Source of the DNA: Solobacterium sp.
GTDB taxonomy: Bacteria > Bacillota_I > Bacilli_A > Erysipelotrichales > Erysipelotrichaceae
Assembly (NCBI GenBank): GCA_024696355.1
Contig: JAILGV010000013.1
Location: 1 to 64,000, forward strand
Length of the DNA stretch: 64,000 nt
Direction: 5' to 3'
Each line of letters begins with the position of its first letter. The first letter of the stretch is position 1. The notes below the pieces were generated by a model, which was given only the letters and a program-made list of their open reading frames with translations, was not told where the DNA came from and did not search any database. Positions 1 through 64,000 of this stretch are shown in pieces. Both the position numbers and the translations under genes were made by a program.

Positions 1-166
1 CTGGCTTTGAACCGTCTTCACGCCGGCAATTTCATATATGCCTGCAGGGCGGAGAATACTGCGAGCACTGCCCTGTGCAGGTCTTTCGGTTTCCGGCTTG
101 TATCTTCCGGAGAAACCGAATGGCCGGACGGAAACAGATATATTCTCAATACATACATGCTCAGAT

Positions 167-190
167 AAAAAGGCACACATGTGCCTTTAT
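167..190 (-). terminator. Terminator of the C26 hydrolase gene
   Basis: Seen: an 8-bp perfect stem, AAAGGCAC/GTGCCTTT with loop ACAT, overlaps the stop codon of the minus-strand gene. On that strand it is followed by a T-rich stretch (TTTTTATC). Inferred to be a rho-independent terminator. The first 160 bases of the window hold no gene I can support. Confidence 0.7.
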
Positions 191-921
191 TTCTGTGCTG
201 CGTATTTTTCGGCTTCCTGAACAAATCTTTCGAAGAGCCTGTGCATCGGATGACCGCTGATATCAACGAAGCTTTCAGGGTGCCACTGTACGGTGAGAAG
301 GTAAGGATAATCGGCTGCCTCGGCAGCTTCGATCGTTCCGTCGGATGCCTGTGCTGTAATTCTCAGACAGTCAGCCGGTTTTTTTATGGCCTGATGATGG
401 AAACTGTTGACCATGATTTCATCACCGAGGATCTCATGGAGCAGGGTGCCGGGCCAGATGGAAACCTTATGGCTGACAGCTGCCCTGCCCATTTCAACCT
501 GGCGGTGCCGGAAGGTTTCCGGTGACTGCAGGGACATATCCTGCCAGAGTGTTCCGCCCAGGGCAACGTTGATGATCTGATGTCCGCGGCAGATTCCGAA
601 GACGGGTTTTTTCAGTTTCATGACTTCTCTGATCAGTGCGATCTCGAATCGATCGAAAGTCATATTCGTTGTTTCGAGCAGGGGATGAGGCTCCTCGTTG
701 TAGAGAAGCGGATTAACGTCAATTCCTCCCGGCACGAGAAGACCGTCGATCATTTCCGCATACTTTCTGATGGAATCTTCATCGGCAGTAAAGGGAAGAA
801 TGACCGCAGTACCGCCGGCCCTGAATACGGAACTGATATAGGTGTCGCTGACAGTGTGGGTCATCATTGCGTATTTTCCCGTCAGATCGGGATGGGATGT
901 TGCTCCGATAATAGCAGTCAT
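187..921 (-). CDS. Class I glutamine amidotransferase-like gamma-glutamyl hydrolase (peptidase C26)
   Basis: Probable cytosolic hydrolase of gamma-glutamyl amides (PuuD family: gamma-glutamyl-GABA hydrolase and relatives). The 244 residues match the family length. Seen: the nucleophile elbow GICRGHQ (Cys near residue 110) and a C-terminal QWHPE carrying the catalytic His and Glu. An early GLLVPGGIDVNP segment is typical of the family. It is transcribed alone and divergently from the glycosyltransferase. Its ATG has no Shine-Dalgarno of its own; instead it abuts the stop of a short upstream ORF (923-970) that has one, suggesting translational coupling. The exact substrate cannot be read from sequence. 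Confidence 0.85.
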   Translation of the reverse strand: MTAIIGATSHPDLTGKYAMMTHTVSDTYISSVFRAGGTAVILPFTADEDSIRKYAEMIDGLLVPGGIDVNPLLYNEEPHPLLETTNMTFDRFEIALIREVMKLKKPVFGICRGHQIINVALGGTLWQDMSLQSPETFRHRQVEMGRAAVSHKVSIWPGTLLHEILGDEIMVNSFHHQAIKKPADCLRITAQASDGTIEAAEAADYPYLLTVQWHPESFVDISGHPMHRLFERFVQEAEKYAAQK

Positions 922-922
922 T

Positions 923-970
923 TTACTGGTACATGCTGACCGTACTTACAAAGATCAGTACAGTCTGCAT
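923..970 (-). CDS. 15-codon upstream ORF coupled to the C26 gene
   Basis: Seen: on the minus strand AAAGGAG lies 2 nt before an ATG opening the peptide MQTVLIFVSTVSMYQ, whose TAA sits one base before the ATG of the downstream hydrolase (TAAAATG). It is out of frame with that gene. Inferred: a leader peptide or translational-coupling ORF, because it carries the only good ribosome site of the transcript. There is no proof that the peptide itself matters. Confidence 0.45.
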   Translation of the reverse strand: MQTVLIFVSTVSMYQ

Positions 971-1176
971 TTCTCCTTTCCTTCCGGATTGGATGCCGGC
1001 CCGGACCACCGGTCGGACAGAGACCGCAGATGTGCACGTGTCTGTCCGGATTTTATGGCGGAATATCTGCTGTTTTTAAAATGATCCGTGATCCCGGCAA
1101 ACCGCCTGCCGCCCGGTGAATCAGATTCCGGGTATTGAAAACAGCGAAGCGGCTTCTTCGGAAATCAATAAACATT

Positions 1177-1204
1177 ATTATACACGTTTCCTGCCGGCGA
1201 TCAA
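1177..1204 (-). promoter_or_regulatory. Predicted promoter of the C26 hydrolase transcript
   Basis: Seen on the minus strand: TTGATC (1199-1204), a 16-base spacer and TATAAT (1177-1182). It faces the hydrolase and lies about 250 bases upstream of its start codon. Confidence 0.55.
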
Positions 1205-1432
1205 AAACAGCACCTCTTACCTGCGGTATCCGGGAAATCATGTGCCGGGCATAAGATGCACCGGTCTGCAGTTCCTGAACAGGGAGACGGCTTTGTGCTT
1301 CATCTGAAAGAAAAAAGCGTTATTTCCGCCGGATTTGATTTTCCGTCATGCGGACACGGTTAAAACCTACAGCATCGGATTCATATGAACAGATGAAAAA
1401 ATAAACAAAATTTCGAACAAAAGTCAAAAAAA

Positions 1433-1461
1433 TTGAAACAAACGCAATGAAGTGCTATTTT
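1433..1461 (+). promoter_or_regulatory. Predicted promoter of the glycosyltransferase gene
   Basis: Seen: TTGAAA, a 17-base spacer and TATTTT, in AT-rich DNA about 100 bases upstream of the coding region. Sigma-A type by consensus match. Confidence 0.55.
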
Positions 1462-1565
1462 ATTATGTAGAAAGAAGGATATTGATAATCGCTGTTCTGT
1501 GTCATTCATACTGATTTTTGTCAGTATTCCGGTCAATCAGAAAAGATTTCAATCATCAGTGTTTT

Positions 1566-2585
1566 ATGGAAGAGCCAAAAGTTTTAATAATCAGCGCTTT
1601 ATGGAATTCGGAAAAGTATATCGGTGAAGAACTGGAAAGCGTAATTAACCAGACGTATGCGAACTGGGAGCTGATGCTGGCAGATGATAATGCAAATGAA
1701 GCGACCATGAAGATCATCCGTGAGTTTATGGCAAGGGATCCCCGGATTCTTTTGATGGGAAATGATACGGGAAGACACGGATCCCACGGCAATAACCGCA
1801 ATCTTATCATTAACGCTGATACGAAAAATGATTCCTATGACTATTATGCTTTTCTTGATAACGACGATGTCTGGAAACCGGATAAACTTGAGTCTTATGT
1901 CAGAAAAGCAGAGGAAGTCAGAAGGGAAAAAGGAGCGGACAAACCGATATGCTTCACCTGCAATATGGAAATCATCGATGATCAGGGGAATTTGAAAGAC
2001 CCGGATTTTGCGTCTACGTACCAGTATGAGATCAAACATCCGATGGATTCTTTTTTCACCCACAGAGTTTTCGGCTGCAATCTCTTCGTGGACAGGCAGG
2101 TGTTTCTTGCACTCCGCAGCATGATGAGCGATCCTGATTTCCCCGAAACGATTTCCTATGATAATTTTGCATATCAGACAGCTGCTGCTCTCGATGCGGA
2201 TCTGTCTTTTATGCCAAAAGTGCTGATGTCCTACAGAAGGCACGGAGAGAATACAACAAAAGGCGCAGTATATAAAACAAATGCGAATTATATTCTCAGA
2301 ATGGCACTGCAGGCCGGCACTGTCATTCACAACAATGCTTATATCGCCAGGGACAGCATTGACTCGATTGACTACATACTCAAACTGAAACTTTCCGATG
2401 AAAAGAGGAAGGAAGTGCTTGAAATCCGGAAAGCTCTTGAGAAGGGCGGAATCTATGCGATGAGAATCTGGCATAAATATCATGTTAACTGCGGCAACGC
2501 AATCCGTACTGCAGCGAACTGGCTGAGTCTGTGCCTCGGTCTGGAAAGAAAATATATGAACCGGGAAAAATACCCCGAACTGTAA
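1566..2585 (+). CDS. Family 2 glycosyltransferase
   Basis: Transfers a sugar from a nucleotide-sugar donor, probably to a cell-surface polysaccharide or lipid; the acceptor is unknown. Seen: a GT-A fold start (PKVLIISALWNSEKYI...SVINQTYANWELML), then the DxD-like metal/nucleotide site DNDDVW near residue 100. The C-terminal half continues without a membrane segment (339 aa from this start). An upstream in-frame TTG at 1518 would add 16 residues. I chose the ATG because GT2 proteins begin just before the first beta strand, although neither start has a clear ribosome site. Monocistronic, followed by a strong terminator. Confidence 0.85.
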   Translation: MEEPKVLIISALWNSEKYIGEELESVINQTYANWELMLADDNANEATMKIIREFMARDPRILLMGNDTGRHGSHGNNRNLIINADTKNDSYDYYAFLDNDDVWKPDKLESYVRKAEEVRREKGADKPICFTCNMEIIDDQGNLKDPDFASTYQYEIKHPMDSFFTHRVFGCNLFVDRQVFLALRSMMSDPDFPETISYDNFAYQTAAALDADLSFMPKVLMSYRRHGENTTKGAVYKTNANYILRMALQAGTVIHNNAYIARDSIDSIDYILKLKLSDEKRKEVLEIRKALEKGGIYAMRIWHKYHVNCGNAIRTAANWLSLCLGLERKYMNREKYPEL

Positions 2586-2617
2586 TCACCCGTCTCGGAG
2601 AATATCGGAAAAACAGT

Positions 2618-2669
2618 CTGCGGAACAATTGCGGTCAGAAAACCGCACTGCTGTTCTGCAGATTTTTTT
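2618..2669 (+). terminator. Terminator after the glycosyltransferase gene
   Basis: A compound hairpin: outer stem TGCGGAACA/TGTTCTGCA (one G-U), inner stem GCGGT/ACCGC, followed by a run of seven T. Confidence 0.75.
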
Positions 2670-2809
2670 GATTGTATCCTGTGACAGATGCATTGTCAGG
2701 GAGGTATGATAGTTATAATCCGGTGAGGGTACAAAAACAGCGGATAACTGACCGGACGGCATGTTCTGAAGGCATCTGTCCGGAATGGCATATTGAAGAG
2801 GGGGTAATT

Positions 2810-4162
2810 ATGGAACAGAAAGAAAACAAAATGGGGGTAATGCCCGTAAAGCGGCTGATCATATCAATGTCACTGCCGATGATGATCTCAATGCTTGTAC
2901 AGGCTTTATATAATGTCGTGGACAGCATATTTGTTGCCCAGCTGAACGAAAATGCGCTGACTGCGGTAACACTGGTGTTCCCGCTTCAGTCGCTGATGAT
3001 TTCTCTCGGTTCGGGCACCGGGGTCGGTGTAAATGCACTGCTTTCCAAATCGCTGGGAGAAAAAAGATTCGACCGTTCGGATGACGCCGCAAATACAGCA
3101 CTTCTTCTGACATTTCTGAATTTTGTCCTGTTCCTGCTGATCGGTCTGTTTGCGGCAGGTCCGTTTATCGCTGCCCAGACATCCAACAGCGAGATTGTCT
3201 CGATGGGCCGGACATATCTGTCAATTGTCACGATATTCTCGTTCGGTCTGTTTTTCCAGATGACATTTGAGCGTCTTCTTCAGTCCACGGGTCTGACTGT
3301 CTATTCCATGATTTCCCAGGCAACCGGTGCCGTGATCAATATCATTCTTGATCCGATTCTGATTTTCGGCTATTTCGGACTGCCGCGGATGGGCGTTGCG
3401 GGTGCTGCATACGCAACTGTCATCGGACAGTGCATAGCTGCAGTTCTCGGACTGATCATGAACCTGAAGAAGAACAGGGAAATTCATTTCTCGTTCGACA
3501 GGATTCTCCATCCGAAATGGAACATTGTAAGAAGAATTTACAATGTCGGTGTTCCGTCTATTCTCATGATGTCAATCGGATCGGTAATGTCATATATGCT
3601 GAACAGAATCCTCATCGGATTCTCTTCTACGGCGACGGCTGTATTCGGTGTTTACTTCAAGCTTCAGAGTTTCTTCTTCATGCCTGTATTCGGACTTAAC
3701 AACGGTCTGATTCCGGTGCTGTCATTCAACTACGGAGCCAGAAACAAGGAAAGAATCGGTGAGGCGCTGCGTTTCTCAATGACACTGGCTGTCACAATTA
3801 TGGTGATCGGCACGGTGATCATGCAGACGATTCCCGAAACACTGCTCGGACTGTTCAATGCTTCACCCGAAATGCTCAGGATCGGCATCCCCGCACTGCG
3901 CATTATTTCCATCCAGTTCCCGGTGGCCGGTGCCAGCATAGCCATGGGTTCCATCTTCCAGGCATTCTCAAAGAGTGTATATTCACTGATCATTTCGATC
4001 GGAAGACAGCTTGTCATTCTGATACCTGCGGCATACCTTCTTTCCCTGACGGGTGCAGTTACGAATGTCTGGTGGGCATTTCCGATTGCTGAGGCAGTAT
4101 CGCTGATGCTGTCGCTGTACTTCTTCCGGAAACTGTATAAATCTGTCATTGAAAACCTTTAG
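2810..4162 (+). CDS. MATE family multidrug/cation efflux transporter
   Basis: Polytopic inner-membrane exporter of the multi-antimicrobial extrusion family, normally driven by Na+ or H+ exchange. The 450 residues and about 12 hydrophobic segments match the family. Characteristic stretches include an N-terminal LIISMSLPMMISMLVQALYNVVDSIFV-like helix (residues about 20-45) and repeated GAVINIILDP and GVGVNALLSKSLG segments. I chose the ATG at 2810 because GAGGGG lies just upstream; the longer reading frame begins 138 bases earlier with a non-MATE sequence. It stands alone between two terminators. The substrate is not deducible. A second MATE gene lies at 61148. Confidence 0.88.
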   Translation: MEQKENKMGVMPVKRLIISMSLPMMISMLVQALYNVVDSIFVAQLNENALTAVTLVFPLQSLMISLGSGTGVGVNALLSKSLGEKRFDRSDDAANTALLLTFLNFVLFLLIGLFAAGPFIAAQTSNSEIVSMGRTYLSIVTIFSFGLFFQMTFERLLQSTGLTVYSMISQATGAVINIILDPILIFGYFGLPRMGVAGAAYATVIGQCIAAVLGLIMNLKKNREIHFSFDRILHPKWNIVRRIYNVGVPSILMMSIGSVMSYMLNRILIGFSSTATAVFGVYFKLQSFFFMPVFGLNNGLIPVLSFNYGARNKERIGEALRFSMTLAVTIMVIGTVIMQTIPETLLGLFNASPEMLRIGIPALRIISIQFPVAGASIAMGSIFQAFSKSVYSLIISIGRQLVILIPAAYLLSLTGAVTNVWWAFPIAEAVSLMLSLYFFRKLYKSVIENL

Positions 4163-4163
4163 G

Positions 4164-4190
4164 AAGCTGTCGCATGACAGCTTTTCTTTA
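4164..4190 (+). terminator. Terminator after the first MATE gene
   Basis: An 8-bp stem AAGCTGTC/GACAGCTT with a GCAT loop, followed by TTCTTTAT. Confidence 0.75.
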
Positions 4191-4310
4191 TATCCTCCGG
4201 TGCAGACATGTGTCCGGCAGATTCAGACCGTGCGTGATAAAGAAAATTGTGCCTTATCGTGTCATTCATATATGATTTCTGATATGATATACAGGCTTGT
4301 GTGAAAGATT

Positions 4311-6134
4311 ATGAAAAAAGAACAGTTTGATTCAAGATCAGGGATGATCGTATATTTTCTCAGGGGCAGCAAAAGATATTTCGGTTTTGCGCTGTTTTTT
4401 GCATGCATGACATCTCTGCTGGAACTGCTGAATCCGAAAATCATCGGATACACTGTAGACTCTGTGATTGATCAGCAGGGAAGCAGGCTTCCGGCTGTGG
4501 TCAATGCACTTGTCGAAAAGGCCGGAGGGGCTGCCTACTTCAGGACGCATCTGGGCGTGATTGCCCTGGCTGTGGTCTGTGTTGCACTGCTTGCGGCACT
4601 CTGCCGTTTCCTTTTTCAGCTGAATAACGCAAAAGGGGCGGAGACGCTTGTGGAGAGAATGCGGAACAGTCTGTTTGAGCATATCATCCGTCTGCCCAGC
4701 CAGTGGCACAGCGAAAATCATACAGGTGATATTATTCAGAGATGCACCTCTGACGTGGAACAGGTCAAGATGTTCGTTGCCGAAATGCTGACGGCGCTGT
4801 TCAGGATTACACTCCTGATTACGCTTGCTGTTTATTTCATGGTGTCCATTCATCCGCGTCTTGCCATGGCATCCTGTGCGTTCTTTGTTGTTATCATCAC
4901 CTACAGCATCATTTTCCACAGGATGATCGGTTCTTCCTTCCGCAAAGCGGATGAGGAAGAGGGAAGACTCTCATCAATCGCACAGGAAAATCTGACCGGG
5001 GTCAGGGTTGTACGTGCCTTCGGACGTGAGGCTTATGAGCGTCAGCGCTTTGAAAAACAGAATAACATTTATACGGACCACTGGATCTATCTGATGAAGC
5101 TCCTGGGTGCGTTCTGGACTTCAGGTGATCTGATTTCATGGCTGCAGATCCTGACGGTTCTGTGTTACGGTTCGTGGCTCTGCGTGCACGGACAGCTGAC
5201 GGCAGGGGACTTCATTGCCTTTATTGCCTACAACAGCATGCTGACGTGGCCGGTGAGACTGCTCGGAAGAGTGATCGCATCACTTTCAAGAGCGAATATT
5301 GCGATTGACCGTCTCAGATACATTATGAATGCGGAAACCGAACAGGAAACGGGTGAACTGACACCTGATATGCACGGGGATATCTGCTTTGATCATGTCT
5401 CATATCAGTATGAGAATTCATCCGCAGGCATTCTGCATGATGTTACCTTTACCGTAAAAGCAGGCAGTACCGTGGGAATTCTTGGCGCAACGGGCAGCGG
5501 AAAGAGCACGCTGATGAATCTGCTTGACAGACTGTATGTACTTCCCGAAGACGGCGGAAGGATTACCGTCGGCGGGGTTGATATCAATGACATCAAGAGT
5601 GACTGGCTGCGGGGAAACATCGGCATGGTTCTGCAGGAACCGTATCTGTTTTCCAGAACCCTTTCGGAAAATATCGGCATTGCCGGTCATGTTTCCGATA
5701 TGAAGCAGATCAGGGAGGCGGCGCGCATTGCGTCTCTCGATGAATCCGTCAGTCATTTTACGGAAGGCTACAACACTTATGTCGGTGAGCGCGGCGTGAC
5801 GCTTTCCGGCGGTCAGAAGCAGCGTACGGCGATTGCCCAGATGCTTGTCAGAAAGCCGCCGATCATGGTGTTTGATGATTCTCTCTCCGCGGTTGATGCG
5901 GAAACTGATGCGAAGATCCGCAATGCGTTAAAGAAGAATGTCAGCGGATCCACGGTGATTCTGATCGCGCACCGTATTACCACGCTGATGTCGGCTGATC
6001 ATATCATCGTCCTTGACAAAGGAAGAATTGCCGAGGAGGGAACACATGACGAGCTGATTGAAAAGAACGGTATTTACCGGAAGATTTACGACCTGCAGGT
6101 ATCGCAGGGAGAACTCGGGGAGGCAGCAATATGA
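4311..6134 (+). CDS. ABC exporter half-transporter, degenerate-site subunit
   Basis: Fused six-helix membrane domain (about residues 15-320) plus ATP-binding domain (about 345-590), 607 aa. Seen: Walker A GATGSGKS, signature LSGGQKQRT and Walker B IMVFDD, in which the usual catalytic Glu after the Walker B Asp is Asp. In heterodimeric exporters such as BmrCD or TM287/288, that substitution marks the subunit contributing the Walker motifs of the non-catalytic site. It overlaps the next ABC gene by 4 bases (ATGA), so the two are co-translated and very likely form a heterodimer. The substrate is unknown (drug, lipid or peptide). Confidence 0.88.
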   Translation: MKKEQFDSRSGMIVYFLRGSKRYFGFALFFACMTSLLELLNPKIIGYTVDSVIDQQGSRLPAVVNALVEKAGGAAYFRTHLGVIALAVVCVALLAALCRFLFQLNNAKGAETLVERMRNSLFEHIIRLPSQWHSENHTGDIIQRCTSDVEQVKMFVAEMLTALFRITLLITLAVYFMVSIHPRLAMASCAFFVVIITYSIIFHRMIGSSFRKADEEEGRLSSIAQENLTGVRVVRAFGREAYERQRFEKQNNIYTDHWIYLMKLLGAFWTSGDLISWLQILTVLCYGSWLCVHGQLTAGDFIAFIAYNSMLTWPVRLLGRVIASLSRANIAIDRLRYIMNAETEQETGELTPDMHGDICFDHVSYQYENSSAGILHDVTFTVKAGSTVGILGATGSGKSTLMNLLDRLYVLPEDGGRITVGGVDINDIKSDWLRGNIGMVLQEPYLFSRTLSENIGIAGHVSDMKQIREAARIASLDESVSHFTEGYNTYVGERGVTLSGGQKQRTAIAQMLVRKPPIMVFDDSLSAVDAETDAKIRNALKKNVSGSTVILIAHRITTLMSADHIIVLDKGRIAEEGTHDELIEKNGIYRKIYDLQVSQGELGEAAI

Positions 6135-7948
6135 ACGAAAAAACATCACTGCCGCTTTACGGAATACCGAAGATCCTGCCGTATGTGAAGCCGTACCGGA
6201 AAACCATTGTCATCATGATTCTGATGGGCATTGCCGTGTCGGTATTTGATGCGGTTTATCCTCTGTTCAATCAGTATGCACTGAATCACTTCGTCGCACT
6301 GAAGACACTTGATACCCTGCCGCAGTTTATCGGGCTGTACCTGCTCTGTCTTGTTACGCAGGTAACGCTCAACTATACCAGTGTATATATCTGCGGAAAG
6401 ATCGAAATGCTGGTTGACAGAGACCTCCGCAATGCGTCGTTCAATCATATTCAGACACTGTCGTTTTCCTACTTTAACCAGAACAATGTCGGTTATGTCC
6501 ATGCCAGGATTATGAGCGATACGGGAAAGATCGGTGAACTGGTAGCCTGGAGAATGATGGATATCATATGGAACGGCTCCTATCTGATATTTGTGATTGC
6601 AGTAATGCTTGCCACAAATGCCAGGCTTGCAATGTATGTCCTGATCCTTGTGCCGTTTGCCGTAGTGCTGATCACATGGTTCCAGAAGCATCTGGTGGAG
6701 CTGAACAGAAAGATCAGGGAAATCAATTCCCGCATCACAGGCAATTTCAACGAGGGAATTACGGGTGTCCGGTCGATCAAGACGCTTGTAATCGAAGATA
6801 CGATCAACGGCGATTTCCGGAAGGATACCGCAGACATGAAGCGCACCAGCGTTCATGCAGTCAGATATTCCGGTGCATTTTCCGCTGTGATATCCCTGAT
6901 GGGTTCCCTGGCGCTTGCCATGGTTCTCTGGCAGGGCGGAAGGCTGACGATTGACGGGATCATTCAGATCGGAACACTGTCGGTATTCATGACGTATGCT
7001 CTGGGCATGATGGACCCGCTGCAGTCAGTCATCACGACACTGGCGTCCCTTGTATCCATTCAGGTTAACATCGAGCGGTTTACAAAACTGATGGAAACTG
7101 AATCAGATGTTGCGGATTCCGAAGAAGTGATTGAAAAATACGGCGATACGTTCCATCCGAAAAAGGAGAACTGGGAGGAACTGCACGGAGACGTTGAATT
7201 CCGTGATGTCAGCTTCCATTATCCGGACGGGGATGAGATGGTGCTCGAGCACTTCAACCTGAAGGTTCCCCAGGGAACAAATGTGGCTATCGTAGGTGAA
7301 ACAGGCGCGGGCAAAAGCACGCTTGTCAACCTGGTATGCCGCTTCTATGAACCCGTTGAGGGAGAAGTGCTGATTGACGGCAGAAATGCAAGAGAACGCT
7401 CACAGCTCTGGCTTCATTCCAATATCGGCTATGTCCTGCAGGCACCGCACCTGTTTTCGGGAACGGTCAGGGACAATCTGCGCTACGGTAATCCGGATGC
7501 CACGGATGAGCAGATCATGGAAGCTCTGAAGCTTGTTTCGGCGGACTTTGTCATAGGAAAGATGGACAAAGGACTGGACAGTGAAGTGGGTGAAGGCGGA
7601 GACAACCTTTCCACCGGTGAAAAACAGCTGCTCAGTTTTGCCAGGGCAATTCTGGCTGACCCCAGGATTCTGGTTCTGGATGAGGCAACGGCCTCAGTTG
7701 ATACACTGACGGAAAAGGCGATTCAGGATGCCATTGATATTGTGATCAAAGGCAGAACAAGCTTTGTGATCGCGCACCGGCTTTCTACGGTTGTGGATGC
7801 AGATGTAATTCTTGTGGTAAGCGACGGAAAAATCACCGAACGCGGAACACATAAGGAACTTATGAAGAAAAAGGGCAGTTATTATGCTCTCTATACAAGG
7901 CAGTTTGAAGAAATCGCTGCCGATATGGTGCAGCATACTGCGGCTTAA
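6131..7948 (+). CDS. ABC exporter half-transporter, catalytic-Glu subunit
   Basis: Partner of the preceding exporter gene: 605 aa, N-terminal six-helix domain and C-terminal nucleotide-binding domain. Seen: Walker A GETGAGKS, Walker B ILVLDEATASVD with the canonical catalytic Glu, and an H-loop (VIAHRLSTV). Its signature is LSTGEKQ rather than LSGGQ. A modified signature here plus an Asp-for-Glu change in the partner places both defects in the same composite site, as expected for one degenerate ATP site in a heterodimer. Followed by a large terminator. Confidence 0.88.
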   Translation: MNEKTSLPLYGIPKILPYVKPYRKTIVIMILMGIAVSVFDAVYPLFNQYALNHFVALKTLDTLPQFIGLYLLCLVTQVTLNYTSVYICGKIEMLVDRDLRNASFNHIQTLSFSYFNQNNVGYVHARIMSDTGKIGELVAWRMMDIIWNGSYLIFVIAVMLATNARLAMYVLILVPFAVVLITWFQKHLVELNRKIREINSRITGNFNEGITGVRSIKTLVIEDTINGDFRKDTADMKRTSVHAVRYSGAFSAVISLMGSLALAMVLWQGGRLTIDGIIQIGTLSVFMTYALGMMDPLQSVITTLASLVSIQVNIERFTKLMETESDVADSEEVIEKYGDTFHPKKENWEELHGDVEFRDVSFHYPDGDEMVLEHFNLKVPQGTNVAIVGETGAGKSTLVNLVCRFYEPVEGEVLIDGRNARERSQLWLHSNIGYVLQAPHLFSGTVRDNLRYGNPDATDEQIMEALKLVSADFVIGKMDKGLDSEVGEGGDNLSTGEKQLLSFARAILADPRILVLDEATASVDTLTEKAIQDAIDIVIKGRTSFVIAHRLSTVVDADVILVVSDGKITERGTHKELMKKKGSYYALYTRQFEEIAADMVQHTAA

Positions 7949-7949
7949 T

Positions 7950-8002
7950 GCGGAACTGTCCGGCTGATTCGGAAAAGATCGGCCGGAAGGTTCTGCTTTT
8001 TT
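7950..8002 (+). terminator. Terminator after the ABC exporter operon
   Basis: A long imperfect hairpin (GCGGAAC..TCCGGC against GCCGGAAGGTTCTGC), then six T. It begins 2 bases after the stop codon. Confidence 0.7.
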
Positions 8003-8089
8003 GATGATGAAAGAGATAAAACCGGTCCTGCAGAACTCATTTTGAAAAAAACATACTATGACAGCGCGGAATGAGATATTATTTGAAAT

Positions 8090-8947
8090 ATGAAAAACAA
8101 TGCAGAAATGAAACTGGCTTCGGCTGTGATTATATTCGGCACCATCAGTCTCTTTGTGCGCAGAATTGCGCTGACATCAGCTGAAATCGCGCTTTTCAGG
8201 GCAGTGCTCGCCGTCATTATGATCGGTGCTTATCTTCTTCTGACAAAGAATACCGGCGGTTTCCGCGGAATCGGCAGAAATCTGTTCTTTTTCCTGCTGT
8301 CGGGCGCGGCAATGGGCGTCAACTGGATTCTGCTGTTTGAAGCATACCGCTATACGACAGTATCCGCCGCAACACTCAGCTATTATTTTGCTCCGTCAAT
8401 TGTCATGGTGCTGTGTGCGGTGCTGTTCCATGAAAAAATGACAGCACGGCAGTGGTTCTGCTTTGCGATGTCAACGCTGGGTATTGTGATGATCACGGGA
8501 ACAGGGGATCTGAGCACCGGCAGTTCTCATCACAGGGGAATTATGTACGGACTCGGTGCTGCATGCCTGTATGCATTTGTGGTGATCCTGAACAAGATGA
8601 TCCGTGATACCGACGGAATTCACCGGACATTTCTGCAGTTTCTGGCAGCCGCGGCTGTCGTATTTCCTTATGTAATGGCAAAGGGGGGAATCAGCTTTGC
8701 GGCAGTGGATCTGACAGGCTGGCTGTGCCTTCTGACGATCGGGGCTGTTCATACCGGTATTGCCTACTGTCTGTATTTTTCGGCACTGAAGGAACTGCCG
8801 GGGCAGAAGACGGCAATTCTGAGCTATCTTGATCCGCTGACTGCTGTTCTGATATCCGTGCTGATACTCTCTGAACCGATGAGCCTGATCCAGGTGATCG
8901 GCGGTCTGCTGGTCCTCGGCTTTACATTGCTGAATGAACTGGCATGA
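8090..8947 (+). CDS. EamA/DMT-superfamily transporter
   Basis: Inner-membrane drug/metabolite transporter of 285 aa with ten predicted helices in two EamA repeats (about residues 5-135 and 150-283). These carry the family-typical LFRAVLAVIM and SVLILSEPMSLIQVIGGLLVLGFTLL endings. Substrate unknown (often amino acids or metabolites exported). There is no Shine-Dalgarno; a TATTAT hexamer lies 7 bases before the ATG, so the message may be leaderless. Ends at a bidirectional terminator shared with the opposing gene. Confidence 0.82.
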   Translation: MKNNAEMKLASAVIIFGTISLFVRRIALTSAEIALFRAVLAVIMIGAYLLLTKNTGGFRGIGRNLFFFLLSGAAMGVNWILLFEAYRYTTVSAATLSYYFAPSIVMVLCAVLFHEKMTARQWFCFAMSTLGIVMITGTGDLSTGSSHHRGIMYGLGAACLYAFVVILNKMIRDTDGIHRTFLQFLAAAAVVFPYVMAKGGISFAAVDLTGWLCLLTIGAVHTGIAYCLYFSALKELPGQKTAILSYLDPLTAVLISVLILSEPMSLIQVIGGLLVLGFTLLNELA

Positions 8948-8973
8948 TGAAGCACTGAAGCCTGATGCAAACC

Positions 8974-8997
8974 AAAAGCCGCAGTCTGCGGCTTTTT
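8974..8997. terminator. Bidirectional terminator between convergent genes
   Basis: A 10-bp perfect stem AAAAGCCGCA/TGCGGCTTTT with a 3-base loop, flanked by A and T runs so that it can act on both strands. Confidence 0.8.
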
Positions 8998-9022
8998 CAG
9001 TATCTGAATGAATTTCCGGAGA

Positions 9023-10489
9023 TTACAGACCGTGCTTTCTGAACAGCTGATCCATCAGTTCGGGATAGGACTCCAGCGGGAATGCCTGGATGGAATGAGA
9101 CTGTGTGCCCAGTTCGGCCAGGTATCCGTGCAGCCATACCGACATGCAGACACCGGTAAATACGTCGGCAGTCATGGACAGCACAGCTGTCATAATGCCG
9201 GTGAGAATATCTCCGCTTCCCGCCTGTGCAAGCGCCTGATTTCCGGTCTGGTTGATATAAACGTCCCCGGCTGCGGAGGCGACGATTGTATTGGGGCCTT
9301 TGAGCACTACAATGCACTTATAATCCTTTGCAAACTGCAGTGCCGACGTTACGGGCTGATCCCTCACAGCCTCCGCGGGAAGATTTGCCATGGCGGCGAA
9401 TTCACCGATATGCGGCGTCAGGATAACGGGTTCCTTTACAAAGCGCAGCAGGTATGTGTTATGAACAAGCAGCCGCAGGGCTTCGGCATCCAGTACAACG
9501 GGGACGGAGGATTCCTGCAGAATCATATCCATGATGTCGCGTTTGTCCGGCATGTTTACTGCACCGCTGCCGAAACCGATGGAGCGGACATCCTTGATCA
9601 GAGGTACGAATACCTCCCTCCAGTTTTCTCTTGTAAAAGGCTTGAAAACCGGTGACATGAAATGCGAGGCAGTTATTGTATAGATTTCTTCAGGCACAGC
9701 CGCATAAAGATAGGACGCTCCCGCAGTGCGTGCACCGAGGATGTTAAAGCATGCCGCTCCTGCCATTCCTTTTGAACCGCAGGCAAGAAGCGTTTTTCCG
9801 AATGTAGCTTTGTATGAGTTTTCCGCTTTTACGGGGAAATTACGGAAAAACAGTTCCTCGTTCATCTCCCGGTATAAGGAGGGAATGTCATGGGGCAGTC
9901 CGAGGGGAAGCAGACGGACTGTCCTGAACCGTCCGTGTTCTTTTCTCAGCATATGAAAAGGCTTGAAGCAGTCAAGGGCGTAGGTGACTTCCGAATGCAG
10001 GGCGTCCTTGTCGCAGTGGCCGCTGTCAGCTTCGCATCCGCTGTTGATGTCAATACTGAAAACAGGCTTTCTGCTTGCGTTGACATCCTTGAATATCTTT
10101 TTGGTTTCGGCGGAAAGTGTTCCTTTGAAACCGAATCCGTATACCGCATCGACAACTGCGTCGCACAGGGCAAGTATTTGCGGAAATTTGCGTTTTCCGA
10201 TAAACATGGATCTGGGGAGCTTCTTGTATGCGTCACGCGCCGCATCAGTCTTCGGCTCTCCGTCAGTCAGAAATATATGTATTGTGCGCACATCTTTCAG
10301 TAGACGTGCGGCAACAAAGCCGTCGCCGCCGTTGTTTCCTTTGCCGGCAAGTATCAGAATTCTGCTGCCTTCAGCTGTGTCTTTCAGAAGCTGATCGGCA
10401 CAGGATTTTCCTGCAGTTTCCATAAGATCTGAAACGGGGATACCAGAAGCTTTTTCAATTTTCTTCATGCCATCACTGTCAATGATCAT
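9023..10489 (-). CDS. nnr: Bifunctional NAD(P)H-hydrate epimerase / ADP-dependent dehydratase
   Basis: Repairs hydrated NAD(P)H: the N-terminal YjeF_N domain (about residues 1-205) epimerises R- and S-NADHX, and the C-terminal ribokinase-like domain (about 215-485) dehydrates S-NADHX using ADP. Seen: ILILAGKGNNGGDGFVAARLL (YjeF_N binding loop), VLDAEALRLL, VVLKGPNTIV, and NQALAQAGSGDILTGI with the catalytic Asp of GSGD. An in-frame ATG at 10513 is possible. However, a TTATAC hexamer ends only 1 base before it, so transcription would start inside that codon region, and YjeF_N proteins begin at MIIDSDGM. I therefore prefer 10489. Confidence 0.9.
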   Translation of the reverse strand: MIIDSDGMKKIEKASGIPVSDLMETAGKSCADQLLKDTAEGSRILILAGKGNNGGDGFVAARLLKDVRTIHIFLTDGEPKTDAARDAYKKLPRSMFIGKRKFPQILALCDAVVDAVYGFGFKGTLSAETKKIFKDVNASRKPVFSIDINSGCEADSGHCDKDALHSEVTYALDCFKPFHMLRKEHGRFRTVRLLPLGLPHDIPSLYREMNEELFFRNFPVKAENSYKATFGKTLLACGSKGMAGAACFNILGARTAGASYLYAAVPEEIYTITASHFMSPVFKPFTRENWREVFVPLIKDVRSIGFGSGAVNMPDKRDIMDMILQESSVPVVLDAEALRLLVHNTYLLRFVKEPVILTPHIGEFAAMANLPAEAVRDQPVTSALQFAKDYKCIVVLKGPNTIVASAAGDVYINQTGNQALAQAGSGDILTGIMTAVLSMTADVFTGVCMSVWLHGYLAELGTQSHSIQAFPLESYPELMDQLFRKHGL

Positions 10490-10616
10490 AATGTTCTCTT
10501 TTCTTTTTTCCATAGTATAAGCGATAAATAAACGTAATTAAATCAGTTTTTATGAGAAAAACATGCAGTATTTTAATAAAATTTTGAATGTAAGCCTTAT
10601 CATTGGGCAACAGATG

Positions 10617-10644
10617 CTGACAATTTTTTTTGAGGTGATATAAT
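10617..10644 (+). promoter_or_regulatory. Predicted promoter of the H1-like gene
   Basis: CTGACA, a 16-base spacer, then a perfect TATAAT about 41 bases upstream of the start codon. Confidence 0.6.
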
Positions 10645-10684
10645 ACACTGCGAAGCAGATGCTTCTGATTTGATGGAGGTTATT

Positions 10685-11260
10685 ATGGCAACTAAGAAAA
10701 AGACAGTGGCTGCTGAAGAAGTTAAAGAAGTAAAAGAAACTAAAGCAGCCGCCAAGAAAACAACAGCCGCTAAGACAGCAAAGAAAACTGCTGCTGCAGA
10801 CAATACAAAAGAAACAGCTGAAAAAGCTGTAAAGAAGACAGCTGCAAAGAAGACAGCTGAGAAGAAAACTGCAGAAAAGAAGACAGCAGAAAAGAAGACA
10901 GCAGAAAAGAAAGCTCCGGCCAAGAAGGCACCCGCTAAGAAAGCTGCAAAGAAAGCAGAAGAAAAGCCGGCAGTCGCAAAGAAGGACGTTCAGGAATACA
11001 AAGACGTCATCAACTGGAAGAAGTGGGAAGCACACAACATGAACTGGCTTTATATTGAAGTTAATGCCGGTGATCTGATGAACGAGCTTGAGGCAGGAGC
11101 TGACAACATTGAAACAGCCGCCGATGCAGTTCTGGCAATGATGCTGGAAGGCGATCACTTCATTGTCGAGCCTGAAAACAGGAAGTCCGCAGATCTGACA
11201 GTCAGATACTACTGCGACAACCTGAACAGCGACAGAAGGTCCTACTGGGACGTTCAGTAA
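10685..11260 (+). CDS. Histone H1-like lysine/alanine-rich protein with a conserved-looking C-terminal domain
   Basis: 191 aa. Residues 1-100 are almost only Lys, Ala, Thr and Glu, with AEKKT repeats, as in bacterial H1-like proteins (HctA/Hc1 or the AlgP tail); such tails bind nucleic acid non-specifically. Residues about 100-191 form a distinct acidic, folded-looking domain (NWKKWEAHNMNWLYIEVNAGDL ... GDHFIVEP ... SADLTVRYYCDN). Its AGDL/GD/LTVRY spacing faintly recalls small AGDLHR-type domains; that is speculative. The start at 10685 is set by GGAGG 5 bases upstream. Own promoter and terminator. Probably a nucleoid or RNA-associated protein. Similar tails occur on the amylosucrase and TopA in this window. 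Confidence 0.7.
   Translation: MATKKKTVAAEEVKEVKETKAAAKKTTAAKTAKKTAAADNTKETAEKAVKKTAAKKTAEKKTAEKKTAEKKTAEKKAPAKKAPAKKAAKKAEEKPAVAKKDVQEYKDVINWKKWEAHNMNWLYIEVNAGDLMNELEAGADNIETAADAVLAMMLEGDHFIVEPENRKSADLTVRYYCDNLNSDRRSYWDVQ
10846..10914 (+). repeat. 15-bp tandem repeat encoding AEKKT
   Basis: Seen: four to five near-identical copies of a 15-base unit (gcagaaaagaagaca) inside the lysine-rich region. Copy number is likely to vary between strains by slippage; that is inference. Confidence 0.75.
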
Positions 11261-11269
11261 TCTGAAAAG

Positions 11270-11291
11270 AGATGCCACGGCATCTTTTTTT
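11270..11291 (+). terminator. Terminator of the H1-like gene
   Basis: A 7-bp stem AGATGCC/GGCATCT with a 2-base loop (AC), then seven T. It reaches the end of the convergent gene. Confidence 0.7.
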
Positions 11292-11829
11292 ATGAAAGCT
11301 TCAGTTTTGTGAGTATCACTGACAGCGTGATTCCGTACAGGACTTCACTGATCCCGCTGATGGCTCCGGAATACATGATCAGAAAAACCTGAAGCACAAA
11401 GGAAGCCAGAAATATCCTGACCAGGTCCTGGCGCATCCAGATGAGCTGATACAGAAGAAGCGCACTTGAAAGATACGCGGCGTAGGCCAGCAGAACATGC
11501 AGGTTGCTGAGAAAATCACGCTCCTCATGATACGGGATCAGCAGAATGATGATGATCAGTGCCGCGGTCAGAATGCACTGCGCCGTCCAGGAGAAGCGGG
11601 GCTTTGTGCCTGCGCCGGCAGTGAGAAAAAAATAAAACAGCAGCGCAAGATCCGGCATCATGCAGAGCATAAAGACGGTCAGCTGATGTGCATCATTGAT
11701 CAGAGTTGTGTAGTTGTATTCAAACCATGAATGATGGAGAAAGGGAATGCACATTAAAACGGGTGCGGCAATATAGCCGGCAGCCGCAGTCAGAATGCGT
11801 CTGTTTTCTTGAAGGGGCTTCAAAGTCAT
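11290..11829 (-). CDS. Six-helix membrane protein of unknown function
   Basis: 179 aa with about six hydrophobic segments (around residues 13-30, 48-68, 82-100, 108-128, 134-152 and 155-174). I do not recognise the family. No signal peptide or catalytic motif is visible. The start is notable: on the minus strand TATAAT (11836-11841) is followed by exactly six bases and the ATG, with no Shine-Dalgarno, so the predicted transcription start is the A of the start codon. It is divergent from pheA and convergent with the H1-like gene. Confidence 0.6.
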   Translation of the reverse strand: MTLKPLQENRRILTAAAGYIAAPVLMCIPFLHHSWFEYNYTTLINDAHQLTVFMLCMMPDLALLFYFFLTAGAGTKPRFSWTAQCILTAALIIIILLIPYHEERDFLSNLHVLLAYAAYLSSALLLYQLIWMRQDLVRIFLASFVLQVFLIMYSGAISGISEVLYGITLSVILTKLKLS

Positions 11830-11835
11830 ATTAGA

Positions 11836-11841
11836 ATTATA
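11836..11841 (-). promoter_or_regulatory. -10 element of a leaderless start
   Basis: Perfect TATAAT (minus strand) exactly 6 bases before the ATG at 11829. No clear -35 hexamer at 16-18 bases. Counting +1 as the seventh base after the -10 puts it on the A of ATG. Confidence 0.5.
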
Positions 11842-11880
11842 ACATTCAACATCTCATGATTCATTGAAGAGGAAATGCTT

Positions 11881-12711
11881 ATGCCACTGAAAGTAGGATA
11901 CCAGGGAAACCACGGGACATTCAGCGAAATTGCCGTGATGCGCTATTTTGAAGGACAGGATATTGAACAGGTCAGCTTTACGAATTTTCCGGATATTATG
12001 AAAAGCTGTGAGTCCGGAGAACTTGATTATGCGCTGATTCCTGTTGAGAATACGACTACCGGAATGATTTCCCGGACATATGATCTTTTTAAGAATCATA
12101 AGGTCATGGCTGTCGGGGAGATCATTGTCAGGATCAGACAGGACCTGATAGTTCTGCCCGGCACAAAACCTGAGGAGATCCGTGAGGTATACAGTCATCC
12201 GGAGGCCCTGTCACAGTGTCAGGATTTTTTCCGGAGCCATCCGAATATCCGGGCGGTGGCTTATCAGGATACAGCCAGAAGTGTCGAATATGTCCGACAG
12301 TGCGGTGATCATTCAAAAGCTGCGCTCGGTTCGGCACGTGCTTCGGAGTATTACCGGATGGAATCGCTTCTTTCCGGAGTGCAGGACTCCGATACCAATA
12401 TGACACGGTTTCTGTGCATTGCCGCAAAGGAGGAGATTCCGGATGATGCCGACAAAGTCAGCATCATGCTTGTGCTGAATCATGAGCCGGGCGCACTTTA
12501 TCATGCAATGGGGATCCTTGCCTACAATGACATCAACATTGTAAAGCTGGAATCAAGACCGATTCCGGATGAGCCGTTCCATTACTGTTTCTATCTTGAT
12601 TTTGCCGGCAGTCTGAACGATCCCTTTGTCAGAACCGCATTATTGAAACTGAAGGAACATTCCATAGAAACCAGGGTTCTGGGCTGCTACAAAGCGGCAC
12701 AGGTGGACTGA
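11881..12711 (+). CDS. pheA: Prephenate dehydratase
   Basis: Converts prephenate to phenylpyruvate, the committed step to phenylalanine. 276 aa: catalytic PDT domain (residues about 3-180) with YQGNHGTFSE at the start, the active-site DTNMTRF segment, and a C-terminal ACT domain (about 190-270). The ACT domain shows the Phe-binding GALY and ESRP motifs, so feedback inhibition by Phe is expected. A second ATG 6 bases upstream (11875) is too close to the GAGG ribosome site; 11881 is better spaced. It precedes the aro operon leader but lies outside it, so the Phe branch may be expressed separately. Confidence 0.92.
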   Translation: MPLKVGYQGNHGTFSEIAVMRYFEGQDIEQVSFTNFPDIMKSCESGELDYALIPVENTTTGMISRTYDLFKNHKVMAVGEIIVRIRQDLIVLPGTKPEEIREVYSHPEALSQCQDFFRSHPNIRAVAYQDTARSVEYVRQCGDHSKAALGSARASEYYRMESLLSGVQDSDTNMTRFLCIAAKEEIPDDADKVSIMLVLNHEPGALYHAMGILAYNDINIVKLESRPIPDEPFHYCFYLDFAGSLNDPFVRTALLKLKEHSIETRVLGCYKAAQVD

Positions 12712-12735
12712 AAAGCGCGGCCGGAAAGCGGTTTA

Positions 12736-12764
12736 TTGTTATTTGCAGGCGAATGATCTATACT
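12736..12764 (+). promoter_or_regulatory. Predicted promoter of the aro operon leader
   Basis: TTGTTA, a 17-base spacer, then TATACT. The predicted +1 (about 12771) is 2 bases before the ATG of the leader peptide. Confidence 0.6.
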
Positions 12765-12772
12765 ATGGACAT

Positions 12773-12814
12773 ATGAAGAAAACAGTTCTGTTTTACTTTT
12801 ATTACTTTAGATGA
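12773..12814 (+). CDS. Phe/Tyr-rich attenuator leader peptide of the aro operon
   Basis: Thirteen-residue ORF MKKTVLFYFYYFR followed by TGA; six of the last seven residues are Phe or Tyr. It lies between a promoter and a terminator hairpin in front of aroB. No ribosome site precedes it, and the predicted transcript begins about 2 bases upstream of its ATG. Established principle: ribosome stalling at codons for the regulated amino acid controls downstream RNA folding, as in the trp and pheA leaders of enteric bacteria. Here the codon content predicts sensing of charged tRNA-Phe and tRNA-Tyr. Confidence 0.8.
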   Translation: MKKTVLFYFYYFR

Positions 12815-12818
12815 TTCC

Positions 12819-12913
12819 GGGCATACTGCGATAGTGCCCGCTTTGAAATGTCCGGCATTATCTACTGGTGAAGACACTGCAGCCACATGGATGATGCCAT
12901 GCGGCTTTTATTT
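12819..12913 (+). promoter_or_regulatory. Transcription attenuator of the aro operon
   Basis: Seen by pairing: helix 0:1, 12819-12824 with 12834-12839; helix 1:2, 12830-12838 with 12854-12862 (9 pairs, one G-U); helix 2:3, 12854-12862 with 12890-12898 (9 pairs, one G-U); terminator 3:4, 12881-12890 with 12897-12906 (one A-C mismatch), followed by TTTATTT. Neighbouring helices exclude one another. Inferred logic: a ribosome finishing the leader peptide covers segment 0, so 1:2 and the terminator form. A ribosome stalled on Phe/Tyr codons leaves 0:1 free, so 2:3 forms and transcription continues. Confidence 0.7.
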
Positions 12914-12926
12914 AGGAGGCGGCGAT

Positions 12927-13931
12927 ATGGTGATTCAGGTACATACAAGGCAGAGAGACTACGATATTATTCTGGAGCGGGGAGTTCTTTCACGCGCTTC
13001 ACAGGTGATTGCAAATCCCGGCCATCCGTTTCTCATCAGTGATGACGGTGTTCCCGAAGTGTGGAGGAACATGCTGAAAAACCAGTATCCGGACAGCAGG
13101 ATGTATGTTTTCAGACAGGGAGAAGGCTCCAAGTGCATGGAAACATATCAGAGTATTCTGGCAGCCATGCTGGCGGAACATGTATCAAGAAATGATACGG
13201 TAATTGCCCTGGGCGGCGGTGTTGTCGGTGATCTTGCCGGTTTCTGCGCTGCCACGTATATGAGGGGCATCCGCTATGTCAATATTCCCACAACATCCCT
13301 GTCGCAGATTGACTCATCCATCGGCGGGAAAACAGCTGTTGACATGTGCGGCATCAAAAACTGTGTAGGCGCATTCTGGCAGCCGTCACAGGTTCTGATC
13401 GATCCGGATACGCTCTCCACACTGGATGACAGACAGCTTCATGCCGGTCTTGCGGAGGCTGTGAAAGCAGGACTGATCCGTGATCCCGGACTGTTCAGAA
13501 TCTTTGAGCAGGATGATTATTTGGAGCACATTGACGAAATCATCGAACGAAGCCTGATCGTGAAGAAACAGATTGTGGAAAATGACGAAAGAGAATCCGG
13601 GGAAAGAAAGCTGCTGAACTTCGGTCATACATACGGACACGCATACGAAAGTTTTTATGAACTCGGTGCATATCTGCACGGGGAGTGCGTGGCAGCCGGG
13701 ATGATGACGGTACTGAAGAACAAAGATATAAAGGAAAGGCTCGGAAAGGTTCTGGCAGGGCTGCATCTTCCTGTCGGATTTGATGCGGACAGGGAGAAGA
13801 TCTGTGAACTGATCAGAAGCGACAAGAAAGCAGATCATGATACCGTAACAATCGTGCAGGTCGATGAAATCGGCAGGGGACATCTGGAAAGCTGGAGTCA
13901 GGATGATATCCGGAAAGGGATCGGATTATGA
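12927..13931 (+). CDS. aroB: 3-dehydroquinate synthase
   Basis: Second step of the shikimate pathway: cyclises DAHP to 3-dehydroquinate with NAD and a divalent metal. 334 aa. Seen: the NAD-binding GGGVVGDLAGFCAATYMRG region (about residues 93-112), PTTSLSQIDSSIGGKTAVD, and the metal ligands Glu in LAEAVKAGLI, His in NFGHTYGHA and His in LHGECVA. The frame extends upstream to 12834, but that part overlaps the attenuator. AGGAGG at 12914-12919 fixes the start at 12927. First structural gene of the attenuated operon; its stop overlaps the aroC start. Confidence 0.95.
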   Translation: MVIQVHTRQRDYDIILERGVLSRASQVIANPGHPFLISDDGVPEVWRNMLKNQYPDSRMYVFRQGEGSKCMETYQSILAAMLAEHVSRNDTVIALGGGVVGDLAGFCAATYMRGIRYVNIPTTSLSQIDSSIGGKTAVDMCGIKNCVGAFWQPSQVLIDPDTLSTLDDRQLHAGLAEAVKAGLIRDPGLFRIFEQDDYLEHIDEIIERSLIVKKQIVENDERESGERKLLNFGHTYGHAYESFYELGAYLHGECVAAGMMTVLKNKDIKERLGKVLAGLHLPVGFDADREKICELIRSDKKADHDTVTIVQVDEIGRGHLESWSQDDIRKGIGL

Positions 13932-15031
13932 AGAATACAATCGGAAACGAAATAACAATCACGCTGTTCGGAGAGTCTCACGGTCCTGCCATCGGATGCG
14001 TCCTCGACGGTCTTCCCTCCGGTTTTGCCGTGGATATGGAGCAGCTGGCACGGGATATGGACAAAAGAAAGGCCTTCGGTGCGGTGTCTACCGGACGCAG
14101 GGAGGCGGATCAGGTGGAAATCCTGTCCGGAATCAAAGACGGACTGACCGAAGGAACACCTGTTGCGATGCTGATCAGGAATACAAATGTCAGACGGAAT
14201 GACTATGATGCCATCCGGTATCTGGCCAGGCCGTCCCATGCGGACTATACGGCGGAAATCCGCTACAGGGGATTTCAGGACGCTTCCGGCGGCGGACACT
14301 TCTCCGGCAGGCTGACGGCACCGCTGACAGCCGCAGGTTCCGTTCTGCGGCAGATGCTTTTTGCAAAGGGGATCCGGATCGGCACGCATATTATCAATCT
14401 GCACGGCATTGAAGATGATGCATTTCAGGAGGAAAGTCTTGCAGAAACCGTTGATCTGCTGAACAGCAGACAGTTCCCGGCAATCAGTGAAAAAGCGGCG
14501 GAAAAGATGATAAAGGAAATCGAAGCTGCTGCGCGGAATCACGATTCCGTGGGAGGCATCCTGGAAACTGTGATCATCGGACTGGAGCCGGGAATCGGAG
14601 AACCCGAATTTGACTCGGTTGAAAGCAGACTGGCACAGGCAATGTTTTCTGTTCCCGCCGTCAAGGGGATCGAATTCGGCGCAGGCTTCGGATTTGCGGA
14701 TATGTACGGAAGTCAGGCAAATGACAGGTTTACGGTGGCTGACGGTCGGATCAGAACGGTTACGAACAACAACGGCGGCATTAACGGCGGCATTTCCAAC
14801 GGCATGCCTGTCCTGTTCAGAACCGCAGTCAAGCCGACGCCTTCCATCGGCCTGAAACAGGAAACCGTCAATTTCAAAACAAAAGAAAATTCCGTAATAG
14901 AAACCGGCGGAAGACATGATCCGGCTGTCATTCACAGAGCAAGGGCAGTTGTGGATGCGATGACGGCTTTTGTGATCGCGGATATGCTGGCGAGTCATCA
15001 CGGAAGGCAGTGGCTCGGAGAAAAAATATGA
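13928..15031 (+). CDS. aroC: Chorismate synthase
   Basis: Last common step: EPSP to chorismate, needing reduced FMN. 367 aa, normal length. Seen: the N-terminal GESHGPAIGCVLDGLPSG signature, the central RPSHADYT and ASGGGHFSGR signature, and C-terminal RHDPAVIHRA. It overlaps aroB (ATGA) and the aroE/K fusion (ATGA), giving tight translational coupling. Encoding aroC second, before the enzymes that act upstream of it, is common in Bacillota aro operons. Confidence 0.96.
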   Translation: MKNTIGNEITITLFGESHGPAIGCVLDGLPSGFAVDMEQLARDMDKRKAFGAVSTGRREADQVEILSGIKDGLTEGTPVAMLIRNTNVRRNDYDAIRYLARPSHADYTAEIRYRGFQDASGGGHFSGRLTAPLTAAGSVLRQMLFAKGIRIGTHIINLHGIEDDAFQEESLAETVDLLNSRQFPAISEKAAEKMIKEIEAAARNHDSVGGILETVIIGLEPGIGEPEFDSVESRLAQAMFSVPAVKGIEFGAGFGFADMYGSQANDRFTVADGRIRTVTNNNGGINGGISNGMPVLFRTAVKPTPSIGLKQETVNFKTKENSVIETGGRHDPAVIHRARAVVDAMTAFVIADMLASHHGRQWLGEKI

Positions 15032-16266
15032 AACTGGGACTGATCGGATATCCTCTCGGTCACAGCTGGTCCCCGGAAATACACCGGTTTTTCCTGGACT
15101 GCAGCTATGAACTGTGGCCGCTGAAGGAAGAGGAACTGGACAGGTTCTTTGCAGAAAGAGACTTTGACGGAATCAATGTGACAATTCCGTACAAGAAGAC
15201 AGTCATCAGATATCTTGATGAAATTGATGAGACGGCAGAACGGATCGGGGCCGTCAATACGATCGTCAACAGAAACGGAAAACTGACCGGATACAATACG
15301 GACTGGTCGGCGTTTGCGGCAATGCTGGAAACAAACAGGTTTGACACTTCCGGCCGGGCGGTAATTCTGGGCAGCGGGGGAGCCTCAAAAGCGGTTCAGG
15401 CAGCACTGCAGCGTTTCGGCACCGCATATGATGTTGCCAGCACATCCGGCTCAGGCACCGTGACATATGATGAGATGTATCAGAGACAGGCAGAATACAG
15501 CCTCCTGATCAACTGCACGCCTGTCGGGATGTATCCGGAGGATGATGCGCTTCCAGCGGATCCGGGAAAATTTTCCGGACTGAAGGCAGTGGCTGACGTC
15601 GTGGCAAATCCGCTGCGCACCGCACTGTGCTTTGAAGCGGAACAGAACGGGATTCCTTCGGCGGGAGGATTTGAAATGCTGGTACGGCAGGCACTTGAAG
15701 CTGACAGGCTTTTCACCGGAAGGGACATGGATGAGAAACTGGCTGATGCCTGCATGAATTACCTGTACCGGAAGCGCCGCAGCATTGTCCTTACAGGCAT
15801 GCCCACTTCGGGAAAAAGCACTGCTGCACGGATGATTGCGGAAATCACCGGACGCCGCCTGGTTGAAATGGATGAAGTGATCTCTGACAGACTCGGAACG
15901 ACCATTGCGGAATGCTTTGCCGCCAGGGGGGAGGCTTACTTCAGAAGTCTGGAGGCTGAACTCTGCAGGGAACTGAAAAACGGCGGGAAAACCGTTGTTT
16001 CCTGCGGCGGCGGTGTGATCAAGAACAGGGAAAACATGCGTTATCTTTCCGAAAACGGAATTATTGTATGGCTTGACCGCAGTCCGGACCTGCTGTTTGC
16101 TTCCTCGGACAGACCGCTTTCCTCAGACCGGCAGGCGGTTATGAGACTGTACCGGGAACGCAGGGAATTATATGAAAGATATTCAGACATCCGTGTAAGC
16201 AATGACGGTGACATCCGTCAGACGGTCAGCGGAATACTGAAAGCTGCAGGAGAAAACAGATTATGA
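15028..16266 (+). CDS. Shikimate dehydrogenase-shikimate kinase fusion
   Basis: One polypeptide of 412 aa carrying two successive pathway steps. Residues 1-250 are AroE (GHSWSP shikimate-binding serines, NVTIPYK with the catalytic Lys, YNTDW, the GSGGASKAV nucleotide-binding turn). Residues about 252-412 are AroK (Walker A GMPTSGKST, then CGGGVI; LID region with SSDRPLSS). AroE reduces 3-dehydroshikimate with NADPH and AroK phosphorylates shikimate, so channelling is possible. The start at 15028 overlaps the aroC stop; an earlier GTG at 15010 is less likely. Such fusions occur in some Firmicutes. No 3-dehydroquinate dehydratase is present in this cluster. Confidence 0.93.
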   Translation: MKLGLIGYPLGHSWSPEIHRFFLDCSYELWPLKEEELDRFFAERDFDGINVTIPYKKTVIRYLDEIDETAERIGAVNTIVNRNGKLTGYNTDWSAFAAMLETNRFDTSGRAVILGSGGASKAVQAALQRFGTAYDVASTSGSGTVTYDEMYQRQAEYSLLINCTPVGMYPEDDALPADPGKFSGLKAVADVVANPLRTALCFEAEQNGIPSAGGFEMLVRQALEADRLFTGRDMDEKLADACMNYLYRKRRSIVLTGMPTSGKSTAARMIAEITGRRLVEMDEVISDRLGTTIAECFAARGEAYFRSLEAELCRELKNGGKTVVSCGGGVIKNRENMRYLSENGIIVWLDRSPDLLFASSDRPLSSDRQAVMRLYRERRELYERYSDIRVSNDGDIRQTVSGILKAAGENRL

Positions 16267-17279
16267 TTATTACATTGAAAAAAGATACGCCGCAGAAGGA
16301 AGTTGAGCGGCTGATCAGCCAGTTTGAAGGATACGGCCTGAGAGTCAATATCATCCACGGTCAGAACTGGAATGTTTTCGGACTTGTCGGTGATACGACG
16401 CACCTGAGTGAGCGGGATATCCTGGCTGATGAATGGGTGACGAATGTACAGCGCGTACAGGCTCCCTACAAGCTGACGAACCGCATGTTCCATCCTGAGG
16501 ACACCGTTGTAGATGTCGGCGGAATTAAAATCGGCGCCGGACAGCCGATTGCATTAATTGCCGGACCGTGTGCCGTGGAGGGCGATGAAGAGCTCTGCCG
16601 GATCGCTGAGGATGTGAAAAAAGCCGGCGCAACAATGCTCAGGGGCGGTGCATACAAGCCCAGAACAAGCCCGTACAGCTTCCAGGGACTCGGTACGAAA
16701 GGAATCATGTATCTGGATCATGCCAGACAGCTGACCGGGATGCCGGTTGTTTCCGAACTGATGAGCGAAGATAAAATTGATGAATTTGAAAAATATGTTG
16801 ATCTTGTGCAGATCGGTGCAAGAAACATGCAGAATTACAATCTGCTTAAGGCAGTAGGAAAAATGAAGAAGCCGGTTCTTCTGAAAAGAGGCATGTCCGC
16901 CACAATCGAAGAGTGGATTATGTCGGCCGAATACATCATTGCCAACGGAAATCCCAACGTCATCTTCTGTGAAAGGGGCATCCGCACATTCGAAAAATAC
17001 ACGCGGAATACGCTTGATATCGCTGTTATTCCCATTATCAAGGAAAAGACGCATCTGCCGATTATCATAGACCCGAGCCATGCCACGGGAAACTGGAGCC
17101 TCGTCAAGCCGGTTGCCCTGGCAGCTGTCGCGGCGGGGGCTGACGGTCTGATCATCGAATGCCACAATGATCCGGCCAAAGCATGGTCTGACGGCATGCA
17201 GTCACTGAAGCCTGATAATTTTGCGGATCTTGTCAGAGATGCCGCGAAGGTTGCAGAGGCAGTCGGGAGATCACTCTGA
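16263..17279 (+). CDS. aroF: 3-deoxy-7-phosphoheptulonate synthase with N-terminal regulatory domain
   Basis: Entry step of the pathway: condenses PEP and erythrose 4-phosphate to DAHP. 338 aa of the type I-beta class. An N-terminal ferredoxin-like domain (residues 1-about 70) precedes the TIM-barrel catalytic domain. In Thermotoga-type enzymes that extra domain gives Tyr/Phe feedback inhibition; the same here is inference. Seen: AGPCAVE, LRGGAYKPRTSPYSFQG, KRGMSATIEEWIM and DPSHATG metal/substrate motifs. Overlaps the fusion gene by 4 bases. AroA starts one base after its stop. Confidence 0.95.
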   Translation: MIITLKKDTPQKEVERLISQFEGYGLRVNIIHGQNWNVFGLVGDTTHLSERDILADEWVTNVQRVQAPYKLTNRMFHPEDTVVDVGGIKIGAGQPIALIAGPCAVEGDEELCRIAEDVKKAGATMLRGGAYKPRTSPYSFQGLGTKGIMYLDHARQLTGMPVVSELMSEDKIDEFEKYVDLVQIGARNMQNYNLLKAVGKMKKPVLLKRGMSATIEEWIMSAEYIIANGNPNVIFCERGIRTFEKYTRNTLDIAVIPIIKEKTHLPIIIDPSHATGNWSLVKPVALAAVAAGADGLIIECHNDPAKAWSDGMQSLKPDNFADLVRDAAKVAEAVGRSL

Positions 17280-17280
17280 T

Positions 17281-18546
17281 ATGAAAGTCCGTATCACACC
17301 GGGGTTCCTGCGGGAATCATCCGTGCGCATTCCGTCCAGCAAGTCCCTGTCGCACAGAGCGCTGATTACAGCCGCTCTGGCTGACGGCACATCCTGTATA
17401 ACGGATCTTGTTGAGAATAATGATACGGAGGCAACAAAGAACTGTCTTGAGAAGCTGGGTGCCCGTTTTGAAACGAACGGAAATGTGACAGCCGTGCACG
17501 GCATCGGCAGCCCTGACGGCTATGACGGTTCCGTCATTGACTGCGGAGAAAGCGGAAGCACACTGCGCTTTCTGATTCCGCTGTTTTCACTGACGGGAAA
17601 GGAAGCTGTATTCACCGGTCACGGAAAGCTGATGGAGAGGCCGCAGAACGTATACCGCGAACTGTTTGAAAAGCAGGGACTGATATTCCGGCAGGAGGGC
17701 AGTTTTCTGAAGGTGAAAGGGGCGCTGAGACCCGGCAGGTACGCAGTGCAGGGTTCCGTTTCTTCGCAGTTTATCAGCGGACTGCTTTTTGCCCTTCCGC
17801 TGCTCAGGGAAGATTCCCTGATTGCCGTAATTCCGCCTTATGAATCGAGATCGTATGTATCACTTACGGAAGATGCCCTTGCCAGAGCGGGGATCGTGAC
17901 TGAGGAAAACGGCAGTGAGATCACGGTCAGAGGCCGGCAGGTTTACACGCCTTTCTGCACACAGATTGAAGGGGATGATTCCCAGGCCGCCTTTTTTGCC
18001 TGCCTGGCAATGATCGGACAGAAAAAAATACATGTGAAGGGCATGTCCCGTTTCAGCAGGCAGGGAGACCGTCAGATTCTTTCAATCATCAGAAATGCCG
18101 GTGGAACCGTTGAAGAAAAGGAAGACGGATATCTGTTTGCGCCGCATGAACTGAAAGCATTCACAGCGGATCTGGCAGACTGTCCGGATCTTGGCCCGGT
18201 ACTGTTTGCACTGGCAGCCCGGTGCAGGGGAACAAGCGTATTCCTAAATACGCAGAGGCTGCGCATCAAGGAAAGCGACAGAATTGCCTGCATGGAAGAG
18301 GAACTGCGTAAAATGGGCTGTCTGATTGAGTCAGATGATTCAACTGTGACGGTTACCGGTGTGACATCTGTCCGCGGTGCCGTGGTTGACAGCCATAACG
18401 ACCACAGAATTGCCATGGCTCTGGCAGTTCTTGCCGAAAGCGCAGACAGTCCCGTTGTAATAACAAACAGTGAGGCTGTCAGAAAAAGCTATCCTGCATT
18501 CTTTGAAGATATGGCATCGCTGGGTGTCAAGGTGGAAATGATATGA
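17281..18546 (+). CDS. aroA: 3-phosphoshikimate 1-carboxyvinyltransferase (EPSP synthase)
   Basis: Adds enolpyruvyl from PEP to shikimate 3-phosphate. 421 aa. Seen: IPSSKSLSHRALI at the N-terminus (substrate Lys/Ser/Arg), CGESGSTLRFLIP (PEP loop), VSSQFISGLL, and ESDRIACMEEELRKMG with the C-terminal DNHR-type segment SHNDHRIAM. A longer frame starts at 17221 inside aroF; the ATG at 17281, one base after the aroF stop, is the natural start. The loop is CGESGSTLRF rather than GNAGTAMR; the residue at the usual glyphosate-Gly position therefore looks like that of class II type enzymes. Confidence 0.95.
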   Translation: MKVRITPGFLRESSVRIPSSKSLSHRALITAALADGTSCITDLVENNDTEATKNCLEKLGARFETNGNVTAVHGIGSPDGYDGSVIDCGESGSTLRFLIPLFSLTGKEAVFTGHGKLMERPQNVYRELFEKQGLIFRQEGSFLKVKGALRPGRYAVQGSVSSQFISGLLFALPLLREDSLIAVIPPYESRSYVSLTEDALARAGIVTEENGSEITVRGRQVYTPFCTQIEGDDSQAAFFACLAMIGQKKIHVKGMSRFSRQGDRQILSIIRNAGGTVEEKEDGYLFAPHELKAFTADLADCPDLGPVLFALAARCRGTSVFLNTQRLRIKESDRIACMEEELRKMGCLIESDDSTVTVTGVTSVRGAVVDSHNDHRIAMALAVLAESADSPVVITNSEAVRKSYPAFFEDMASLGVKVEMI

Positions 18547-19388
18547 TTACAAAAGATACATCAATCGGCGTCATCGGCATGGGACTGCTTGGCGGCAGTT
18601 ATCTGAAGGGATTTAAAAAGGCGGGATACTGCCGTCTGACAGGCGTGGACAGGGATGAAAAAGCAGTGGCTTACGCACTGGAAAGCGGACTGGCGGAAAA
18701 AGCGTCGTCTGATCCTTCCGTAATTGCGGACTGTGACATCGTGATTTCAGCACTGTATCCGCATGTCTTTGTGAAATGGATTGAAGAGAATCAGAAGTAT
18801 CTGAAGGCGGGCTGCCTGCTTACGGACGTGACCGGCGTCAAGCGGTCGGTGATTGATGAAATCAGCAGGATTCTGCGCAGTGACGTTGAGTTTATTGCAT
18901 GTCATCCGATGGCCGGCAGGGAATATAAAGGAATCCGTTTTGCGGATGAAACGCGTTTTGAAAATGCCAACTATATCATCGTGCCGACCGGAAAGAATAC
19001 GGAAGAGGCTCTGCAGACAGCGTCAGAAATTGCCGGAATACTGAAATTCGGAAATATTGCCGTACTTTCACCGGAAGAGCATGACCGCATGATCGGCTTT
19101 GTTTCCCAGCTGACACATGTGATCGCAGTGTCTCTGATGAATATGAGCGATAATTCCAGTCTGGCTGAGTATACGGGCGATTCATTCCGGGACCTGACCA
19201 GGATCGCCAGAATCAACGAGGATCTGTGGCCGGAGCTGTTTGTTCTGAACAAAGATTACCTGGTCGAGCAGATTGACGGCTTCGTCAGGGAGATGAAGCA
19301 GTTCCGGGATATGATAGAAAATGAGGATCTCGAAGGAATGAAGCAGAAGCTGATCCTTTCAACGGAGCGGAGAAAAGCATTTGACTGA
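18543..19388 (+). CDS. tyrA: Prephenate dehydrogenase
   Basis: Oxidative decarboxylation of prephenate to 4-hydroxyphenylpyruvate for tyrosine. 281 aa. Seen: Rossmann start IGVIGMGLLGGSYLKGF, TDVTGVK, CHPMAGREYKGI with the catalytic His region, and SQLTHVIAVSL. It lacks a C-terminal ACT domain, so direct feedback control is not evident; the operon attenuator may serve instead. Last gene of the aro operon, overlapping aroA by 4 bases (ATGA). Confidence 0.93.
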   Translation: MITKDTSIGVIGMGLLGGSYLKGFKKAGYCRLTGVDRDEKAVAYALESGLAEKASSDPSVIADCDIVISALYPHVFVKWIEENQKYLKAGCLLTDVTGVKRSVIDEISRILRSDVEFIACHPMAGREYKGIRFADETRFENANYIIVPTGKNTEEALQTASEIAGILKFGNIAVLSPEEHDRMIGFVSQLTHVIAVSLMNMSDNSSLAEYTGDSFRDLTRIARINEDLWPELFVLNKDYLVEQIDGFVREMKQFRDMIENEDLEGMKQKLILSTERRKAFD

Positions 19389-19401
19389 TCAGCTGCCCGG
19401 A

Positions 19402-19430
19402 TTGTACTTTCAGTCAAAGTGTTTTAATAT
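19402..19430 (+). promoter_or_regulatory. Promoter giving a leaderless start for the NusG-II gene
   Basis: TTGTAC, a 17-base spacer, TAATAT, then exactly six bases and the ATG at 19437. Predicted +1 equals the A of the start codon. No Shine-Dalgarno is present. Confidence 0.6.
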
Positions 19431-19436
19431 ACATGC

Positions 19437-19787
19437 ATGAAAAAGAAGGAAATCATTATCATCGCAGTAATAGCAGCGGCAGCGGCTGCGGCAATTCTGC
19501 TGATGCATATTTTCCGGTCGGATAAAGCAAGCGGCGTAACAGTTGCCGTGCAGTATCAGAACCGGATTGTATATGAGTTTGATCCGGCATTTGATCAGGA
19601 ATATGAACTGACCGGTGACTACGGAAAAATGGTAATCGAAGTCAAAGACATGAAGTGGCATGTCAAAGAAGTCGAATGCCCCAACCACATCTGCGAACAT
19701 ATGGGATGGATGGGACCGGATGATCTGATGCCTATCACATGTCTGCCGAACAATATTATTATCTACGTTGAGGAAAAACCTGAATGA
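19437..19787 (+). CDS. Membrane-anchored NusG domain II protein
   Basis: 116 aa: one N-terminal membrane anchor (residues about 4-25), then an extracytosolic NusG-II-like beta domain with an ECPNHICEHMGW segment carrying two conserved Cys and a His. Proteins of this kind are commonly paired with a Gx transporter gene, and sometimes lie near RNF or ApbE-type redox genes; their biochemical role is unsettled. The next gene overlaps by 4 bases, supporting a two-gene operon. Apparently leaderless. Confidence 0.75.
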   Translation: MKKKEIIIIAVIAAAAAAAILLMHIFRSDKASGVTVAVQYQNRIVYEFDPAFDQEYELTGDYGKMVIEVKDMKWHVKEVECPNHICEHMGWMGPDDLMPITCLPNNIIIYVEEKPE

Positions 19788-20287
19788 ATATCACCAGGAC
19801 CCGTCATTTTACATATCTTGCCATGCTTTCAGCCATGGCTATAGCGCTTCATATACTGGAGTCGGCAGTCCTGCCTCCTTTTTTCGGGGTAGTCAGGATC
19901 GGACTGGCCAATATCATTGCGCTGATCACTGTCAGGATTCTCGGTGTCAGGGAAATGATTGCAGTGAATATTATGCGTGTTGTCATCGGAAGCCTGCTGA
20001 GCGGCGTGTTTCTGGGAAGTACGTTCTGGATTTCACTCGGCGGTGTCTTCCTGTCCTCGCTGACTCTGATTGTCTGTGACAGGCTGCATTCCTCGCTTCT
20101 GTTTACGGCAATTCTGTCGGCTATGGCACATTCGGCGGGGCAGGTTCTTATCGTTACGATGTTCTATATGGAACCGCGTTTTGCGGCAATTCTGCCTTAC
20201 TTCCTGCTGATTTCGGTTGCGACGGGGATATTTACCGGATTTATCTCAAAACTGGCTGTTGACAGAGTCAGACCGCTGAAGAAATAA
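19784..20287 (+). CDS. Gx transporter family membrane protein
   Basis: 167 aa polytopic protein (about five helices) of the Gx-transporter / heptaprenyl-diphosphate synthase component I type. Seen: HILESAVLPPFFGVVRIGLANIIALI near the N-terminus and FRIG/VRIGLAN-like motifs typical of ECF S-component-like folds. It is co-transcribed with the NusG-II gene through an ATGA overlap. Function is not established; small-molecule or isoprenoid-related transport is suggested for the family. Confidence 0.75.
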   Translation: MNITRTRHFTYLAMLSAMAIALHILESAVLPPFFGVVRIGLANIIALITVRILGVREMIAVNIMRVVIGSLLSGVFLGSTFWISLGGVFLSSLTLIVCDRLHSSLLFTAILSAMAHSAGQVLIVTMFYMEPRFAAILPYFLLISVATGIFTGFISKLAVDRVRPLKK

Positions 20288-20301
20288 CAGCGGTTTTTTT
20301 T
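20272..20301 (+). terminator. Terminator after the NusG-II/Gx operon
   Basis: ACCGCTG/CAGCGGT stem overlapping the stop codon, followed by eight T. Confidence 0.8.
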
Positions 20302-20445
20302 ACTGCAGCCAGAGCATGCCAGGTGGCAAACAGCTAATATTATTGCTGAAATTAATGTTTCTTGAAATATTTGAGGTTTGAATGCATGTTGATTCTTTTG
20401 TTTTCAAAGACGGCATGTTTTTGGAGTTTTTTATCAAATAAACGA

Positions 20446-20451
20446 TATAAT
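20446..20451 (+). promoter_or_regulatory. -10 element upstream of fructokinase
   Basis: Perfect TATAAT in an AT-rich 180-base intergenic region. The best -35 candidate, TTGGAG, has a 19-base spacer. No clear operator palindrome here. Confidence 0.45.
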
Positions 20452-20484
20452 TAAAATAGATGTTTTCATAACCGGAGGATAATT

Positions 20485-21456
20485 ATGAGCATTAAAAAAT
20501 GGGATGTAACGGCGTTGGGCGAGCTGCTCATCGACTTTACACAGAACGGAACTTCGGAGCAGGGGAATCCTGTATTTGAGGCAAATCCCGGAGGAGCTCC
20601 ATGCAACGTTCTTGCCATGCTGTCCAAACTCGGAAAAAAGACAGCATTTATCGGTAAAGTCGGTGATGACGGATTCGGCAAGCAGCTGACCGATGCTGTC
20701 AGAGAGGTCGGAATCTGCACGGACGGACTGATGTACGACCGCGAAATTCATACAACGCTGGCATTTGTGCACAAGCTGCCTAACGGAGACAGAGATTTTT
20801 CGTTCTACAGAAAACCGGGCGCTGATGTAAATCTGAAAGCCGACGAGATTAACGAAGAACTGATCAGGAACTCCAGAGTCCTGCATTACGGAACACTGTC
20901 GCTGACGGATGAACCGGCCCGCTCGGCAACGCAGAAAGCGGTGCGCATTGCGCAAGAGGCGGGACTGATCCTGTCGTTTGACCCGAATCTCAGGGAACCG
21001 CTCTGGAACAGCCTGGATGAGGCGAAGGAGCAGGTTGACTGGGGTCTTCGGCACTGTGATGTCCTGAAAATCTCTGACAACGAAATCACATGGTTTACAG
21101 GAAAGGAAGACTTCGGGGAGGGCATTCGCTTCCTGCAGGAGAATTATCCCATCAGGCTGATCTGCCTTTCCATGGGCCGCACCGGAAGCAGAGGATGCTA
21201 TAAGGACCTGCGCGTGGATGTGCCGGCTTTCCTTCAGGAAAAGACAATTGAAACAACAGGTGCGGGAGACACCTTCGGTGCATGCGTGCTGAACGGTGTA
21301 CTGGAGTACGGACTTGATCAGCTTGACGAAGAAAAACTCAGAAAGATTCTGACATTCGCAAACGCAGCTGCTTCTCTGGTTACTACGAAAAAAGGTGCGC
21401 TCCGTGTGATGCCCGAAAAAGAGCAGGTGGAAGCTTTTATTAAAAGCCGTCAATAA
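20485..21456 (+). CDS. scrK: Fructokinase (PfkB family)
   Basis: Phosphorylates fructose with ATP to fructose 6-phosphate in the cytosol. 323 aa. Seen: ALGELLIDFT, the PGGAPCNVLAMLSKLG signature, and ETTGAGDTFGACVLNG with the catalytic Asp of GAGD. A GGAGGATAATT ribosome site precedes the ATG. It heads a sucrose gene group: fructose released by the adjacent amylosucrase would be its substrate. Within PfkB, the gene context favours fructose over other sugars. Confidence 0.88.
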   Translation: MSIKKWDVTALGELLIDFTQNGTSEQGNPVFEANPGGAPCNVLAMLSKLGKKTAFIGKVGDDGFGKQLTDAVREVGICTDGLMYDREIHTTLAFVHKLPNGDRDFSFYRKPGADVNLKADEINEELIRNSRVLHYGTLSLTDEPARSATQKAVRIAQEAGLILSFDPNLREPLWNSLDEAKEQVDWGLRHCDVLKISDNEITWFTGKEDFGEGIRFLQENYPIRLICLSMGRTGSRGCYKDLRVDVPAFLQEKTIETTGAGDTFGACVLNGVLEYGLDQLDEEKLRKILTFANAAASLVTTKKGALRVMPEKEQVEAFIKSRQ

Positions 21457-21472
21457 TTGAAAGGGTAATTAA

Positions 21473-23482
21473 ATGATTAACGAAAACTGGGAAAAAGAAT
21501 TCAAGGAACGACTTCAGCAGCATTACGATGAAATGCACTGGCTGTACAACGAGATTTACCACGACGAGCACGCATTTGATTACTTCTGTGAAATGCTGCA
21601 CCGGAGTTATTCCGAAAGAAATGAGCTCCTGAAGGAATGGGATGAGGCGAGAGTGCTCGTTCCCGACTGGTACAAGGGGAATGAAATGCTCGGCATGCTG
21701 ATGTATGTCAACTGCTTTGCGAAGACACTGAACGGCGTCCGTTCACATATGTCGTATATCAAGGAATGCGGAGTCAACTATCTGCATCTGATGCCGCTGC
21801 TTGAATCTCCCGAAGGAAGAAGTGACGGCGGTTATGCGGTAAGCAATTTCCGCAAGGTTCAGCCCGAACTGGGAACCATGGAGGATCTGTACGGTCTTGC
21901 ACAGGAATGCCACACAAACGGCATTTCCGTATGTCTTGACTTTGTCATGAATCACACCAGTGAAGATCATGAATGGGCAGTCCGGGCAAGAAGAGGCGAG
22001 AAGGAATATCAGGACAGATACTTCTTCTTTGACAACTGGGATATTCCTAATCAGTTTGAAAGAACTGTCCCGCAGGTATTCCCTACAACAGCTCCCGGCA
22101 ACTTCACATGGAACGAAGAAGCACAGAAGGTTGTCATGACAACGTTCTATCCGTATCAGTGGGACCTGAACTACCGCAATCCGACAGTGTTCAATGACAT
22201 GACTGCGGATATGCTCAATCTCTGCAACCACGGTGTTGATATTATCAGACTTGATGCAACGCCTTATATCTGGAAGACACTCGGAACCAACTGCCGCAAT
22301 CTTCCGGAAGTTCACACTCTGGTCAGAATCATGCATATTGCCAGCCAGATTGTTGCCCCGGGCACGCTGCTTCTCGGTGAAGTGGTCATGGAGCCGGATA
22401 AAGTAGTTCCTTACTTCGGAACAGTGGACAAGCCTGAATGCCACATGCTCTACAACGTAACAACCATGGCCAGCACATGGCATACGGTTGCCACCAGAGA
22501 TGTCAGACTTCTGAAGCATCAGCTGGAAACAGTGTTTGCACTGCCGAAGCAGTATACATTCCTGAACTATCTGAGATGTCATGATGATATCGGCTGGGGT
22601 CTTGACTATGATTACCTGCAGCAGTTCGGCATGGAACAGATTCCGCACAAGAAGTATCTGAATGATTTCCTGACAGGAAAACTGTGGGGATCTGATTCAA
22701 GAGGCGAACTCTACAATGATGATCCGCGTCTGAAAGATGCAAGACTCTGCGGCACCACTGCCTCATTGTCCGGAATTGAAGCTGCATTATATGAAAACAA
22801 TCCCTACAAGATCAAGGCAGGCGTTGACCTGGATGTCATGCTGCATGCATTCCTGCTGACGCAGAGCGGCATTCCTGTTCTGTATTCCGGTGATGAGATC
22901 GGACAGCTGAATGACTACGGATACCATAACAATCCGTTCAAGGCCGATGACAGCCGCTATCTCCACAGAGGCGACTTCCAGTGGGACAAGGCAGAACTCA
23001 GACATGATCCGTCAACCGTACAGGGACAGCTGTTCCAGCAGATAAAGAAACTGGAGCATATCAGAAGAGAACATGAATTGTTTGACTCCAAGGCTGATAC
23101 CTGGACAATTGAAACATACAATGACCACGTTCTCGGCATCGGCAGATATTATGCCGGTGAAAAGCTGATCGCACTGTTCAATTTCTCCGAATTTGATCAG
23201 ACGGCATGGATCCACGAGAATGAAGATTATATTGACCTGATGACAGGAAACAAAGTATTAGGCGAAACACCCGTGATTCCTGCCCACAGCTTTATCTGGA
23301 TGATGCATTCTTATAATCCGCCCAGTGCCCTGCGTGCACTGCCCGTTGAAAAGCCGGCAAAAAAAGCAGTGAAGAAGACTGCGGAAAAGAAAGCGGTAAA
23401 GAAACCTGCAGAGAAGAAGACTGCAAAAAAGACCGGCGAAAAGAAAGCAGCCGTCAAAGCGGCAAAAAAGGTGAAGGAATGA
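21473..23482 (+). CDS. Amylosucrase-type GH13 subfamily 4 glucosyltransferase with histone-like tail
   Basis: Probably makes an alpha-glucan and fructose from sucrose, or hydrolyses sucrose. 669 aa. Seen: LDFVMNHTSEDHEW (region I), GVDIIRLDAT (nucleophile Asp), LLLGEVVM (acid/base Glu), LRCHDDIGWGL (stabiliser Asp), plus the subfamily-4 hallmarks QVFPTTAPGNFTW and an amylosucrase-like C-terminal domain. There is no signal peptide, so it is cytosolic. Residues about 626-669 are a Lys/Ala/Thr-rich H1-like tail not expected in this family. It is preceded by fructokinase (16 bases) and overlaps a HAD phosphatase. The alternative, sucrose phosphorylase (GH13_18), is excluded by these motifs. Confidence 0.85.
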   Translation: MINENWEKEFKERLQQHYDEMHWLYNEIYHDEHAFDYFCEMLHRSYSERNELLKEWDEARVLVPDWYKGNEMLGMLMYVNCFAKTLNGVRSHMSYIKECGVNYLHLMPLLESPEGRSDGGYAVSNFRKVQPELGTMEDLYGLAQECHTNGISVCLDFVMNHTSEDHEWAVRARRGEKEYQDRYFFFDNWDIPNQFERTVPQVFPTTAPGNFTWNEEAQKVVMTTFYPYQWDLNYRNPTVFNDMTADMLNLCNHGVDIIRLDATPYIWKTLGTNCRNLPEVHTLVRIMHIASQIVAPGTLLLGEVVMEPDKVVPYFGTVDKPECHMLYNVTTMASTWHTVATRDVRLLKHQLETVFALPKQYTFLNYLRCHDDIGWGLDYDYLQQFGMEQIPHKKYLNDFLTGKLWGSDSRGELYNDDPRLKDARLCGTTASLSGIEAALYENNPYKIKAGVDLDVMLHAFLLTQSGIPVLYSGDEIGQLNDYGYHNNPFKADDSRYLHRGDFQWDKAELRHDPSTVQGQLFQQIKKLEHIRREHELFDSKADTWTIETYNDHVLGIGRYYAGEKLIALFNFSEFDQTAWIHENEDYIDLMTGNKVLGETPVIPAHSFIWMMHSYNPPSALRALPVEKPAKKAVKKTAEKKAVKKPAEKKTAKKTGEKKAAVKAAKKVKE

Positions 23483-24306
23483 AACTGATATTTCTCGACA
23501 TTGACGGAACACTGGTAACTGCCGGCAGCAATGTGCCGCCCGAAAGTGCTCTTAAGGCGATTAAGGAAGCACAGGCTCTCGGCCATAAAGTGTTTCTGTG
23601 CACAGGAAGAAACTACGGCATGCTGTCTCCTCTGCTGAAGTACGGTTTTGACGGTATGGTGGCAGCCGGCGGCGGATATGTAATGGTCGGTGATGAAGTC
23701 ATCTATGACTGCCCCATGCCTGATGAGGACAGGGACAAAGCACTTGAAGTTCTGCACAGGAACGGTGTTTTCTGCACAATCGAAGCAAAGGACAACACCT
23801 ACGGCGATGCAAATCTGGGAGAATTCCTGAAAAATGCAGAGGGCGGCAATTCCGAAATCGAAAGATGGAGAAAGGCTCTTTCCGAGAGTCTCAACATCAG
23901 ACCGATGAATGAGTACGCCGGTGAGCCGATCTACAAGATTGTTATTATGTGCCAGAAGGCGGAACAGCTTGATGAAGCGCGCAGTCTGCTTGAAAAAGAT
24001 TATGAATTTATGATCCAGGAAGTTTCTGAACACGGAAATGTGCAGAACGGTGACCTGGTGAACCGCAGGTTTGACAAGGGCAGGGGAATTATCAGAATTG
24101 CCGAAAAACTTCATGTGGACATCAGCGATACCATCGGCTTCGGAGACTCCATGAATGACCTTCAGATGATTGAAACCGTCGGAACATCGGTATGCATGGC
24201 CAACGGCGCAAAAGCACTGCAGAAGATCAGCGACCTCGTTGTTCCTTCCGTAGAGGAAGACGGTCTGTATGAGGGCTTCAGGAAACTTAAACTGATTAAT
24301 GAATAA
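23479..24306 (+). CDS. HAD superfamily (Cof-type) sugar phosphatase
   Basis: Cytosolic Mg-dependent phosphatase, class IIB cap. 275 aa. Seen: motif I FLDIDGTLV, a Thr in LCTGRN, a Lys (DKGRG) and motif IV IGFGDSMNDLQM. It overlaps the amylosucrase stop by 4 bases and precedes a sucrose-type PTS gene. Cof-type proteins dephosphorylate many sugar phosphates. From context I infer that it may convert PTS-delivered sucrose 6-phosphate into sucrose for the amylosucrase; this is untested. Confidence 0.85.
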   Translation: MKLIFLDIDGTLVTAGSNVPPESALKAIKEAQALGHKVFLCTGRNYGMLSPLLKYGFDGMVAAGGGYVMVGDEVIYDCPMPDEDRDKALEVLHRNGVFCTIEAKDNTYGDANLGEFLKNAEGGNSEIERWRKALSESLNIRPMNEYAGEPIYKIVIMCQKAEQLDEARSLLEKDYEFMIQEVSEHGNVQNGDLVNRRFDKGRGIIRIAEKLHVDISDTIGFGDSMNDLQMIETVGTSVCMANGAKALQKISDLVVPSVEEDGLYEGFRKLKLINE

Positions 24307-24335
24307 GCATTAAACATTTCCGAAAGTTACGGTAC

Positions 24336-24379
24336 AATATTAATAATTGATTTTGGTCTGAACCTGTATGCATACAGGT
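24336..24379 (+). promoter_or_regulatory. Promoter and 18-bp palindrome before scrA
   Basis: TACAAT (around 24332-24337), with TTAAAC 17 bases upstream, is a probable promoter. Downstream, in the 5' untranslated region, ACCTGTATGCATACAGGT (24362-24379) is a perfect 18-base palindrome. It could be an operator for a GntR- or LacI-type regulator, or an RNA stem; no regulator gene for it lies nearby. Confidence 0.5.
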
Positions 24380-24415
24380 GGACATACTCAAGAAAGGGAA
24401 AGGTAGTATTAATTT

Positions 24416-26254
24416 ATGGCACTTGATTATCGTAAGTGTGCGCAGGAGATCGTTGATCATATCGGCGGTCGCGACAATGTTGCACAGGCAGCGCACTGCG
24501 CAACCCGTCTTCGTCTGGTAATTAAAGACAATTCAAAAGTTGACAAAGATTACCTCGATAATGTTGAAGGCGTCAAAGGCATGTTTGAATCAAACGGACA
24601 GCTTCAGCTGATTATCGGAACAGGAACAGTCAACAAAGTCTATGATGAATTCCTTGATATTACCGGCATGACAGCAGCAACCAAGGATGACGTCAAGGCA
24701 GCCGCTGCTGAGCAGCAGCCGCTCTGGAAGAAGCTTCTGAAGCCGATCGGCGACGTATTCGTTCCGATTCTTCCGGCAATCGTAGCTTCAGGTCTTATGA
24801 TGGGTCTCGTAGAGGCTCTCGGTAAAGCACTTCCGGGATTTGCGGGCAGTGACTGGTACGGATTCCTTGACATGGTTGCAAACGCAGCGTTTGTCTTCCT
24901 GCCCGGTATTGTTGCAATTTCTGCAGCACGCGTATTCGGCGGAAATATTTTCCTCGGTGCGGTTATCGGTCTTCTGATGATCCATCCGGGTCTCATCAAC
25001 GCGTGGACGGTTGCCGATTATGTCGCAGCAAACGGCGCACTTCCCACATGGAAGATCTTCGTATTCCCGGTGGCCCAGACAGGTTATCAGGGACATGTCA
25101 TTCCGGTAATGATTGCGGTATTCCTGATGTGCCAGATCGAGAAATGGCTGCACAAGCATGTGCCTGAAATGCTCGACCTGTTCATCACACCGCTCACAAC
25201 CGTATTACTGACATCCTATATCACATTCACGATTATCGGCCCGATCTTCTCCCAGCTTGAAACATGGGTTCTCGCCGGTGCGAAAGTACTCGTACGCAAT
25301 CCGATCGGTGCATGCGCAATGGGTGCTATCTATCCGTGGACAGTCGTTATGGGTCTCCATCATATGTACAATGTCATCGAAGCAGGCATGCTTGCTGAGA
25401 GCGGACTGAATACCTGGATGCCGATCGCTTCCGCAGCCAACTTCGCACAGTTCGGTGCATGTCTTGCTGTAGGTCTCAAGGCTGTCAGCAACAAGACAAA
25501 GGCAATCGCTATTCCGTCATCCATGTCAGCAGCTCTCGGTATCACAGAACCTGCAATCTTCGGTGTCAACATGCGCTTCTTCAAGCCGTTCATTGCCGGT
25601 ATGATCGGCGGTGCTGTCGGTTCAATCTTCGGTGCATTAACAGGTATCGGTGCTTCTGCATACGGTGTAACAGGTATCCCGGGCTACCTCACAATCAATA
25701 ACCCGCTCCTCTACACAGTACTCCTTGCAATCTCCGGCGGTATCGCATTCGTTCTTGCCAACATCATGTGGCATGAAGAAGGCCAGCCCGCTCCGGCTGC
25801 CAAAAAGGAAGCAGGCGCTCCCGATGCAGTGGCTCTTTCAACAGAAACAGGAATCGTAAAAGCACCTGTCAACGGTAAGATTATTGCCGCAAAAGATATT
25901 CCGGATCCTGTATTCGCTCAGGAAACAATGGGACCTTCCGTTGGTATCGAACCGACAGAGGGAATTGTCTATGCACCGTTCGACGGCGAAGTCGTTATGG
26001 TCTTCCCGACAAAACATGCAGTAGGTCTGAAGGCAGACAGCGGAATCGAACTCCTGATCCATGTCGGTGTTGACACTGTCAACATGAACGGCGAGGGATT
26101 TGAAGCATTCGTCGCTGCCGGCGACAAGATCAAGGCCGGCGACAAGCTTCTGTCATTCGACAGAAAAACGATCGCCAAGGCAGGACATCCTGACACAGTC
26201 ATCGTTGCTATTACAAACGGCTACGATTACCAGGACGTCAAGAGAGCAGCGTAA
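24416..26254 (+). CDS. scrA: Sucrose-type PTS permease EIIBCA
   Basis: Imports and phosphorylates a disaccharide using phospho-HPr. 612 aa in the order IIB (residues 1-about 85, phospho-Cys in AAHCATRLR), IIC (about 105-455, ten or so helices with PIGDVFVPILPAIVASGLMMG, MGLHHMYNVIEAG and GITEPAIFG), then IIA (about 475-612, phospho-His in ELLIHVGVDTVNMNG). IIB and IIC resemble the sucrose ScrA/SacP branch more than the beta-glucoside BglF branch. The stop codon overlaps the start of the HPr-like gene (TAATG). Trehalose is the main alternative substrate; the adjacent amylosucrase and fructokinase favour sucrose. Confidence 0.85.
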   Translation: MALDYRKCAQEIVDHIGGRDNVAQAAHCATRLRLVIKDNSKVDKDYLDNVEGVKGMFESNGQLQLIIGTGTVNKVYDEFLDITGMTAATKDDVKAAAAEQQPLWKKLLKPIGDVFVPILPAIVASGLMMGLVEALGKALPGFAGSDWYGFLDMVANAAFVFLPGIVAISAARVFGGNIFLGAVIGLLMIHPGLINAWTVADYVAANGALPTWKIFVFPVAQTGYQGHVIPVMIAVFLMCQIEKWLHKHVPEMLDLFITPLTTVLLTSYITFTIIGPIFSQLETWVLAGAKVLVRNPIGACAMGAIYPWTVVMGLHHMYNVIEAGMLAESGLNTWMPIASAANFAQFGACLAVGLKAVSNKTKAIAIPSSMSAALGITEPAIFGVNMRFFKPFIAGMIGGAVGSIFGALTGIGASAYGVTGIPGYLTINNPLLYTVLLAISGGIAFVLANIMWHEEGQPAPAAKKEAGAPDAVALSTETGIVKAPVNGKIIAAKDIPDPVFAQETMGPSVGIEPTEGIVYAPFDGEVVMVFPTKHAVGLKADSGIELLIHVGVDTVNMNGEGFEAFVAAGDKIKAGDKLLSFDRKTIAKAGHPDTVIVAITNGYDYQDVKRAA

Positions 26255-26511
26255 TGCAGGAATTCAGTTATACAATTAAAGATCCCAAGGGAATCCATGC
26301 CCGTCCGGCGGGAATCATTGTGAAAAAGCTCAGGGAATTCTCCAGTGCGGCAGTGGTTATCAAAGGCGATGATATTGTGGATTTAAGCAAGATTATGCCT
26401 TTCATCGGTATGGATATTGCCAAAGGGGATAAAATTATTGTCAGAACTGAAGGCCCGGATGAAAAAGAATGCGCTGAGGCTCTGAAGGCAGCTTTCAGGG
26501 AAAATCTTTAA
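26254..26511 (+). CDS. HPr-like phosphocarrier lacking the regulatory Ser46
   Basis: 85 aa PTS phosphocarrier. His15 is present in KGIHARPAG, so phosphate transfer from EI to EIIA should be possible. At the regulatory position the family reads LKSIMGV, but here it is LSKIMPF: residue 46 is Lys and a Ser sits at 45. HPr kinase/phosphorylase normally acts on Ser46 to trigger catabolite repression, so this paralogue may escape it. That is the opposite of Crh, which keeps Ser46 and lacks His15. Translationally coupled to scrA, so probably a dedicated carrier for it. Confidence 0.85.
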   Translation: MQEFSYTIKDPKGIHARPAGIIVKKLREFSSAAVVIKGDDIVDLSKIMPFIGMDIAKGDKIIVRTEGPDEKECAEALKAAFRENL

Positions 26512-26518
26512 ATCACAC

Positions 26519-26553
26519 AGAACGGATGCACACAGTGCATCTGTTCTTTTTTT
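26519..26553 (+). terminator. Terminator of the sucrose locus
   Basis: Long stem AGAAC-GGATGCAC / GTGCATC-TGTTCT, then seven T. Confidence 0.8.
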
Positions 26554-26668
26554 GTGAAGGCGGCGTGCAGTGTGCTATTGTATAAGCGTCAGACGGACAC
26601 GCGGAAGTGCATATGACTGATTATCGTGTGCACGGGTGTTCCGGCTGATTGAAAGGATTATTACTTCC

Positions 26669-27577
26669 ATGATTTCTGCATATGAAGGAAAAGAACCATA
26701 TATATTCGTAAGTTATTCTCATAAAGACAGGGAAGAAGTTTACCGTGTCATGGAACTGCTGGCAGCGCGGGGATACAGAATCTGGTACGATCAGGGCATT
26801 GAACCGGGCTATGACTGGCCGGAGGACATTGCCCAGCATCTGCTCGGCGCCGAGGTGGTTCTGGCATTTATCACGAAAAATGCTGCGGAATCAGTGAACT
26901 GCAGAAATGAGATCAGTTTTGCAATTGCCAGGTCCAAGCCGTTTCTTTCCGTCATTATGGAAAAAGCAAATATGCCTGCGGGAGTGCAGCTGCAGATCTC
27001 CTCGCAGCAGAGTGTGATCAGGTACGAGATGAAGAATGAGAGGGAATTCATTGACAGGATCTGTGAGTGCCCTTATCTGAAACCGTGCAGGGGGGAACCG
27101 AAGCATATTGCCTTTACAAAGATACACAGCAGGAGAAACCGGAATTACGAGATTATTCTGGCAGTGTCCGTGGCGCTGCTTCTGATGCTGATTCTGGCGG
27201 CTGTAAAGGGCTGCACAGGCGGACATGAAGAGGAAATGATTCCTGAGGAAACTCCTGTCATTGAAACGGAGGTACCGCAGAAAACACCGGAACCGCATAA
27301 TACCGAAACACCGGCAGCGGTAACTGCAGAGCCCGAAGAAACACCTCAGGTTACTCCCGAACCGGCGGAGACTGCGACGCCGGCTCCTGAGGCCTCGGCT
27401 GTACCCGAACCGCAGGAAACGGCAGTTCCCGAAACTCCCGTACCTTCTGCAGAACCTGCGGAAACACCGACAGCGGAACCGTCTGCACAGACACCCGAAC
27501 CATCGGCCCAGCCTTCGCAGGAACCTTCTGCAGAACCCGCGGAAACAGAAGACACAGGCACGCAGGACAACAACTGA
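26669..27577 (+). CDS. Membrane-anchored TIR-domain protein with Pro/Glu/Thr-rich tail
   Basis: 302 aa. Residues about 9-135 form a TIR domain (YIFVSYSHKD, YRIWYDQGIEPGYDWPEDI, VVLAFITKNAAESVNCRNEIS); Glu81 in the S-x-x-C-x-x-E context matches the catalytic Glu position of NADase TIRs. Residues 161-180 are one membrane helix. Residues about 183-302 are a low-complexity Pro/Glu/Thr/Ala tail, probably outside the cell. This puts the TIR domain in the cytosol. A GTG at 26636 could add 11 residues; the ATG is preferred. No defence genes flank it. Function unknown: NAD cleavage or adaptor signalling. Confidence 0.75.
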   Translation: MISAYEGKEPYIFVSYSHKDREEVYRVMELLAARGYRIWYDQGIEPGYDWPEDIAQHLLGAEVVLAFITKNAAESVNCRNEISFAIARSKPFLSVIMEKANMPAGVQLQISSQQSVIRYEMKNEREFIDRICECPYLKPCRGEPKHIAFTKIHSRRNRNYEIILAVSVALLLMLILAAVKGCTGGHEEEMIPEETPVIETEVPQKTPEPHNTETPAAVTAEPEETPQVTPEPAETATPAPEASAVPEPQETAVPETPVPSAEPAETPTAEPSAQTPEPSAQPSQEPSAEPAETEDTGTQDNN

Positions 27578-27581
27578 ATAT

Positions 27582-27629
27582 AAAAAACGGCCGGATGCTG
27601 TAATGATTTGTGACAGCATACCGGCCGTT
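27582..27629 (-). terminator. Terminator of rarA
   Basis: A 14-15 bp stem (ACGGCCGG.TGCTGT with ACAGCA..CCGGCCGT). The T-run (TTTTTTATATT) is on the minus strand, so it mainly serves rarA; it may also stop the TIR transcript. Confidence 0.75.
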
Positions 27630-27638
27630 CATTCTGTT

Positions 27639-28976
27639 TCACTGTTTCTTTTCCTGCTCGCGCTTCCACTGTTTCCAGGCTTCGATCTGTTTTTTGTGTT
27701 CTCCGACTTTCTTTTCCAGACCCTGGTCACTGGGATTGTAATAGTGACGGTCTTTCAGGGAATCGGGGAGACACTGCATGGCTGTGATATGTCCTTCATA
27801 GTCATGCGCATATTTGTAGTCCTTCCCGTAACCGAGCTGTTCCATAAGCTTTGTCGGTGCGTTTCTGATCTGCAGGGGAACCGGCTCATCCAGCATTTTC
27901 TGCGCATCTTCAGCGGCGGCCATATATGCCGCTTCCAGAGAATTGGATTTGGGTGCGAGCGAGCAGAAGACAACTGCATGGGTCAGGTGGACATTGCATT
28001 CCGGCATCCCCAGAAACTGACAGGCCTGATAGGCCGCAACGGCAATCTGAAGGGCTCTTGAATCAGCCATTCCGATATCTTCCGATGCGAAGCGCACGAC
28101 CCGTCTGGCGACATACAGCGGATCTTCTCCTGCCTCCAGCATTCTGGCCAGCCAGTATACTGCGGCGTCAGCGTCGGAGTTGCGCATGGATTTATGAAGG
28201 GCGGAGATCAGGTTATAGTGTTCCTCACCCTTTTTGTCATAAAGAAGTGATTTTCTGGAGATGCACTGCTCCAGAATTTCTTTTGTCACGACAGCAGTCC
28301 TGATTTCGGTTTCGCTGTTGACGATGACGATTTCCAGAGTGTTCAGTGCAGTGCGGGCATCACCGTTGGCATATGCGGCAATCATATGAATGAGAGAATC
28401 ATCCATATCGATCTTCCAGTCACCGAACCCGTTGGGATCGCTGATGGCGCGCTTGAGCAGATGAAAGGTATCTTCCTCACTCAGTGCGTTGAGCACAAAT
28501 ACCTTGCAGCGGGACAGAAGGGCGGAGTTGATCTCAAACGAAGGATTTTCCGTTGTGGCACCGATCAGGATGATTGAACCTCTTTCGACATAGGGGAGGA
28601 ATGCATCCTGCTGTGCTTTGTTGAAGCGGTGAATTTCATCTACGAAGACAATCGTCTTGGTGCCCATGGAGCGGTTCTGCTCGGCTTTGTTCATGACTTC
28701 CTTGATTTCCCTGATGCCGGAAGTGACAGCTGAAAAATTAATGAATTTTGCCTGCGTTGTACGCGCAATGATGCTGGCAAGCGTGGTTTTTCCTACACCG
28801 GGAGGACCCCAGAAAATCATTGACTGCACATCATCGCGGTCAATCATCCTGCGCAGCACCCGTCCTTCGGCAATCAGATGGCTCTGACCTGCATATTCAT
28901 CCAGTGTTCTCGGACGCATCCGGTCTGCCAGAGGGGTTGTTTCATTCCGGTTGTCAAACAGTGACAAAGTATCCAT
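27639..28976 (-). CDS. rarA: Replication-associated recombination ATPase RarA/MgsA
   Basis: AAA+ clamp-loader-like ATPase acting at stalled forks and at single-strand DNA ends. 445 aa. Seen: N-terminal PLADRMRPRTLDEYAGQ, Walker A WGPPGVGKTT, Walker B IVFVDEIHRF, sensor 1 GATTENPSFEINSALLSRC, arginine-finger region, and the C-terminal MgsA tetramerisation domain (about residues 270-430). An AAAGGA ribosome site lies 8 bases before the start. Transcribed alone on the minus strand. Family assignment is firm. Confidence 0.94.
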   Translation of the reverse strand: MDTLSLFDNRNETTPLADRMRPRTLDEYAGQSHLIAEGRVLRRMIDRDDVQSMIFWGPPGVGKTTLASIIARTTQAKFINFSAVTSGIREIKEVMNKAEQNRSMGTKTIVFVDEIHRFNKAQQDAFLPYVERGSIILIGATTENPSFEINSALLSRCKVFVLNALSEEDTFHLLKRAISDPNGFGDWKIDMDDSLIHMIAAYANGDARTALNTLEIVIVNSETEIRTAVVTKEILEQCISRKSLLYDKKGEEHYNLISALHKSMRNSDADAAVYWLARMLEAGEDPLYVARRVVRFASEDIGMADSRALQIAVAAYQACQFLGMPECNVHLTHAVVFCSLAPKSNSLEAAYMAAAEDAQKMLDEPVPLQIRNAPTKLMEQLGYGKDYKYAHDYEGHITAMQCLPDSLKDRHYYNPSDQGLEKKVGEHKKQIEAWKQWKREQEKKQ

Positions 28977-29025
28977 ATCTGCTTCCTTTACGTAACTAAT
29001 ATTTTACAATACACAGCTGTGAAAT

Positions 29026-29053
29026 AAAAAGAAAACCGCAGTTTCCTGCAGTT
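29026..29053 (-). terminator. Terminator of the LacI gene
   Basis: Stem AACTGCAG/CTGCGGTT (one G-U) with a GAAA loop, followed on the minus strand by TTCTTTTTATTT. Confidence 0.7.
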
Positions 29054-30072
29054 CACTCTGTAGACCGTCTGAGTACCAGTGATGACGGAATGATCTGTAT
29101 ATACTGATCAGGCTGTTTTCCGTTGATGAATCCGAGCAGGACGCTGCATGCTTTTTCCGCCATGATTTTAGTGTTTCTCTCGACGGATGACAGCGGGGGA
29201 TTCATCAGAAGGGAGTACGGGGTATTGTCAAAGGTGATGACTTTTACCTTTTCCGGAATCGGGATATTCATGCGGTTCAATGCGGCCAGGACACCGGCTG
29301 CGCACAGTTCGCTGGATGCAACCACGCCGTCGAGGGGGAATCCTTCCTGCAGGAAATCATACATTGCCACTTCTGATGCAAACTGGACCGGTTCGTTGTC
29401 TTTGTATTTGATCAGATAATTCATATCGGCTTTGATGTTGTGCCTTTCCAGTGCCTGCAGATATCCTCTGCTTCTTTCCTTCCTGTTAAAACCGGAATGG
29501 CTTCCGTTGACAAAAGCGATGTGACGGCAGCCTCTGCTGATCAGATGTTCGGTCACCAGAATTCCGGTGTATATGTTGTCCGAGCATATACAGGGAATAT
29601 CAACAGATTTGCCGGGCTTTCTGTCTATGAAAACAACAGGAATGCTTCTGCTCATGATGTATTCCTCAGTTTCGTTTCTGCCTGAGATCATCAGAACGCC
29701 GTCGACCTGCTTTCCCACAAGAGTCCGGAAGTTTGCCATTTCTTTTTCTGCTGAGTTGTCTGAATTGCATATCAGCAGGGAATACCCGTGTTCCGAAAGA
29801 AATAACTCGATATAGTAGGCAATCGAGGAATAGTAGGGGTTCAGAATACTCGGCAGAATCAGACCGATCGTATTGGATCTGCTTTCCCGCAGTGTTTTGG
29901 CAGACATGTTTGAAATGAACCCGTACTGATCACATACAGCCTTAACTCTCATTTTGGTCTCTGCGGAATATCCGCCTTTATTATTCAGAACTCTTGAAAC
30001 GGTAGCGATGCTGACGCCCGCAACTCTGGCAATGTCCTTAATTGAAATATTATGTGTACTGTCTGAAACCAT
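29053..30072 (-). CDS. LacI-family transcriptional regulator
   Basis: 339 aa: N-terminal helix-turn-helix and hinge (ISIKDIARVAGVSIATVSRVLNN, residues about 7-60), then a periplasmic-binding-protein-like sugar sensor (about 65-335). Divergent from a PTS operon. The intergenic region carries three related operators, one inside this gene's 5' untranslated region, predicting autoregulation. The frame extends to a TTG at 30093, but the ATG at 30072 has AAAGG 10 bases upstream and the right HTH spacing. Effector unknown, probably a phosphorylated beta-glucoside or other PTS product. Confidence 0.9.
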   Translation of the reverse strand: MVSDSTHNISIKDIARVAGVSIATVSRVLNNKGGYSAETKMRVKAVCDQYGFISNMSAKTLRESRSNTIGLILPSILNPYYSSIAYYIELFLSEHGYSLLICNSDNSAEKEMANFRTLVGKQVDGVLMISGRNETEEYIMSRSIPVVFIDRKPGKSVDIPCICSDNIYTGILVTEHLISRGCRHIAFVNGSHSGFNRKERSRGYLQALERHNIKADMNYLIKYKDNEPVQFASEVAMYDFLQEGFPLDGVVASSELCAAGVLAALNRMNIPIPEKVKVITFDNTPYSLLMNPPLSSVERNTKIMAEKACSVLLGFINGKQPDQYIQIIPSSLVLRRSTE

Positions 30073-30076
30073 ATTA

Positions 30077-30090
30077 CGTAAACCTTTACG
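30077..30090. promoter_or_regulatory. LacI operator O1 (autoregulatory)
   Basis: CGTAAACCTTTACG, 13 of 14 matches to the perfect palindrome at 30198. Lies just downstream of the lacI -10 and contains the lacI ribosome site. Confidence 0.65.
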
Positions 30091-30095
30091 CAAGT

Positions 30096-30124
30096 ATTAT
30101 AACCCTCGGTTCATAGTTTTGCAA
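30096..30124 (-). promoter_or_regulatory. Promoter of the LacI gene
   Basis: On the minus strand: TTGCAA (30119-30124), 17-base spacer, perfect TATAAT (30096-30101). Confidence 0.7.
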
Positions 30125-30139
30125 ATGATTAAAAAAATC

Positions 30140-30153
30140 CGTACACCTTTACG
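30140..30153. promoter_or_regulatory. LacI operator O2
   Basis: CGTACACCTTTACG, 12 of 14 matches to the palindrome at 30198. Located 9 bases upstream of the PTS -35 element. Confidence 0.55.
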
Positions 30154-30161
30154 TATTTGTA

Positions 30162-30211
30162 TTGACAACTTGCTTTAATAAAGCTATATTAAAGATGCGT
30201 AAACGTTTACG
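30162..30211 (+). promoter_or_regulatory. PTS operon promoter with LacI/CRE-like operator O3
   Basis: Consensus TTGACA (30162-30167), 17-base spacer, TATATT (30185-30190). The perfect palindrome CGTAAACGTTTACG (30198-30211) covers the predicted start of transcription. It matches 12 of 14 bases of the CcpA cre consensus, so the local LacI, CcpA or both may bind. Confidence 0.75.
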
Positions 30212-30283
30212 TGAAGCCAGGGCCCGGCAAATCGTACGTTACACGTTAATTCCCAAAGACAAAAGGGACAGAAAGGGTTATGT

Positions 30284-31660
30284 ATGGATAAGCAGAAAGC
30301 TGCAGGAATTGCAGAACAGATCATTGAAAAAATCGGCGGCAAAGAGAATATCTCTTCCATTACTCACTGCGCAACTCGTCTCCGCTTCAAACTGAAGGAT
30401 TTCGACAAGGCAGACAAGGATGCGGCTTCCAAAATTAAAGGCGTTGTTACCGCAATGGTCAGCGGCGGTCAGTTCCAGGTCGTTATCGGAAACGAAGTTG
30501 CTGATGTATTTGATGAAGTACAGAGCATTACCGGCATTACAGGACAGGCAATCGATGTAGTTGAAAAAGATGACCTGAAGGTCAAGAACAAGGGCATCGA
30601 CGTCCTGATTGATCTTGTCACAAATATCTTTACACCGATTCTTCCGGCACTGATCGGTGCAGGTATGATCAGAGCACTCCTGATGCTCTGCACACAGTTC
30701 GGCATTCTCACTGCATCAAGCGGCACATATATCGTTATCAATGAAGCTTACAACGCTGTATTCAACTTCCTCCCGGTTTATGTAGCATATACATCCGCAA
30801 AGAGATTCAAGTGCAATGAGATGATCGCTGTTGCACTGGCACTCGCTCTTGTTTCCGCAACAATCGCCAACGGAATTGCAAGCGAAGAAGGACTCCGCTT
30901 CCTCGGCATCAAGCTCAGCAAGCCGACACAGGGCTACGGCTCTGCAATCATCCCGATGATCGTCATCGTCTGGTTCATGTCCGTAGTTGAACACTTCTGC
31001 CAGAAGCACATTCATCAGGTTGCCCGCAACATTCTCACACCGCTGATTGAACTTGCAGTTGTCACTCCGCTGATGTTCCTCGTATTCGGCCCGATCTTCT
31101 CAGCTCTTCAGAGCGGAATCGGTTCGGCTTATACTGCAATCTATAACATGAGCCCGGTTCTCACAGGATTTGTTCTCGGCGGTCTGTGGCAGGTACTCGT
31201 TGTCTTCGGACTTCACTGGGGTATCGTGCCGATCGGCCAGATCAACCTTGCAAACTACGGCCGCAACACAATTAATGCTGTAACAGGTCCTTCGAACTGG
31301 AGCCAGGCAGGTGCTGCACTCGGTGTTGCATTAAGATCAAAGAATCCCGATATCAAGGAAACAGCTCTCTCCGCAGGTGTTACAGGCATCTTCTCAATTA
31401 CCGAACCCGCTATTTACGGTGTCAACCTGAAGTATAAGAAGCCGTTCTACATCGCTGTAGGCTGCGCTGCAGTAGCAGGCGCAATTGCAGGTGCCGGCAA
31501 CGCTGCTGCACTGGCAGGCGGACCTGTAGGTATTCTGAGCTTCCCGCTGTTCATCGGTGAAGGCTTCATGTTCTTCGTTATCGCAATGTTTGTTGCTCTG
31601 ATCGGTTCCTGCGCATTAACATATCTGTTCGGATATGATCCCAGGAACGACGCAGAATAA
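30284..31660 (+). CDS. Beta-glucoside-type PTS permease EIIBC
   Basis: 458 aa sugar permease with IIB (residues about 1-80, phospho-Cys in ITHCATRLRF) and IIC (about 105-450, PILPALIGAGMIRALLMLC, FGLHWGIVPIGQINLANYG, GIFSITEPAIYGVNLKYKKPF). It ends at IIC: there is no IIA domain, so a separate EIIA, perhaps that of the ScrA protein, must supply phosphate. Preceded by an AAAGGG ribosome site and a LacI-controlled promoter. Followed by a DUF7916 gene and a GH1 phospho-beta-glucosidase, so the substrate is probably a beta-glucoside. Confidence 0.88.
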   Translation: MDKQKAAGIAEQIIEKIGGKENISSITHCATRLRFKLKDFDKADKDAASKIKGVVTAMVSGGQFQVVIGNEVADVFDEVQSITGITGQAIDVVEKDDLKVKNKGIDVLIDLVTNIFTPILPALIGAGMIRALLMLCTQFGILTASSGTYIVINEAYNAVFNFLPVYVAYTSAKRFKCNEMIAVALALALVSATIANGIASEEGLRFLGIKLSKPTQGYGSAIIPMIVIVWFMSVVEHFCQKHIHQVARNILTPLIELAVVTPLMFLVFGPIFSALQSGIGSAYTAIYNMSPVLTGFVLGGLWQVLVVFGLHWGIVPIGQINLANYGRNTINAVTGPSNWSQAGAALGVALRSKNPDIKETALSAGVTGIFSITEPAIYGVNLKYKKPFYIAVGCAAVAGAIAGAGNAAALAGGPVGILSFPLFIGEGFMFFVIAMFVALIGSCALTYLFGYDPRNDAE

Positions 31661-31682
31661 TTTAAAATTATAATGAATAACG

Positions 31683-31706
31683 GCCGGCAGACTTCGGTCT
31701 GCCGGC
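31683..31706 (+). other. Intercistronic UUCG hairpin
   Basis: A 10-bp perfect GC-rich stem GCCGGCAGAC/GTCTGCCGGC capped by a TTCG tetraloop. The next bases (TGTCTGTATTTT) are not a clean T-run and a gene with a ribosome site follows, so it is more likely an mRNA stabiliser/processing site or partial terminator than a full stop. Confidence 0.6.
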
Positions 31707-31737
31707 TGTCTGTATTTTCAGGAAGAAGGTAAATGCA

Positions 31738-32673
31738 ATGAGTGACGTAGTAAGATTAATCAGCGCTTCAAAATCTGACTTTGAAAAAATGACCGCAATG
31801 GAACTGAAAGAGTCGATTTACAAAAGTGAGGGCCGCGTAATCTGCGGACAGCATCTGCTGTTTGCGGGAGAAGGTCTGGTGCGGGGTGTTACAAATTCAG
31901 AACTGATGTTTGCATTCGGTGCTGATATGGTGATGCTGAATACAATAGATCTTGACCATATAGAGAACAATCCCGGGCTGCAGGGACTGACGTACCAGCA
32001 GCTCAAAGCCCGCTGCAACCGTCCGATCGGTGTTTACCTGGGATGTCCGAAGGAAGGCACTGAGGATGCAGGAAAAAAGCCTCTGTACAGAAGAGAGGGA
32101 ATGGTATGCACTCCGGACCATGTTCAGAAGTGTGTTGACATGGGCGTGGACTTCATTGTTCTCGGAGGAAACCCGGGCAGCGGAACCAGTATCTCCGATG
32201 TCATTGCCTGCACAAAATGGGTCAAGGAAAAATACGGTGACAAAGTGTTTGTCTGGGCCGGCAAATGGGAAGACGGCATCCGTGAAAAGGTGCTGGGAGA
32301 TCCGCTCGCCGAGTATGATGCGAAAGATGTCATCAGGCAGCTGATTGATGCCGGTGCTGACTGCATTGATTTCCCGGCTCCGGGAAGCCGCGGAGGCATT
32401 ACGGTTGAGATGATCAGAGAACTGGTGCAGTATGTGCATTCATACAAGCCGGGCACGCTTGCAATGTCATTCCTGAACAGTTCAGTGGAAGGCGCAGATC
32501 CGGATACGATCAGGGAGGTTGCCGTTCTGATGAAGCAGACCGGCGCTGATATCTACTGTATCGGTGACGGCGGATTCGCAGGCTGTTCAAGTCCGGAGAA
32601 TGTACATCAGCTGAGTGTTTCCGTGAAGGGAAGACCGTATACATATTTCCGTATGGCATCCGTAAACAAATAA
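31738..32673 (+). CDS. DUF7916-like protein of PTS operons
   Basis: 311 aa, no membrane segment or signal peptide. I believe it belongs to DUF7916 (often mislabelled haloacid dehalogenase-like hydrolase), found beside PTS genes in Bacillota; recognition is from memory of the sequence type. Seen: alternating beta/alpha pattern suggesting a TIM barrel, with FGADMVMLNT, GVYLGCPKEG, VDFIVLGGNPGSG, FVWAGKWEDGI, ADCIDFPAPGSRGGITVEMI and IYCIGDGGFAG. Glycine-rich loop ends could bind phosphate. Likely acts on a sugar phosphate from the preceding EIIBC; the reaction is unknown. Confidence 0.6.
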   Translation: MSDVVRLISASKSDFEKMTAMELKESIYKSEGRVICGQHLLFAGEGLVRGVTNSELMFAFGADMVMLNTIDLDHIENNPGLQGLTYQQLKARCNRPIGVYLGCPKEGTEDAGKKPLYRREGMVCTPDHVQKCVDMGVDFIVLGGNPGSGTSISDVIACTKWVKEKYGDKVFVWAGKWEDGIREKVLGDPLAEYDAKDVIRQLIDAGADCIDFPAPGSRGGITVEMIRELVQYVHSYKPGTLAMSFLNSSVEGADPDTIREVAVLMKQTGADIYCIGDGGFAGCSSPENVHQLSVSVKGRPYTYFRMASVNK

Positions 32674-32681
32674 AAGCCCGG

Positions 32682-32712
32682 AATGAGGTTTCTTTTCAGA
32701 AATCTCGTTTTT
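32682..32712 (+). terminator. Terminator after the DUF7916 gene
   Basis: Stem AATGAGGTTTC/GAAATCTCGTT (G-U pairs) with TTTTCA loop, ending in TTTTT. Confidence 0.6.
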
Positions 32713-32740
32713 GTACAGATTCACTGATGAATTAAGATAA

Positions 32741-34234
<1,494 letters not shown>

Positions 34235-34240
34235 ATAAAA

Positions 34241-34272
34241 GCTGAACCGCATTGATGCGGTTCAGCATTTTT
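34241..34272. terminator. Bidirectional terminator
   Basis: A 12-bp perfect stem GCTGAACCGCAT/ATGCGGTTCAGC with a 2-base TG loop, flanked by AAAA and TTTTT. Serves the convergent GH1 and YhhN-like genes. Confidence 0.85.
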
Positions 34273-34276
34273 CTGT

Positions 34277-34951
34277 TCAGAATAACTGCAGGCTGGCAGC
34301 GATCATCAGCTGTCCGAGATAATACAGAGTCAGATTCGTCGGACGCATCCACGGCTTTTTGTCGCCGAACATGTTGAAGATCAGTATGATGTCGCTGGCT
34401 GTGAACAGGATGGCTCCGAGCATGAAGACAAGCGATCCGGAGGATGAAGGATCAAGGGCATAAACACCGGCTGCGACGCATGTCATCAGAACGACTGCAC
34501 CGATATATACATAGCCGAATATCTTCATGACTTTCTGAACCTGTCTGATCCTGCTGAAAATCCATCTCAGCAGAAGGAATGCAAGGATGACTCCGATGAT
34601 CAGCGCCGGGATCAGGGTGCCGCCGGCATGGGGGATCAGTGCCGCCAGATACATGATGTGTCCCAGAAGGAATGATGCCACTCCGATCAGGAATATTTTC
34701 TGGGAATCTTTCAGTACAAAGCGCAGATTCAGACAGACGTCGCCGATTCCTCCGAGAATCAGACCTGCAATAATCCATCCGGCAAAGCCTTCACGTGCAC
34801 AGGATGCGGAGGAGAGGATACCGAAAAGAATGAAGACAATTGAAGCAGTTCCTTTCAGAATGACTGCCGGAAGGTATTTTTTCATATGTTCGGCTGCGAT
34901 GAAAACGATCTGGATCAGCAGGCCCAGCGGAGCGAGAATCAGATACTTCAT
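34277..34951 (-). CDS. Lysoplasmalogenase-like (YhhN family) membrane protein
   Basis: 224 aa with about eight membrane helices. Seen: LGGIGDVCLNL with conserved Asp, FLLGHIMYLAAL, and FTASDIILIFN, matching YhhN/TMEM86 proteins; some members cleave the vinyl-ether bond of lysoplasmalogens. Whether this one does is inference, although plasmalogens exist in several anaerobic Bacillota. An AGGAGG ribosome site lies 9 bases before the ATG. Single gene on the minus strand. Confidence 0.75.
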   Translation of the reverse strand: MKYLILAPLGLLIQIVFIAAEHMKKYLPAVILKGTASIVFILFGILSSASCAREGFAGWIIAGLILGGIGDVCLNLRFVLKDSQKIFLIGVASFLLGHIMYLAALIPHAGGTLIPALIIGVILAFLLLRWIFSRIRQVQKVMKIFGYVYIGAVVLMTCVAAGVYALDPSSSGSLVFMLGAILFTASDIILIFNMFGDKKPWMRPTNLTLYYLGQLMIAASLQLF

Positions 34952-35041
34952 ATGATGAATTCCTCCTGTTTAAATTCATTATAAGGCCGCTGTGCAGAAT
35001 CTTAAAGACACCGGATGAAAACGCCGGAATGAAAACTGTGC

Positions 35042-35103
35042 TACAATTACAGAATCAGTAAAAAGGAGAGCTTTCCGTACCTGCGGAAAGCTGACTGGAT
35101 CAT
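35042..35103 (+). promoter_or_regulatory. 5' leader with a hairpin between ribosome site and start
   Basis: TACAAT (35042-35047), then AAAAGGAG (35061-35068). Immediately after that comes a 9-bp perfect hairpin AGCTTTCCG/CGGAAAGCT (35069-35092), 11 bases before the ATG at 35104. Only with the hairpin folded is the ribosome site at a usable distance from the ATG. Confidence 0.5.
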
Positions 35104-36597
35104 ATGGACTATACTGTTCTCTTTCTGAAAAACTATGTTTTGCTGTATATCATCGCAGCTGCGGCCGGGATTGTCATGCTGATGTTTCTTCCCGGTCTGC
35201 TGGGTTACATTCCGTTTCTTAACGGATATGAATTTGATGTGATATATCCGCTGATTTTTATTGTGCAGGTGCTTCTTGTAATTCTGTGGTACAGACGTCA
35301 GCAAAGAAAAGGAACGCTGTCCCGACAGGCACCTGTGTTAAATGCGGTTATGCTTGCCGTATATCTGACTGTCGTGACTGCTGTCCTGCTGATCAAAGAC
35401 GGTTCTGCGGTTTATGCGCTGGCAGCTGCTGCAGTTCCTGCTTTTCCTTTTGCCCTGGAAAGCCTGCTGTATTCCCTGATGGGAAAGGAGATGGGGCATC
35501 TGATCAAAAATGCGGCACTTCTGTATGCTGCATATCTGATTTCCCTGCATTATGCAGGCCGGAAGTTCAAAGACCGCAGACCTGTGCTTCTGACATTTCT
35601 CAGTGCATGTATGATTCTGATCAGTTTCCACAGCTACAGCAACCGCCCCGAAAAGCGGTATGCAGGACACGGTTTTAAATATATGAACGGATTTTCCTCC
35701 ACGGATTTCAGTGATTATTATGTCTACAGTGAGCCGTCAAAGCTGGCAGCGCTCGATCATGAGGCATCCTTCAGAATCAGCGATCCGGATGACATGCCGG
35801 TTCTTGACGGCGCAGAGGCATGCTATCCGGTTTATGCGGCAGCGGCAAAAGCAGTATATGAAAATATCGCTGAAATTGAAAAGGATGCGTCAGGCAGCTA
35901 CCGCTATGACAACGGGGTAATTGTTACGTTTACAAATACCGTGCGGGCAGTGCAGAGACTTGCGGACGGTGAAGTTGATATGGTTTTCGGGGCAAGAACG
36001 TCCGAGGATCAGAGAGGGTATGCATCCGAAAAAGGAGTTGCTCTGAAAGAAACACCCATCGGCAGGGAGGCATTTGTATTCTTTACGGAAGAAGACAATC
36101 CCGTGGACGGTCTGACATCACAGCAGATCAGATCAATCTATCACGGGGATATTACCAACTGGAAGGATGCAGGAGGAAAAAATCAGAAAATCGCTGCATT
36201 CCAGAGACCTGAAAACTCGGGCTCACAGACGATGATGAAATACTTTATGGGTGATGTTTCCCTGAAGGAACCGATAACATATGAATATGTCAGTTCCATG
36301 GAAGGTGTTCTGGAAAAGACAGCCGAGTATCATAATGAAGCAGGGGCGATCGGATATACTTTCCGGTATTTTCTGACCGGCCTCCATCAGGAAAAAAACG
36401 TGAAGATCCTTTCCGTGGACGGAGTTTTTCCGACTGCGGAAACAATCAGTGACGGATCATACCCGCTCACAACGAATCTCTACTGCATAACCAGGGAAGG
36501 TGAAACCGATCTTAATGTACAGAAAATGCTCGAATTCCTGCTCTCCGATGACGGGCAGTACCTGATTGAGGCAACCGGGTATGCACCGCTGAATTAA
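35104..36597 (+). CDS. Membrane protein with PstS-like substrate-binding domain
   Basis: 497 aa. Residues 1-about 180 hold five hydrophobic helices. Residues about 210-497 form a type II solute-binding domain of the PstS-like class: VVFG-like MVFGARTSEDQ, TSQQIRSIYHGDITNWKDAGG, AAFQRPENSGSQTMMKYFM and IGYTFRYF. The FQRPENSGSQT segment matches the phosphate-binding loop of PstS. PstS proteins are normally secreted or lipid-anchored; fusion to a multi-helix domain is unusual, and no pstCAB genes are near. Could sense or capture phosphate at the membrane surface; function is inferred. Confidence 0.7.
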   Translation: MDYTVLFLKNYVLLYIIAAAAGIVMLMFLPGLLGYIPFLNGYEFDVIYPLIFIVQVLLVILWYRRQQRKGTLSRQAPVLNAVMLAVYLTVVTAVLLIKDGSAVYALAAAAVPAFPFALESLLYSLMGKEMGHLIKNAALLYAAYLISLHYAGRKFKDRRPVLLTFLSACMILISFHSYSNRPEKRYAGHGFKYMNGFSSTDFSDYYVYSEPSKLAALDHEASFRISDPDDMPVLDGAEACYPVYAAAAKAVYENIAEIEKDASGSYRYDNGVIVTFTNTVRAVQRLADGEVDMVFGARTSEDQRGYASEKGVALKETPIGREAFVFFTEEDNPVDGLTSQQIRSIYHGDITNWKDAGGKNQKIAAFQRPENSGSQTMMKYFMGDVSLKEPITYEYVSSMEGVLEKTAEYHNEAGAIGYTFRYFLTGLHQEKNVKILSVDGVFPTAETISDGSYPLTTNLYCITREGETDLNVQKMLEFLLSDDGQYLIEATGYAPLN

Positions 36598-36681
36598 AGC
36601 TGCAGGCATGTGATTTCATGAAAAAGATTTGTCCGGCACTGCGTAATGCGAATACAATAAAAACGGGAGGATACAACTGAT

Positions 36682-37236
36682 ATGAGAAAAAATTTCAGGA
36701 ATATGATAGTAACACCGCTTCCGGTTCTGATTCTGGGAACATACGATGAGAACGGAATTCCGAATGCCATGAATGCTGCATGGGGCGGACAGATTGACTC
36801 TGATATGGTGATTGTTTCACTCTCCAGGCATAAAACGACAGAGAACCTGCAGCTGAAAAAGCAGCTGACAATCAGCTTTGCGACCAGAAAGACAGTCACT
36901 GCGGCTGATTATCTGGGCATTGAATCAGGCAGGGGAATCAATAAAATTGAAAAAGCAGGTCTGCATGCAGTTAAAAGCAGCAAGGTTGACGCACCATTGT
37001 TTGAAGAATTTCCGCTGGCTCTTGAATGTGAAGTGGCAAAGCTGGAGGATGACAATGAAGGCTATCTGCTTTATGCAAGGTGCATTAACGTCAGTGCCGA
37101 TGAAAGCATACTGACAGACGGCAGGGTGGATTTGTCCAAGCTGGAGCCGATTGCCTTTGATTCGGCGGCGAACGCATACAGGGTGCTTGGTGAAAAAGTA
37201 GGAAATGCTTTCAGTGACGGTGCAGCACTGAAATAA
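36682..37236 (+). CDS. Flavin reductase family protein (FMN-binding split barrel)
   Basis: 184 aa of the flavoredoxin/flavin reductase-like group that binds FMN in a split beta barrel. Seen: PLPVLILGTYDENGIPNAMNAAWGG start and SLSRHKTTENLQLKKQLTISF, matching the flavin-binding core. A GGGAGGATACAACTGAT ribosome site precedes it and TACAAT lies further upstream. Single gene with its own terminator. Electron donor and acceptor unknown. Confidence 0.85.
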   Translation: MRKNFRNMIVTPLPVLILGTYDENGIPNAMNAAWGGQIDSDMVIVSLSRHKTTENLQLKKQLTISFATRKTVTAADYLGIESGRGINKIEKAGLHAVKSSKVDAPLFEEFPLALECEVAKLEDDNEGYLLYARCINVSADESILTDGRVDLSKLEPIAFDSAANAYRVLGEKVGNAFSDGAALK

Positions 37237-37242
37237 AGCGGG

Positions 37243-37271
37243 AAGGTGTTTCTGAAAAGAAACACCTTTTC
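37243..37271 (+). terminator. Terminator after the flavin reductase gene
   Basis: 10-bp stem AAGGTGTTTC/GAAACACCTT with a TGAAAA loop, then TTT. Confidence 0.75.
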
Positions 37272-37337
37272 GGAACGGAAGACTGCTCTGCAGCGTCAGA
37301 CAGTTTCCGTATCGGCAGAAACAGAACAGGACAGGAC

Positions 37338-38204
37338 ATGATTGTATTTTCAAGGAAAACCGCCGCGGTTATTTACTCCGTTGTAATTCTCATGATGATC
37401 TACGGAACTTTTTATGATGCACCTGTTTCGGCGGCTCTGTACAATGCGGAAAATCCGTACGGAATTTTCATAGCAGGCTTTGCCCATGTGCCGTGCATGT
37501 TTCTCGGCGCCGGCTGTATCGGACTGTTCCTGAGGGCATATTCTCATGCCGGCAGGAATCAGAAAATACTGCTGAGACTGCTTACCGCCATGTGCAGTAT
37601 CGGATGTGCGGCCGTTTTTGCGCTGATTTTTCTGAATGTGCCGTGGAGGTATTCCTGCATTCCGGCGGTTCTTCTTGCGGCGGCTGCCTGTCTGTTTGCC
37701 GGATTTGTTCGGAAAAGCATTCCGTTTGATGATCCGGACCGTCTGATCCGTACCGGGGTTTTTCTGGCTGCTGCGGCAGCGGCTGAAATCATGCTGATCT
37801 GGATGATCAAGATTCCCTGGGGCAGGCCCCGCTGGCGTACGGTGACTGCAGTGGGCGGACTTGAATTCCGGCCGTGGTATCTGCCTTCACTGACACTGAA
37901 AACTCCGTATCTGCGCAGCGGCATCGGTGCGGATGAATTTATGTCTTTTCCGAGCGGACATACCGGAAATGCGTCAACCGCGCTTCTGACGGTGGTTCTG
38001 GGGGAACTGATTCCTTCATTCAGGAAAAACCGGAACGTGATTCTGGGTGCTGCTTCGGTCTGGATTGTTATGGTAATGCTCGGCAGGATTGTTGCAGGGG
38101 CGCATTATGTGACCGATACGGCGGCAGGTCTTTGCATCAGTTATTCTGCATTTCTGGTTCTGAAGCTGCTTTACTGCAGGCGGTTTCCTGATGATTTCGG
38201 CTGA
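37338..38204 (+). CDS. PAP2-family membrane phosphatase
   Basis: 288 aa integral membrane protein of the type 2 phosphatidic acid phosphatase family (undecaprenyl-PP or lipid phosphate phosphatases). Seen: motif 1 KIPWGRPRWR, motif 2 FPSGHTGNA with the catalytic His, and motif 3 GRIVAGAHYVTD with the nucleophile His. It is longer than minimal PAP2 proteins because of extra N-terminal helices. AGGACA precedes the ATG. The substrate is not clear. Confidence 0.88.
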   Translation: MIVFSRKTAAVIYSVVILMMIYGTFYDAPVSAALYNAENPYGIFIAGFAHVPCMFLGAGCIGLFLRAYSHAGRNQKILLRLLTAMCSIGCAAVFALIFLNVPWRYSCIPAVLLAAAACLFAGFVRKSIPFDDPDRLIRTGVFLAAAAAAEIMLIWMIKIPWGRPRWRTVTAVGGLEFRPWYLPSLTLKTPYLRSGIGADEFMSFPSGHTGNASTALLTVVLGELIPSFRKNRNVILGAASVWIVMVMLGRIVAGAHYVTDTAAGLCISYSAFLVLKLLYCRRFPDDFG

Positions 38205-38281
38205 TCCGGGATGCACTGTGCAGGAACGCGGCTGTGATGTTGTGATAGAATAGTGATCAATGTGAAAGGAGCGATGATGCG

Positions 38282-38839
38282 ATGAAAGTGTTATGGGACC
38301 TTTATATCAGCTGGTTTAAAATGGGTCTTTTCACATTCGGCGGCGGATATGCCATGCTGCCGATGATTCAGAAGGAAGTCATCGACAGACATCACTGGGC
38401 TACTGAAGATGAGATCATGGATTATTATGCCATCGGGCAGGTGACCCCCGGCATTATTTCCGTAAATACAGCAACGTTTGTCGGATACAAACTGAAGGGG
38501 ATTATCGGAGGGATCGTAGCGACACTCGGTGTCATTTCGCCGTCTTTTATCATTATCTCCCTGATTGCTTCACTGATCTCCAATTTTGCCGATATTCCGA
38601 TGGTACAGCATGCGCTGCGGGGTATTCAGGTTGCGGTATGCGTACTGATGTTCTCGGCCATAGAAAAGCTGTATAAAAAGGGCGTCAGAAATACAGCCGG
38701 AATCATCATATTTGCGGCTGCATTGATTCTGTCATACTTTACTGATATCTCGACAATGATTCTGGTTATTTTTGCGGGTGCGGCGGGATATGCCGTCACG
38801 TGCTTCAGAAGCAGAAAGGGCGGTGTGGACCATGAGTGA
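38282..38839 (+). CDS. Chromate transporter family half protein, first copy
   Basis: 185 aa, six helices, one CHR domain. Seen: FTFGGGYAMLPMIQKEVI and GQVTPGIISVNTATFVGY, the family signature. Short CHR proteins work as pairs encoded next to each other, as here. The natural substrate in anaerobes may not be chromate. The ATG follows AAAGGAG by 10 bases; between them lies a three-codon ATG-ATG-CGA-TGA frame whose stop overlaps this start. Confidence 0.88.
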   Translation: MKVLWDLYISWFKMGLFTFGGGYAMLPMIQKEVIDRHHWATEDEIMDYYAIGQVTPGIISVNTATFVGYKLKGIIGGIVATLGVISPSFIIISLIASLISNFADIPMVQHALRGIQVAVCVLMFSAIEKLYKKGVRNTAGIIIFAAALILSYFTDISTMILVIFAGAAGYAVTCFRSRKGGVDHE

Positions 38840-39398
38840 TTTCCTGCTGCTTTTACTGGAGTTTTTCAAAACCGGACTCTTTGCAGTCGGCGGCGGACTT
38901 GCAACAATTCCTTTTCTGACTGAAATCAGCAGAAAATACGGCTGGTATTCCATTGCCGATCTGACGACAATGATTGCCGTCAGCGAAAGCACGCCGGGAC
39001 CGGTGGGCGTAAATATGTCAACTTATGTCGGAAATCAGCTGTACGGATTCTTCGGCGGAATTGCGGCAACCCTCGCCCTGGTGTGTCCGTCTGTGATTGT
39101 TGTCTGCATTATTGCCAGAGCACTGCAGTCCTTCCGTAATTCACCGGTTGTAAACGGAATATTTGAAGGACTCCGTCCTGCGGTTGTCGGTTTTATTATC
39201 ACTGCTGCGATCGGAATCTATAAGATTGCTCTTCTTGACCTTGATGCGTTTGCCGGAATTCAGAGCATAGCCGGTGTCATCAGATGGAAGGCGGCTGCTC
39301 TTTTTGCCGTACTTCTTTACATATACAGGAAGAAGAATCCGCATCCGATTGTTATTATCTGTATTGCCGCAGCTGTGGGGATACTGCTGTCATTCTGA
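38832..39398 (+). CDS. Chromate transporter family half protein, second copy
   Basis: 188 aa, pair partner of the preceding CHR protein and overlapping it by 8 bases. Seen: FKTGLFAVGGGLATIPFLTEI and SESTPGPVGVNMSTYVGNQLYG. The reading frame extends back to 38772 inside the first gene; the ATG at 38832 matches family N-termini. Together the two should give the 12-helix transporter with antiparallel halves. Confidence 0.88.
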   Translation: MSDFLLLLLEFFKTGLFAVGGGLATIPFLTEISRKYGWYSIADLTTMIAVSESTPGPVGVNMSTYVGNQLYGFFGGIAATLALVCPSVIVVCIIARALQSFRNSPVVNGIFEGLRPAVVGFIITAAIGIYKIALLDLDAFAGIQSIAGVIRWKAAALFAVLLYIYRKKNPHPIVIICIAAAVGILLSF

Positions 39399-39435
39399 TG
39401 CAGCCTCAGGCTGATGCATAAATCCGGAGAATACT

Positions 39436-39615
39436 ATGGAATATAAAGAATTACTGCCTAAAAGAAAGAAAAAGAATGATGTCCCGCTGATCGTGAATCT
39501 GGATGAGCTTTTAAAGGCAACAGGATGGACCGTCAGTGAAGCAATGGATATTCTGCGGCTTTCCGAAGCACAGAAGAAGGCTGTTCTTGCCGGTTCGGAA
39601 ACAAAAGAGGACTGA
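39436..39615 (+). CDS. Small 59-residue hypothetical protein
   Basis: A 59-codon ORF with a GGAGA ribosome site 6 bases before its ATG and stop codon one base before the next start (TGAGATG). The sequence is basic at the N-terminus (LLPKRKKKN) and then helical (LDELLKATGWTVSEAMDILRL). The helix-turn pattern LKATGWTVSEAMDIL could be a small DNA-binding or interaction helix pair. Not recognised. Supported by ribosome site, spacing and codon use. Confidence 0.6.
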   Translation: MEYKELLPKRKKKNDVPLIVNLDELLKATGWTVSEAMDILRLSEAQKKAVLAGSETKED

Positions 39616-39616
39616 G

Positions 39617-40597
39617 ATGAACCCTGAAAGAAAACTACGCATAAAATCATCTGCAATGCTGGCGGTTTTTGCTGTGCTGACTGCCGTTTCAGCCTGTCTG
39701 GCAAATCTTCCGCTGAAGTCACTGCCGGAACAGCAGACGTCTGCCTATGCGGAAATGCCTGCTGCGGTGCGGTCAAATCCTGCATCGGTACAGTCTGAAA
39801 AACCCGGTCCTGCGGGGAGTCTGAATGAGCTTCTGAACAGGATGGACAAAGCGGACGGGAACGGCGGTCTCTGGTATTCACCGTCTGTCAGGATCGATGA
39901 CGGCGTGCTTCTGGTTCTTTATGACATTATGGACAGACTTGAATCAGAGGGCTACCGTTTCGGTTTTGTATGTACGGATCTGACAACCGGAGAAACCGTC
40001 AGTTTCAACGAGGATGAGAAGTTTTATACGGCGAGTTCGATCAAGGCTTTCTATGCAGTGTCCCTGCTGAAAGCGAAGCCGGAAGTTCTGAAAAACTATA
40101 CGCCGCAGCTGAGCAGAATGCTGATCTGGTCAAACAATGATGATTATGCCGAACTGCGGAGAACATTCAGAAAAGAGTATATCAGGCAGTTCTGTACCGA
40201 AGCTCATGCGGATCCTGCCATTGCGGATGAGATGTATCCTTATATCAGCGCGATGGAAATGGCCAAATTATGGGCATGCATATATGACTGGATTGAAGAG
40301 GGCTCCGAAGAGGCCCGGACTGTTGCAGAATGGTTTGAAACGCCGAACCGTTCATCGATCAGGGATGTGACGGACAGTAATGTGCTGACGCGTACCAAAG
40401 GCGGCTGGATCTACTATATCGGTGAAGACGGAACGCTTTACAGTGAGACAAATGATGCCGGCATTGTTTATGAAAAAGGTCATCCCTATATTCTGGCAGT
40501 TATGACAGATGTGCCTGACGACTATGAAATCATCAATCCGCTGACGGCTGTGCTGACAGCGGTGCACAGGAGCATGAACGGAGAGAGTGCGGGATAA
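39617..40597 (+). CDS. Class A beta-lactamase-like serine hydrolase, exported
   Basis: 326 aa. The N-terminal hydrophobic segment (residues about 10-32, AMLAVFAVLTAVSACLA) is a signal peptide or anchor. The hydrolase domain (about 80-320) shows a Ser-x-x-Lys box ASSIKAF, a SNND (SDN-like) box and RTKGGW in place of KTG, so the penicillin-interacting fold is complete. It lacks a clear class A omega-loop Glu (E166), so true beta-lactamase activity is doubtful; a cell-wall peptidase-type role is as likely. Coupled to the 59-residue ORF. Confidence 0.75.
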   Translation: MNPERKLRIKSSAMLAVFAVLTAVSACLANLPLKSLPEQQTSAYAEMPAAVRSNPASVQSEKPGPAGSLNELLNRMDKADGNGGLWYSPSVRIDDGVLLVLYDIMDRLESEGYRFGFVCTDLTTGETVSFNEDEKFYTASSIKAFYAVSLLKAKPEVLKNYTPQLSRMLIWSNNDDYAELRRTFRKEYIRQFCTEAHADPAIADEMYPYISAMEMAKLWACIYDWIEEGSEEARTVAEWFETPNRSSIRDVTDSNVLTRTKGGWIYYIGEDGTLYSETNDAGIVYEKGHPYILAVMTDVPDDYEIINPLTAVLTAVHRSMNGESAG

Positions 40598-40666
40598 TCC
40601 GTACTTTTTTCTTTCCTGCAGATCATGTAGAATGACAAAAAAGAGTATCTGATTACGGGGGTTTTT

Positions 40667-41968
40667 ATGGACAGGAAAATATATGATACTTACGTTTCAA
40701 TTCTGAAAAAAGAACTCATACCCGCAATGGGATGTACCGAACCAATCTCCCTTGCCTATGCTGCGTCGATCATGAAAAAGGAACTGGGCTGTATTCCGGA
40801 ACGGATCGAAGCACAGATCAGCGGCAGCATTCTGAAAAATATCAAGTCCGTAATCGTGCCGAATACCGGGGGCCTGCACGGCACAAAGGCAGCGATCGCT
40901 GCCGGCGTGATTGCCGGTGAGCCTGATAAGATTCTGGAAGTGATCAGCTGCGTCAGTGATGAGCAGAGGAAGGATATTGCACGCTTCAGCGAAGAAGCGG
41001 ACATCAGTGTCAGCTTTCTTGACAGCGGGCTTGTTTTCGACATGATCATAACCGGATACAGCGGGGAAAGCAGTGCATCCGTGAGAATCGCACAGCATCA
41101 TACCAATGTGATTCATATCGAGCATGACGGAAAGGTGATTCTGGACAAACCGGCAGGTCACGATGAAAACGGAGAAAAGGAAGACTATCTTCTTCTGAAT
41201 ATGGATGATATTTTCGATTTTGCCGTACACTCAGATATCAGTGACTACAAGGATATCCTTGATCTTCAGATCAAAAACAACATGGCAATTGCCAGGGAAG
41301 GCATGAAGAATCCGTACGGTGCCAATGTCGGCAAGGTCCTGCTGAATATGCGGGGAAGCGATGATATTACAACATATGTAAGGGCGATGGCGGCCAGCGG
41401 TTCCGATGCCCGTATGGGAGGCTGTGAAATGCCGGTTGTTATCAATTCCGGCTCCGGCAATCAGGGCATTACGGCATCTGTTCCGGTCATCAGCTGGGCA
41501 GAGAAAAAAGGATACGGCAGTGAAAAGCTGTACCGGGCACTTGTTCTTTCCAATCTGACGGCAATTCATGAGAAGTCACCGATCGGAACACTTTCGGCAT
41601 ACTGCGGGGCAGTCAGTGCCGGTGTTGCGGCAGGGGCGGGAATTGCCTATCTGGAAACGGAAGATTTTAAAGTGATCAAGCATACGATTGTAAACGCAGT
41701 CGCGATCTGTTCGGGAATTATCTGCGACGGCGCAAAGCCGAGCTGTGCAGCTAAAATCGCTGCCTCCGTGGATGCCGGACTTCTGGGATACTACATGTAC
41801 CTGAACGGCCAGCAGTTCTTCGGAGGAGACGGCCTGATTACGGCAGGCATAGAGCCGACACTGAAGAATATCGGACGTCTGGGAAAAGAGGGAATGAAGC
41901 AGACGAACAAAGAAATCATCGAAATGATGCTGGAGGATTCCGGCAGAAGCATCTGCGGCAAGTGTTGA
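40667..41968 (+). CDS. cyuA: UPF0597-type cysteine desulfidase / serine dehydratase alpha-like
   Basis: 433 aa protein of the YhaM/CyuA family. Members are oxygen-sensitive Fe-S enzymes that break down L-cysteine to pyruvate, sulfide and ammonia. Seen: PAMGCTEPISLAYA near the N-terminus and CSGIICDGAKPSCAAKIA near residue 350, giving three likely cluster Cys residues, plus GSGNQGITASVP. A GGGGGT ribosome site is present. It stands alone. The main alternative in the family is L-serine deamination. Confidence 0.82.
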   Translation: MDRKIYDTYVSILKKELIPAMGCTEPISLAYAASIMKKELGCIPERIEAQISGSILKNIKSVIVPNTGGLHGTKAAIAAGVIAGEPDKILEVISCVSDEQRKDIARFSEEADISVSFLDSGLVFDMIITGYSGESSASVRIAQHHTNVIHIEHDGKVILDKPAGHDENGEKEDYLLLNMDDIFDFAVHSDISDYKDILDLQIKNNMAIAREGMKNPYGANVGKVLLNMRGSDDITTYVRAMAASGSDARMGGCEMPVVINSGSGNQGITASVPVISWAEKKGYGSEKLYRALVLSNLTAIHEKSPIGTLSAYCGAVSAGVAAGAGIAYLETEDFKVIKHTIVNAVAICSGIICDGAKPSCAAKIAASVDAGLLGYYMYLNGQQFFGGDGLITAGIEPTLKNIGRLGKEGMKQTNKEIIEMMLEDSGRSICGKC

Positions 41969-42007
41969 TTTCATCAAATAATCAGAAATAAATAAGTGAT
42001 CCTGCGG

Positions 42008-42013
42008 TATGAT
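42008..42013 (+). promoter_or_regulatory. -10 element of the phosphoglucomutase gene
   Basis: TATGAT 39 bases before the ATG, with GGAGGATC as ribosome site between. The -35 is not clear. Confidence 0.4.
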
Positions 42014-42052
42014 AAAGACAGAGCAGATGTTCTCATACCGGAGGATCATTTT

Positions 42053-43462
42053 ATGATTAAATTTGGAACTGGCGGCTGGAGAGCCGTTATTGGTGATGGA
42101 TTTACCAGGCAGAATATTCAGATTCTGGCGAAAGCTCTGGCGGATAAAATGCATGCGGAAAATGTCGGCGATGAAGGAATCATCATCGGCTATGACAGAC
42201 GTTTTCTTGCAACCGAATCTCTGCAGTGGTGTGCGGAGGTTTTTGCACATGAGGGAATCAGAACACTGGCGGTATCCAAATCGTGTCCGACGCCGGTAGT
42301 TATGTACTATGTGCAGAAGCATCAGATGCATTACGGCATGATGATTACGGCCAGTCACAATCCGGCTGTATACAACGGTGTAAAAGTGTTTACATACGGC
42401 GGAAGAGATGCCGATCTGGAACAGACGGCGGATATTGAACGTTATATTTCTGCCATCAGGGAACCTGTGGAAATCAAGGAATATGAACAGGGGGTACGGG
42501 AAGGCCTGATTGTTCAGATCAATCCGTTCAATGATTATATTGACTCCATACTGGATGATATAGATACAAAGAAGATCAGGGATGCTGGCCTGAATGTTGT
42601 TCTTGATCCGATGTACGGTGTATCGGAAACATGCATCAAGACAATTCTGATCACCGCCAGATGCGGGATTGAGACGATTCACGGCTATCATGATCCGCTG
42701 TTCGGCGGACATCTTCCCGCACCGAATGCCGAAGGACTGCGTGATCTGATTTCATATGTAATCAGTCACGGATGCGATCTGGGAATAGCGACCGACGGTG
42801 ATGCGGACAGAATAGGAATCGTTGACGATACCGGCAGATATCTGTCGCCGAATGATGTTCTTGTGCTTCTGTATTATTATCTGGTCAGGTTCAGAGGCAT
42901 GAAGGGACCGGTTGTCAGAAATCTCTGTACGACGCACATGGTTGACAGAATTGCCGCAAAATACGGACAGCGGGCGTATGAAGTTCCCGTAGGATTCAAG
43001 TGGATCTCCGCAAAGATGGAGGAAACAAATGCGATCATCGGCGGTGAATCATCAGGCGGTCTTTCCGTCAGCGGAAGGATCAAAGGCAAGGACGGTGTGT
43101 ATGCGGCCGCGCTGCTGGTGGAGATGCTTGCGGTTACCGGCAAAAAGATGTCGCAGATCTATGATGAGATCAGCAGCGAGATCGGCAGATCATATATCGC
43201 CGAGCACAATTTCCGCTTCAGGGAAGAGCATAAGCAGCTGTTTGTGAACCGTATCATGGAGGAGATGGAAGTTCCTGATCTTCCGTTTGAGATCAATCAG
43301 ATTTCCTATATGGACGGATGCAAGGTGTATTTTGAAAACGGCGGCTGGGTAAGTGTCCGCTTCTCCGGCACCGAGCCGCTTCTGAGAGTGTTCTGCGAAA
43401 TGCCGGAAAAAGAGCAGGCGGAACAGGTTTGCGAAATTTACCGGAAATTCCTCGGTGTATAA
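42053..43462 (+). CDS. Phosphoglucomutase / phosphomannomutase
   Basis: Interconverts hexose 1- and 6-phosphates through a phosphoserine enzyme. 469 aa, four-domain alpha-D-phosphohexomutase. Seen: FGTGGWRAVIGDGFT, the phosphoserine loop MITASHNPAVYNG, metal loop DGDADRIGI, sugar loop GGESSG and phosphate loop RFSGTEPLLR. The frame runs back to 41996, but CGGAGG 9-14 bases upstream fixes the ATG at 42053. It could link PTS-derived glucose 6-phosphate to glucan or cell-envelope synthesis. Confidence 0.92.
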   Translation: MIKFGTGGWRAVIGDGFTRQNIQILAKALADKMHAENVGDEGIIIGYDRRFLATESLQWCAEVFAHEGIRTLAVSKSCPTPVVMYYVQKHQMHYGMMITASHNPAVYNGVKVFTYGGRDADLEQTADIERYISAIREPVEIKEYEQGVREGLIVQINPFNDYIDSILDDIDTKKIRDAGLNVVLDPMYGVSETCIKTILITARCGIETIHGYHDPLFGGHLPAPNAEGLRDLISYVISHGCDLGIATDGDADRIGIVDDTGRYLSPNDVLVLLYYYLVRFRGMKGPVVRNLCTTHMVDRIAAKYGQRAYEVPVGFKWISAKMEETNAIIGGESSGGLSVSGRIKGKDGVYAAALLVEMLAVTGKKMSQIYDEISSEIGRSYIAEHNFRFREEHKQLFVNRIMEEMEVPDLPFEINQISYMDGCKVYFENGGWVSVRFSGTEPLLRVFCEMPEKEQAEQVCEIYRKFLGV

Positions 43463-43525
43463 AATGAATGTCCGGACCGGACAGTCCGGCGGAAACTGCT
43501 TTCCGTTTCATCAGACAGAGAAAAA

Positions 43526-43559
43526 AATGCTCTGCCGGTTCTGACCGGCGGGGCATTTT
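43526..43559. terminator. Bidirectional terminator
   Basis: 14-bp stem (AATGCTCTGCCGGT with ACCGGCGGGGCATT, two G-U), flanked by AAAAAAA and TTTTC. Serves the mutase and the convergent CinA-like gene. Confidence 0.8.
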
Positions 43560-44356
43560 CAGATATCTTCGCGGATATAGTTTATGTATTCATCCCCCAG
43601 CCGTTCACGGCATTTTTCTATCATGGGACTGAGGAGTTCCATCGCTTTTTCGTGCGTCTCTGCTTTTGCGGTGACGCGGATCAGACATCCGTCATCCTTG
43701 GCGTATGTGGCTACGGTGGGGTTGGGGCTGTCGAGAAGTTCGCCGAGTGCGTCCGCCACAGGTGCTTCGCCGACCTTCATGCGCGGTGCATGACTGAAGT
43801 CGAGCATTTTGATATTGCATGAAACAAGCACCTGATGGCTGAATGCCTTCAGATAATCTGCGCAGTATTCCTCGAACATCGGCTCCATTTCGGAAGGGGG
43901 ACCGGGAAGAAGAATGCATATCTTTCCCTCATCCTCCATGATGGCGCCCGGAGCGGTGCCGTGATGATTGTAAAGGATGATTGAATCCGAAGGGACATAG
44001 GCCTGCTTTCTCAGGCTTTCGGTAAGCGTTTTTCTGTCTGACATGGAAAGGAGTCCCTTCATGTTTTCCAGTGCTTTTTCATCGGGGACAAGTTTTTTGT
44101 GAAAATAACCGGCAAGCATTTCTTTGGTAATGTCGTCTTTTGTCGGACCGAGACCGCCGGTGAGCACAGTCATGTCAGCCCTGGTATAGGCAATGTCAAG
44201 CGCACTGATAATGCGCTGTGCATTATCACCCACAACCGTCTGAAAATGGACCTCGATGCCGAGGGAAGCAAGACGCTTTGAGAGATACCGGGCGTTGGTG
44301 TTGACAATATTGCCGAGCAGGATTTCAGTGCCGACGCTGATCAGTTCACATATCAT
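43559..44356 (-). CDS. CinA-like protein reduced to the MoaB/MogA-type domain
   Basis: 265 aa. Matches the N-terminal domain of competence/damage-inducible CinA (COG1058): SVGTEILLGNIVNTNARYLSKRLASLGIEV, TGGLGPTKDDIT and LPGPPSEM. Full-length CinA has about 410 aa with a C-terminal PncC nicotinamide-nucleotide amidase; that part is absent here, and no remnant follows, so this is a stand-alone domain rather than a frameshift. Predicted activity is ADP-ribose pyrophosphatase-like, as for the family. GAGGT ribosome site present. Confidence 0.85.
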   Translation of the reverse strand: MICELISVGTEILLGNIVNTNARYLSKRLASLGIEVHFQTVVGDNAQRIISALDIAYTRADMTVLTGGLGPTKDDITKEMLAGYFHKKLVPDEKALENMKGLLSMSDRKTLTESLRKQAYVPSDSIILYNHHGTAPGAIMEDEGKICILLPGPPSEMEPMFEEYCADYLKAFSHQVLVSCNIKMLDFSHAPRMKVGEAPVADALGELLDSPNPTVATYAKDDGCLIRVTAKAETHEKAMELLSPMIEKCRERLGDEYINYIREDI

Positions 44357-44457
44357 GTTTTTACCTCGGAATCAGAATATCAGATTTATGATACATCAGT
44401 TTCATTCATTTATTGCGTTTTTTCCTGTAGAATAATGAATAACAGCAGGAGGTGCCT

Positions 44458-44751
44458 ATGAGTGAACTGAAGGAACTGATGGAAAACAGAGGCCTGACAG
44501 ACGAACTGATGTCACTCGATGATGCTGAAGAAGAACTTGCGCTGTTTCAGAAATACGGCAAGGATCTTTCGTATGAAGAAATACAGGTTCTGAAGGAAAT
44601 GATCAGGAACGAAAAGGACGGAAGAATTGAACTTCCCGAAGCGAGCAGGGAGGAACTGGCCGCAATGGCAGGGAAACTCGGGCTCGGTGCGCTGCTGATC
44701 GGGGCCGCCGCTGCTGTTCTGAACAGCATTCTGCTGAGACGCAGGAATTAA
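44458..44751 (+). CDS. Small single-helix membrane protein
   Basis: 97 aa. Residues 1-about 60 are acidic and helical (SELKELMENRGLTDELMSLDDAEEELALFQKYG ... SYEEIQVLKEMI). The helix-turn-helix spacing with an L-x-x-G-x-D-L-S-x-E-E signature faintly resembles the Nif11 leader fold. Residues about 74-93 are a hydrophobic helix (LGLGALLIGAAAAVLNSILL) followed by RRRN. A strong AGGAGGTG ribosome site fixes the ATG. Not recognised; could be a small membrane regulator or a bacteriocin-like precursor. Confidence 0.6.
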   Translation: MSELKELMENRGLTDELMSLDDAEEELALFQKYGKDLSYEEIQVLKEMIRNEKDGRIELPEASREELAAMAGKLGLGALLIGAAAAVLNSILLRRRN

Positions 44752-44847
44752 TTCCGGCAGTCCGGCTGATGTTTGCTGTTGTTTGAGAAGATAGTAATCA
44801 AGTATAATAAGTTGGTTGAATAACTTTCATCATGGAGGAGGAATACC

Positions 44848-46452
44848 ATGGCAGAAGAAAATGAAGTATATGAAGAAGGTTGGAAAAACGCGCTTCCCGG
44901 ACTTCTTGAGCTCGGTGCAGACGGAAACTATGAAGCATTAAAAACAATTACGGAGCACTACAGCTCATCCCTTGTCAAATATGCCATGACAATGACAGAA
45001 GACAGGTCAACAGCCAAGAAGTGTGCAATCAATGCTTTTGCGGCAGCTCTCAAGCAGCCGGATAAGTTTAATGATGCAGAGCACTTTGAAGACTGGCTGA
45101 AGTCTCTGGTTAAGGGAGAAGCTGAAAAGCTGAAACCGAAGGAAGAAGATACGATCGTTGTGGACGACCTTCTTTCCGTCATCAACAGGCAGAAGCAGAC
45201 TGAAGAACCGGCCGCTCCGGTCATGCCCGAACTGAAGAGTGAAGAACATGAAGAGCCCGAAGAACCTGCAGAACCTGCGGAAAAGGAAAGTGTCATGGAG
45301 CAGGAATATGTCACTCCCGTGATTCATGAAGCACCTGCGGCGGCTCCGGTTCCTTCCGCAGTCCCTTCCCAGAAATTGAGCAGCACCCTGTTTGATGATG
45401 AGGAAGAGGATGAAGAAAGAGTCGTCAGAAGGAGAAGAGAAGAAAAGAAAAAGGGCCTGAAGTCACTTCTTTTCGAAGATCCTGATGAAGATGATGAGGA
45501 AGAGGAAGAAGTCAGACCCGCCGGAAGGCCTGTCCGCACGGAAGAAGTGAAGCCGGAAGTGAAGAAGGAGGCTGAATCTGACATTGAAGAAGAGAGGCCT
45601 GCCCGCAGAAAATCACGCCCTGTCAGGGAAAAGCCCGCAAAGAAAAGCCTGAAGTCCCTGCTCTTTGAAGAAGTTGAAGAAGACGAGGATGAGGAAGAGG
45701 AAAGACCGGCACGCAGACCTTCCCGTTCCAGGGAGGAAAAACCTGAAAAGAAGGGTCTGAAGTCTCTGCTCTTTGAAGAAGTCGATGATGATGAAGAAGA
45801 GGAAAAACCGGTCAGAAAGCCGCGCAGGGAAAAGAAGGCTGAAGAACCCGTCAGAGAGGAAAAGCCCGCAAAGAAAGGCCTGAAAGCCCTGCTCTTTGAG
45901 GAAACCGATGATGATGAGGAAGAGGAAGTGCTCAAACCCGCAAAGAAGGAAAGACCTTCAAGGAATGTAAGAAGAGCGGCTGATGATGAGGACGACGATG
46001 ATGATGAAGGAACGCCGAAGTGGCTGATCATCCTGATCGTTCTGCTCATTCTTGCTGTTCTCGGCTTTGCCGGATACTTCCTTAAGACAAGCGGTATTTT
46101 CTCCGGCGGTTCATCAAACAGACCGGCACAGACAGCGGAGGTAACACCGGTGCCTTCAGCGTCGCCGACGGCGTCAATTACACCGGAAACAACTCCGACA
46201 CCGGAAGCTGCGCCCACTGTTGAACCCACACCGGAAACAGGCGGAAAGATCGGTACTGTCACAATCAATGTGACAGGCCTGAACAGCCGCAAAAAGCCGA
46301 CGACTGCAGCGGACAAGCTTGCTCAGGTTACAGCCGGATCAACATATGATGTCTATGAAACGACAAAAGCCGAAGGCTACACCTGGTACAGAATCGATGA
46401 GAACCGGTGGATCGCCGACAACGGCAGCTGGGTGACATACAAAGCAAACTGA
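44848..46452 (+). CDS. Sigma-region-2-like / repeat / TM / SH3b membrane protein
   Basis: 534 aa mosaic. Residues about 10-98 resemble sigma-70 ECF region 2 (YEALKTITEHYSSSLVKYAMT, DRSTAKKCAINAFAAALKQP, FEDWLKSLVKG). Residues about 120-390 are highly charged with four copies of K-K-G-L-K-S-L-L-F-E-E (near 200, 268, 304 and 344) plus a degenerate one near 175, each followed by an acidic run. Residues 392-412 are one membrane helix. Then come a Pro/Thr linker and a C-terminal SH3b domain (about 465-534, INVTGLNSRKKPTT ... WYRIDENRWIADN). Topology should put the sigma-like part inside and SH3b outside. GGAGGAGG ribosome site. Function unknown; envelope-to-transcription signalling is inference. 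Confidence 0.65.
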   Translation: MAEENEVYEEGWKNALPGLLELGADGNYEALKTITEHYSSSLVKYAMTMTEDRSTAKKCAINAFAAALKQPDKFNDAEHFEDWLKSLVKGEAEKLKPKEEDTIVVDDLLSVINRQKQTEEPAAPVMPELKSEEHEEPEEPAEPAEKESVMEQEYVTPVIHEAPAAAPVPSAVPSQKLSSTLFDDEEEDEERVVRRRREEKKKGLKSLLFEDPDEDDEEEEEVRPAGRPVRTEEVKPEVKKEAESDIEEERPARRKSRPVREKPAKKSLKSLLFEEVEEDEDEEEERPARRPSRSREEKPEKKGLKSLLFEEVDDDEEEEKPVRKPRREKKAEEPVREEKPAKKGLKALLFEETDDDEEEEVLKPAKKERPSRNVRRAADDEDDDDDEGTPKWLIILIVLLILAVLGFAGYFLKTSGIFSGGSSNRPAQTAEVTPVPSASPTASITPETTPTPEAAPTVEPTPETGGKIGTVTINVTGLNSRKKPTTAADKLAQVTAGSTYDVYETTKAEGYTWYRIDENRWIADNGSWVTYKAN

Positions 46453-46463
46453 TCCTGAATCAG

Positions 46464-46499
46464 AAAGTCTTTCCGTTTATGCGGAAAGACTTTTTTATG
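46464..46499. terminator. Terminator after the sigma-like gene
   Basis: 12-bp perfect stem AAAGTCTTTCCG/CGGAAAGACTTT, then T-run. A second weaker hairpin AAGGATCT/AGATCCTT (46515-46540) lies before the end of the opposing gene. Confidence 0.8.
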
Positions 46500-46563
46500 T
46501 GCAGGGCATCAGAAAAGGATCTCCGCAGGGGAAGATCCTTATATGAACCGGTGCGTGCTGCCG

Positions 46564-47256
46564 TCAGATCATCGGGATGATATACCGGCTGACCATAATA
46601 TAGTGGCAGAGACTTCCGGCAAGAACAAAGCAGTGGAACAGTTCGTGATTGCCGAAGCCGGTTTCCTGTGCCTTCGGGAACAGTGCCGGCTTAATGGCAT
46701 AGATGATTCCGCCTGCGGTATACATCAGACCGCCGGCAAGAAGCCAGGCAAATCCTGTGCCGAGTCCTGTGTAAAGCCGGGGCAGAACAGACAGGGCTGC
46801 CCATCCCATCCCGATATAGATCACCGAGGAAACGACCCTGGGGCAGGTGACCCAGCAGATTTTGAAGATAATGCCGGCCAGCGCAGCCAGCCAGATGACC
46901 GCCAGAAGCGTGTATCCTCCGGAACCTTCAAGAACCGTGAGGCATACAGGGGTATAGCTGCCGGCAATCAGAAGAAAGATGGAACAATGGTCTATGCGCT
47001 TGAGAATCATATTGAAATCCGGTGAAACATTAAATGAATGATATGCCGTGCTGGCACCGTACAGAATAATCATGCTGAGCATGAATACGGCGTATCCTCT
47101 CATCTGAAGACTGTCTGCACCGAAGTGTCCTGCTTTTATCAGCAGGAACGGCATGGCAATGATCGAAGCGGTATAGCCCGCAAAATGTGTTGCTGCGCTC
47201 CAGAAGTCTTTCGGCCTGAACAGTTCATTCTGATACTTAAAATTAACTGCAGTCAT
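46564..47256 (-). CDS. Hemolysin III / PAQR family membrane protein
   Basis: 230 aa, seven helices. Seen: STAYHSF, LKRIDHCSIFLLIAGSYTPVCL and FHCFVLAGSLCHYIMV, the conserved His/Asp/Ser metal-site residues of the PAQR/TrhA family, some members of which are implicated in membrane lipid homeostasis. The frame extends to 47295, but AAGGAGG precisely precedes the ATG at 47256. Named hemolysin III for historical reasons; lytic activity is not implied. Confidence 0.88.
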   Translation of the reverse strand: MTAVNFKYQNELFRPKDFWSAATHFAGYTASIIAMPFLLIKAGHFGADSLQMRGYAVFMLSMIILYGASTAYHSFNVSPDFNMILKRIDHCSIFLLIAGSYTPVCLTVLEGSGGYTLLAVIWLAALAGIIFKICWVTCPRVVSSVIYIGMGWAALSVLPRLYTGLGTGFAWLLAGGLMYTAGGIIYAIKPALFPKAQETGFGNHELFHCFVLAGSLCHYIMVSRYIIPMI

Positions 47257-47361
47257 AAATACCTCCTTTTTAATATCTTTTAATCGGTTAATCAATAACT
47301 CATCTACAGCTATAATATATCGGTTTATGAAAAACCTGTCAATGGGTACAGGAAATTGCGT

Positions 47362-47390
47362 TTGACGCTTATTATTATCATCTGTAAAAT
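47362..47390 (+). promoter_or_regulatory. Promoter giving a leaderless start for the DUF1836 gene
   Basis: TTGACG, 17-base spacer, TAAAAT, then exactly six bases and the ATG at 47397. Predicted +1 is the A of ATG. No ribosome site. Confidence 0.65.
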
Positions 47391-47396
47391 GTAGTT

Positions 47397-47891
47397 ATGA
47401 GTGAACGGATGATTAATGAGGCACTTGCGGCATTCCGGCTGCCGCAGTACAGAGAAATACCGGATGTCGGACTTTTCCTGGATCAGACTGTCAAATATCT
47501 CAACGGGTTTCTGAAGGACTATCCCGGCATGGAGATGACCGGTTCAATGATTTCCAATTATGTAAAGCAGAAGATTATTCCGAAGGCATACAAAAAGACA
47601 TACAGCAGGGATCAGATTTCTCAGCTGTTCTTTATAGCCATGGCCAAATCGGTTCTGTCGATGGACCAGATCAGAAAGGCCCTGAGCATTCAGGAAGCGG
47701 CATGCACGTCGGAGGAACGGTATGAAATGTTCAGAACCATGATGAGTGAAGTTCTGTCTTCTTTTGAAAAGGGAGGCACGGAGAATGCCGCCGGTGAAGG
47801 CAGGGAAACAAAAATGATCCGGTACATTGTGATTGCAATCGCCCACAAAATGTATCTGGATCAGTATTTCGAATATGGTGAAGCAGAGTGA
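47397..47891 (+). CDS. DUF1836 domain protein
   Basis: 164 aa. Seen: MTGSMISNYVKQKIIPKAYKKTYSRDQISQLFFIAMAKSVLSMDQIRKAL, the conserved DUF1836 core, which has the shape of a MerR-like winged helix-turn-helix start. No sensor domain visible. Members are found widely in Bacillota and the function is uncharacterised; a DNA-binding regulator is plausible. Expressed from a leaderless promoter. Its stop codon abuts the end of the convergent carbonic-anhydrase-like gene. Confidence 0.78.
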   Translation: MSERMINEALAAFRLPQYREIPDVGLFLDQTVKYLNGFLKDYPGMEMTGSMISNYVKQKIIPKAYKKTYSRDQISQLFFIAMAKSVLSMDQIRKALSIQEAACTSEERYEMFRTMMSEVLSSFEKGGTENAAGEGRETKMIRYIVIAIAHKMYLDQYFEYGEAE

Positions 47892-48359
47892 TTACTCTGC
47901 TTTTTCTTTTACTGCCTGTTCAGCGTAATACTGCGCTGTCAGGGTGTTCATGCGGATTTCCTCTTCGGTAAGCGGGCGTATGACCTTTGCCGGACATCCC
48001 ATAATCAGAACACCGTCCGGGAAGGTTTTTCTTTCCGGCACAACTGCTCCTGCGGCCACAATGCACCCGTTTCCGATGACGGAGCTGTTCATAATGATTG
48101 ACCCCATGCCGATCAGTGTGCTGTTTCCCACGGTGCATCCGTGCACGACTGCTCCGTGGCCGATCGTGACATCGTTTCCGATAACGAGAGGGGAACTGTA
48201 TCCGGTATGGAGCACGCAGCAGTCCTGAATGTTGACTCTGTCGCCGATCCGTATTTCCTCCTCTTCGCAGCGGACAACGGCATTGTACCAGACACTGCAG
48301 TCTTTTCCGAAATGTACGTTTCCTTTTACAACAGCTCCGCTCATTTTCACCGGTTCCAT
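47892..48359 (-). CDS. Gamma-carbonic anhydrase-like hexapeptide protein
   Basis: 155 aa left-handed beta helix. Seen: hexapeptide repeats throughout, VVRCEEEEIRIGDRVNIQDCCVLHT, and IGHGAVVHGC giving the three zinc-ligand His residues of the gamma class. Related to YrdA/PaaY proteins, whose carbonic anhydrase activity varies. It starts 1 base after the stop of the upstream gene on the same strand; the GAGGAG within that gene's end is its ribosome site. A start 18 bases earlier (48377) is less likely. Confidence 0.85.
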   Translation of the reverse strand: MEPVKMSGAVVKGNVHFGKDCSVWYNAVVRCEEEEIRIGDRVNIQDCCVLHTGYSSPLVIGNDVTIGHGAVVHGCTVGNSTLIGMGSIIMNSSVIGNGCIVAAGAVVPERKTFPDGVLIMGCPAKVIRPLTEEEIRMNTLTAQYYAEQAVKEKAE

Positions 48360-48360
48360 G

Positions 48361-49038
48361 TCAGATAATCTCCTCAAAATCTGTTTCCTGATATGACAGA
48401 AGACGTTCTGTCATTTCTCTGCCGTAATGACTGCTAAATTCCGAAATAAACATCCGGTTGACCGTATCACCGAAACGTTCGGCAGTCCCGCGCCGGTATG
48501 TTTCATACAGGTGTGCACAGTGATATTCAAAATCTCTGGTGTTTTCCGTTTTAACTTCGCTGCGGAATCCTTCCGGGATGCAGGCATTTCTGACAGTCTG
48601 TATGCAGCAGTCATGATCATTCAGTGTCTGTGATGTGATGAATTCAATGTCCGGACTGAATCCTGCACAGATGGCGGGATCGATCAGACGGCAGTATACT
48701 CTGCCTGCTTCCGCAAGGCCCATTGCGGCAAACTGTTCATGCCATGCACAGGAATAAATTCTGACTTTGTACTCGGGATATGTATTTTCTGCCTCTGCAG
48801 GCAGTGCATGTGGCATGAGTCCCGCTGTCGGAATCCATTCACGGTAATTCATGTATGTCATGTAATTCAGCGGCTGTCCGTCGCGCATTGCACGCTTTGC
48901 CATGCGGATGCCCCGCTGCCTGCCGTACCGGACCGTCATTTCACTGAAGGCATCAATACCTTTGCTTCCGCAGTCTGCTTTCAGAAGCGCGTAGTATTCC
49001 GCAGATATAAAGGCATGTACATATTCATTGAATTTCAT
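48361..49038 (-). CDS. L-2-amino-thiazoline-4-carboxylic acid hydrolase-like protein
   Basis: 225 aa. Looks like the ATC-hydrolase family (conversion of 2-amino-thiazoline-4-carboxylate toward L-cysteine in pseudomonads), with the family core VRIYSCAWHEQFAAMGLAEAGRVYCRLIDPAICAGFSPDIEFITSQTL and a Cys pair (HDCCIQ). Many members in gut Bacillota are unlikely to meet that substrate, so the true reaction is unknown. Predicted leaderless: TACATT (49045-49050) lies exactly six bases before the ATG. Operon with the carbonic-anhydrase-like gene. Confidence 0.65.
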   Translation of the reverse strand: MKFNEYVHAFISAEYYALLKADCGSKGIDAFSEMTVRYGRQRGIRMAKRAMRDGQPLNYMTYMNYREWIPTAGLMPHALPAEAENTYPEYKVRIYSCAWHEQFAAMGLAEAGRVYCRLIDPAICAGFSPDIEFITSQTLNDHDCCIQTVRNACIPEGFRSEVKTENTRDFEYHCAHLYETYRRGTAERFGDTVNRMFISEFSSHYGREMTERLLSYQETDFEEII

Positions 49039-49146
49039 AGCATAAATGTATCACAAACAGGGATTTCGCAAAACTGTACACTGTACCACTGAACGGACAG
49101 CAGAAATCTGCACTTCGTTTAGCATACAGGTACGGAGGTGAAGAAA

Positions 49147-49341
49147 ATGAGCGAATATGATGCAATGATGCCATCCATGAGAGGAATTGAGGATCTGACA
49201 CCCGAAATGTGCTATGTGCTGATCCGCTGCTACAGTGACCATACAGAATCGGATACCTTTGCGGCTTATGCAGGCCTGAACAGGTCTGAGGGAAGACACT
49301 GCTACGATGTACTGAACAGTGCATTCGGAGGCAGGCTGTGA
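49147..49341 (+). CDS. Small 64-residue hypothetical protein
   Basis: A 64-codon gene with GGAGGT 7 bases before the ATG. Helical, no membrane segment (MRGIEDLTPEMCYVLIRCYSDHTESDTFAAYAGLNRSEGRHCYDVLNSAFGG). The pattern looks like a helix-turn-helix (YAGLNRSEGRHCYDVL). Its end overlaps the next gene by 4 bases (GTGA), so the two act together. Not recognised. Confidence 0.6.
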   Translation: MSEYDAMMPSMRGIEDLTPEMCYVLIRCYSDHTESDTFAAYAGLNRSEGRHCYDVLNSAFGGRL

Positions 49342-49616
49342 CACTGCCGGGAAGAAGCAGGACCCGGATTCATTTCAATGCGGATGAAATGAACCGTCAG
49401 AGACTTCTGGCTGACAGGGAACTGCGTGATATTCATTCACTGAATGACAGGCAGAAGGAAATACTCAGAGAATGCTTTGTTCAGAAGAACAGCCCCGAAA
49501 CGGCCGCCTACAAGCTTGATATGCCTGAGTATGAAGCAAGAATGTGGTACTACAGGCTCGCTGCACACGCCGTAAGAACTGCCCTGAAGGACTCCCTGAA
49601 GGAGGAAAGCCGTTAA
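49338..49616 (+). CDS. Small sigma-region-4-like helix-turn-helix protein
   Basis: 92 aa. Residues about 33-80 (LNDRQKEILRECFVQKNSPETAAYKLDMPEYEARMWYYRL) have the spacing of a sigma-70 region 4 helix-turn-helix (L-x-x-R-Q-x-x-I-L ... A-A-x-x-L-x-x-x-x-x-x-A-x). Starts with GTG overlapping the previous stop; an internal ATG at 49387 is a less likely start. Could be a small transcription regulator or ArpU/RinA-like protein. No phage genes are near. Confidence 0.55.
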   Translation: MTLPGRSRTRIHFNADEMNRQRLLADRELRDIHSLNDRQKEILRECFVQKNSPETAAYKLDMPEYEARMWYYRLAAHAVRTALKDSLKEESR

Positions 49617-49755
49617 GCATGCGGCCGTGGCAGAACTTGAAAATTATGCTGAGCGTGCGATAATTAACGGGTAGAAAGAATGCAGCGGCTGTTGATCATT
49701 ACATCGGTTATGAGGGATCATGTTTTCGGTTTCTGCCTGTGAGGTACTCTGATTT

Positions 49756-51078
49756 ATGCGTTTTGTTGATACGATTGAAAAGAAAGCGGACGGCGGAAAG
49801 CTCTCCGGCGAAGAAATACAGGAAATGATAAGCGGCTATGTCAGCGGGGAGATTCCCGACTATCAGATGTCGGCAATGATGATGGCGGTTCTGCAGAGAG
49901 GAATGGATGCAGAGGAAGCCACGGCCCTGACAATGGCCATGATGAACAGCGGAGATGTGGTGGATCTTTCTGATCTGCCAGGCGTCAAGGTTGACAAGCA
50001 CAGCACCGGCGGCGTCGGCGATACTACGACACTTGTAATCGCTCCGCTTGTCGCAGCCTGCGGCGGTACGGTTGCCAAAATGAGCGGCAGGGGTCTGGGA
50101 CATACGGGCGGAACGCTGGACAAACTTGAGTCTGTTCCGGGCACATGCATTGAGCAGCCGCTTGAGAGATTCAAGGAAATTGTCAGGGAAAACGGTGTTG
50201 CCGTGGTCGGTCAGACCGGCAATCTGGTTCCGGCGGATAAAAAAATGTATGCACTGCGTGATGTCACCGCGACAGTGCGCTCCATTCCGCTGATCGCTTC
50301 CTCAATCATGTCAAAGAAGCTTGCCAGCGGTGCAGACGCGATCGTTCTGGATGTCAAAACGGGCACGGGTGCCTTTATGCGTACAAAAGAAGAAGCGTTT
50401 GAACTTGCAAAGCTTATGTGCCGCATCGGCAGACTTGCCGGCAGACAGGTGCGTGCGGTGGTGACGGATATGAACCAGCCGCTAGGAATGTCGGTCGGAA
50501 ACGCTCTGGAAGTACAGGAGGCGGTTGAACTTCTCAGCGGGAAAATTCCGGAGGATGATCCGCTTTACATGGTGTGCATGCTTCTGGGATCACAGATGCT
50601 TCAGATGGCAGGCCTGGCCGCTGATGATGACGAAGCGGAAAAGATGCTGAAGGCGCACATTGATGACGGAAGCGGTCTCGGGAAGCTGCAGAAAATGTTT
50701 GAACTGCTCGGCGGTGACGCTTCATTCGTGACGGAAGAAGGCATGAAAAAGCTGACGGCTGTCAGACGGACGATGGATGTCACAGCGGATCAGAGCGGCT
50801 TTGTTTCCCATATGAATGCCGAGGAGATCGGCACTGCAGCGCAGATGCTCGGCGCAGGCAGGGCAAAAAAAGAGGACAGTGTTGATCCGGCAGTCGGACT
50901 GGTCATGAAAGTGCGCTGCGGATACCGGGTCAGAAAAGGCGATCCTCTGTGCACACTCTATATCAATGATGAAAAACGTGTGGATGAAGCGGCCGGACTT
51001 CTGCGCAGGGCAATCCGCATTACCCCGGAACCCGATGAAGTTGAACCGATGGTCTATGGTCTGGTGACCGCTGACTGA
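49756..51078 (+). CDS. pdp: Pyrimidine-nucleoside phosphorylase
   Basis: Phosphorolysis of thymidine and uridine in nucleoside salvage. 440 aa. Seen: MRFVDTIEKKADGGKLS, DKHSTGGVGDTTTLVIAPLVAACG (phosphate loop), KMSGRGLGHTGGTLDKLESVPG signature and KKLASGADAIVLDVKTGTGAFM (Lys). The hinge and C-terminal domain (about 345-440) are typical. Bacillota usually have this broad enzyme (Pdp) rather than a strict thymidine phosphorylase. Possible promoter TTGAAA...TAATTA near 49637-49666; TGAGGT ribosome site. Followed by a large terminator. Confidence 0.93.
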   Translation: MRFVDTIEKKADGGKLSGEEIQEMISGYVSGEIPDYQMSAMMMAVLQRGMDAEEATALTMAMMNSGDVVDLSDLPGVKVDKHSTGGVGDTTTLVIAPLVAACGGTVAKMSGRGLGHTGGTLDKLESVPGTCIEQPLERFKEIVRENGVAVVGQTGNLVPADKKMYALRDVTATVRSIPLIASSIMSKKLASGADAIVLDVKTGTGAFMRTKEEAFELAKLMCRIGRLAGRQVRAVVTDMNQPLGMSVGNALEVQEAVELLSGKIPEDDPLYMVCMLLGSQMLQMAGLAADDDEAEKMLKAHIDDGSGLGKLQKMFELLGGDASFVTEEGMKKLTAVRRTMDVTADQSGFVSHMNAEEIGTAAQMLGAGRAKKEDSVDPAVGLVMKVRCGYRVRKGDPLCTLYINDEKRVDEAAGLLRRAIRITPEPDEVEPMVYGLVTAD

Positions 51079-51087
51079 TACAGGCAG

Positions 51088-51140
51088 GACAGGAGTCAGA
51101 AAACAGCGTCCTGAGACGCTGCTGACTTCTGTCTTTTCTA
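51088..51140. terminator. Large terminator between pdp and gtrA
   Basis: Two stacked stems: GACAGGAGTCAG with CTGACTTCTGTC (one G-U) and inner CAGCGTC/GACGCTG, then TTTTCTATTTTTT. Confidence 0.8.
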
Positions 51141-51521
51141 TTTTTTGAATACGATGTATTTCTGATAAAGGAACTCGGTAATCAGATTGATGATCATGGT
51201 CCCGGCAAGAATGACGTAATTGTTTACACCGATGCCGTCCAGCAGATGTCCCCACCAGGTGGACAGGGGCGTAAATACAAGATAGAACAGAAAAACAAGC
51301 ATCATGGCATGGCCGACGTCATTGGTTGCCTTGAATGTGTATTTTCTGTTGAAGGTAAAGTTCCACAGGACGCTCAGCACCAGTGCGGTAAGATAGCTGA
51401 TCCAGTACGGCATGCGGAATATTTCCTCCATCAGAGTGAAGGACAGTGCCTGTATGATTCCCGCGGAGGCGGCAATGAATGAATATTTGATAAACTGAAG
51501 TATATTTTCTTTCCTGCTCAT
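51138..51521 (-). CDS. GtrA-family membrane protein
   Basis: 127 aa, four helices, GtrA/DPMS-accessory family, often helping transfer of lipid-linked sugars. Seen: FIKYSFIAASAGIIQALSF at the start and LSVLWNFTFNRKYTFK, the conserved family signature. The frame extends to 51635 but AAAGGG precedes the ATG at 51521, and family proteins begin there. No partner glycosyltransferase is adjacent. Confidence 0.85.
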   Translation of the reverse strand: MSRKENILQFIKYSFIAASAGIIQALSFTLMEEIFRMPYWISYLTALVLSVLWNFTFNRKYTFKATNDVGHAMMLVFLFYLVFTPLSTWWGHLLDGIGVNNYVILAGTMIINLITEFLYQKYIVFKK

Positions 51522-51578
51522 GTCAGTTTCCCTTTCCGAAAACTGATTATAACAATATTGCGGTTCCGGGAAAAGCAG

Positions 51579-51584
51579 TATAAT
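51579..51584 (+). promoter_or_regulatory. -10 element of the small-membrane-protein/ComB operon
   Basis: Perfect TATAAT about 26 bases before the ATG, with AGGGGGA as ribosome site. No clear -35. Confidence 0.45.
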
Positions 51585-51609
51585 GGTTGCTGTCTGAAAC
51601 AGGGGGATC

Positions 51610-51834
51610 ATGATGCTGAATATCACGGGTGTCATACTGATACTGATACAGTTTGTGCTGGACGGATGGGCTATTCAGAAAGGAACGACTTATTTCGCTG
51701 ACGGCCTTGATGTACTCGGCTGGTTTTTGTTCGGACTGATCGGGGTATGCGTTGTGATTATCAGCCAGGCAGTTGCCAACCACCGTGTGAGCAAGGCAAT
51801 GAGGAAAGTGAAGAGGACGGTACATGAAAGTTGA
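51610..51834 (+). CDS. Small two-helix membrane protein
   Basis: 74 aa with two hydrophobic helices (residues about 4-20 and 36-58) separated by a polar loop, and a basic C-terminus (HRVSKAMRKVKRTV). Not recognised. The start could be the second ATG (51613). Overlaps the ComB-like gene by 11 bases, so co-translated. Confidence 0.6.
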   Translation: MMLNITGVILILIQFVLDGWAIQKGTTYFADGLDVLGWFLFGLIGVCVVIISQAVANHRVSKAMRKVKRTVHES

Positions 51835-52519
51835 AATCCTGCAGCTTCTGGAAGGTGCGGAAAAAGCGGAGGGGATGACAGTCATTATTGATGTGTTCCG
51901 GGCTTTTACACTGGAAGCCTATCTGTTTTCCAAAGGCGCAGCCCGGATCTTTCCGGTCGGTGATCTTCAGACGGCCCGCAGACTGAAGAAGGAAAATCCC
52001 GACTGGCTCCTGTTCGGGGAACGGCACGGAAGAATCTGTGACGGTTTTGATTTCGGCAATTCTCCTTCTGCGGTGCGTGATCTGGATTTTACCGGGAAAA
52101 CGATTGTACATACTACTTCAGCCGGTACGCAGGGAATAGCCGGTGCATCCCGGGCTGACCGGATTCTGACAGGATCTCTGGTAAATGCCGCAGGCACTGC
52201 CGAATATATCAGGCGCTGCCGGCCCGAAAAGGTTTCGCTTGTGTGCATGGGATGGGAAGGAAAAAGAGAAACGGAGGAAGACACTCTCTGTGCCGAATAT
52301 ATCAGATCACTGCTGGAGGGACAGCGGATGGAGGATATCGGACAGAGGGCATATGAACTCCGCTTTGCCGAGGGAAAAAAATTCTTTGATCCGGCGCAGC
52401 AGGATGTGTTTCCGGAGGATGATTTTCATATGTGTGTCCTTCATGACCTGTTTGATTTCGCGGTTGTGACGGAAACTGAAAACGGTATGGCGGTCAACAG
52501 AAGATACGATAATGCATAA
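51824..52519 (+). CDS. 2-phosphosulfolactate phosphatase family (ComB-like)
   Basis: 231 aa. Seen: MTVIIDVFRAFTLEAYLFSKGA start, FGNSPSAVRDLDFTGKTIVHTTSAGTQGI and the EDDFHMCVLHD tail, matching ComB proteins. In methanogens ComB dephosphorylates 2-phosphosulfolactate in coenzyme M synthesis; in Bacillota related enzymes serve sulfolactate formation or remain unassigned. No other sulfolactate genes are seen nearby, so the substrate is open. Confidence 0.8.
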   Translation: MKVEILQLLEGAEKAEGMTVIIDVFRAFTLEAYLFSKGAARIFPVGDLQTARRLKKENPDWLLFGERHGRICDGFDFGNSPSAVRDLDFTGKTIVHTTSAGTQGIAGASRADRILTGSLVNAAGTAEYIRRCRPEKVSLVCMGWEGKRETEEDTLCAEYIRSLLEGQRMEDIGQRAYELRFAEGKKFFDPAQQDVFPEDDFHMCVLHDLFDFAVVTETENGMAVNRRYDNA

Positions 52520-52599
52520 AGTTTTTCCGCTGGGGAACATGCTGAAGCGGGTTTTCCGATGACGGATGAAAATCCGCATGAAATAAACGAAATTTCCTG

Positions 52600-52719
52600 T
52601 TGCGGGCACCTTCTGCAAGTGGTATCATATACAGGCGCAGTTAAATGCGCATCACTGCTCCGCTGGCCGGTTCTGGACTATGAGCTGCTGATCAATCGGT
52701 AACAGAAGGAGAAAAGAAG
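52600..52719 (+). promoter_or_regulatory. rplS promoter and untranslated leader
   Basis: TTGCGG (52600-52605), 17-base spacer, TATCAT (52623-52628), then about 85 bases of leader with a GCGCAgttaaaTGCGC hairpin (52636-52651) and AGAAGGAG ribosome site. L19 leaders that bind the protein are known in Bacillota. I cannot confirm that this sequence matches that motif. Confidence 0.55.
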
Positions 52720-53061
52720 ATGAATTTAGTAGATGAAATTACCCGCTCACAGCTTCGCAATGACATCCCGTCATTCAAGCCCGGTGACACACTCAAGGTA
52801 TTCGTAAGAATCCGTGAAGGAAACAAGTCACGTATCCAGATGTTCGAAGGCGTTGTAGTCGCTATGAAGAACGGCGGAATCGGCGAGACATTCACTGTCC
52901 GTAAGATTTCCAACGGTGTCGGTGTTCAGAGAACATTCCCGAAGAACAGCCCGATCATCGATCATATCGAAGTAGCCCGCAGAGGTAAGGTCAGAAGAGC
53001 CAAGCTCACATACCTTAAGGGTCTGTCCGCTAAGAACGCACGTATCAAGGAAGACAGATAA
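52720..53061 (+). CDS. rplS: 50S ribosomal protein L19
   Basis: 113 aa, full length. Seen: the conserved [28 protein letters not shown] and [21 protein letters not shown], ending in [17 protein letters not shown]. Located at the 30S-50S interface of the ribosome. Codon use is visibly more biased than in its neighbours, as expected for a highly expressed gene. Own promoter and terminator. Confidence 0.97.
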
Positions 53062-53073
53062 AGCTGTAAGCAG

Positions 53074-53104
53074 GAGAAGGATTCGTCCTTCTCTTTTCTT
53101 TTTG
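53074..53104 (+). terminator. Terminator of rplS
   Basis: Perfect 8-bp stem GAGAAGGA/TCCTTCTC with a TTCG loop, then TTTTCTTTTT. The -10 of the next gene follows at once. Confidence 0.85.
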
Positions 53105-53105
53105 C

Positions 53106-53111
53106 TATGAT
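53106..53111 (+). promoter_or_regulatory. -10 element of a leaderless start
   Basis: TATGAT followed by exactly six bases and the ATG at 53118. No ribosome site. The -35 position falls inside the rplS terminator and is not consensus. Confidence 0.5.
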
Positions 53112-53117
53112 GGATGT

Positions 53118-53849
53118 ATGGACAGTCTGTTTATCAGGGCAGTGCAGATTGACTGGCAGAAAATCAGTGAGGACAGTTATCTGCAGAAAATTGAAGCAGT
53201 CAGAAATATCGATGAACTGGTTTTCCGCAGGCCGGTCACGTTTTTTGCCGGTGAAAACGGAAGCGGAAAGTCAACGCTTCTGGAGGCGGTGGCCGCTGCG
53301 TACGGATTCAATCCGGAAGGGGGCACCAGAAATTACAGATTTTCCACATATGACAGTCATTCCGAACTGTATCAGGCAGTCAGACTGATCAGAAGCCCGC
53401 GCAGACCGGCATGGGGATATTATCTGAGAGCTGAAAGCTTTTATAATGTCGCAACCATAGAAGAGGAATACGCAAAAGCAGGCGGCGTGCCTTCACATAA
53501 ATATCATGAGAAATCACACGGGGAAAGTTTTCTGGATCTTGTGGGCAGGCAGTTCGGCCCGCAGGGAATCTATCTTCTCGACGAGCCGGAAGCGGCACTG
53601 TCCGTACAGAGACAGCTGACACTGATGATAGAGATTGATGCACTTGTGAAGGAGGGTTCGCAGTTTATTATTGCCACGCATTCACCGATTCTGCTCGGAG
53701 CAGGAAATGCCGAAATACTGAGCTTTGACGGCGGATCGGTGCATCCTGTCCTGTATGAGGAAACTGACAGCTACCGCATCACAAAGCTGTTCGTGAATGA
53801 CAGGGAGGCACTCCTTCGTAAGATGATCGATGATTCGGACGCCGGCTGA
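53118..53849 (+). CDS. Small AAA/ABC-type ATPase
   Basis: 243 aa soluble ATPase of the AAA_23/SMC-like type. Seen: Walker A FFAGENGSGKSTLL, a truncated signature region ESFLDLVG, Walker B GIYLLDEPEAALS and the switch His FIIATHSPILL. No membrane domain or partner gene, so it is not a classical transporter ATPase. Such proteins are often conserved singletons of unknown role (some are in DNA-repair or overlap RecF-like functions). Apparently leaderless. Confidence 0.8.
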   Translation: MDSLFIRAVQIDWQKISEDSYLQKIEAVRNIDELVFRRPVTFFAGENGSGKSTLLEAVAAAYGFNPEGGTRNYRFSTYDSHSELYQAVRLIRSPRRPAWGYYLRAESFYNVATIEEEYAKAGGVPSHKYHEKSHGESFLDLVGRQFGPQGIYLLDEPEAALSVQRQLTLMIEIDALVKEGSQFIIATHSPILLGAGNAEILSFDGGSVHPVLYEETDSYRITKLFVNDREALLRKMIDDSDAG

Positions 53850-53856
53850 AGGAAAT

Positions 53857-54435
53857 ATGGTTTATAATACAGAAATGAGCGAAAAAAATATAACCGGAGA
53901 GAGTATCTGGAGCGATATCTGGGATTTTATCAAAACACTGCTGATTTCAATGACAGTTGTTTTTGTCCTTGCCGATTTTGTCATACGTCCGATCAGAGTT
54001 GACGGAAGTTCCATGTTTCCGACCCTGAAGGACGGTTCGCTGGGACTGGCAAATGTGATCGGCTACCGGGTATCCGGACTGAAGCGTTTTGATATTGCGA
54101 TCATTTATCTGTCGGACAAGAAAGAATATCTCGTTAAGCGGGTGATCGGAATGCCCGGGGATACTGTTGAGTACAGGGACGGCAGGCTTTTCATTAACGG
54201 TGAACTGACGGAAGAACCGTTCTTTGACAGTGCGTATAAAGAATCATACAGCGGGGTGTTCATGCAGGATGTTTCTGCCTTCGAACTGGGGGAAGGACAG
54301 TATTACTGCCTCGGGGACAATCGTCCCAACAGCAGGGACAGCCGTTATTACGGTCCGTTCTATAAAGATCAGATCTTTGCCAAAGGCGCTCTGATCATAT
54401 GGCCTTTTGATCAGGCGGGGGTGAAATCATGGTGA
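53857..54435 (+). CDS. lepB: Signal peptidase I
   Basis: 192 aa membrane serine protease that removes signal peptides at the outer face. Seen: one N-terminal helix (residues about 26-46), the catalytic Ser in DGSSMFPTL, the catalytic Lys in YLVKRVIGMPGD, and box E-like GDNRPNSRDSRYYGP. Single-TM Gram-positive type. AAGG precedes the ATG. Sits between the ATPase gene and rbgA, overlapping the latter by 7 bases. Confidence 0.94.
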   Translation: MVYNTEMSEKNITGESIWSDIWDFIKTLLISMTVVFVLADFVIRPIRVDGSSMFPTLKDGSLGLANVIGYRVSGLKRFDIAIIYLSDKKEYLVKRVIGMPGDTVEYRDGRLFINGELTEEPFFDSAYKESYSGVFMQDVSAFELGEGQYYCLGDNRPNSRDSRYYGPFYKDQIFAKGALIIWPFDQAGVKSW

Positions 54436-55286
54436 CAGTACAGTGGTATCCGGGGCACATGGAAAAAGCCCGCAGGGACATGGCCGATCATCTTAAAGCA
54501 GTGGATATGATTATCGAGCTGAGAGACGCAAGGATCCCGATGGCCAGCAGAAATCCGATTCTTGATGAGATGGCAGCCGGAAAGCCCAGACTGATCATAC
54601 TTTCCAAGACTGATCTTGCCGATCCTGCGGCAACGGAAAAATGGACTGCCAGACTCAGGGGTGAAAACAGGGACTGCCTGGCACTTGACCTGATGAATGA
54701 CAAAACATGCAGAAGCAGGATTATCGCTTCCTGCCGTGCTCTTACGGAGGCAAAGCGTCAGCGCATGATCCGCAGGGGAATCCGGCCAAGACCGATGCGG
54801 GCGATGGCGTGCGGCATTCCCAACTGCGGCAAATCAACGCTGATCAACCGGATTGCCGGAAAAAACAGCGCCAGAACAGCCGACAAGCCCGGAGTGACGA
54901 GAAGCCTGACCTGGATTAAGGCGGACCCTTCTCTTGAAATACTGGATACGCCGGGTGTGCTGTGGCCGAAGTTTGATGACCCGAAAACAGGTTCACTTCT
55001 GGCGGCTACCGGTGCAGTTAACGAGGATATTCTGAATCTGAAGGATATTGCCATGGATACGATCCACACCGTCAGGGATCTATATCCCGGTGTTCTGGAA
55101 AAGGAGTATCAGACAGATGAAGCGGTCCGCACCGATGTGATGCTGGAGAAGATTGCCGAAACCAGACATCTGCTGAAAGAAGGAAATGAACCGGATACGG
55201 AAAGGGCTGCGATTGCTTTTCTGCATGAACTGCGCAGGGGAAAGCTCGGCAGACTGACGCTGGAGGCTGCGGATGAAGAAAATTAA
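54429..55286 (+). CDS. rbgA: Ribosome biogenesis GTPase RbgA/YlqF
   Basis: 285 aa circularly permuted GTPase needed for late 50S assembly. Seen: order G4 (ILSKTDLAD), then G1 (GIPNCGKSTLINRI), G2 (GVTRS) and G3 (LDTPGVLWP), the hallmark permutation. N-terminal HWFPGHM-like YPGHMEKARRDM. Follows rplS and lepB and precedes rnhB as in Bacillus. Overlaps rnhB by 14 bases. Confidence 0.95.
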   Translation: MVTVQWYPGHMEKARRDMADHLKAVDMIIELRDARIPMASRNPILDEMAAGKPRLIILSKTDLADPAATEKWTARLRGENRDCLALDLMNDKTCRSRIIASCRALTEAKRQRMIRRGIRPRPMRAMACGIPNCGKSTLINRIAGKNSARTADKPGVTRSLTWIKADPSLEILDTPGVLWPKFDDPKTGSLLAATGAVNEDILNLKDIAMDTIHTVRDLYPGVLEKEYQTDEAVRTDVMLEKIAETRHLLKEGNEPDTERAAIAFLHELRRGKLGRLTLEAADEEN

Positions 55287-55911
55287 GGTGTGCCCGAATG
55301 AGTATGAGCATGCCTGCTGGGCGAAAGGGCAGCTCGTTCTCGGTATCGATGAAGCGGGCAGGGGCCCTCTGGCAGGACCGTTATGTACGGCAGGCGTGAT
55401 TTTTGAGCCCGGATATGAAAATCCGGATATTTATGATTCAAAGGCAATCTCTGAAAAGAAAAGGGATTTTCTGTATGATCAGATTATGGAGGATGCGCTC
55501 GCATTCGAGATTATCGTTGTTTCTCCCGAAGAGATTGACAGGCTGAATATCTACCGCGCCGATAAGGAGGCAATGCGCCGGATCGCGGAAGATCTGCAAA
55601 GTGATATCGTGCTGACGGATGCGATGCCGCTGAGCCTTGACAGAGAATGTATTTCCCTGATTAAGGGGGATCAGAAGTCCGTGAGCATCGCGGCAGGCTC
55701 CATTCTGGCCAAGGTGACCAGAGACCGGATCATGGAGGAATATGACAGGATGTATCCGGAATACGGGTTTGCCAGGCATAAGGGATATCCGACAAAGGCG
55801 CATCTTGAGGCAATTGACAGATACGGCATCACGCCGATTCACCGCAGAAGCTTCGGACCTGTTTCAGTAAAACAGCAGAGTCTGGACCTGTTCGCAGATG
55901 ATACGGAGTGA
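55273..55911 (+). CDS. rnhB: Ribonuclease HII
   Basis: 212 aa; cleaves RNA in RNA-DNA hybrids and at single ribonucleotides in DNA. Seen: catalytic GIDEAGRGPLAGPL (Asp and Glu), ILTDAMPLSL (Asp), and IAAGSILAKVTRDRIM. Ends in a terminator that overlaps its stop. Part of the conserved rbgA-rnhB-dprA-topA run. Confidence 0.95.
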   Translation: MKKIKVCPNEYEHACWAKGQLVLGIDEAGRGPLAGPLCTAGVIFEPGYENPDIYDSKAISEKKRDFLYDQIMEDALAFEIIVVSPEEIDRLNIYRADKEAMRRIAEDLQSDIVLTDAMPLSLDRECISLIKGDQKSVSIAAGSILAKVTRDRIMEEYDRMYPEYGFARHKGYPTKAHLEAIDRYGITPIHRRSFGPVSVKQQSLDLFADDTE

Positions 55912-55924
55912 TCCGTATTTTTTT
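55901..55924 (+). terminator. Terminator after rnhB
   Basis: 7-bp stem ATACGGA/TCCGTAT with a GTGA loop, then seven T. The stop codon TGA lies in the loop. Confidence 0.8.
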
Positions 55925-55971
55925 GCGGGAGGCGGGCAGTTTTCTTTCTATATGTACTGCGGAGGAAACAT

Positions 55972-56814
55972 ATGGAAAAAAGAGAGATTCTGGCAGAATA
56001 TGCCTGCCGGTGCGGCGGTGACTGGTCACTGACAGCCCTGGCGCTGAAAAATCATGAAGCGGTATGCGGGACAAGTGTAAAGGAACCGTATATAACGATT
56101 TACGACAGTGTGTATCCTGATTCACTCAGACAGCTGCGTTTTCCGCCCTGGGTTCTGTTTTACAGGGGGAATCCCGCACTGCTGAAAAATCCGGCAGTAT
56201 CGATTGTCGGATCCCGCAGACCCTGTGACTACGGCAGAAGGATGGCGGTTCTTTCCGCCGGAATTCTGGCGCGCCGCTATACGGTTGTTTCCGGACTGGC
56301 GAGGGGGATTGACGGACTTGTTCACCGAAGTGTGCTTTCATGCGGGAAAACGATCGGCGTCATAGGCTCGGGGCATGATTTCAGGTATCCTGAAGAGAAT
56401 GCCATGCTGTACAGGGAAATGGAAAAGGAACATCTGATTCTGAGTGAATACCCGCATGATACGGAAGTGCAGAGAAAGCATTTTCCCTGGCGCAACAGAA
56501 TCATCGCGGCACTGGGGCAGTGCACGGTTGTTGTGCAGGCGGGGGAAAAAAGCGGTACAATGCTGACGGTTAATGAAGCGCTGGCCCTGAGCAGAGAGGT
56601 TTACTGTTTCCCGTACCGGATGGATGATCCGTGCGGCAGCGGATGCAATCTGCTGATTTCGCAGGGTGCGGTCATGATACGCGACAGGCATGATCTGGAA
56701 CAGATCGGACGCTGCAGAACGGTATCTGTGCAGCAAAGCTTGTCAAGTCAGCCAAATTTGGATATTCTAAGAAATGTTTCCCGGACACCGTTGGGAAACG
56801 GAGGTAATGAATGA
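55972..56814 (+). CDS. dprA: DNA processing protein DprA
   Basis: 280 aa. Binds incoming single-stranded DNA and loads RecA in transformation. Seen: Rossmann-like SIVGSRRPCDYGRRMA, GLARGIDGLVHR and FPWRNRIIAALGQCTVVVQAGEKSGT, the DprA core. The C-terminal winged helix is reduced. A GCGGAGG ribosome site precedes it. Overlaps topA by 4 bases. Confidence 0.93.
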   Translation: MEKREILAEYACRCGGDWSLTALALKNHEAVCGTSVKEPYITIYDSVYPDSLRQLRFPPWVLFYRGNPALLKNPAVSIVGSRRPCDYGRRMAVLSAGILARRYTVVSGLARGIDGLVHRSVLSCGKTIGVIGSGHDFRYPEENAMLYREMEKEHLILSEYPHDTEVQRKHFPWRNRIIAALGQCTVVVQAGEKSGTMLTVNEALALSREVYCFPYRMDDPCGSGCNLLISQGAVMIRDRHDLEQIGRCRTVSVQQSLSSQPNLDILRNVSRTPLGNGGNE

Positions 56815-58895
56815 AGGATCTTGTAATCGTAGAATCGCCCAGCAAGTCAAAGACGATTCAGAAATATCTTGGCGAAGGATACCATGTGGTTTCGTCCAAG
56901 GGACATATCAGGGATCTCGCCACCCGCGGAAAAGGCGGACTGGGTGTGGATGTGGAAAATCACTTTGCCCCGGTTTATGTTGTTTCCAAGGATAAAGGGG
57001 AAACGGTGAAGGAACTGCAGTCACTGGCTGAAAAGAGCGGCCAGGTATTTCTGGCAACCGACCCTGACCGTGAAGGCGAGGCAATCAGCTGGCATCTGGC
57101 CCAGGTGCTGAATCTGGATGAGGATGCCGTCGACCGTGTGACATTCAATGAAATTACACGCAATGCGGTGCAGGAAGCTTTCTCAAAGCCGAGAAAAATC
57201 GATATGGATCTTGTGCATTCTCAGGAGACAAGAAGAATCCTGGACCGTATTATCGGATTCAAGCTCTCCACGCTTCTCAAGAATAAAATCAAGTCAAAAT
57301 CAGCCGGCCGCGTACAGTCAGTGGCTTTGAAGCTGATCGTTGAGCGTGAACGGGCGATCAGGGCGTTTGTGCCTGATGAATACTGGACGGTTGATGCAGT
57401 ATTTAAAAAGGACGGAAAGTCTTTCAATGCGTCATTGTCAAAGATCAACGGTGAAAAAGCGGAACTGCATACCGAAGAAGAGGCGCAGCGCATTCTGCAG
57501 CTGTGCAGCGGTCCGTTTACTGTCTCCTCCATCAAAAAGTCGACCAAAAAGACGAATCCTTTCAATCCGTTCATAACTTCCACACTGCAGCAGGAAGCTT
57601 CAACCAAGCTGGGAATGTCTGCCAAGCGGACCATGTCCATTGCCCAGAAGCTTTATGAAGGAATCGATATCGGAAACGGTCAGGAAGGTCTGATTACATA
57701 TATGCGTACGGACAGCACACGTCTTTCCGATGTGTTTATGACCGCCGCAGCTGATCTGATCGCAGGTGAATACGGAAGCAGATACCAGGGTCATTACAAG
57801 GCCAAAAAGGACGATAATGCCCAGGATGCACACGAGGCGATCCGTCCCACAAGCCTGGCCAATGAGCCGGAAAAAATCAAGCCTTATCTGACGCCGGAGC
57901 AGTACAGGCTCTACAAGCTGATTTATGCAAGGGCTCTGGCATCACAGATGTCAGCTGCTGAATTCTCCAGTGTGGCTGTTGTTCTTTCACAGAACGGCTG
58001 CGACTTCAACGCAAACGGAAGCACGCTTTCCTTTGACGGCTGGCTGAAGGTATACGGAGAATACTATGCCAACAAGGATACGGTGCTGCCGGAGCTTTCC
58101 GAGAATGAAATGATTGAAGCAAAAGAAGTAAAGCCCAACCAGCACTTTACGGAACCTCCCGCACGATATACGGAAGCGAAGCTGATCAAGGAAATGGAGG
58201 ACGAAGGCATCGGCCGTCCCTCCACGTATGCAATGATCATTGATACGATTCAGGCAAGAGGCTATGTCAAACTTGAAAAGCCGAACGGAAAAGGGAAGAC
58301 AAAAGTCTTTATTCCGACTGACCAGGGTGAACTGACCGTGGAGAAACTGGATGAGTTCTTTGAGTCGATCATCAACGTGAAATACACGGCAACCATGGAA
58401 AAGAAGCTGGATGAGATAGCGGACGGGTCAGCAGACGAAATCGAGACGCTTGAGGATTTCTGGAGAAGATTCACGCCGCTTCTTGAAAAGGCATATTCCG
58501 AAATGGAAAAGGTAAAGCCGGAACCGGTCGGGGAACAGTGCCCCGAATGCGGCGGAGAACTTGTTTACCGCGTGGGCAGGTACGGCAGATTTATTTCATG
58601 CTCCAATTATCCGACATGCCGCTATACAAGGCAGATCAATGTCAGGAAAAAGGCACCTGCCGAGCCTACGGGAAAAATGTGTCCCGAATGCGGTCATGAG
58701 CTTCTCAAGAGAAAGAGCAGATACGGGGAATTCCTCGGCTGTTCGGATTACCCGAAGTGCACCTATATGGAAAGCCTGACCGGTGAGCGTCTGGTTTCCA
58801 AAAAGACGCGCGAAAGCTCCGGAAAGACTGCGAAGAAAACAACGCGTAAAGCTGCCGGAAAGACAACCGCAAAAAAAGCTGAAAAGAAAGGCTGA
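56811..58895 (+). CDS. topA: DNA topoisomerase I with histone-like C-terminal tail
   Basis: 694 aa; relaxes negative supercoils. Seen: [24 protein letters not shown] and [14 protein letters not shown], active-site Tyr in [12 protein letters not shown], and two C4 zinc fingers (about residues 574-600 and 622-650, [11 protein letters not shown] and [11 protein letters not shown]). The last 30 residues are a Lys/Thr/Ala tail ([24 protein letters not shown]), similar in kind to the H1-like protein and amylosucrase tails. Such tails occur in some bacterial TopA and aid DNA binding. Confidence 0.96.
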
Positions 58896-58900
58896 GAAGA

Positions 58901-60196
58901 ATGCTCAAAGCAATTGTGGCGGGAGCCGGGCTTGCAGGCTGTGAAGCAGCCTGGCAGCTTGCTCAGCGCGGCATACATGTAACACTGATCGAAATGAAGC
59001 CGGTGAAAAAAACACCGGCTCATTCGGCAGATACTTTCGCCGAACTGGTGTGTTCCAATTCCCTGCGTTCAGATGCCCTGACCAATGCCGTCGGACTGCT
59101 GAAGCAGGAAATGCGCACTGTCGGCTCTTTGATTATGGCCAAGGCGGATGAAAACAGGATTCCCGCAGGATCAGCGCTGGCTGTTGACCGTGAGAGATTT
59201 TCCGGGGCTGTGGATGCCGCCGTGCGCAGTCACCCGAATATTGAAGTCAGGGAAGAGGAACTGGATCATATTCCGGATGAGCCGTGCATCATTGCGACCG
59301 GACCGCTGTCATCCGATGCGGTTATGAAGGCGGTGCGTGATCTTCTGCAGGATCAGTACTGCTATTTCTATGATGCCGAAGCTCCGATCGTTACGGCTGA
59401 ATCAATTGATTTTACGAAGGCGTATAAAAAATCACGCTATGACAAGGGCGAGGCTGACTATGTCAACTGTCCTATGACGCGTGAGGAATTTGAATTGTTC
59501 TATCAGGCGGTTATCAACGCCGAAACCGTGCCGATCCGTTCCTTTGAGAAGGAAATATACTTTGAAGGGTGCATGCCCTTTGAGATCATGGCAAAACGGG
59601 GAAGGGATACACTTCTGTTCGGCCCCATGAAGCCCGTCGGTCTCGAGCATAACGGAGTCAGACCGTATGCCGTCGTTCAGCTGAGGCAGGACAATGCCGA
59701 GGCTTCACTGTACAATATCGTCGGTTTTCAGACCCATCTGACATGGCCCGAACAGCGGCGCATCCTGAGGATGATACCGGGGCTGGAGAACTGCGAGATT
59801 GTCCGCTACGGCGTTATGCACAGAAATACCTACATCAATTCCCCGCGCTGCCTGAGGGAAACTTACCAGTACAGGGACCGCGACGATCTGTTCTTTGCCG
59901 GACAGATGACGGGCGTGGAAGGATATGTGGAATCTGCGGCTTCGGGAATGCTTGCCGGAATCAATCTGGCACACGTGCTCAGAGGTGAAGCGCCGGCGCA
60001 GCTGGGACCGGATACGATGCTCGGGGCAATGGCACATTATATTACGCATGCTGATCCGGAGCACTTTCAGCCGATGAATGCAAATTTCGGGATTATGCAT
60101 CTGAATACGGCGGTAAAGAAAAAGGAGCGCAAGGCTGCCTACAGCCTGCAGTCACTGCCGATTATTGAAGAAAAGGTGAAATCTCATGAACTTTGA
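58901..60196 (+). CDS. trmFO: tRNA (uracil-5-)-methyltransferase TrmFO
   Basis: 431 aa flavoenzyme that makes m5U54 in tRNA with methylenetetrahydrofolate. Seen: N-terminal FAD site [42 protein letters not shown], and [22 protein letters not shown]. Follows topA by 5 bases and overlaps xerC. Present in the same place in Bacillus and relatives. Confidence 0.96.
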
Positions 60197-61103
60197 GCCG
60201 TATGTGCTTCGCTTTCTCGACCATATCAGACTGAGCCGCACGGGATCGGATGATACGGAAGATGCATACCGCAGGGATGCGGAACGGTTCATCACTTATC
60301 TTGATGAATGCGGCATCCGTTCTTTTGAGGATGTCAGCAGGGAAGTGATGAGTGACTATATTACAAAGCTGCGCAGCGGAGAGATCGGCGGCCGGGCGCT
60401 TTCCAATGCCAGTTATTCCCGGAACCTTTCATCCCTCCGCTCATTTTACCGGTATCTGAACAGATACGAGGGGATTGAAAACAATCCTGTGCGGGCATTC
60501 AGGGGAGTCAGCGACCGGAGAAAGCTTCCGGAGTTTCTGACGTTCGATCAGATGGAGACGATGCTGAACAGCTTTGATCTGTCTGATGCCGTACAGGTCA
60601 GGGACAGATGCATTCTTGAAACAATGTATGCCTGCGGGCTTCGTGTATCAGAGTGTGCAGGCCTGAAGATATCCGACATCAATCTGAAGGACCGTTATCT
60701 GACGGTGCTCGGCAAGGAAAGCAAGGAGCGGCTTGTTCCGTTCTATAAAAGATGCGGGCAGCTGATTGATTACTATCTGAATGAAGCGAGGCCCGAGTTT
60801 ATTAAGCAGGACCACGATATTCTGTTTGTCAATCAGCACGGGCATCCGATTTCCTCACGCTCGATTCAGCTGATCTGCGAGCGGAGCGGGGAAAAGGCAG
60901 GTCTTTCCGTCCATGTTCACCCGCACATGATCCGTCATTCGTTTGCCACGCACATGCTTGACAACGGAGCGGATCTCAGAATCGTTCAGGAGCTTCTCGG
61001 CCATGAGAATCTCAGTACGACGCAGATCTATACGCATGTCACGGCGGACAGGCTGAAAAAGGTTGTGGATCAGGCACATCCGTATGCAAAGAAGGCTAAA
61101 TAG
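60186..61103 (+). CDS. xerC: Tyrosine recombinase XerC
   Basis: 305 aa site-specific recombinase for chromosome-dimer resolution. Seen: N-terminal SAM-like core-binding domain (about 1-90), then the catalytic domain with Arg in [11 protein letters not shown], Lys in [21 protein letters not shown] (His, Arg), [14 protein letters not shown] (His/Tyr nucleophile). Overlaps trmFO by 11 bases. In Bacillus this gene is followed by clpQ-clpY-codY; here a MATE pump occupies that place. Confidence 0.94.
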
Positions 61104-61147
61104 CACAGTCTTCTTTTTTTCTGCAGGTTCATGGTAAAATTTTCGGT

Positions 61148-62512
61148 ATGAATATCAGAGACTATATCGGTGACAGTGAATTCTACAAAAGAACCGTTTC
61201 AATCGCAGCGCCGCTGGCCGTGCAGAATCTTCTGATGTCATGCATGTCCATGGTTGACACCCTGATGGTGTCATGGATCGGCATGGTGTCAGCTGTGGGA
61301 ACCGCGGCTCAGATTGATACGCTTCATTCAATGGTTTCATACGGGTGCGTCGGCGGCATAGGCATGTTCGCATCTCAGTTTTCCGGGGCGGGGGATGAGC
61401 GCAATCTGAAGCGCTGTACGGGACTGTGCCTGGTTCTCGTGCTGATCAACGGACTGTTCTGGTTTACGCTTGCGAGTTTTTTCGGCGAAACTGTCCTGCG
61501 CTTTTATCTGAACGATGACACCGTCGTGCGGCACGGTCTTCAGTACCTGTCGATCTCGCGCTTTTCGCTTCTGCTCGGTTCAGTCGGTTTCTGCTTTTCC
61601 AACATGTACAGGAGCACCGGAAAACCGGCGGTGGCGCTGAAGGTATCTACGGCGAGTTCTCTTCTGAATGTGCTTCTGAATCTGCTTCTGATTTTCGGCA
61701 TCGGACCGTTTCCTGAAATGGGCGTGCGCGGTGCGGCCCTCGGCACGGTTCTTGCCCAGCTGTTTTCGGTATCCGTTCTGATCACGCATGCCTACCGCAC
61801 GCATCAGCCGTTTGCAGGTTCATTCAGTGAAATGTTTGCACTTGATCAGTCGTTTATCAGGCCGATTTTTGCCAGAATTCTTCCGCTGATCATCAACGAG
61901 TCCACATTCGGCATCGGACAGACGCTGTTTGTAAAAGCATTCGGCCAGCTCGGCCGTGAACAGATGGATGCGTACTATGTCGGTCTGCACATCTTCAATT
62001 TTGCGACATTTCTGATCTACGGCTACGGTTCGGCTGTGCAGATACTTCTGGGAAGAATTCTCGGCCAGGGAAAGATCATGCGGGCCAGACTGGAATGCCG
62101 CTGGCATATGGGGCTGGCATTTGCGCTGTCCGTTCTGCTGGTCAGCGTGCTGGTGATTCTTGCAAAGCCGCTGGTAATGCTGTTCGGACTGGCAGACCCG
62201 GCAGCTGAGTCGCTTGCCGTGTCAATCGTTTATGTTTTTGCGGTCAAGGCATCCATGCGTCTGTACAACTTCCTGATTTTCTGCATCCTCAGGGCAGGGG
62301 GAGATGCCGGGATCATACAGTTCCTCGACAGCGGCATCGAATGGCTTGTCGGACTGCCGGCGGCTTTCATCAGTGTCTTTGTTTTCCGCATCAGTTCCCT
62401 GACGCTTGTTCTTCTGATTGCCCAGCTGGAACAGCTTGTCCGCCTCTTCTTCGGAATGAAGCGCGTAAAGACAAACAAATGGGCTGCGGATCTGACGAAG
62501 CTCGTTGCATAA
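61148..62512 (+). CDS. MATE family efflux transporter, second copy
   Basis: 454 aa, about 12 helices. Seen: RTVSIAAPLAVQNLLMSCMSMVDTLMVSWIG at the start and YRSTGKPAVALKVSTASSLLNVLLNLLLIFGIG, both typical. Distinct from the MATE protein at 2810 (a different subgroup by eye). The ATG has no ribosome site: TAAAAT (61135-61140) lies 7 bases before it, so the message is probably leaderless or nearly so. Substrate unknown. Confidence 0.87.
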   Translation: MNIRDYIGDSEFYKRTVSIAAPLAVQNLLMSCMSMVDTLMVSWIGMVSAVGTAAQIDTLHSMVSYGCVGGIGMFASQFSGAGDERNLKRCTGLCLVLVLINGLFWFTLASFFGETVLRFYLNDDTVVRHGLQYLSISRFSLLLGSVGFCFSNMYRSTGKPAVALKVSTASSLLNVLLNLLLIFGIGPFPEMGVRGAALGTVLAQLFSVSVLITHAYRTHQPFAGSFSEMFALDQSFIRPIFARILPLIINESTFGIGQTLFVKAFGQLGREQMDAYYVGLHIFNFATFLIYGYGSAVQILLGRILGQGKIMRARLECRWHMGLAFALSVLLVSVLVILAKPLVMLFGLADPAAESLAVSIVYVFAVKASMRLYNFLIFCILRAGGDAGIIQFLDSGIEWLVGLPAAFISVFVFRISSLTLVLLIAQLEQLVRLFFGMKRVKTNKWAADLTKLVA

Positions 62513-62555
62513 AGCGGTAATTTGCGCGAATTTATTGCTGAAAATACTTTTCATT

Positions 62556-62597
62556 AAGTGCCGGCTGTGGTATTCTAAGTGTCGGCACTTCTTTTTA
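62556..62597 (+). terminator. MATE terminator overlapping an rpsB promoter-like element
   Basis: An 8-bp stem AAGTGCCG/CGGCACTT with a 19-base loop, then CTTTTTA. TATTCT (62571-62576) in the loop, with TTTTCA 17 bases upstream, could be the rpsB promoter. Confidence 0.5.
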
Positions 62598-62747
62598 TGT
62601 GCAGTTTTAAACTGTACGGAAGTGTACTACTCACACAGTGGATCCGTCATCCCGTGCATACGGTGCGGCCTGATACAGGCTGACGTATGTTGATGATGTT
62701 CGAAGCTGTGGCGGAAAACAACGGAAAGCGAGGTTAATGAAAAAATT
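62598..62747 (+). promoter_or_regulatory. rpsB 5' leader with a four-codon coupled ORF
   Basis: About 150 bases of leader with GCCTG/CAGGC and other short stems. Near the end, GAGGTTA precedes ATG AAA AAA TTA TGA (62737-62751), whose stop overlaps the rpsB ATG. The leader may bind S2 for autoregulation; I cannot match it to a known S2-leader consensus. Confidence 0.45.
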
Positions 62748-63725
62748 ATGACTGTTGTATCCATGAGGAAAATGCTCGAAAACGGCGTTCATTTCGGACA
62801 CCAGACGCGCAAATGGAATCCTAAGTTCCGTCCCTACATCTACACATCCAAAAACGGCATCTACATTATCGATCTTGCCAAGACACAGGACCAGCTTGAT
62901 GCAGCATATGCAAAGCTGAAGGAAATCACCGAAAACGGCGGAAAAGTACTGTTTGTCGGTACAAAAAAGCAGGCTCAGGCTCCCGTTCTTGCTGAAGCAC
63001 TCCGTTCCGGAAGCTTCTATGTAAACCAGAGATGGCTCGGCGGAACTCTGACAAACTTCAGAACAATTCAGAAGTCCATCAAGAAGCTGGTTGACATCGA
63101 AGAGATGGAAACAAGCGGAACAATCAACGTTTACACAAAGAAAGAGCAGTCCGTTCTCCTGAAGAAGAAGGAAAGACTGGACAACTTCCTCGGCGGAATC
63201 AAGGAAATGAAGAAGCTGCCGGATGCAGTATTTGTTGTTGACCCGATTGAAGAGCACAACGCAGTTGCTGAAGCAAAGAAGCTCGGCATTCCCGTATTTG
63301 CCCTGATCGACACCAATGCTGACCCGAATACAGTTGATTATCCGATTCCTGCAAACGATGATGCAGTACGTTCCATCACACTGATGGTCGGCGTTATCGC
63401 TGATGCAATCGTTGAAGCAAAGGGCGGCGTCCTCGAATTCGCACACCAGGAAGACGAGACAGCTGCAGACATCACAATGAAGGATGTTATGATCAACGTT
63501 GAGCAGCAGGCAGCTGAATATGAGAAGAGAAAGAGACAGCGCTACGAAGAGCGCCGTGCTCAGATGCAGAACAGACGTTTCGACCGCGGCAACAACAGCG
63601 GTGAAAGACGTGTATTCCGCAGAGACAGCAGCCGTACACCGTTAAGCGCAAGAAACGGTGCAGCCAACAAAGCAGAAGCAGCACCTGCAGAAACAACAGA
63701 AGCACCGAAGGAGGAAGCAAACTAA
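62748..63725 (+). CDS. rpsB: 30S ribosomal protein S2 with long C-terminal extension
   Basis: 325 aa; S2 binds the 30S platform with S1-type partners. Seen: [27 protein letters not shown] (matches Bacillus start), [29 protein letters not shown] and [13 protein letters not shown]. The usual length is about 240-260 aa. Here residues about 250-325 add an Arg-rich stretch ([23 protein letters not shown]) and then an Ala/Glu end. Strongly biased codons. The start ATG overlaps the stop of the MKKL mini-ORF. TsF follows directly (TAATG). Confidence 0.96.
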
Positions 63726-64000
63726 TGGCAATCACAGCAGCACAGGTTAAAGAACTTCGTGAAATGACAGGCGCCGGCATGATGGACTGCAAGAAGGCTC
63801 TTGTAGCATGCGACGGTGATATTCAGAGATCAATCGACTGGCTCCGTGAAAACGGCATTGCCAAGAGCGCAAAGAAGGAAGGCCGTACAGCAGCTGAAGG
63901 TCTGTCAAAGATCGCTGTATGCGGCAACAGAGCTGCAGTTGTTGAACTCAACTCCGAAACCGACTTTGTTGCCAAGAACGAAAAGTTCCTTGAACTTCTC
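63725..64000 (+). CDS. tsf: Translation elongation factor Ts (partial, cut by window end)
   Basis: First 92 residues, running off the window end without a stop. Seen: [26 protein letters not shown] (N-terminal UBA-like domain that contacts EF-Tu), [15 protein letters not shown] and [11 protein letters not shown]. Exchanges GDP on EF-Tu. Starts inside the rpsB stop (TAATG) with GGAGG upstream. Standard rpsB-tsf operon. Confidence 0.97.

Follow-up and report, generated by a model that had tools for sequence, protein, structure and literature searches.

A probable leader-peptide attenuator rich in phenylalanine and tyrosine codons upstream of the aro operon in Erysipelotrichaceae

The interval between pheA and aroB in the Solobacterium sp. 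window (the whole stretch of DNA analysed, 64,000 nucleotides) contains an element that, with a probability of about 0.86, is a ribosome-mediated transcription attenuator sensing charged tRNA-Phe and tRNA-Tyr and controlling aroB-aroC-aroEK-aroF-aroA-tyrA, in which one RNA strand, designated C, pairs with A, B or D to give three states. A Phe/Tyr-sensing attenuator of the aro operon had already been proposed in a preliminary description of this locus, and covariation and folding with ribosome-masked bases support that proposal. The element appears to be an undescribed family of leader-peptide attenuators, well supported and conserved, and its unusual feature is the single strand with three alternative partners.

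In the proposed mechanism, strand C would be able to pair with A, at the end of the leader ORF, with B, or with D. With no ribosome on the leader, A:C would form, leaving D free for the terminator, and transcription would stop. A ribosome stalled on a Phe or Tyr codon near the leader end would cover A while hairpin 0:1 holds B, and the C:D antiterminator would then allow transcription to go on. A ribosome at the stop codon would cover both A and strand 0, so that free B would capture C and the terminator would form. We infer the ribosome footprint, its timing relative to the polymerase, the actual termination or read-through, and the tRNAs sensed.

The locus and its leader ORF

Coordinates of the features are collected in Table 1. 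The promoter and the 13-codon Phe/Tyr leader are present where they had been placed by the preliminary description. Transcription is predicted from the promoter position to start at about 12771-12773, and the Phe/Tyr control codons occupy 12791-12808. Among 760 ATG-started ORFs of 8-25 codons, counted in the 64 kb window only, the leader ORF is the sole one with at least five Phe/Tyr among its last eight residues. The core of strand C is GGCATTATCT (12854-12863). The terminator and its U-run are also confirmed, the stem pairing 12881-12884 and 12886-12890 with 12897-12901 and 12903-12906 around one A.C mismatch.

Table 1. Features of the attenuator region and neighbouring genes, in window coordinates.
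Feature	Position	Strand	Evidence
pheA, prephenate dehydratase, 5' of attenuator region	11875-12711		
Sigma-70-type promoter TTGTTA-17-TATACT	12736-12764	+	Consensus scan
Leader peptide ORF MKKTVLFYFYYFR, then stop	12773-12814	+	Phe/Tyr run kept in 42 distinct homologues
Strand A: last control codons, stop and next bases	12802-12824	+	Minimum-energy fold, covariation
Strand 0: 5' arm of hairpin 0:1	12818-12824	+	Pair counts, folding
Strand B (segment 1 of the preliminary description); predicted partner of C with ribosome at stop, off state	12830-12838	+	Covariation, folding
Hairpin 0:1, 3' arm	12834-12840	+	Pair counts, folding
Strand C (segment 2 of the preliminary description plus extension); contested by A, B and D	12848-12871	+	
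Intrinsic terminator, then UUUUAUUU	12881-12913	+	Stem 12881-12890/12897-12906, one mismatch
Strand D: antiterminator with C, otherwise terminator loop and start of terminator 3' arm	12888-12898	+	Covariation, folding
aroB ribosome-binding site AGGAGG, just beyond terminator stem	12914-12919	+	Sequence
aroB, 3-dehydroquinate synthase, first gene of attenuated unit	12927-13931	+	Pfam PF01761, PF24621
aroC, fused aroE-aroK, aroF (DAHP synthase), aroA, tyrA: remainder of unit	13928-19388	+	Pfam

The ORFs from aroB to tyrA overlap or nearly adjoin, and by their Pfam assignments they lead to chorismate and on to Tyr. The Phe-specific gene pheA lies 5' of the attenuator's own promoter, hence outside the attenuated unit, despite the Phe codons in the leader. 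Elsewhere in the window, 10670-11260 encodes a small Lys/Ala-rich protein with histone-H1-like repeats and no Pfam match, and an alpha-amylase-family protein (21473-23482) has a similar Lys/Ala-rich C-terminal tail.

Homologues and their leader peptides

Loci were collected by seeking aroB in 60 genomes and in public contigs, where the named matches belong to Erysipelotrichaceae plus one member of the Erysipelotrichales. Of 273 family genomes searched with a covariance model built from a 19-sequence alignment, 55 give a match to the element at E up to 0.01. About 49 matches, from about 10 genera of Erysipelotrichaceae, are stronger, and the downstream gene in these is aroB in all but two: L045, where the contig ends, and L074 (genus g58), where the element copy precedes aroF, followed by tyrA. 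The weak family matches L084-L089 (E about 1e-3 to 5e-3) have no aro gene downstream and were treated as chance. The model finds no second copy in the window's own genome and none in 43 other members of the order, and a class-wide sample of 395 genomes adds a single match outside the family, weak and short (E 9e-4).

Six genomes of the same genus (L002, L003, L004, L005, L007 and L014) run from pheA directly into aroB without the attenuator, and neither a T-box nor a convincing Phe/Tyr leader is found 2-6 kb upstream in them. In a more distant member of the Erysipelotrichales (L034, 2840-3000) a leader MRKNAYFYYYE precedes aroB and is followed by different sequence. The end of this leader, UCCUGUUAG, can form a helix with CUAAUAGGA, which a terminator follows, and the locus is possibly a diverged version of the element.

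Many same-genus loci carry a Phe/Tyr-rich ORF at the same position (MKTFRSYYYYYVG, MNSRYSAYYYFTYR, MNTKASLFYFYFR, MISNMYYYFYR and others). In 42 distinct leaders, Phe and Tyr make up 4-8 of the last eight residues and 40% of all residues, and Trp is absent from every one. From -2 to -7 most residues are Phe or Tyr, either of which may stand at any position of the run, and the N-termini have diverged, with varied residues from -8 on and differing lengths. The preliminary description had made its reading depend on homologous loci keeping the Phe/Tyr codons, and these leaders keep them. Most leaders close with an Arg-stop spelled AGATAG or AGATAA. In L071, L072 and L079 the stop falls inside the AGATA motif and Arg is lost, yet AGATA is still kept, and the motif is therefore conserved as RNA.

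This pattern bears on a TnaC-like alternative, in which the growing leader peptide would act as the sensor of free Phe or Tyr and halt its own ribosome, in place of a ribosome waiting for charged tRNA. The leader is indeed conserved near its C-terminus, with F-R-stop in most homologues, as an arrest peptide might be, but the RNA motif AGATA, retained even when Arg is lost, accounts for that conservation; moreover, Phe and Tyr swap at every position of the run, the residues before the run are unconserved, and lengths vary. A TnaC-like arrest is thus very improbable. An interchangeable Phe/Tyr run behind a varied N-terminus is what a ribosome counting codons, rather than a specific arrest peptide, would be predicted to leave.

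The start codon of the window leader lies 8 nt past the -10 box and has no clear Shine-Dalgarno sequence, and the leader is probably leaderless or nearly so, judged from the predicted transcription start. The gap from the -10 box to the start codon is 6-9 bases in 12 of 42 sequences and 12 bases in one, most of these having no Shine-Dalgarno match; in most of the remaining relatives the gap is 15-24 bases, and many of these possess a Shine-Dalgarno sequence. The predicted starts suggest that about a third of relatives translate a leaderless ORF.

Covariation and folding of the alternative helices

The RNA from 12771 to 12913 folds at -45.3 kcal/mol (z = -4.24 against dinucleotide shuffles). 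The four helices of the preliminary description are real: hairpin 0:1, reported at 12819-12824/12834-12839, is one pair longer (12818-12824 with 12834-12840); helix 1:2, here B:C, pairs 12830-12838 with 12854-12862 exactly as reported; helix 2:3, here C:D, pairs 12854-12862 with 12890-12898 and extends about two pairs further; and the fourth is the terminator. A fifth helix had been missed. This helix, A:C, gives the window RNA its minimum-energy fold and joins 12802-12824 to 12848-12871 in three segments (12802-12806/12867-12871, 12808-12815/12857-12864 and 12817-12824/12848-12855).

Covariation was assessed by a strand-swap test comparing the stability of native partners with that of partners exchanged between genomes in 5,000 permutations. 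Native pairing exceeds swapped pairing with permutation z values of -6.6 for A:C, -9.4 for 0:1, -7.8 for B:C, -9.4 for C:D and -12.9 for the terminator, values that overstate significance in that the sequences are related and not independent, although several lineages are involved. For each of the five helices, 0 of 5,000 permutations are as good as native. Among pairings that were not proposed, A:B, B:D and 0:D show no excess in the same test, and A:D and 0:C show a weak one. In an alignment of 50 matches, both partners vary in 16 of the 22 pairs of A:C, 0:1 and the terminator; five such pairs occur in each of C:D and B:C, helices outside the covariance model, and the pair counts collapse in slid controls. 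Compensatory changes, on which the preliminary description had also made its reading depend, are thus present across relatives, for example GGUGUUAUC:GAUAACACC (L077) and GGCUGAUA:UAUUAGCC (L080) in C:D and AGAUAUUGCC:GGCAAUAUCU (L057) in B:C.

These comparisons leave a virtually nil chance that the element is merely a pheA terminator beside an accidental AT-rich ORF. Simple terminator-like sites are frequent in the region (13 found, 8 expected), which would favour such an accident, but only one such ORF occurs in 64 kb, and the co-varying structure recurs at the same gene across about 10 genera; on the comparative data, chance is already refuted.

Ribosome states were represented by barring all bases from pairing up to the position 11 nt beyond where the A-site codon begins. 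Direct folds of the window RNA give A:C plus terminator for the full length, 0:1 plus C:D from 12818, and B:C plus terminator from 12827. The parts, their conservation, the co-variation of every helix and these three folds are computational observations. Under this masking scheme, the full-length window RNA lacks C:D both without a ribosome, where A:C and the terminator form instead, and with the ribosome at the stop, where B:C and the terminator form. In the full-length ensemble, C:D beats the terminator for just three ribosome positions, control codons 10, 11 and 12, and for stalls on the first three control codons equilibrium predicts termination. The claims that a ribosome reaching the stop hides strand 0, so that helix 1:2 and the terminator form, and that a stall on Phe/Tyr codons leaves 0:1 and 2:3, are both supported by masked folding and by covariation.

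The computed position of the ribosome thus shifts the window fold in the right direction, and the effect is weaker at equilibrium in relatives. There, the full-length terminator is mostly favoured in all ribosome states, with A:C on average the dominant full-length fold; since equilibrium favours the terminator in every state, antitermination in many relatives would have to be kinetic. When the transcript of a relative ends just past C, strand C is mostly paired with A if no ribosome is present and with B if the ribosome is at the stop. When it ends just after D, C:D is favoured under stalling, and often also when no ribosome is present or when one has reached the stop. In L018 and L022 the equivalent of A:C, a CUUUAGAUA-like strand paired with UAUCU and the bases that follow, closes a junction round 0:1, and the terminator forms separately. 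Single-state equilibrium folding was rejected as a sole test: in many relatives its result varies with the length of the transcript, so that timing must govern what really happens.

The scheme of the preliminary description, in which only 0:1, 1:2, 2:3 and the terminator matter, A:C is a by-product and untranslated RNA is read through, gains from the finding that, in transcripts ending just after D, most relatives favour C:D even with no ribosome. Strand A also overlaps codons, so that part of its conservation could be coding. Nevertheless, A:C is the minimum-energy fold in the window and on average dominant in relatives, A and C co-vary (GGAUA:UAUCC in L065/L066, CGGAU:AUCCG in L067), and the A motif is retained in L071, L072 and L079, where it no longer codes. 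The scheme without A:C is accordingly unlikely. Its label of an inverted-order logic distinct from that of trp is overstated: in A:C the antiterminator strand binds the control codons and stop, so that here too a codon-overlapping strand comes under the stalled ribosome, as it does in trp and his attenuators. Strand A, made up of the end of the control-codon run and the stop, lies where the strand masked by a stalled ribosome is usually found.

Within the three-partner attenuator, the predicted assignments of the stop and stalled states are the firmer, and that of the state without a ribosome is the least certain. C:D is often favoured at intermediate length without a ribosome, and the size of the untranslated off state is consequently uncertain. 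A fuller version, to which we give somewhat less than an even chance, holds that both the untranslated and the finished leader terminate and only the stall reads through, that leaderless translation of the leader peptide drives the switch in some members, the window among them, and that at the aro genes the element occupies the position that the T-box has in sister families.

Comparison with known systems

Neither the T-box model (RF00230) nor any other Rfam leader family matches the window, and none matches 12700-13000 at E up to 10, so that a known RNA family was rejected as the identity of the element; the preliminary description had named a T-box or other motif as what might instead explain the region. 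The idea that a T-box, riboswitch or protein-binding leader is at work and the ORF is coincidental could draw on the 18 T-boxes found elsewhere in the window's genome with the same model and on the T-boxes that stand before the aro operon in other families within this order, sisters of the Erysipelotrichaceae (L025, L026). It is set against the absence of any Rfam match and against the Phe/Tyr ORF ending at the same place in nearly all homologues, and it is extremely improbable. T-box leaders resemble the aro element in sensing tRNA charging and in controlling the same aro genes in sister families; unlike it, they bind tRNA directly and have no leader ORF.

The aro element would add an apparently new family of leader-peptide attenuators to the Bacillota, in which tRNA is usually sensed by T-boxes. 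At the aro operon, the leader-peptide switch occupies the place of the T-box in sister families, giving a natural comparison of two unrelated tRNA-charging sensors on the same operon, and the three-partner strand yields a clear, easily testable prediction for the untranslated state.

Several leaderless attenuator leader peptides are known, namely trpL of Sinorhizobium meliloti (PMC7298713) and LeuL and TrpL of Streptomyces lividans (PMC8079986). The window is predicted to share with them a leader ORF at the 5' end of the transcript, but unlike these alphaproteobacterial and actinobacterial leaders its leaderless state is predicted only from promoter spacing. A search of the literature on aromatic leader-peptide attenuators, with subscription journals mostly outside its range, gave no report of this aro element. 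The uORFC-13-1 motif, a Phe-leader candidate located 5' of aroF in Acholeplasma, is described as having at least one Phe codon (PMC8632094). As described, it shares with the aro element a short Phe-codon ORF next to a terminator before a shikimate-pathway gene; it is known only from Acholeplasma and unassigned environmental sequences, and the passage describing it gives no antiterminator logic.

The aro element has the features by which amino-acid leader-peptide attenuators are recognised: a run of product codons in a short ORF, control codons kept where the rest has diverged, and a mutually exclusive terminator and antiterminator with compensatory changes. With the proteobacterial trp, his, phe and ilv attenuators it shares a short ORF rich in product codons, an antiterminator competing with a terminator, and a codon-overlapping strand covered by the stalled ribosome. 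Its two-hairpin alternation resembles multi-hairpin his-type attenuators. It differs from the proteobacterial systems in belonging to another phylum, in mixing Phe and Tyr in one leader, and in having a strand C with three competing partners, where A:C encloses 0:1 in relatives. The his operon attenuator exemplifies the proteobacterial type, and His-leader attenuators of the his operon have also been predicted in Erysipelotrichales, with in silico terminator and antiterminator (PMC9413887). These share with the aro element the order, a leader of product codons and an in silico terminator and antiterminator; the window leader has no His-codon run and its operon is aro, not his.
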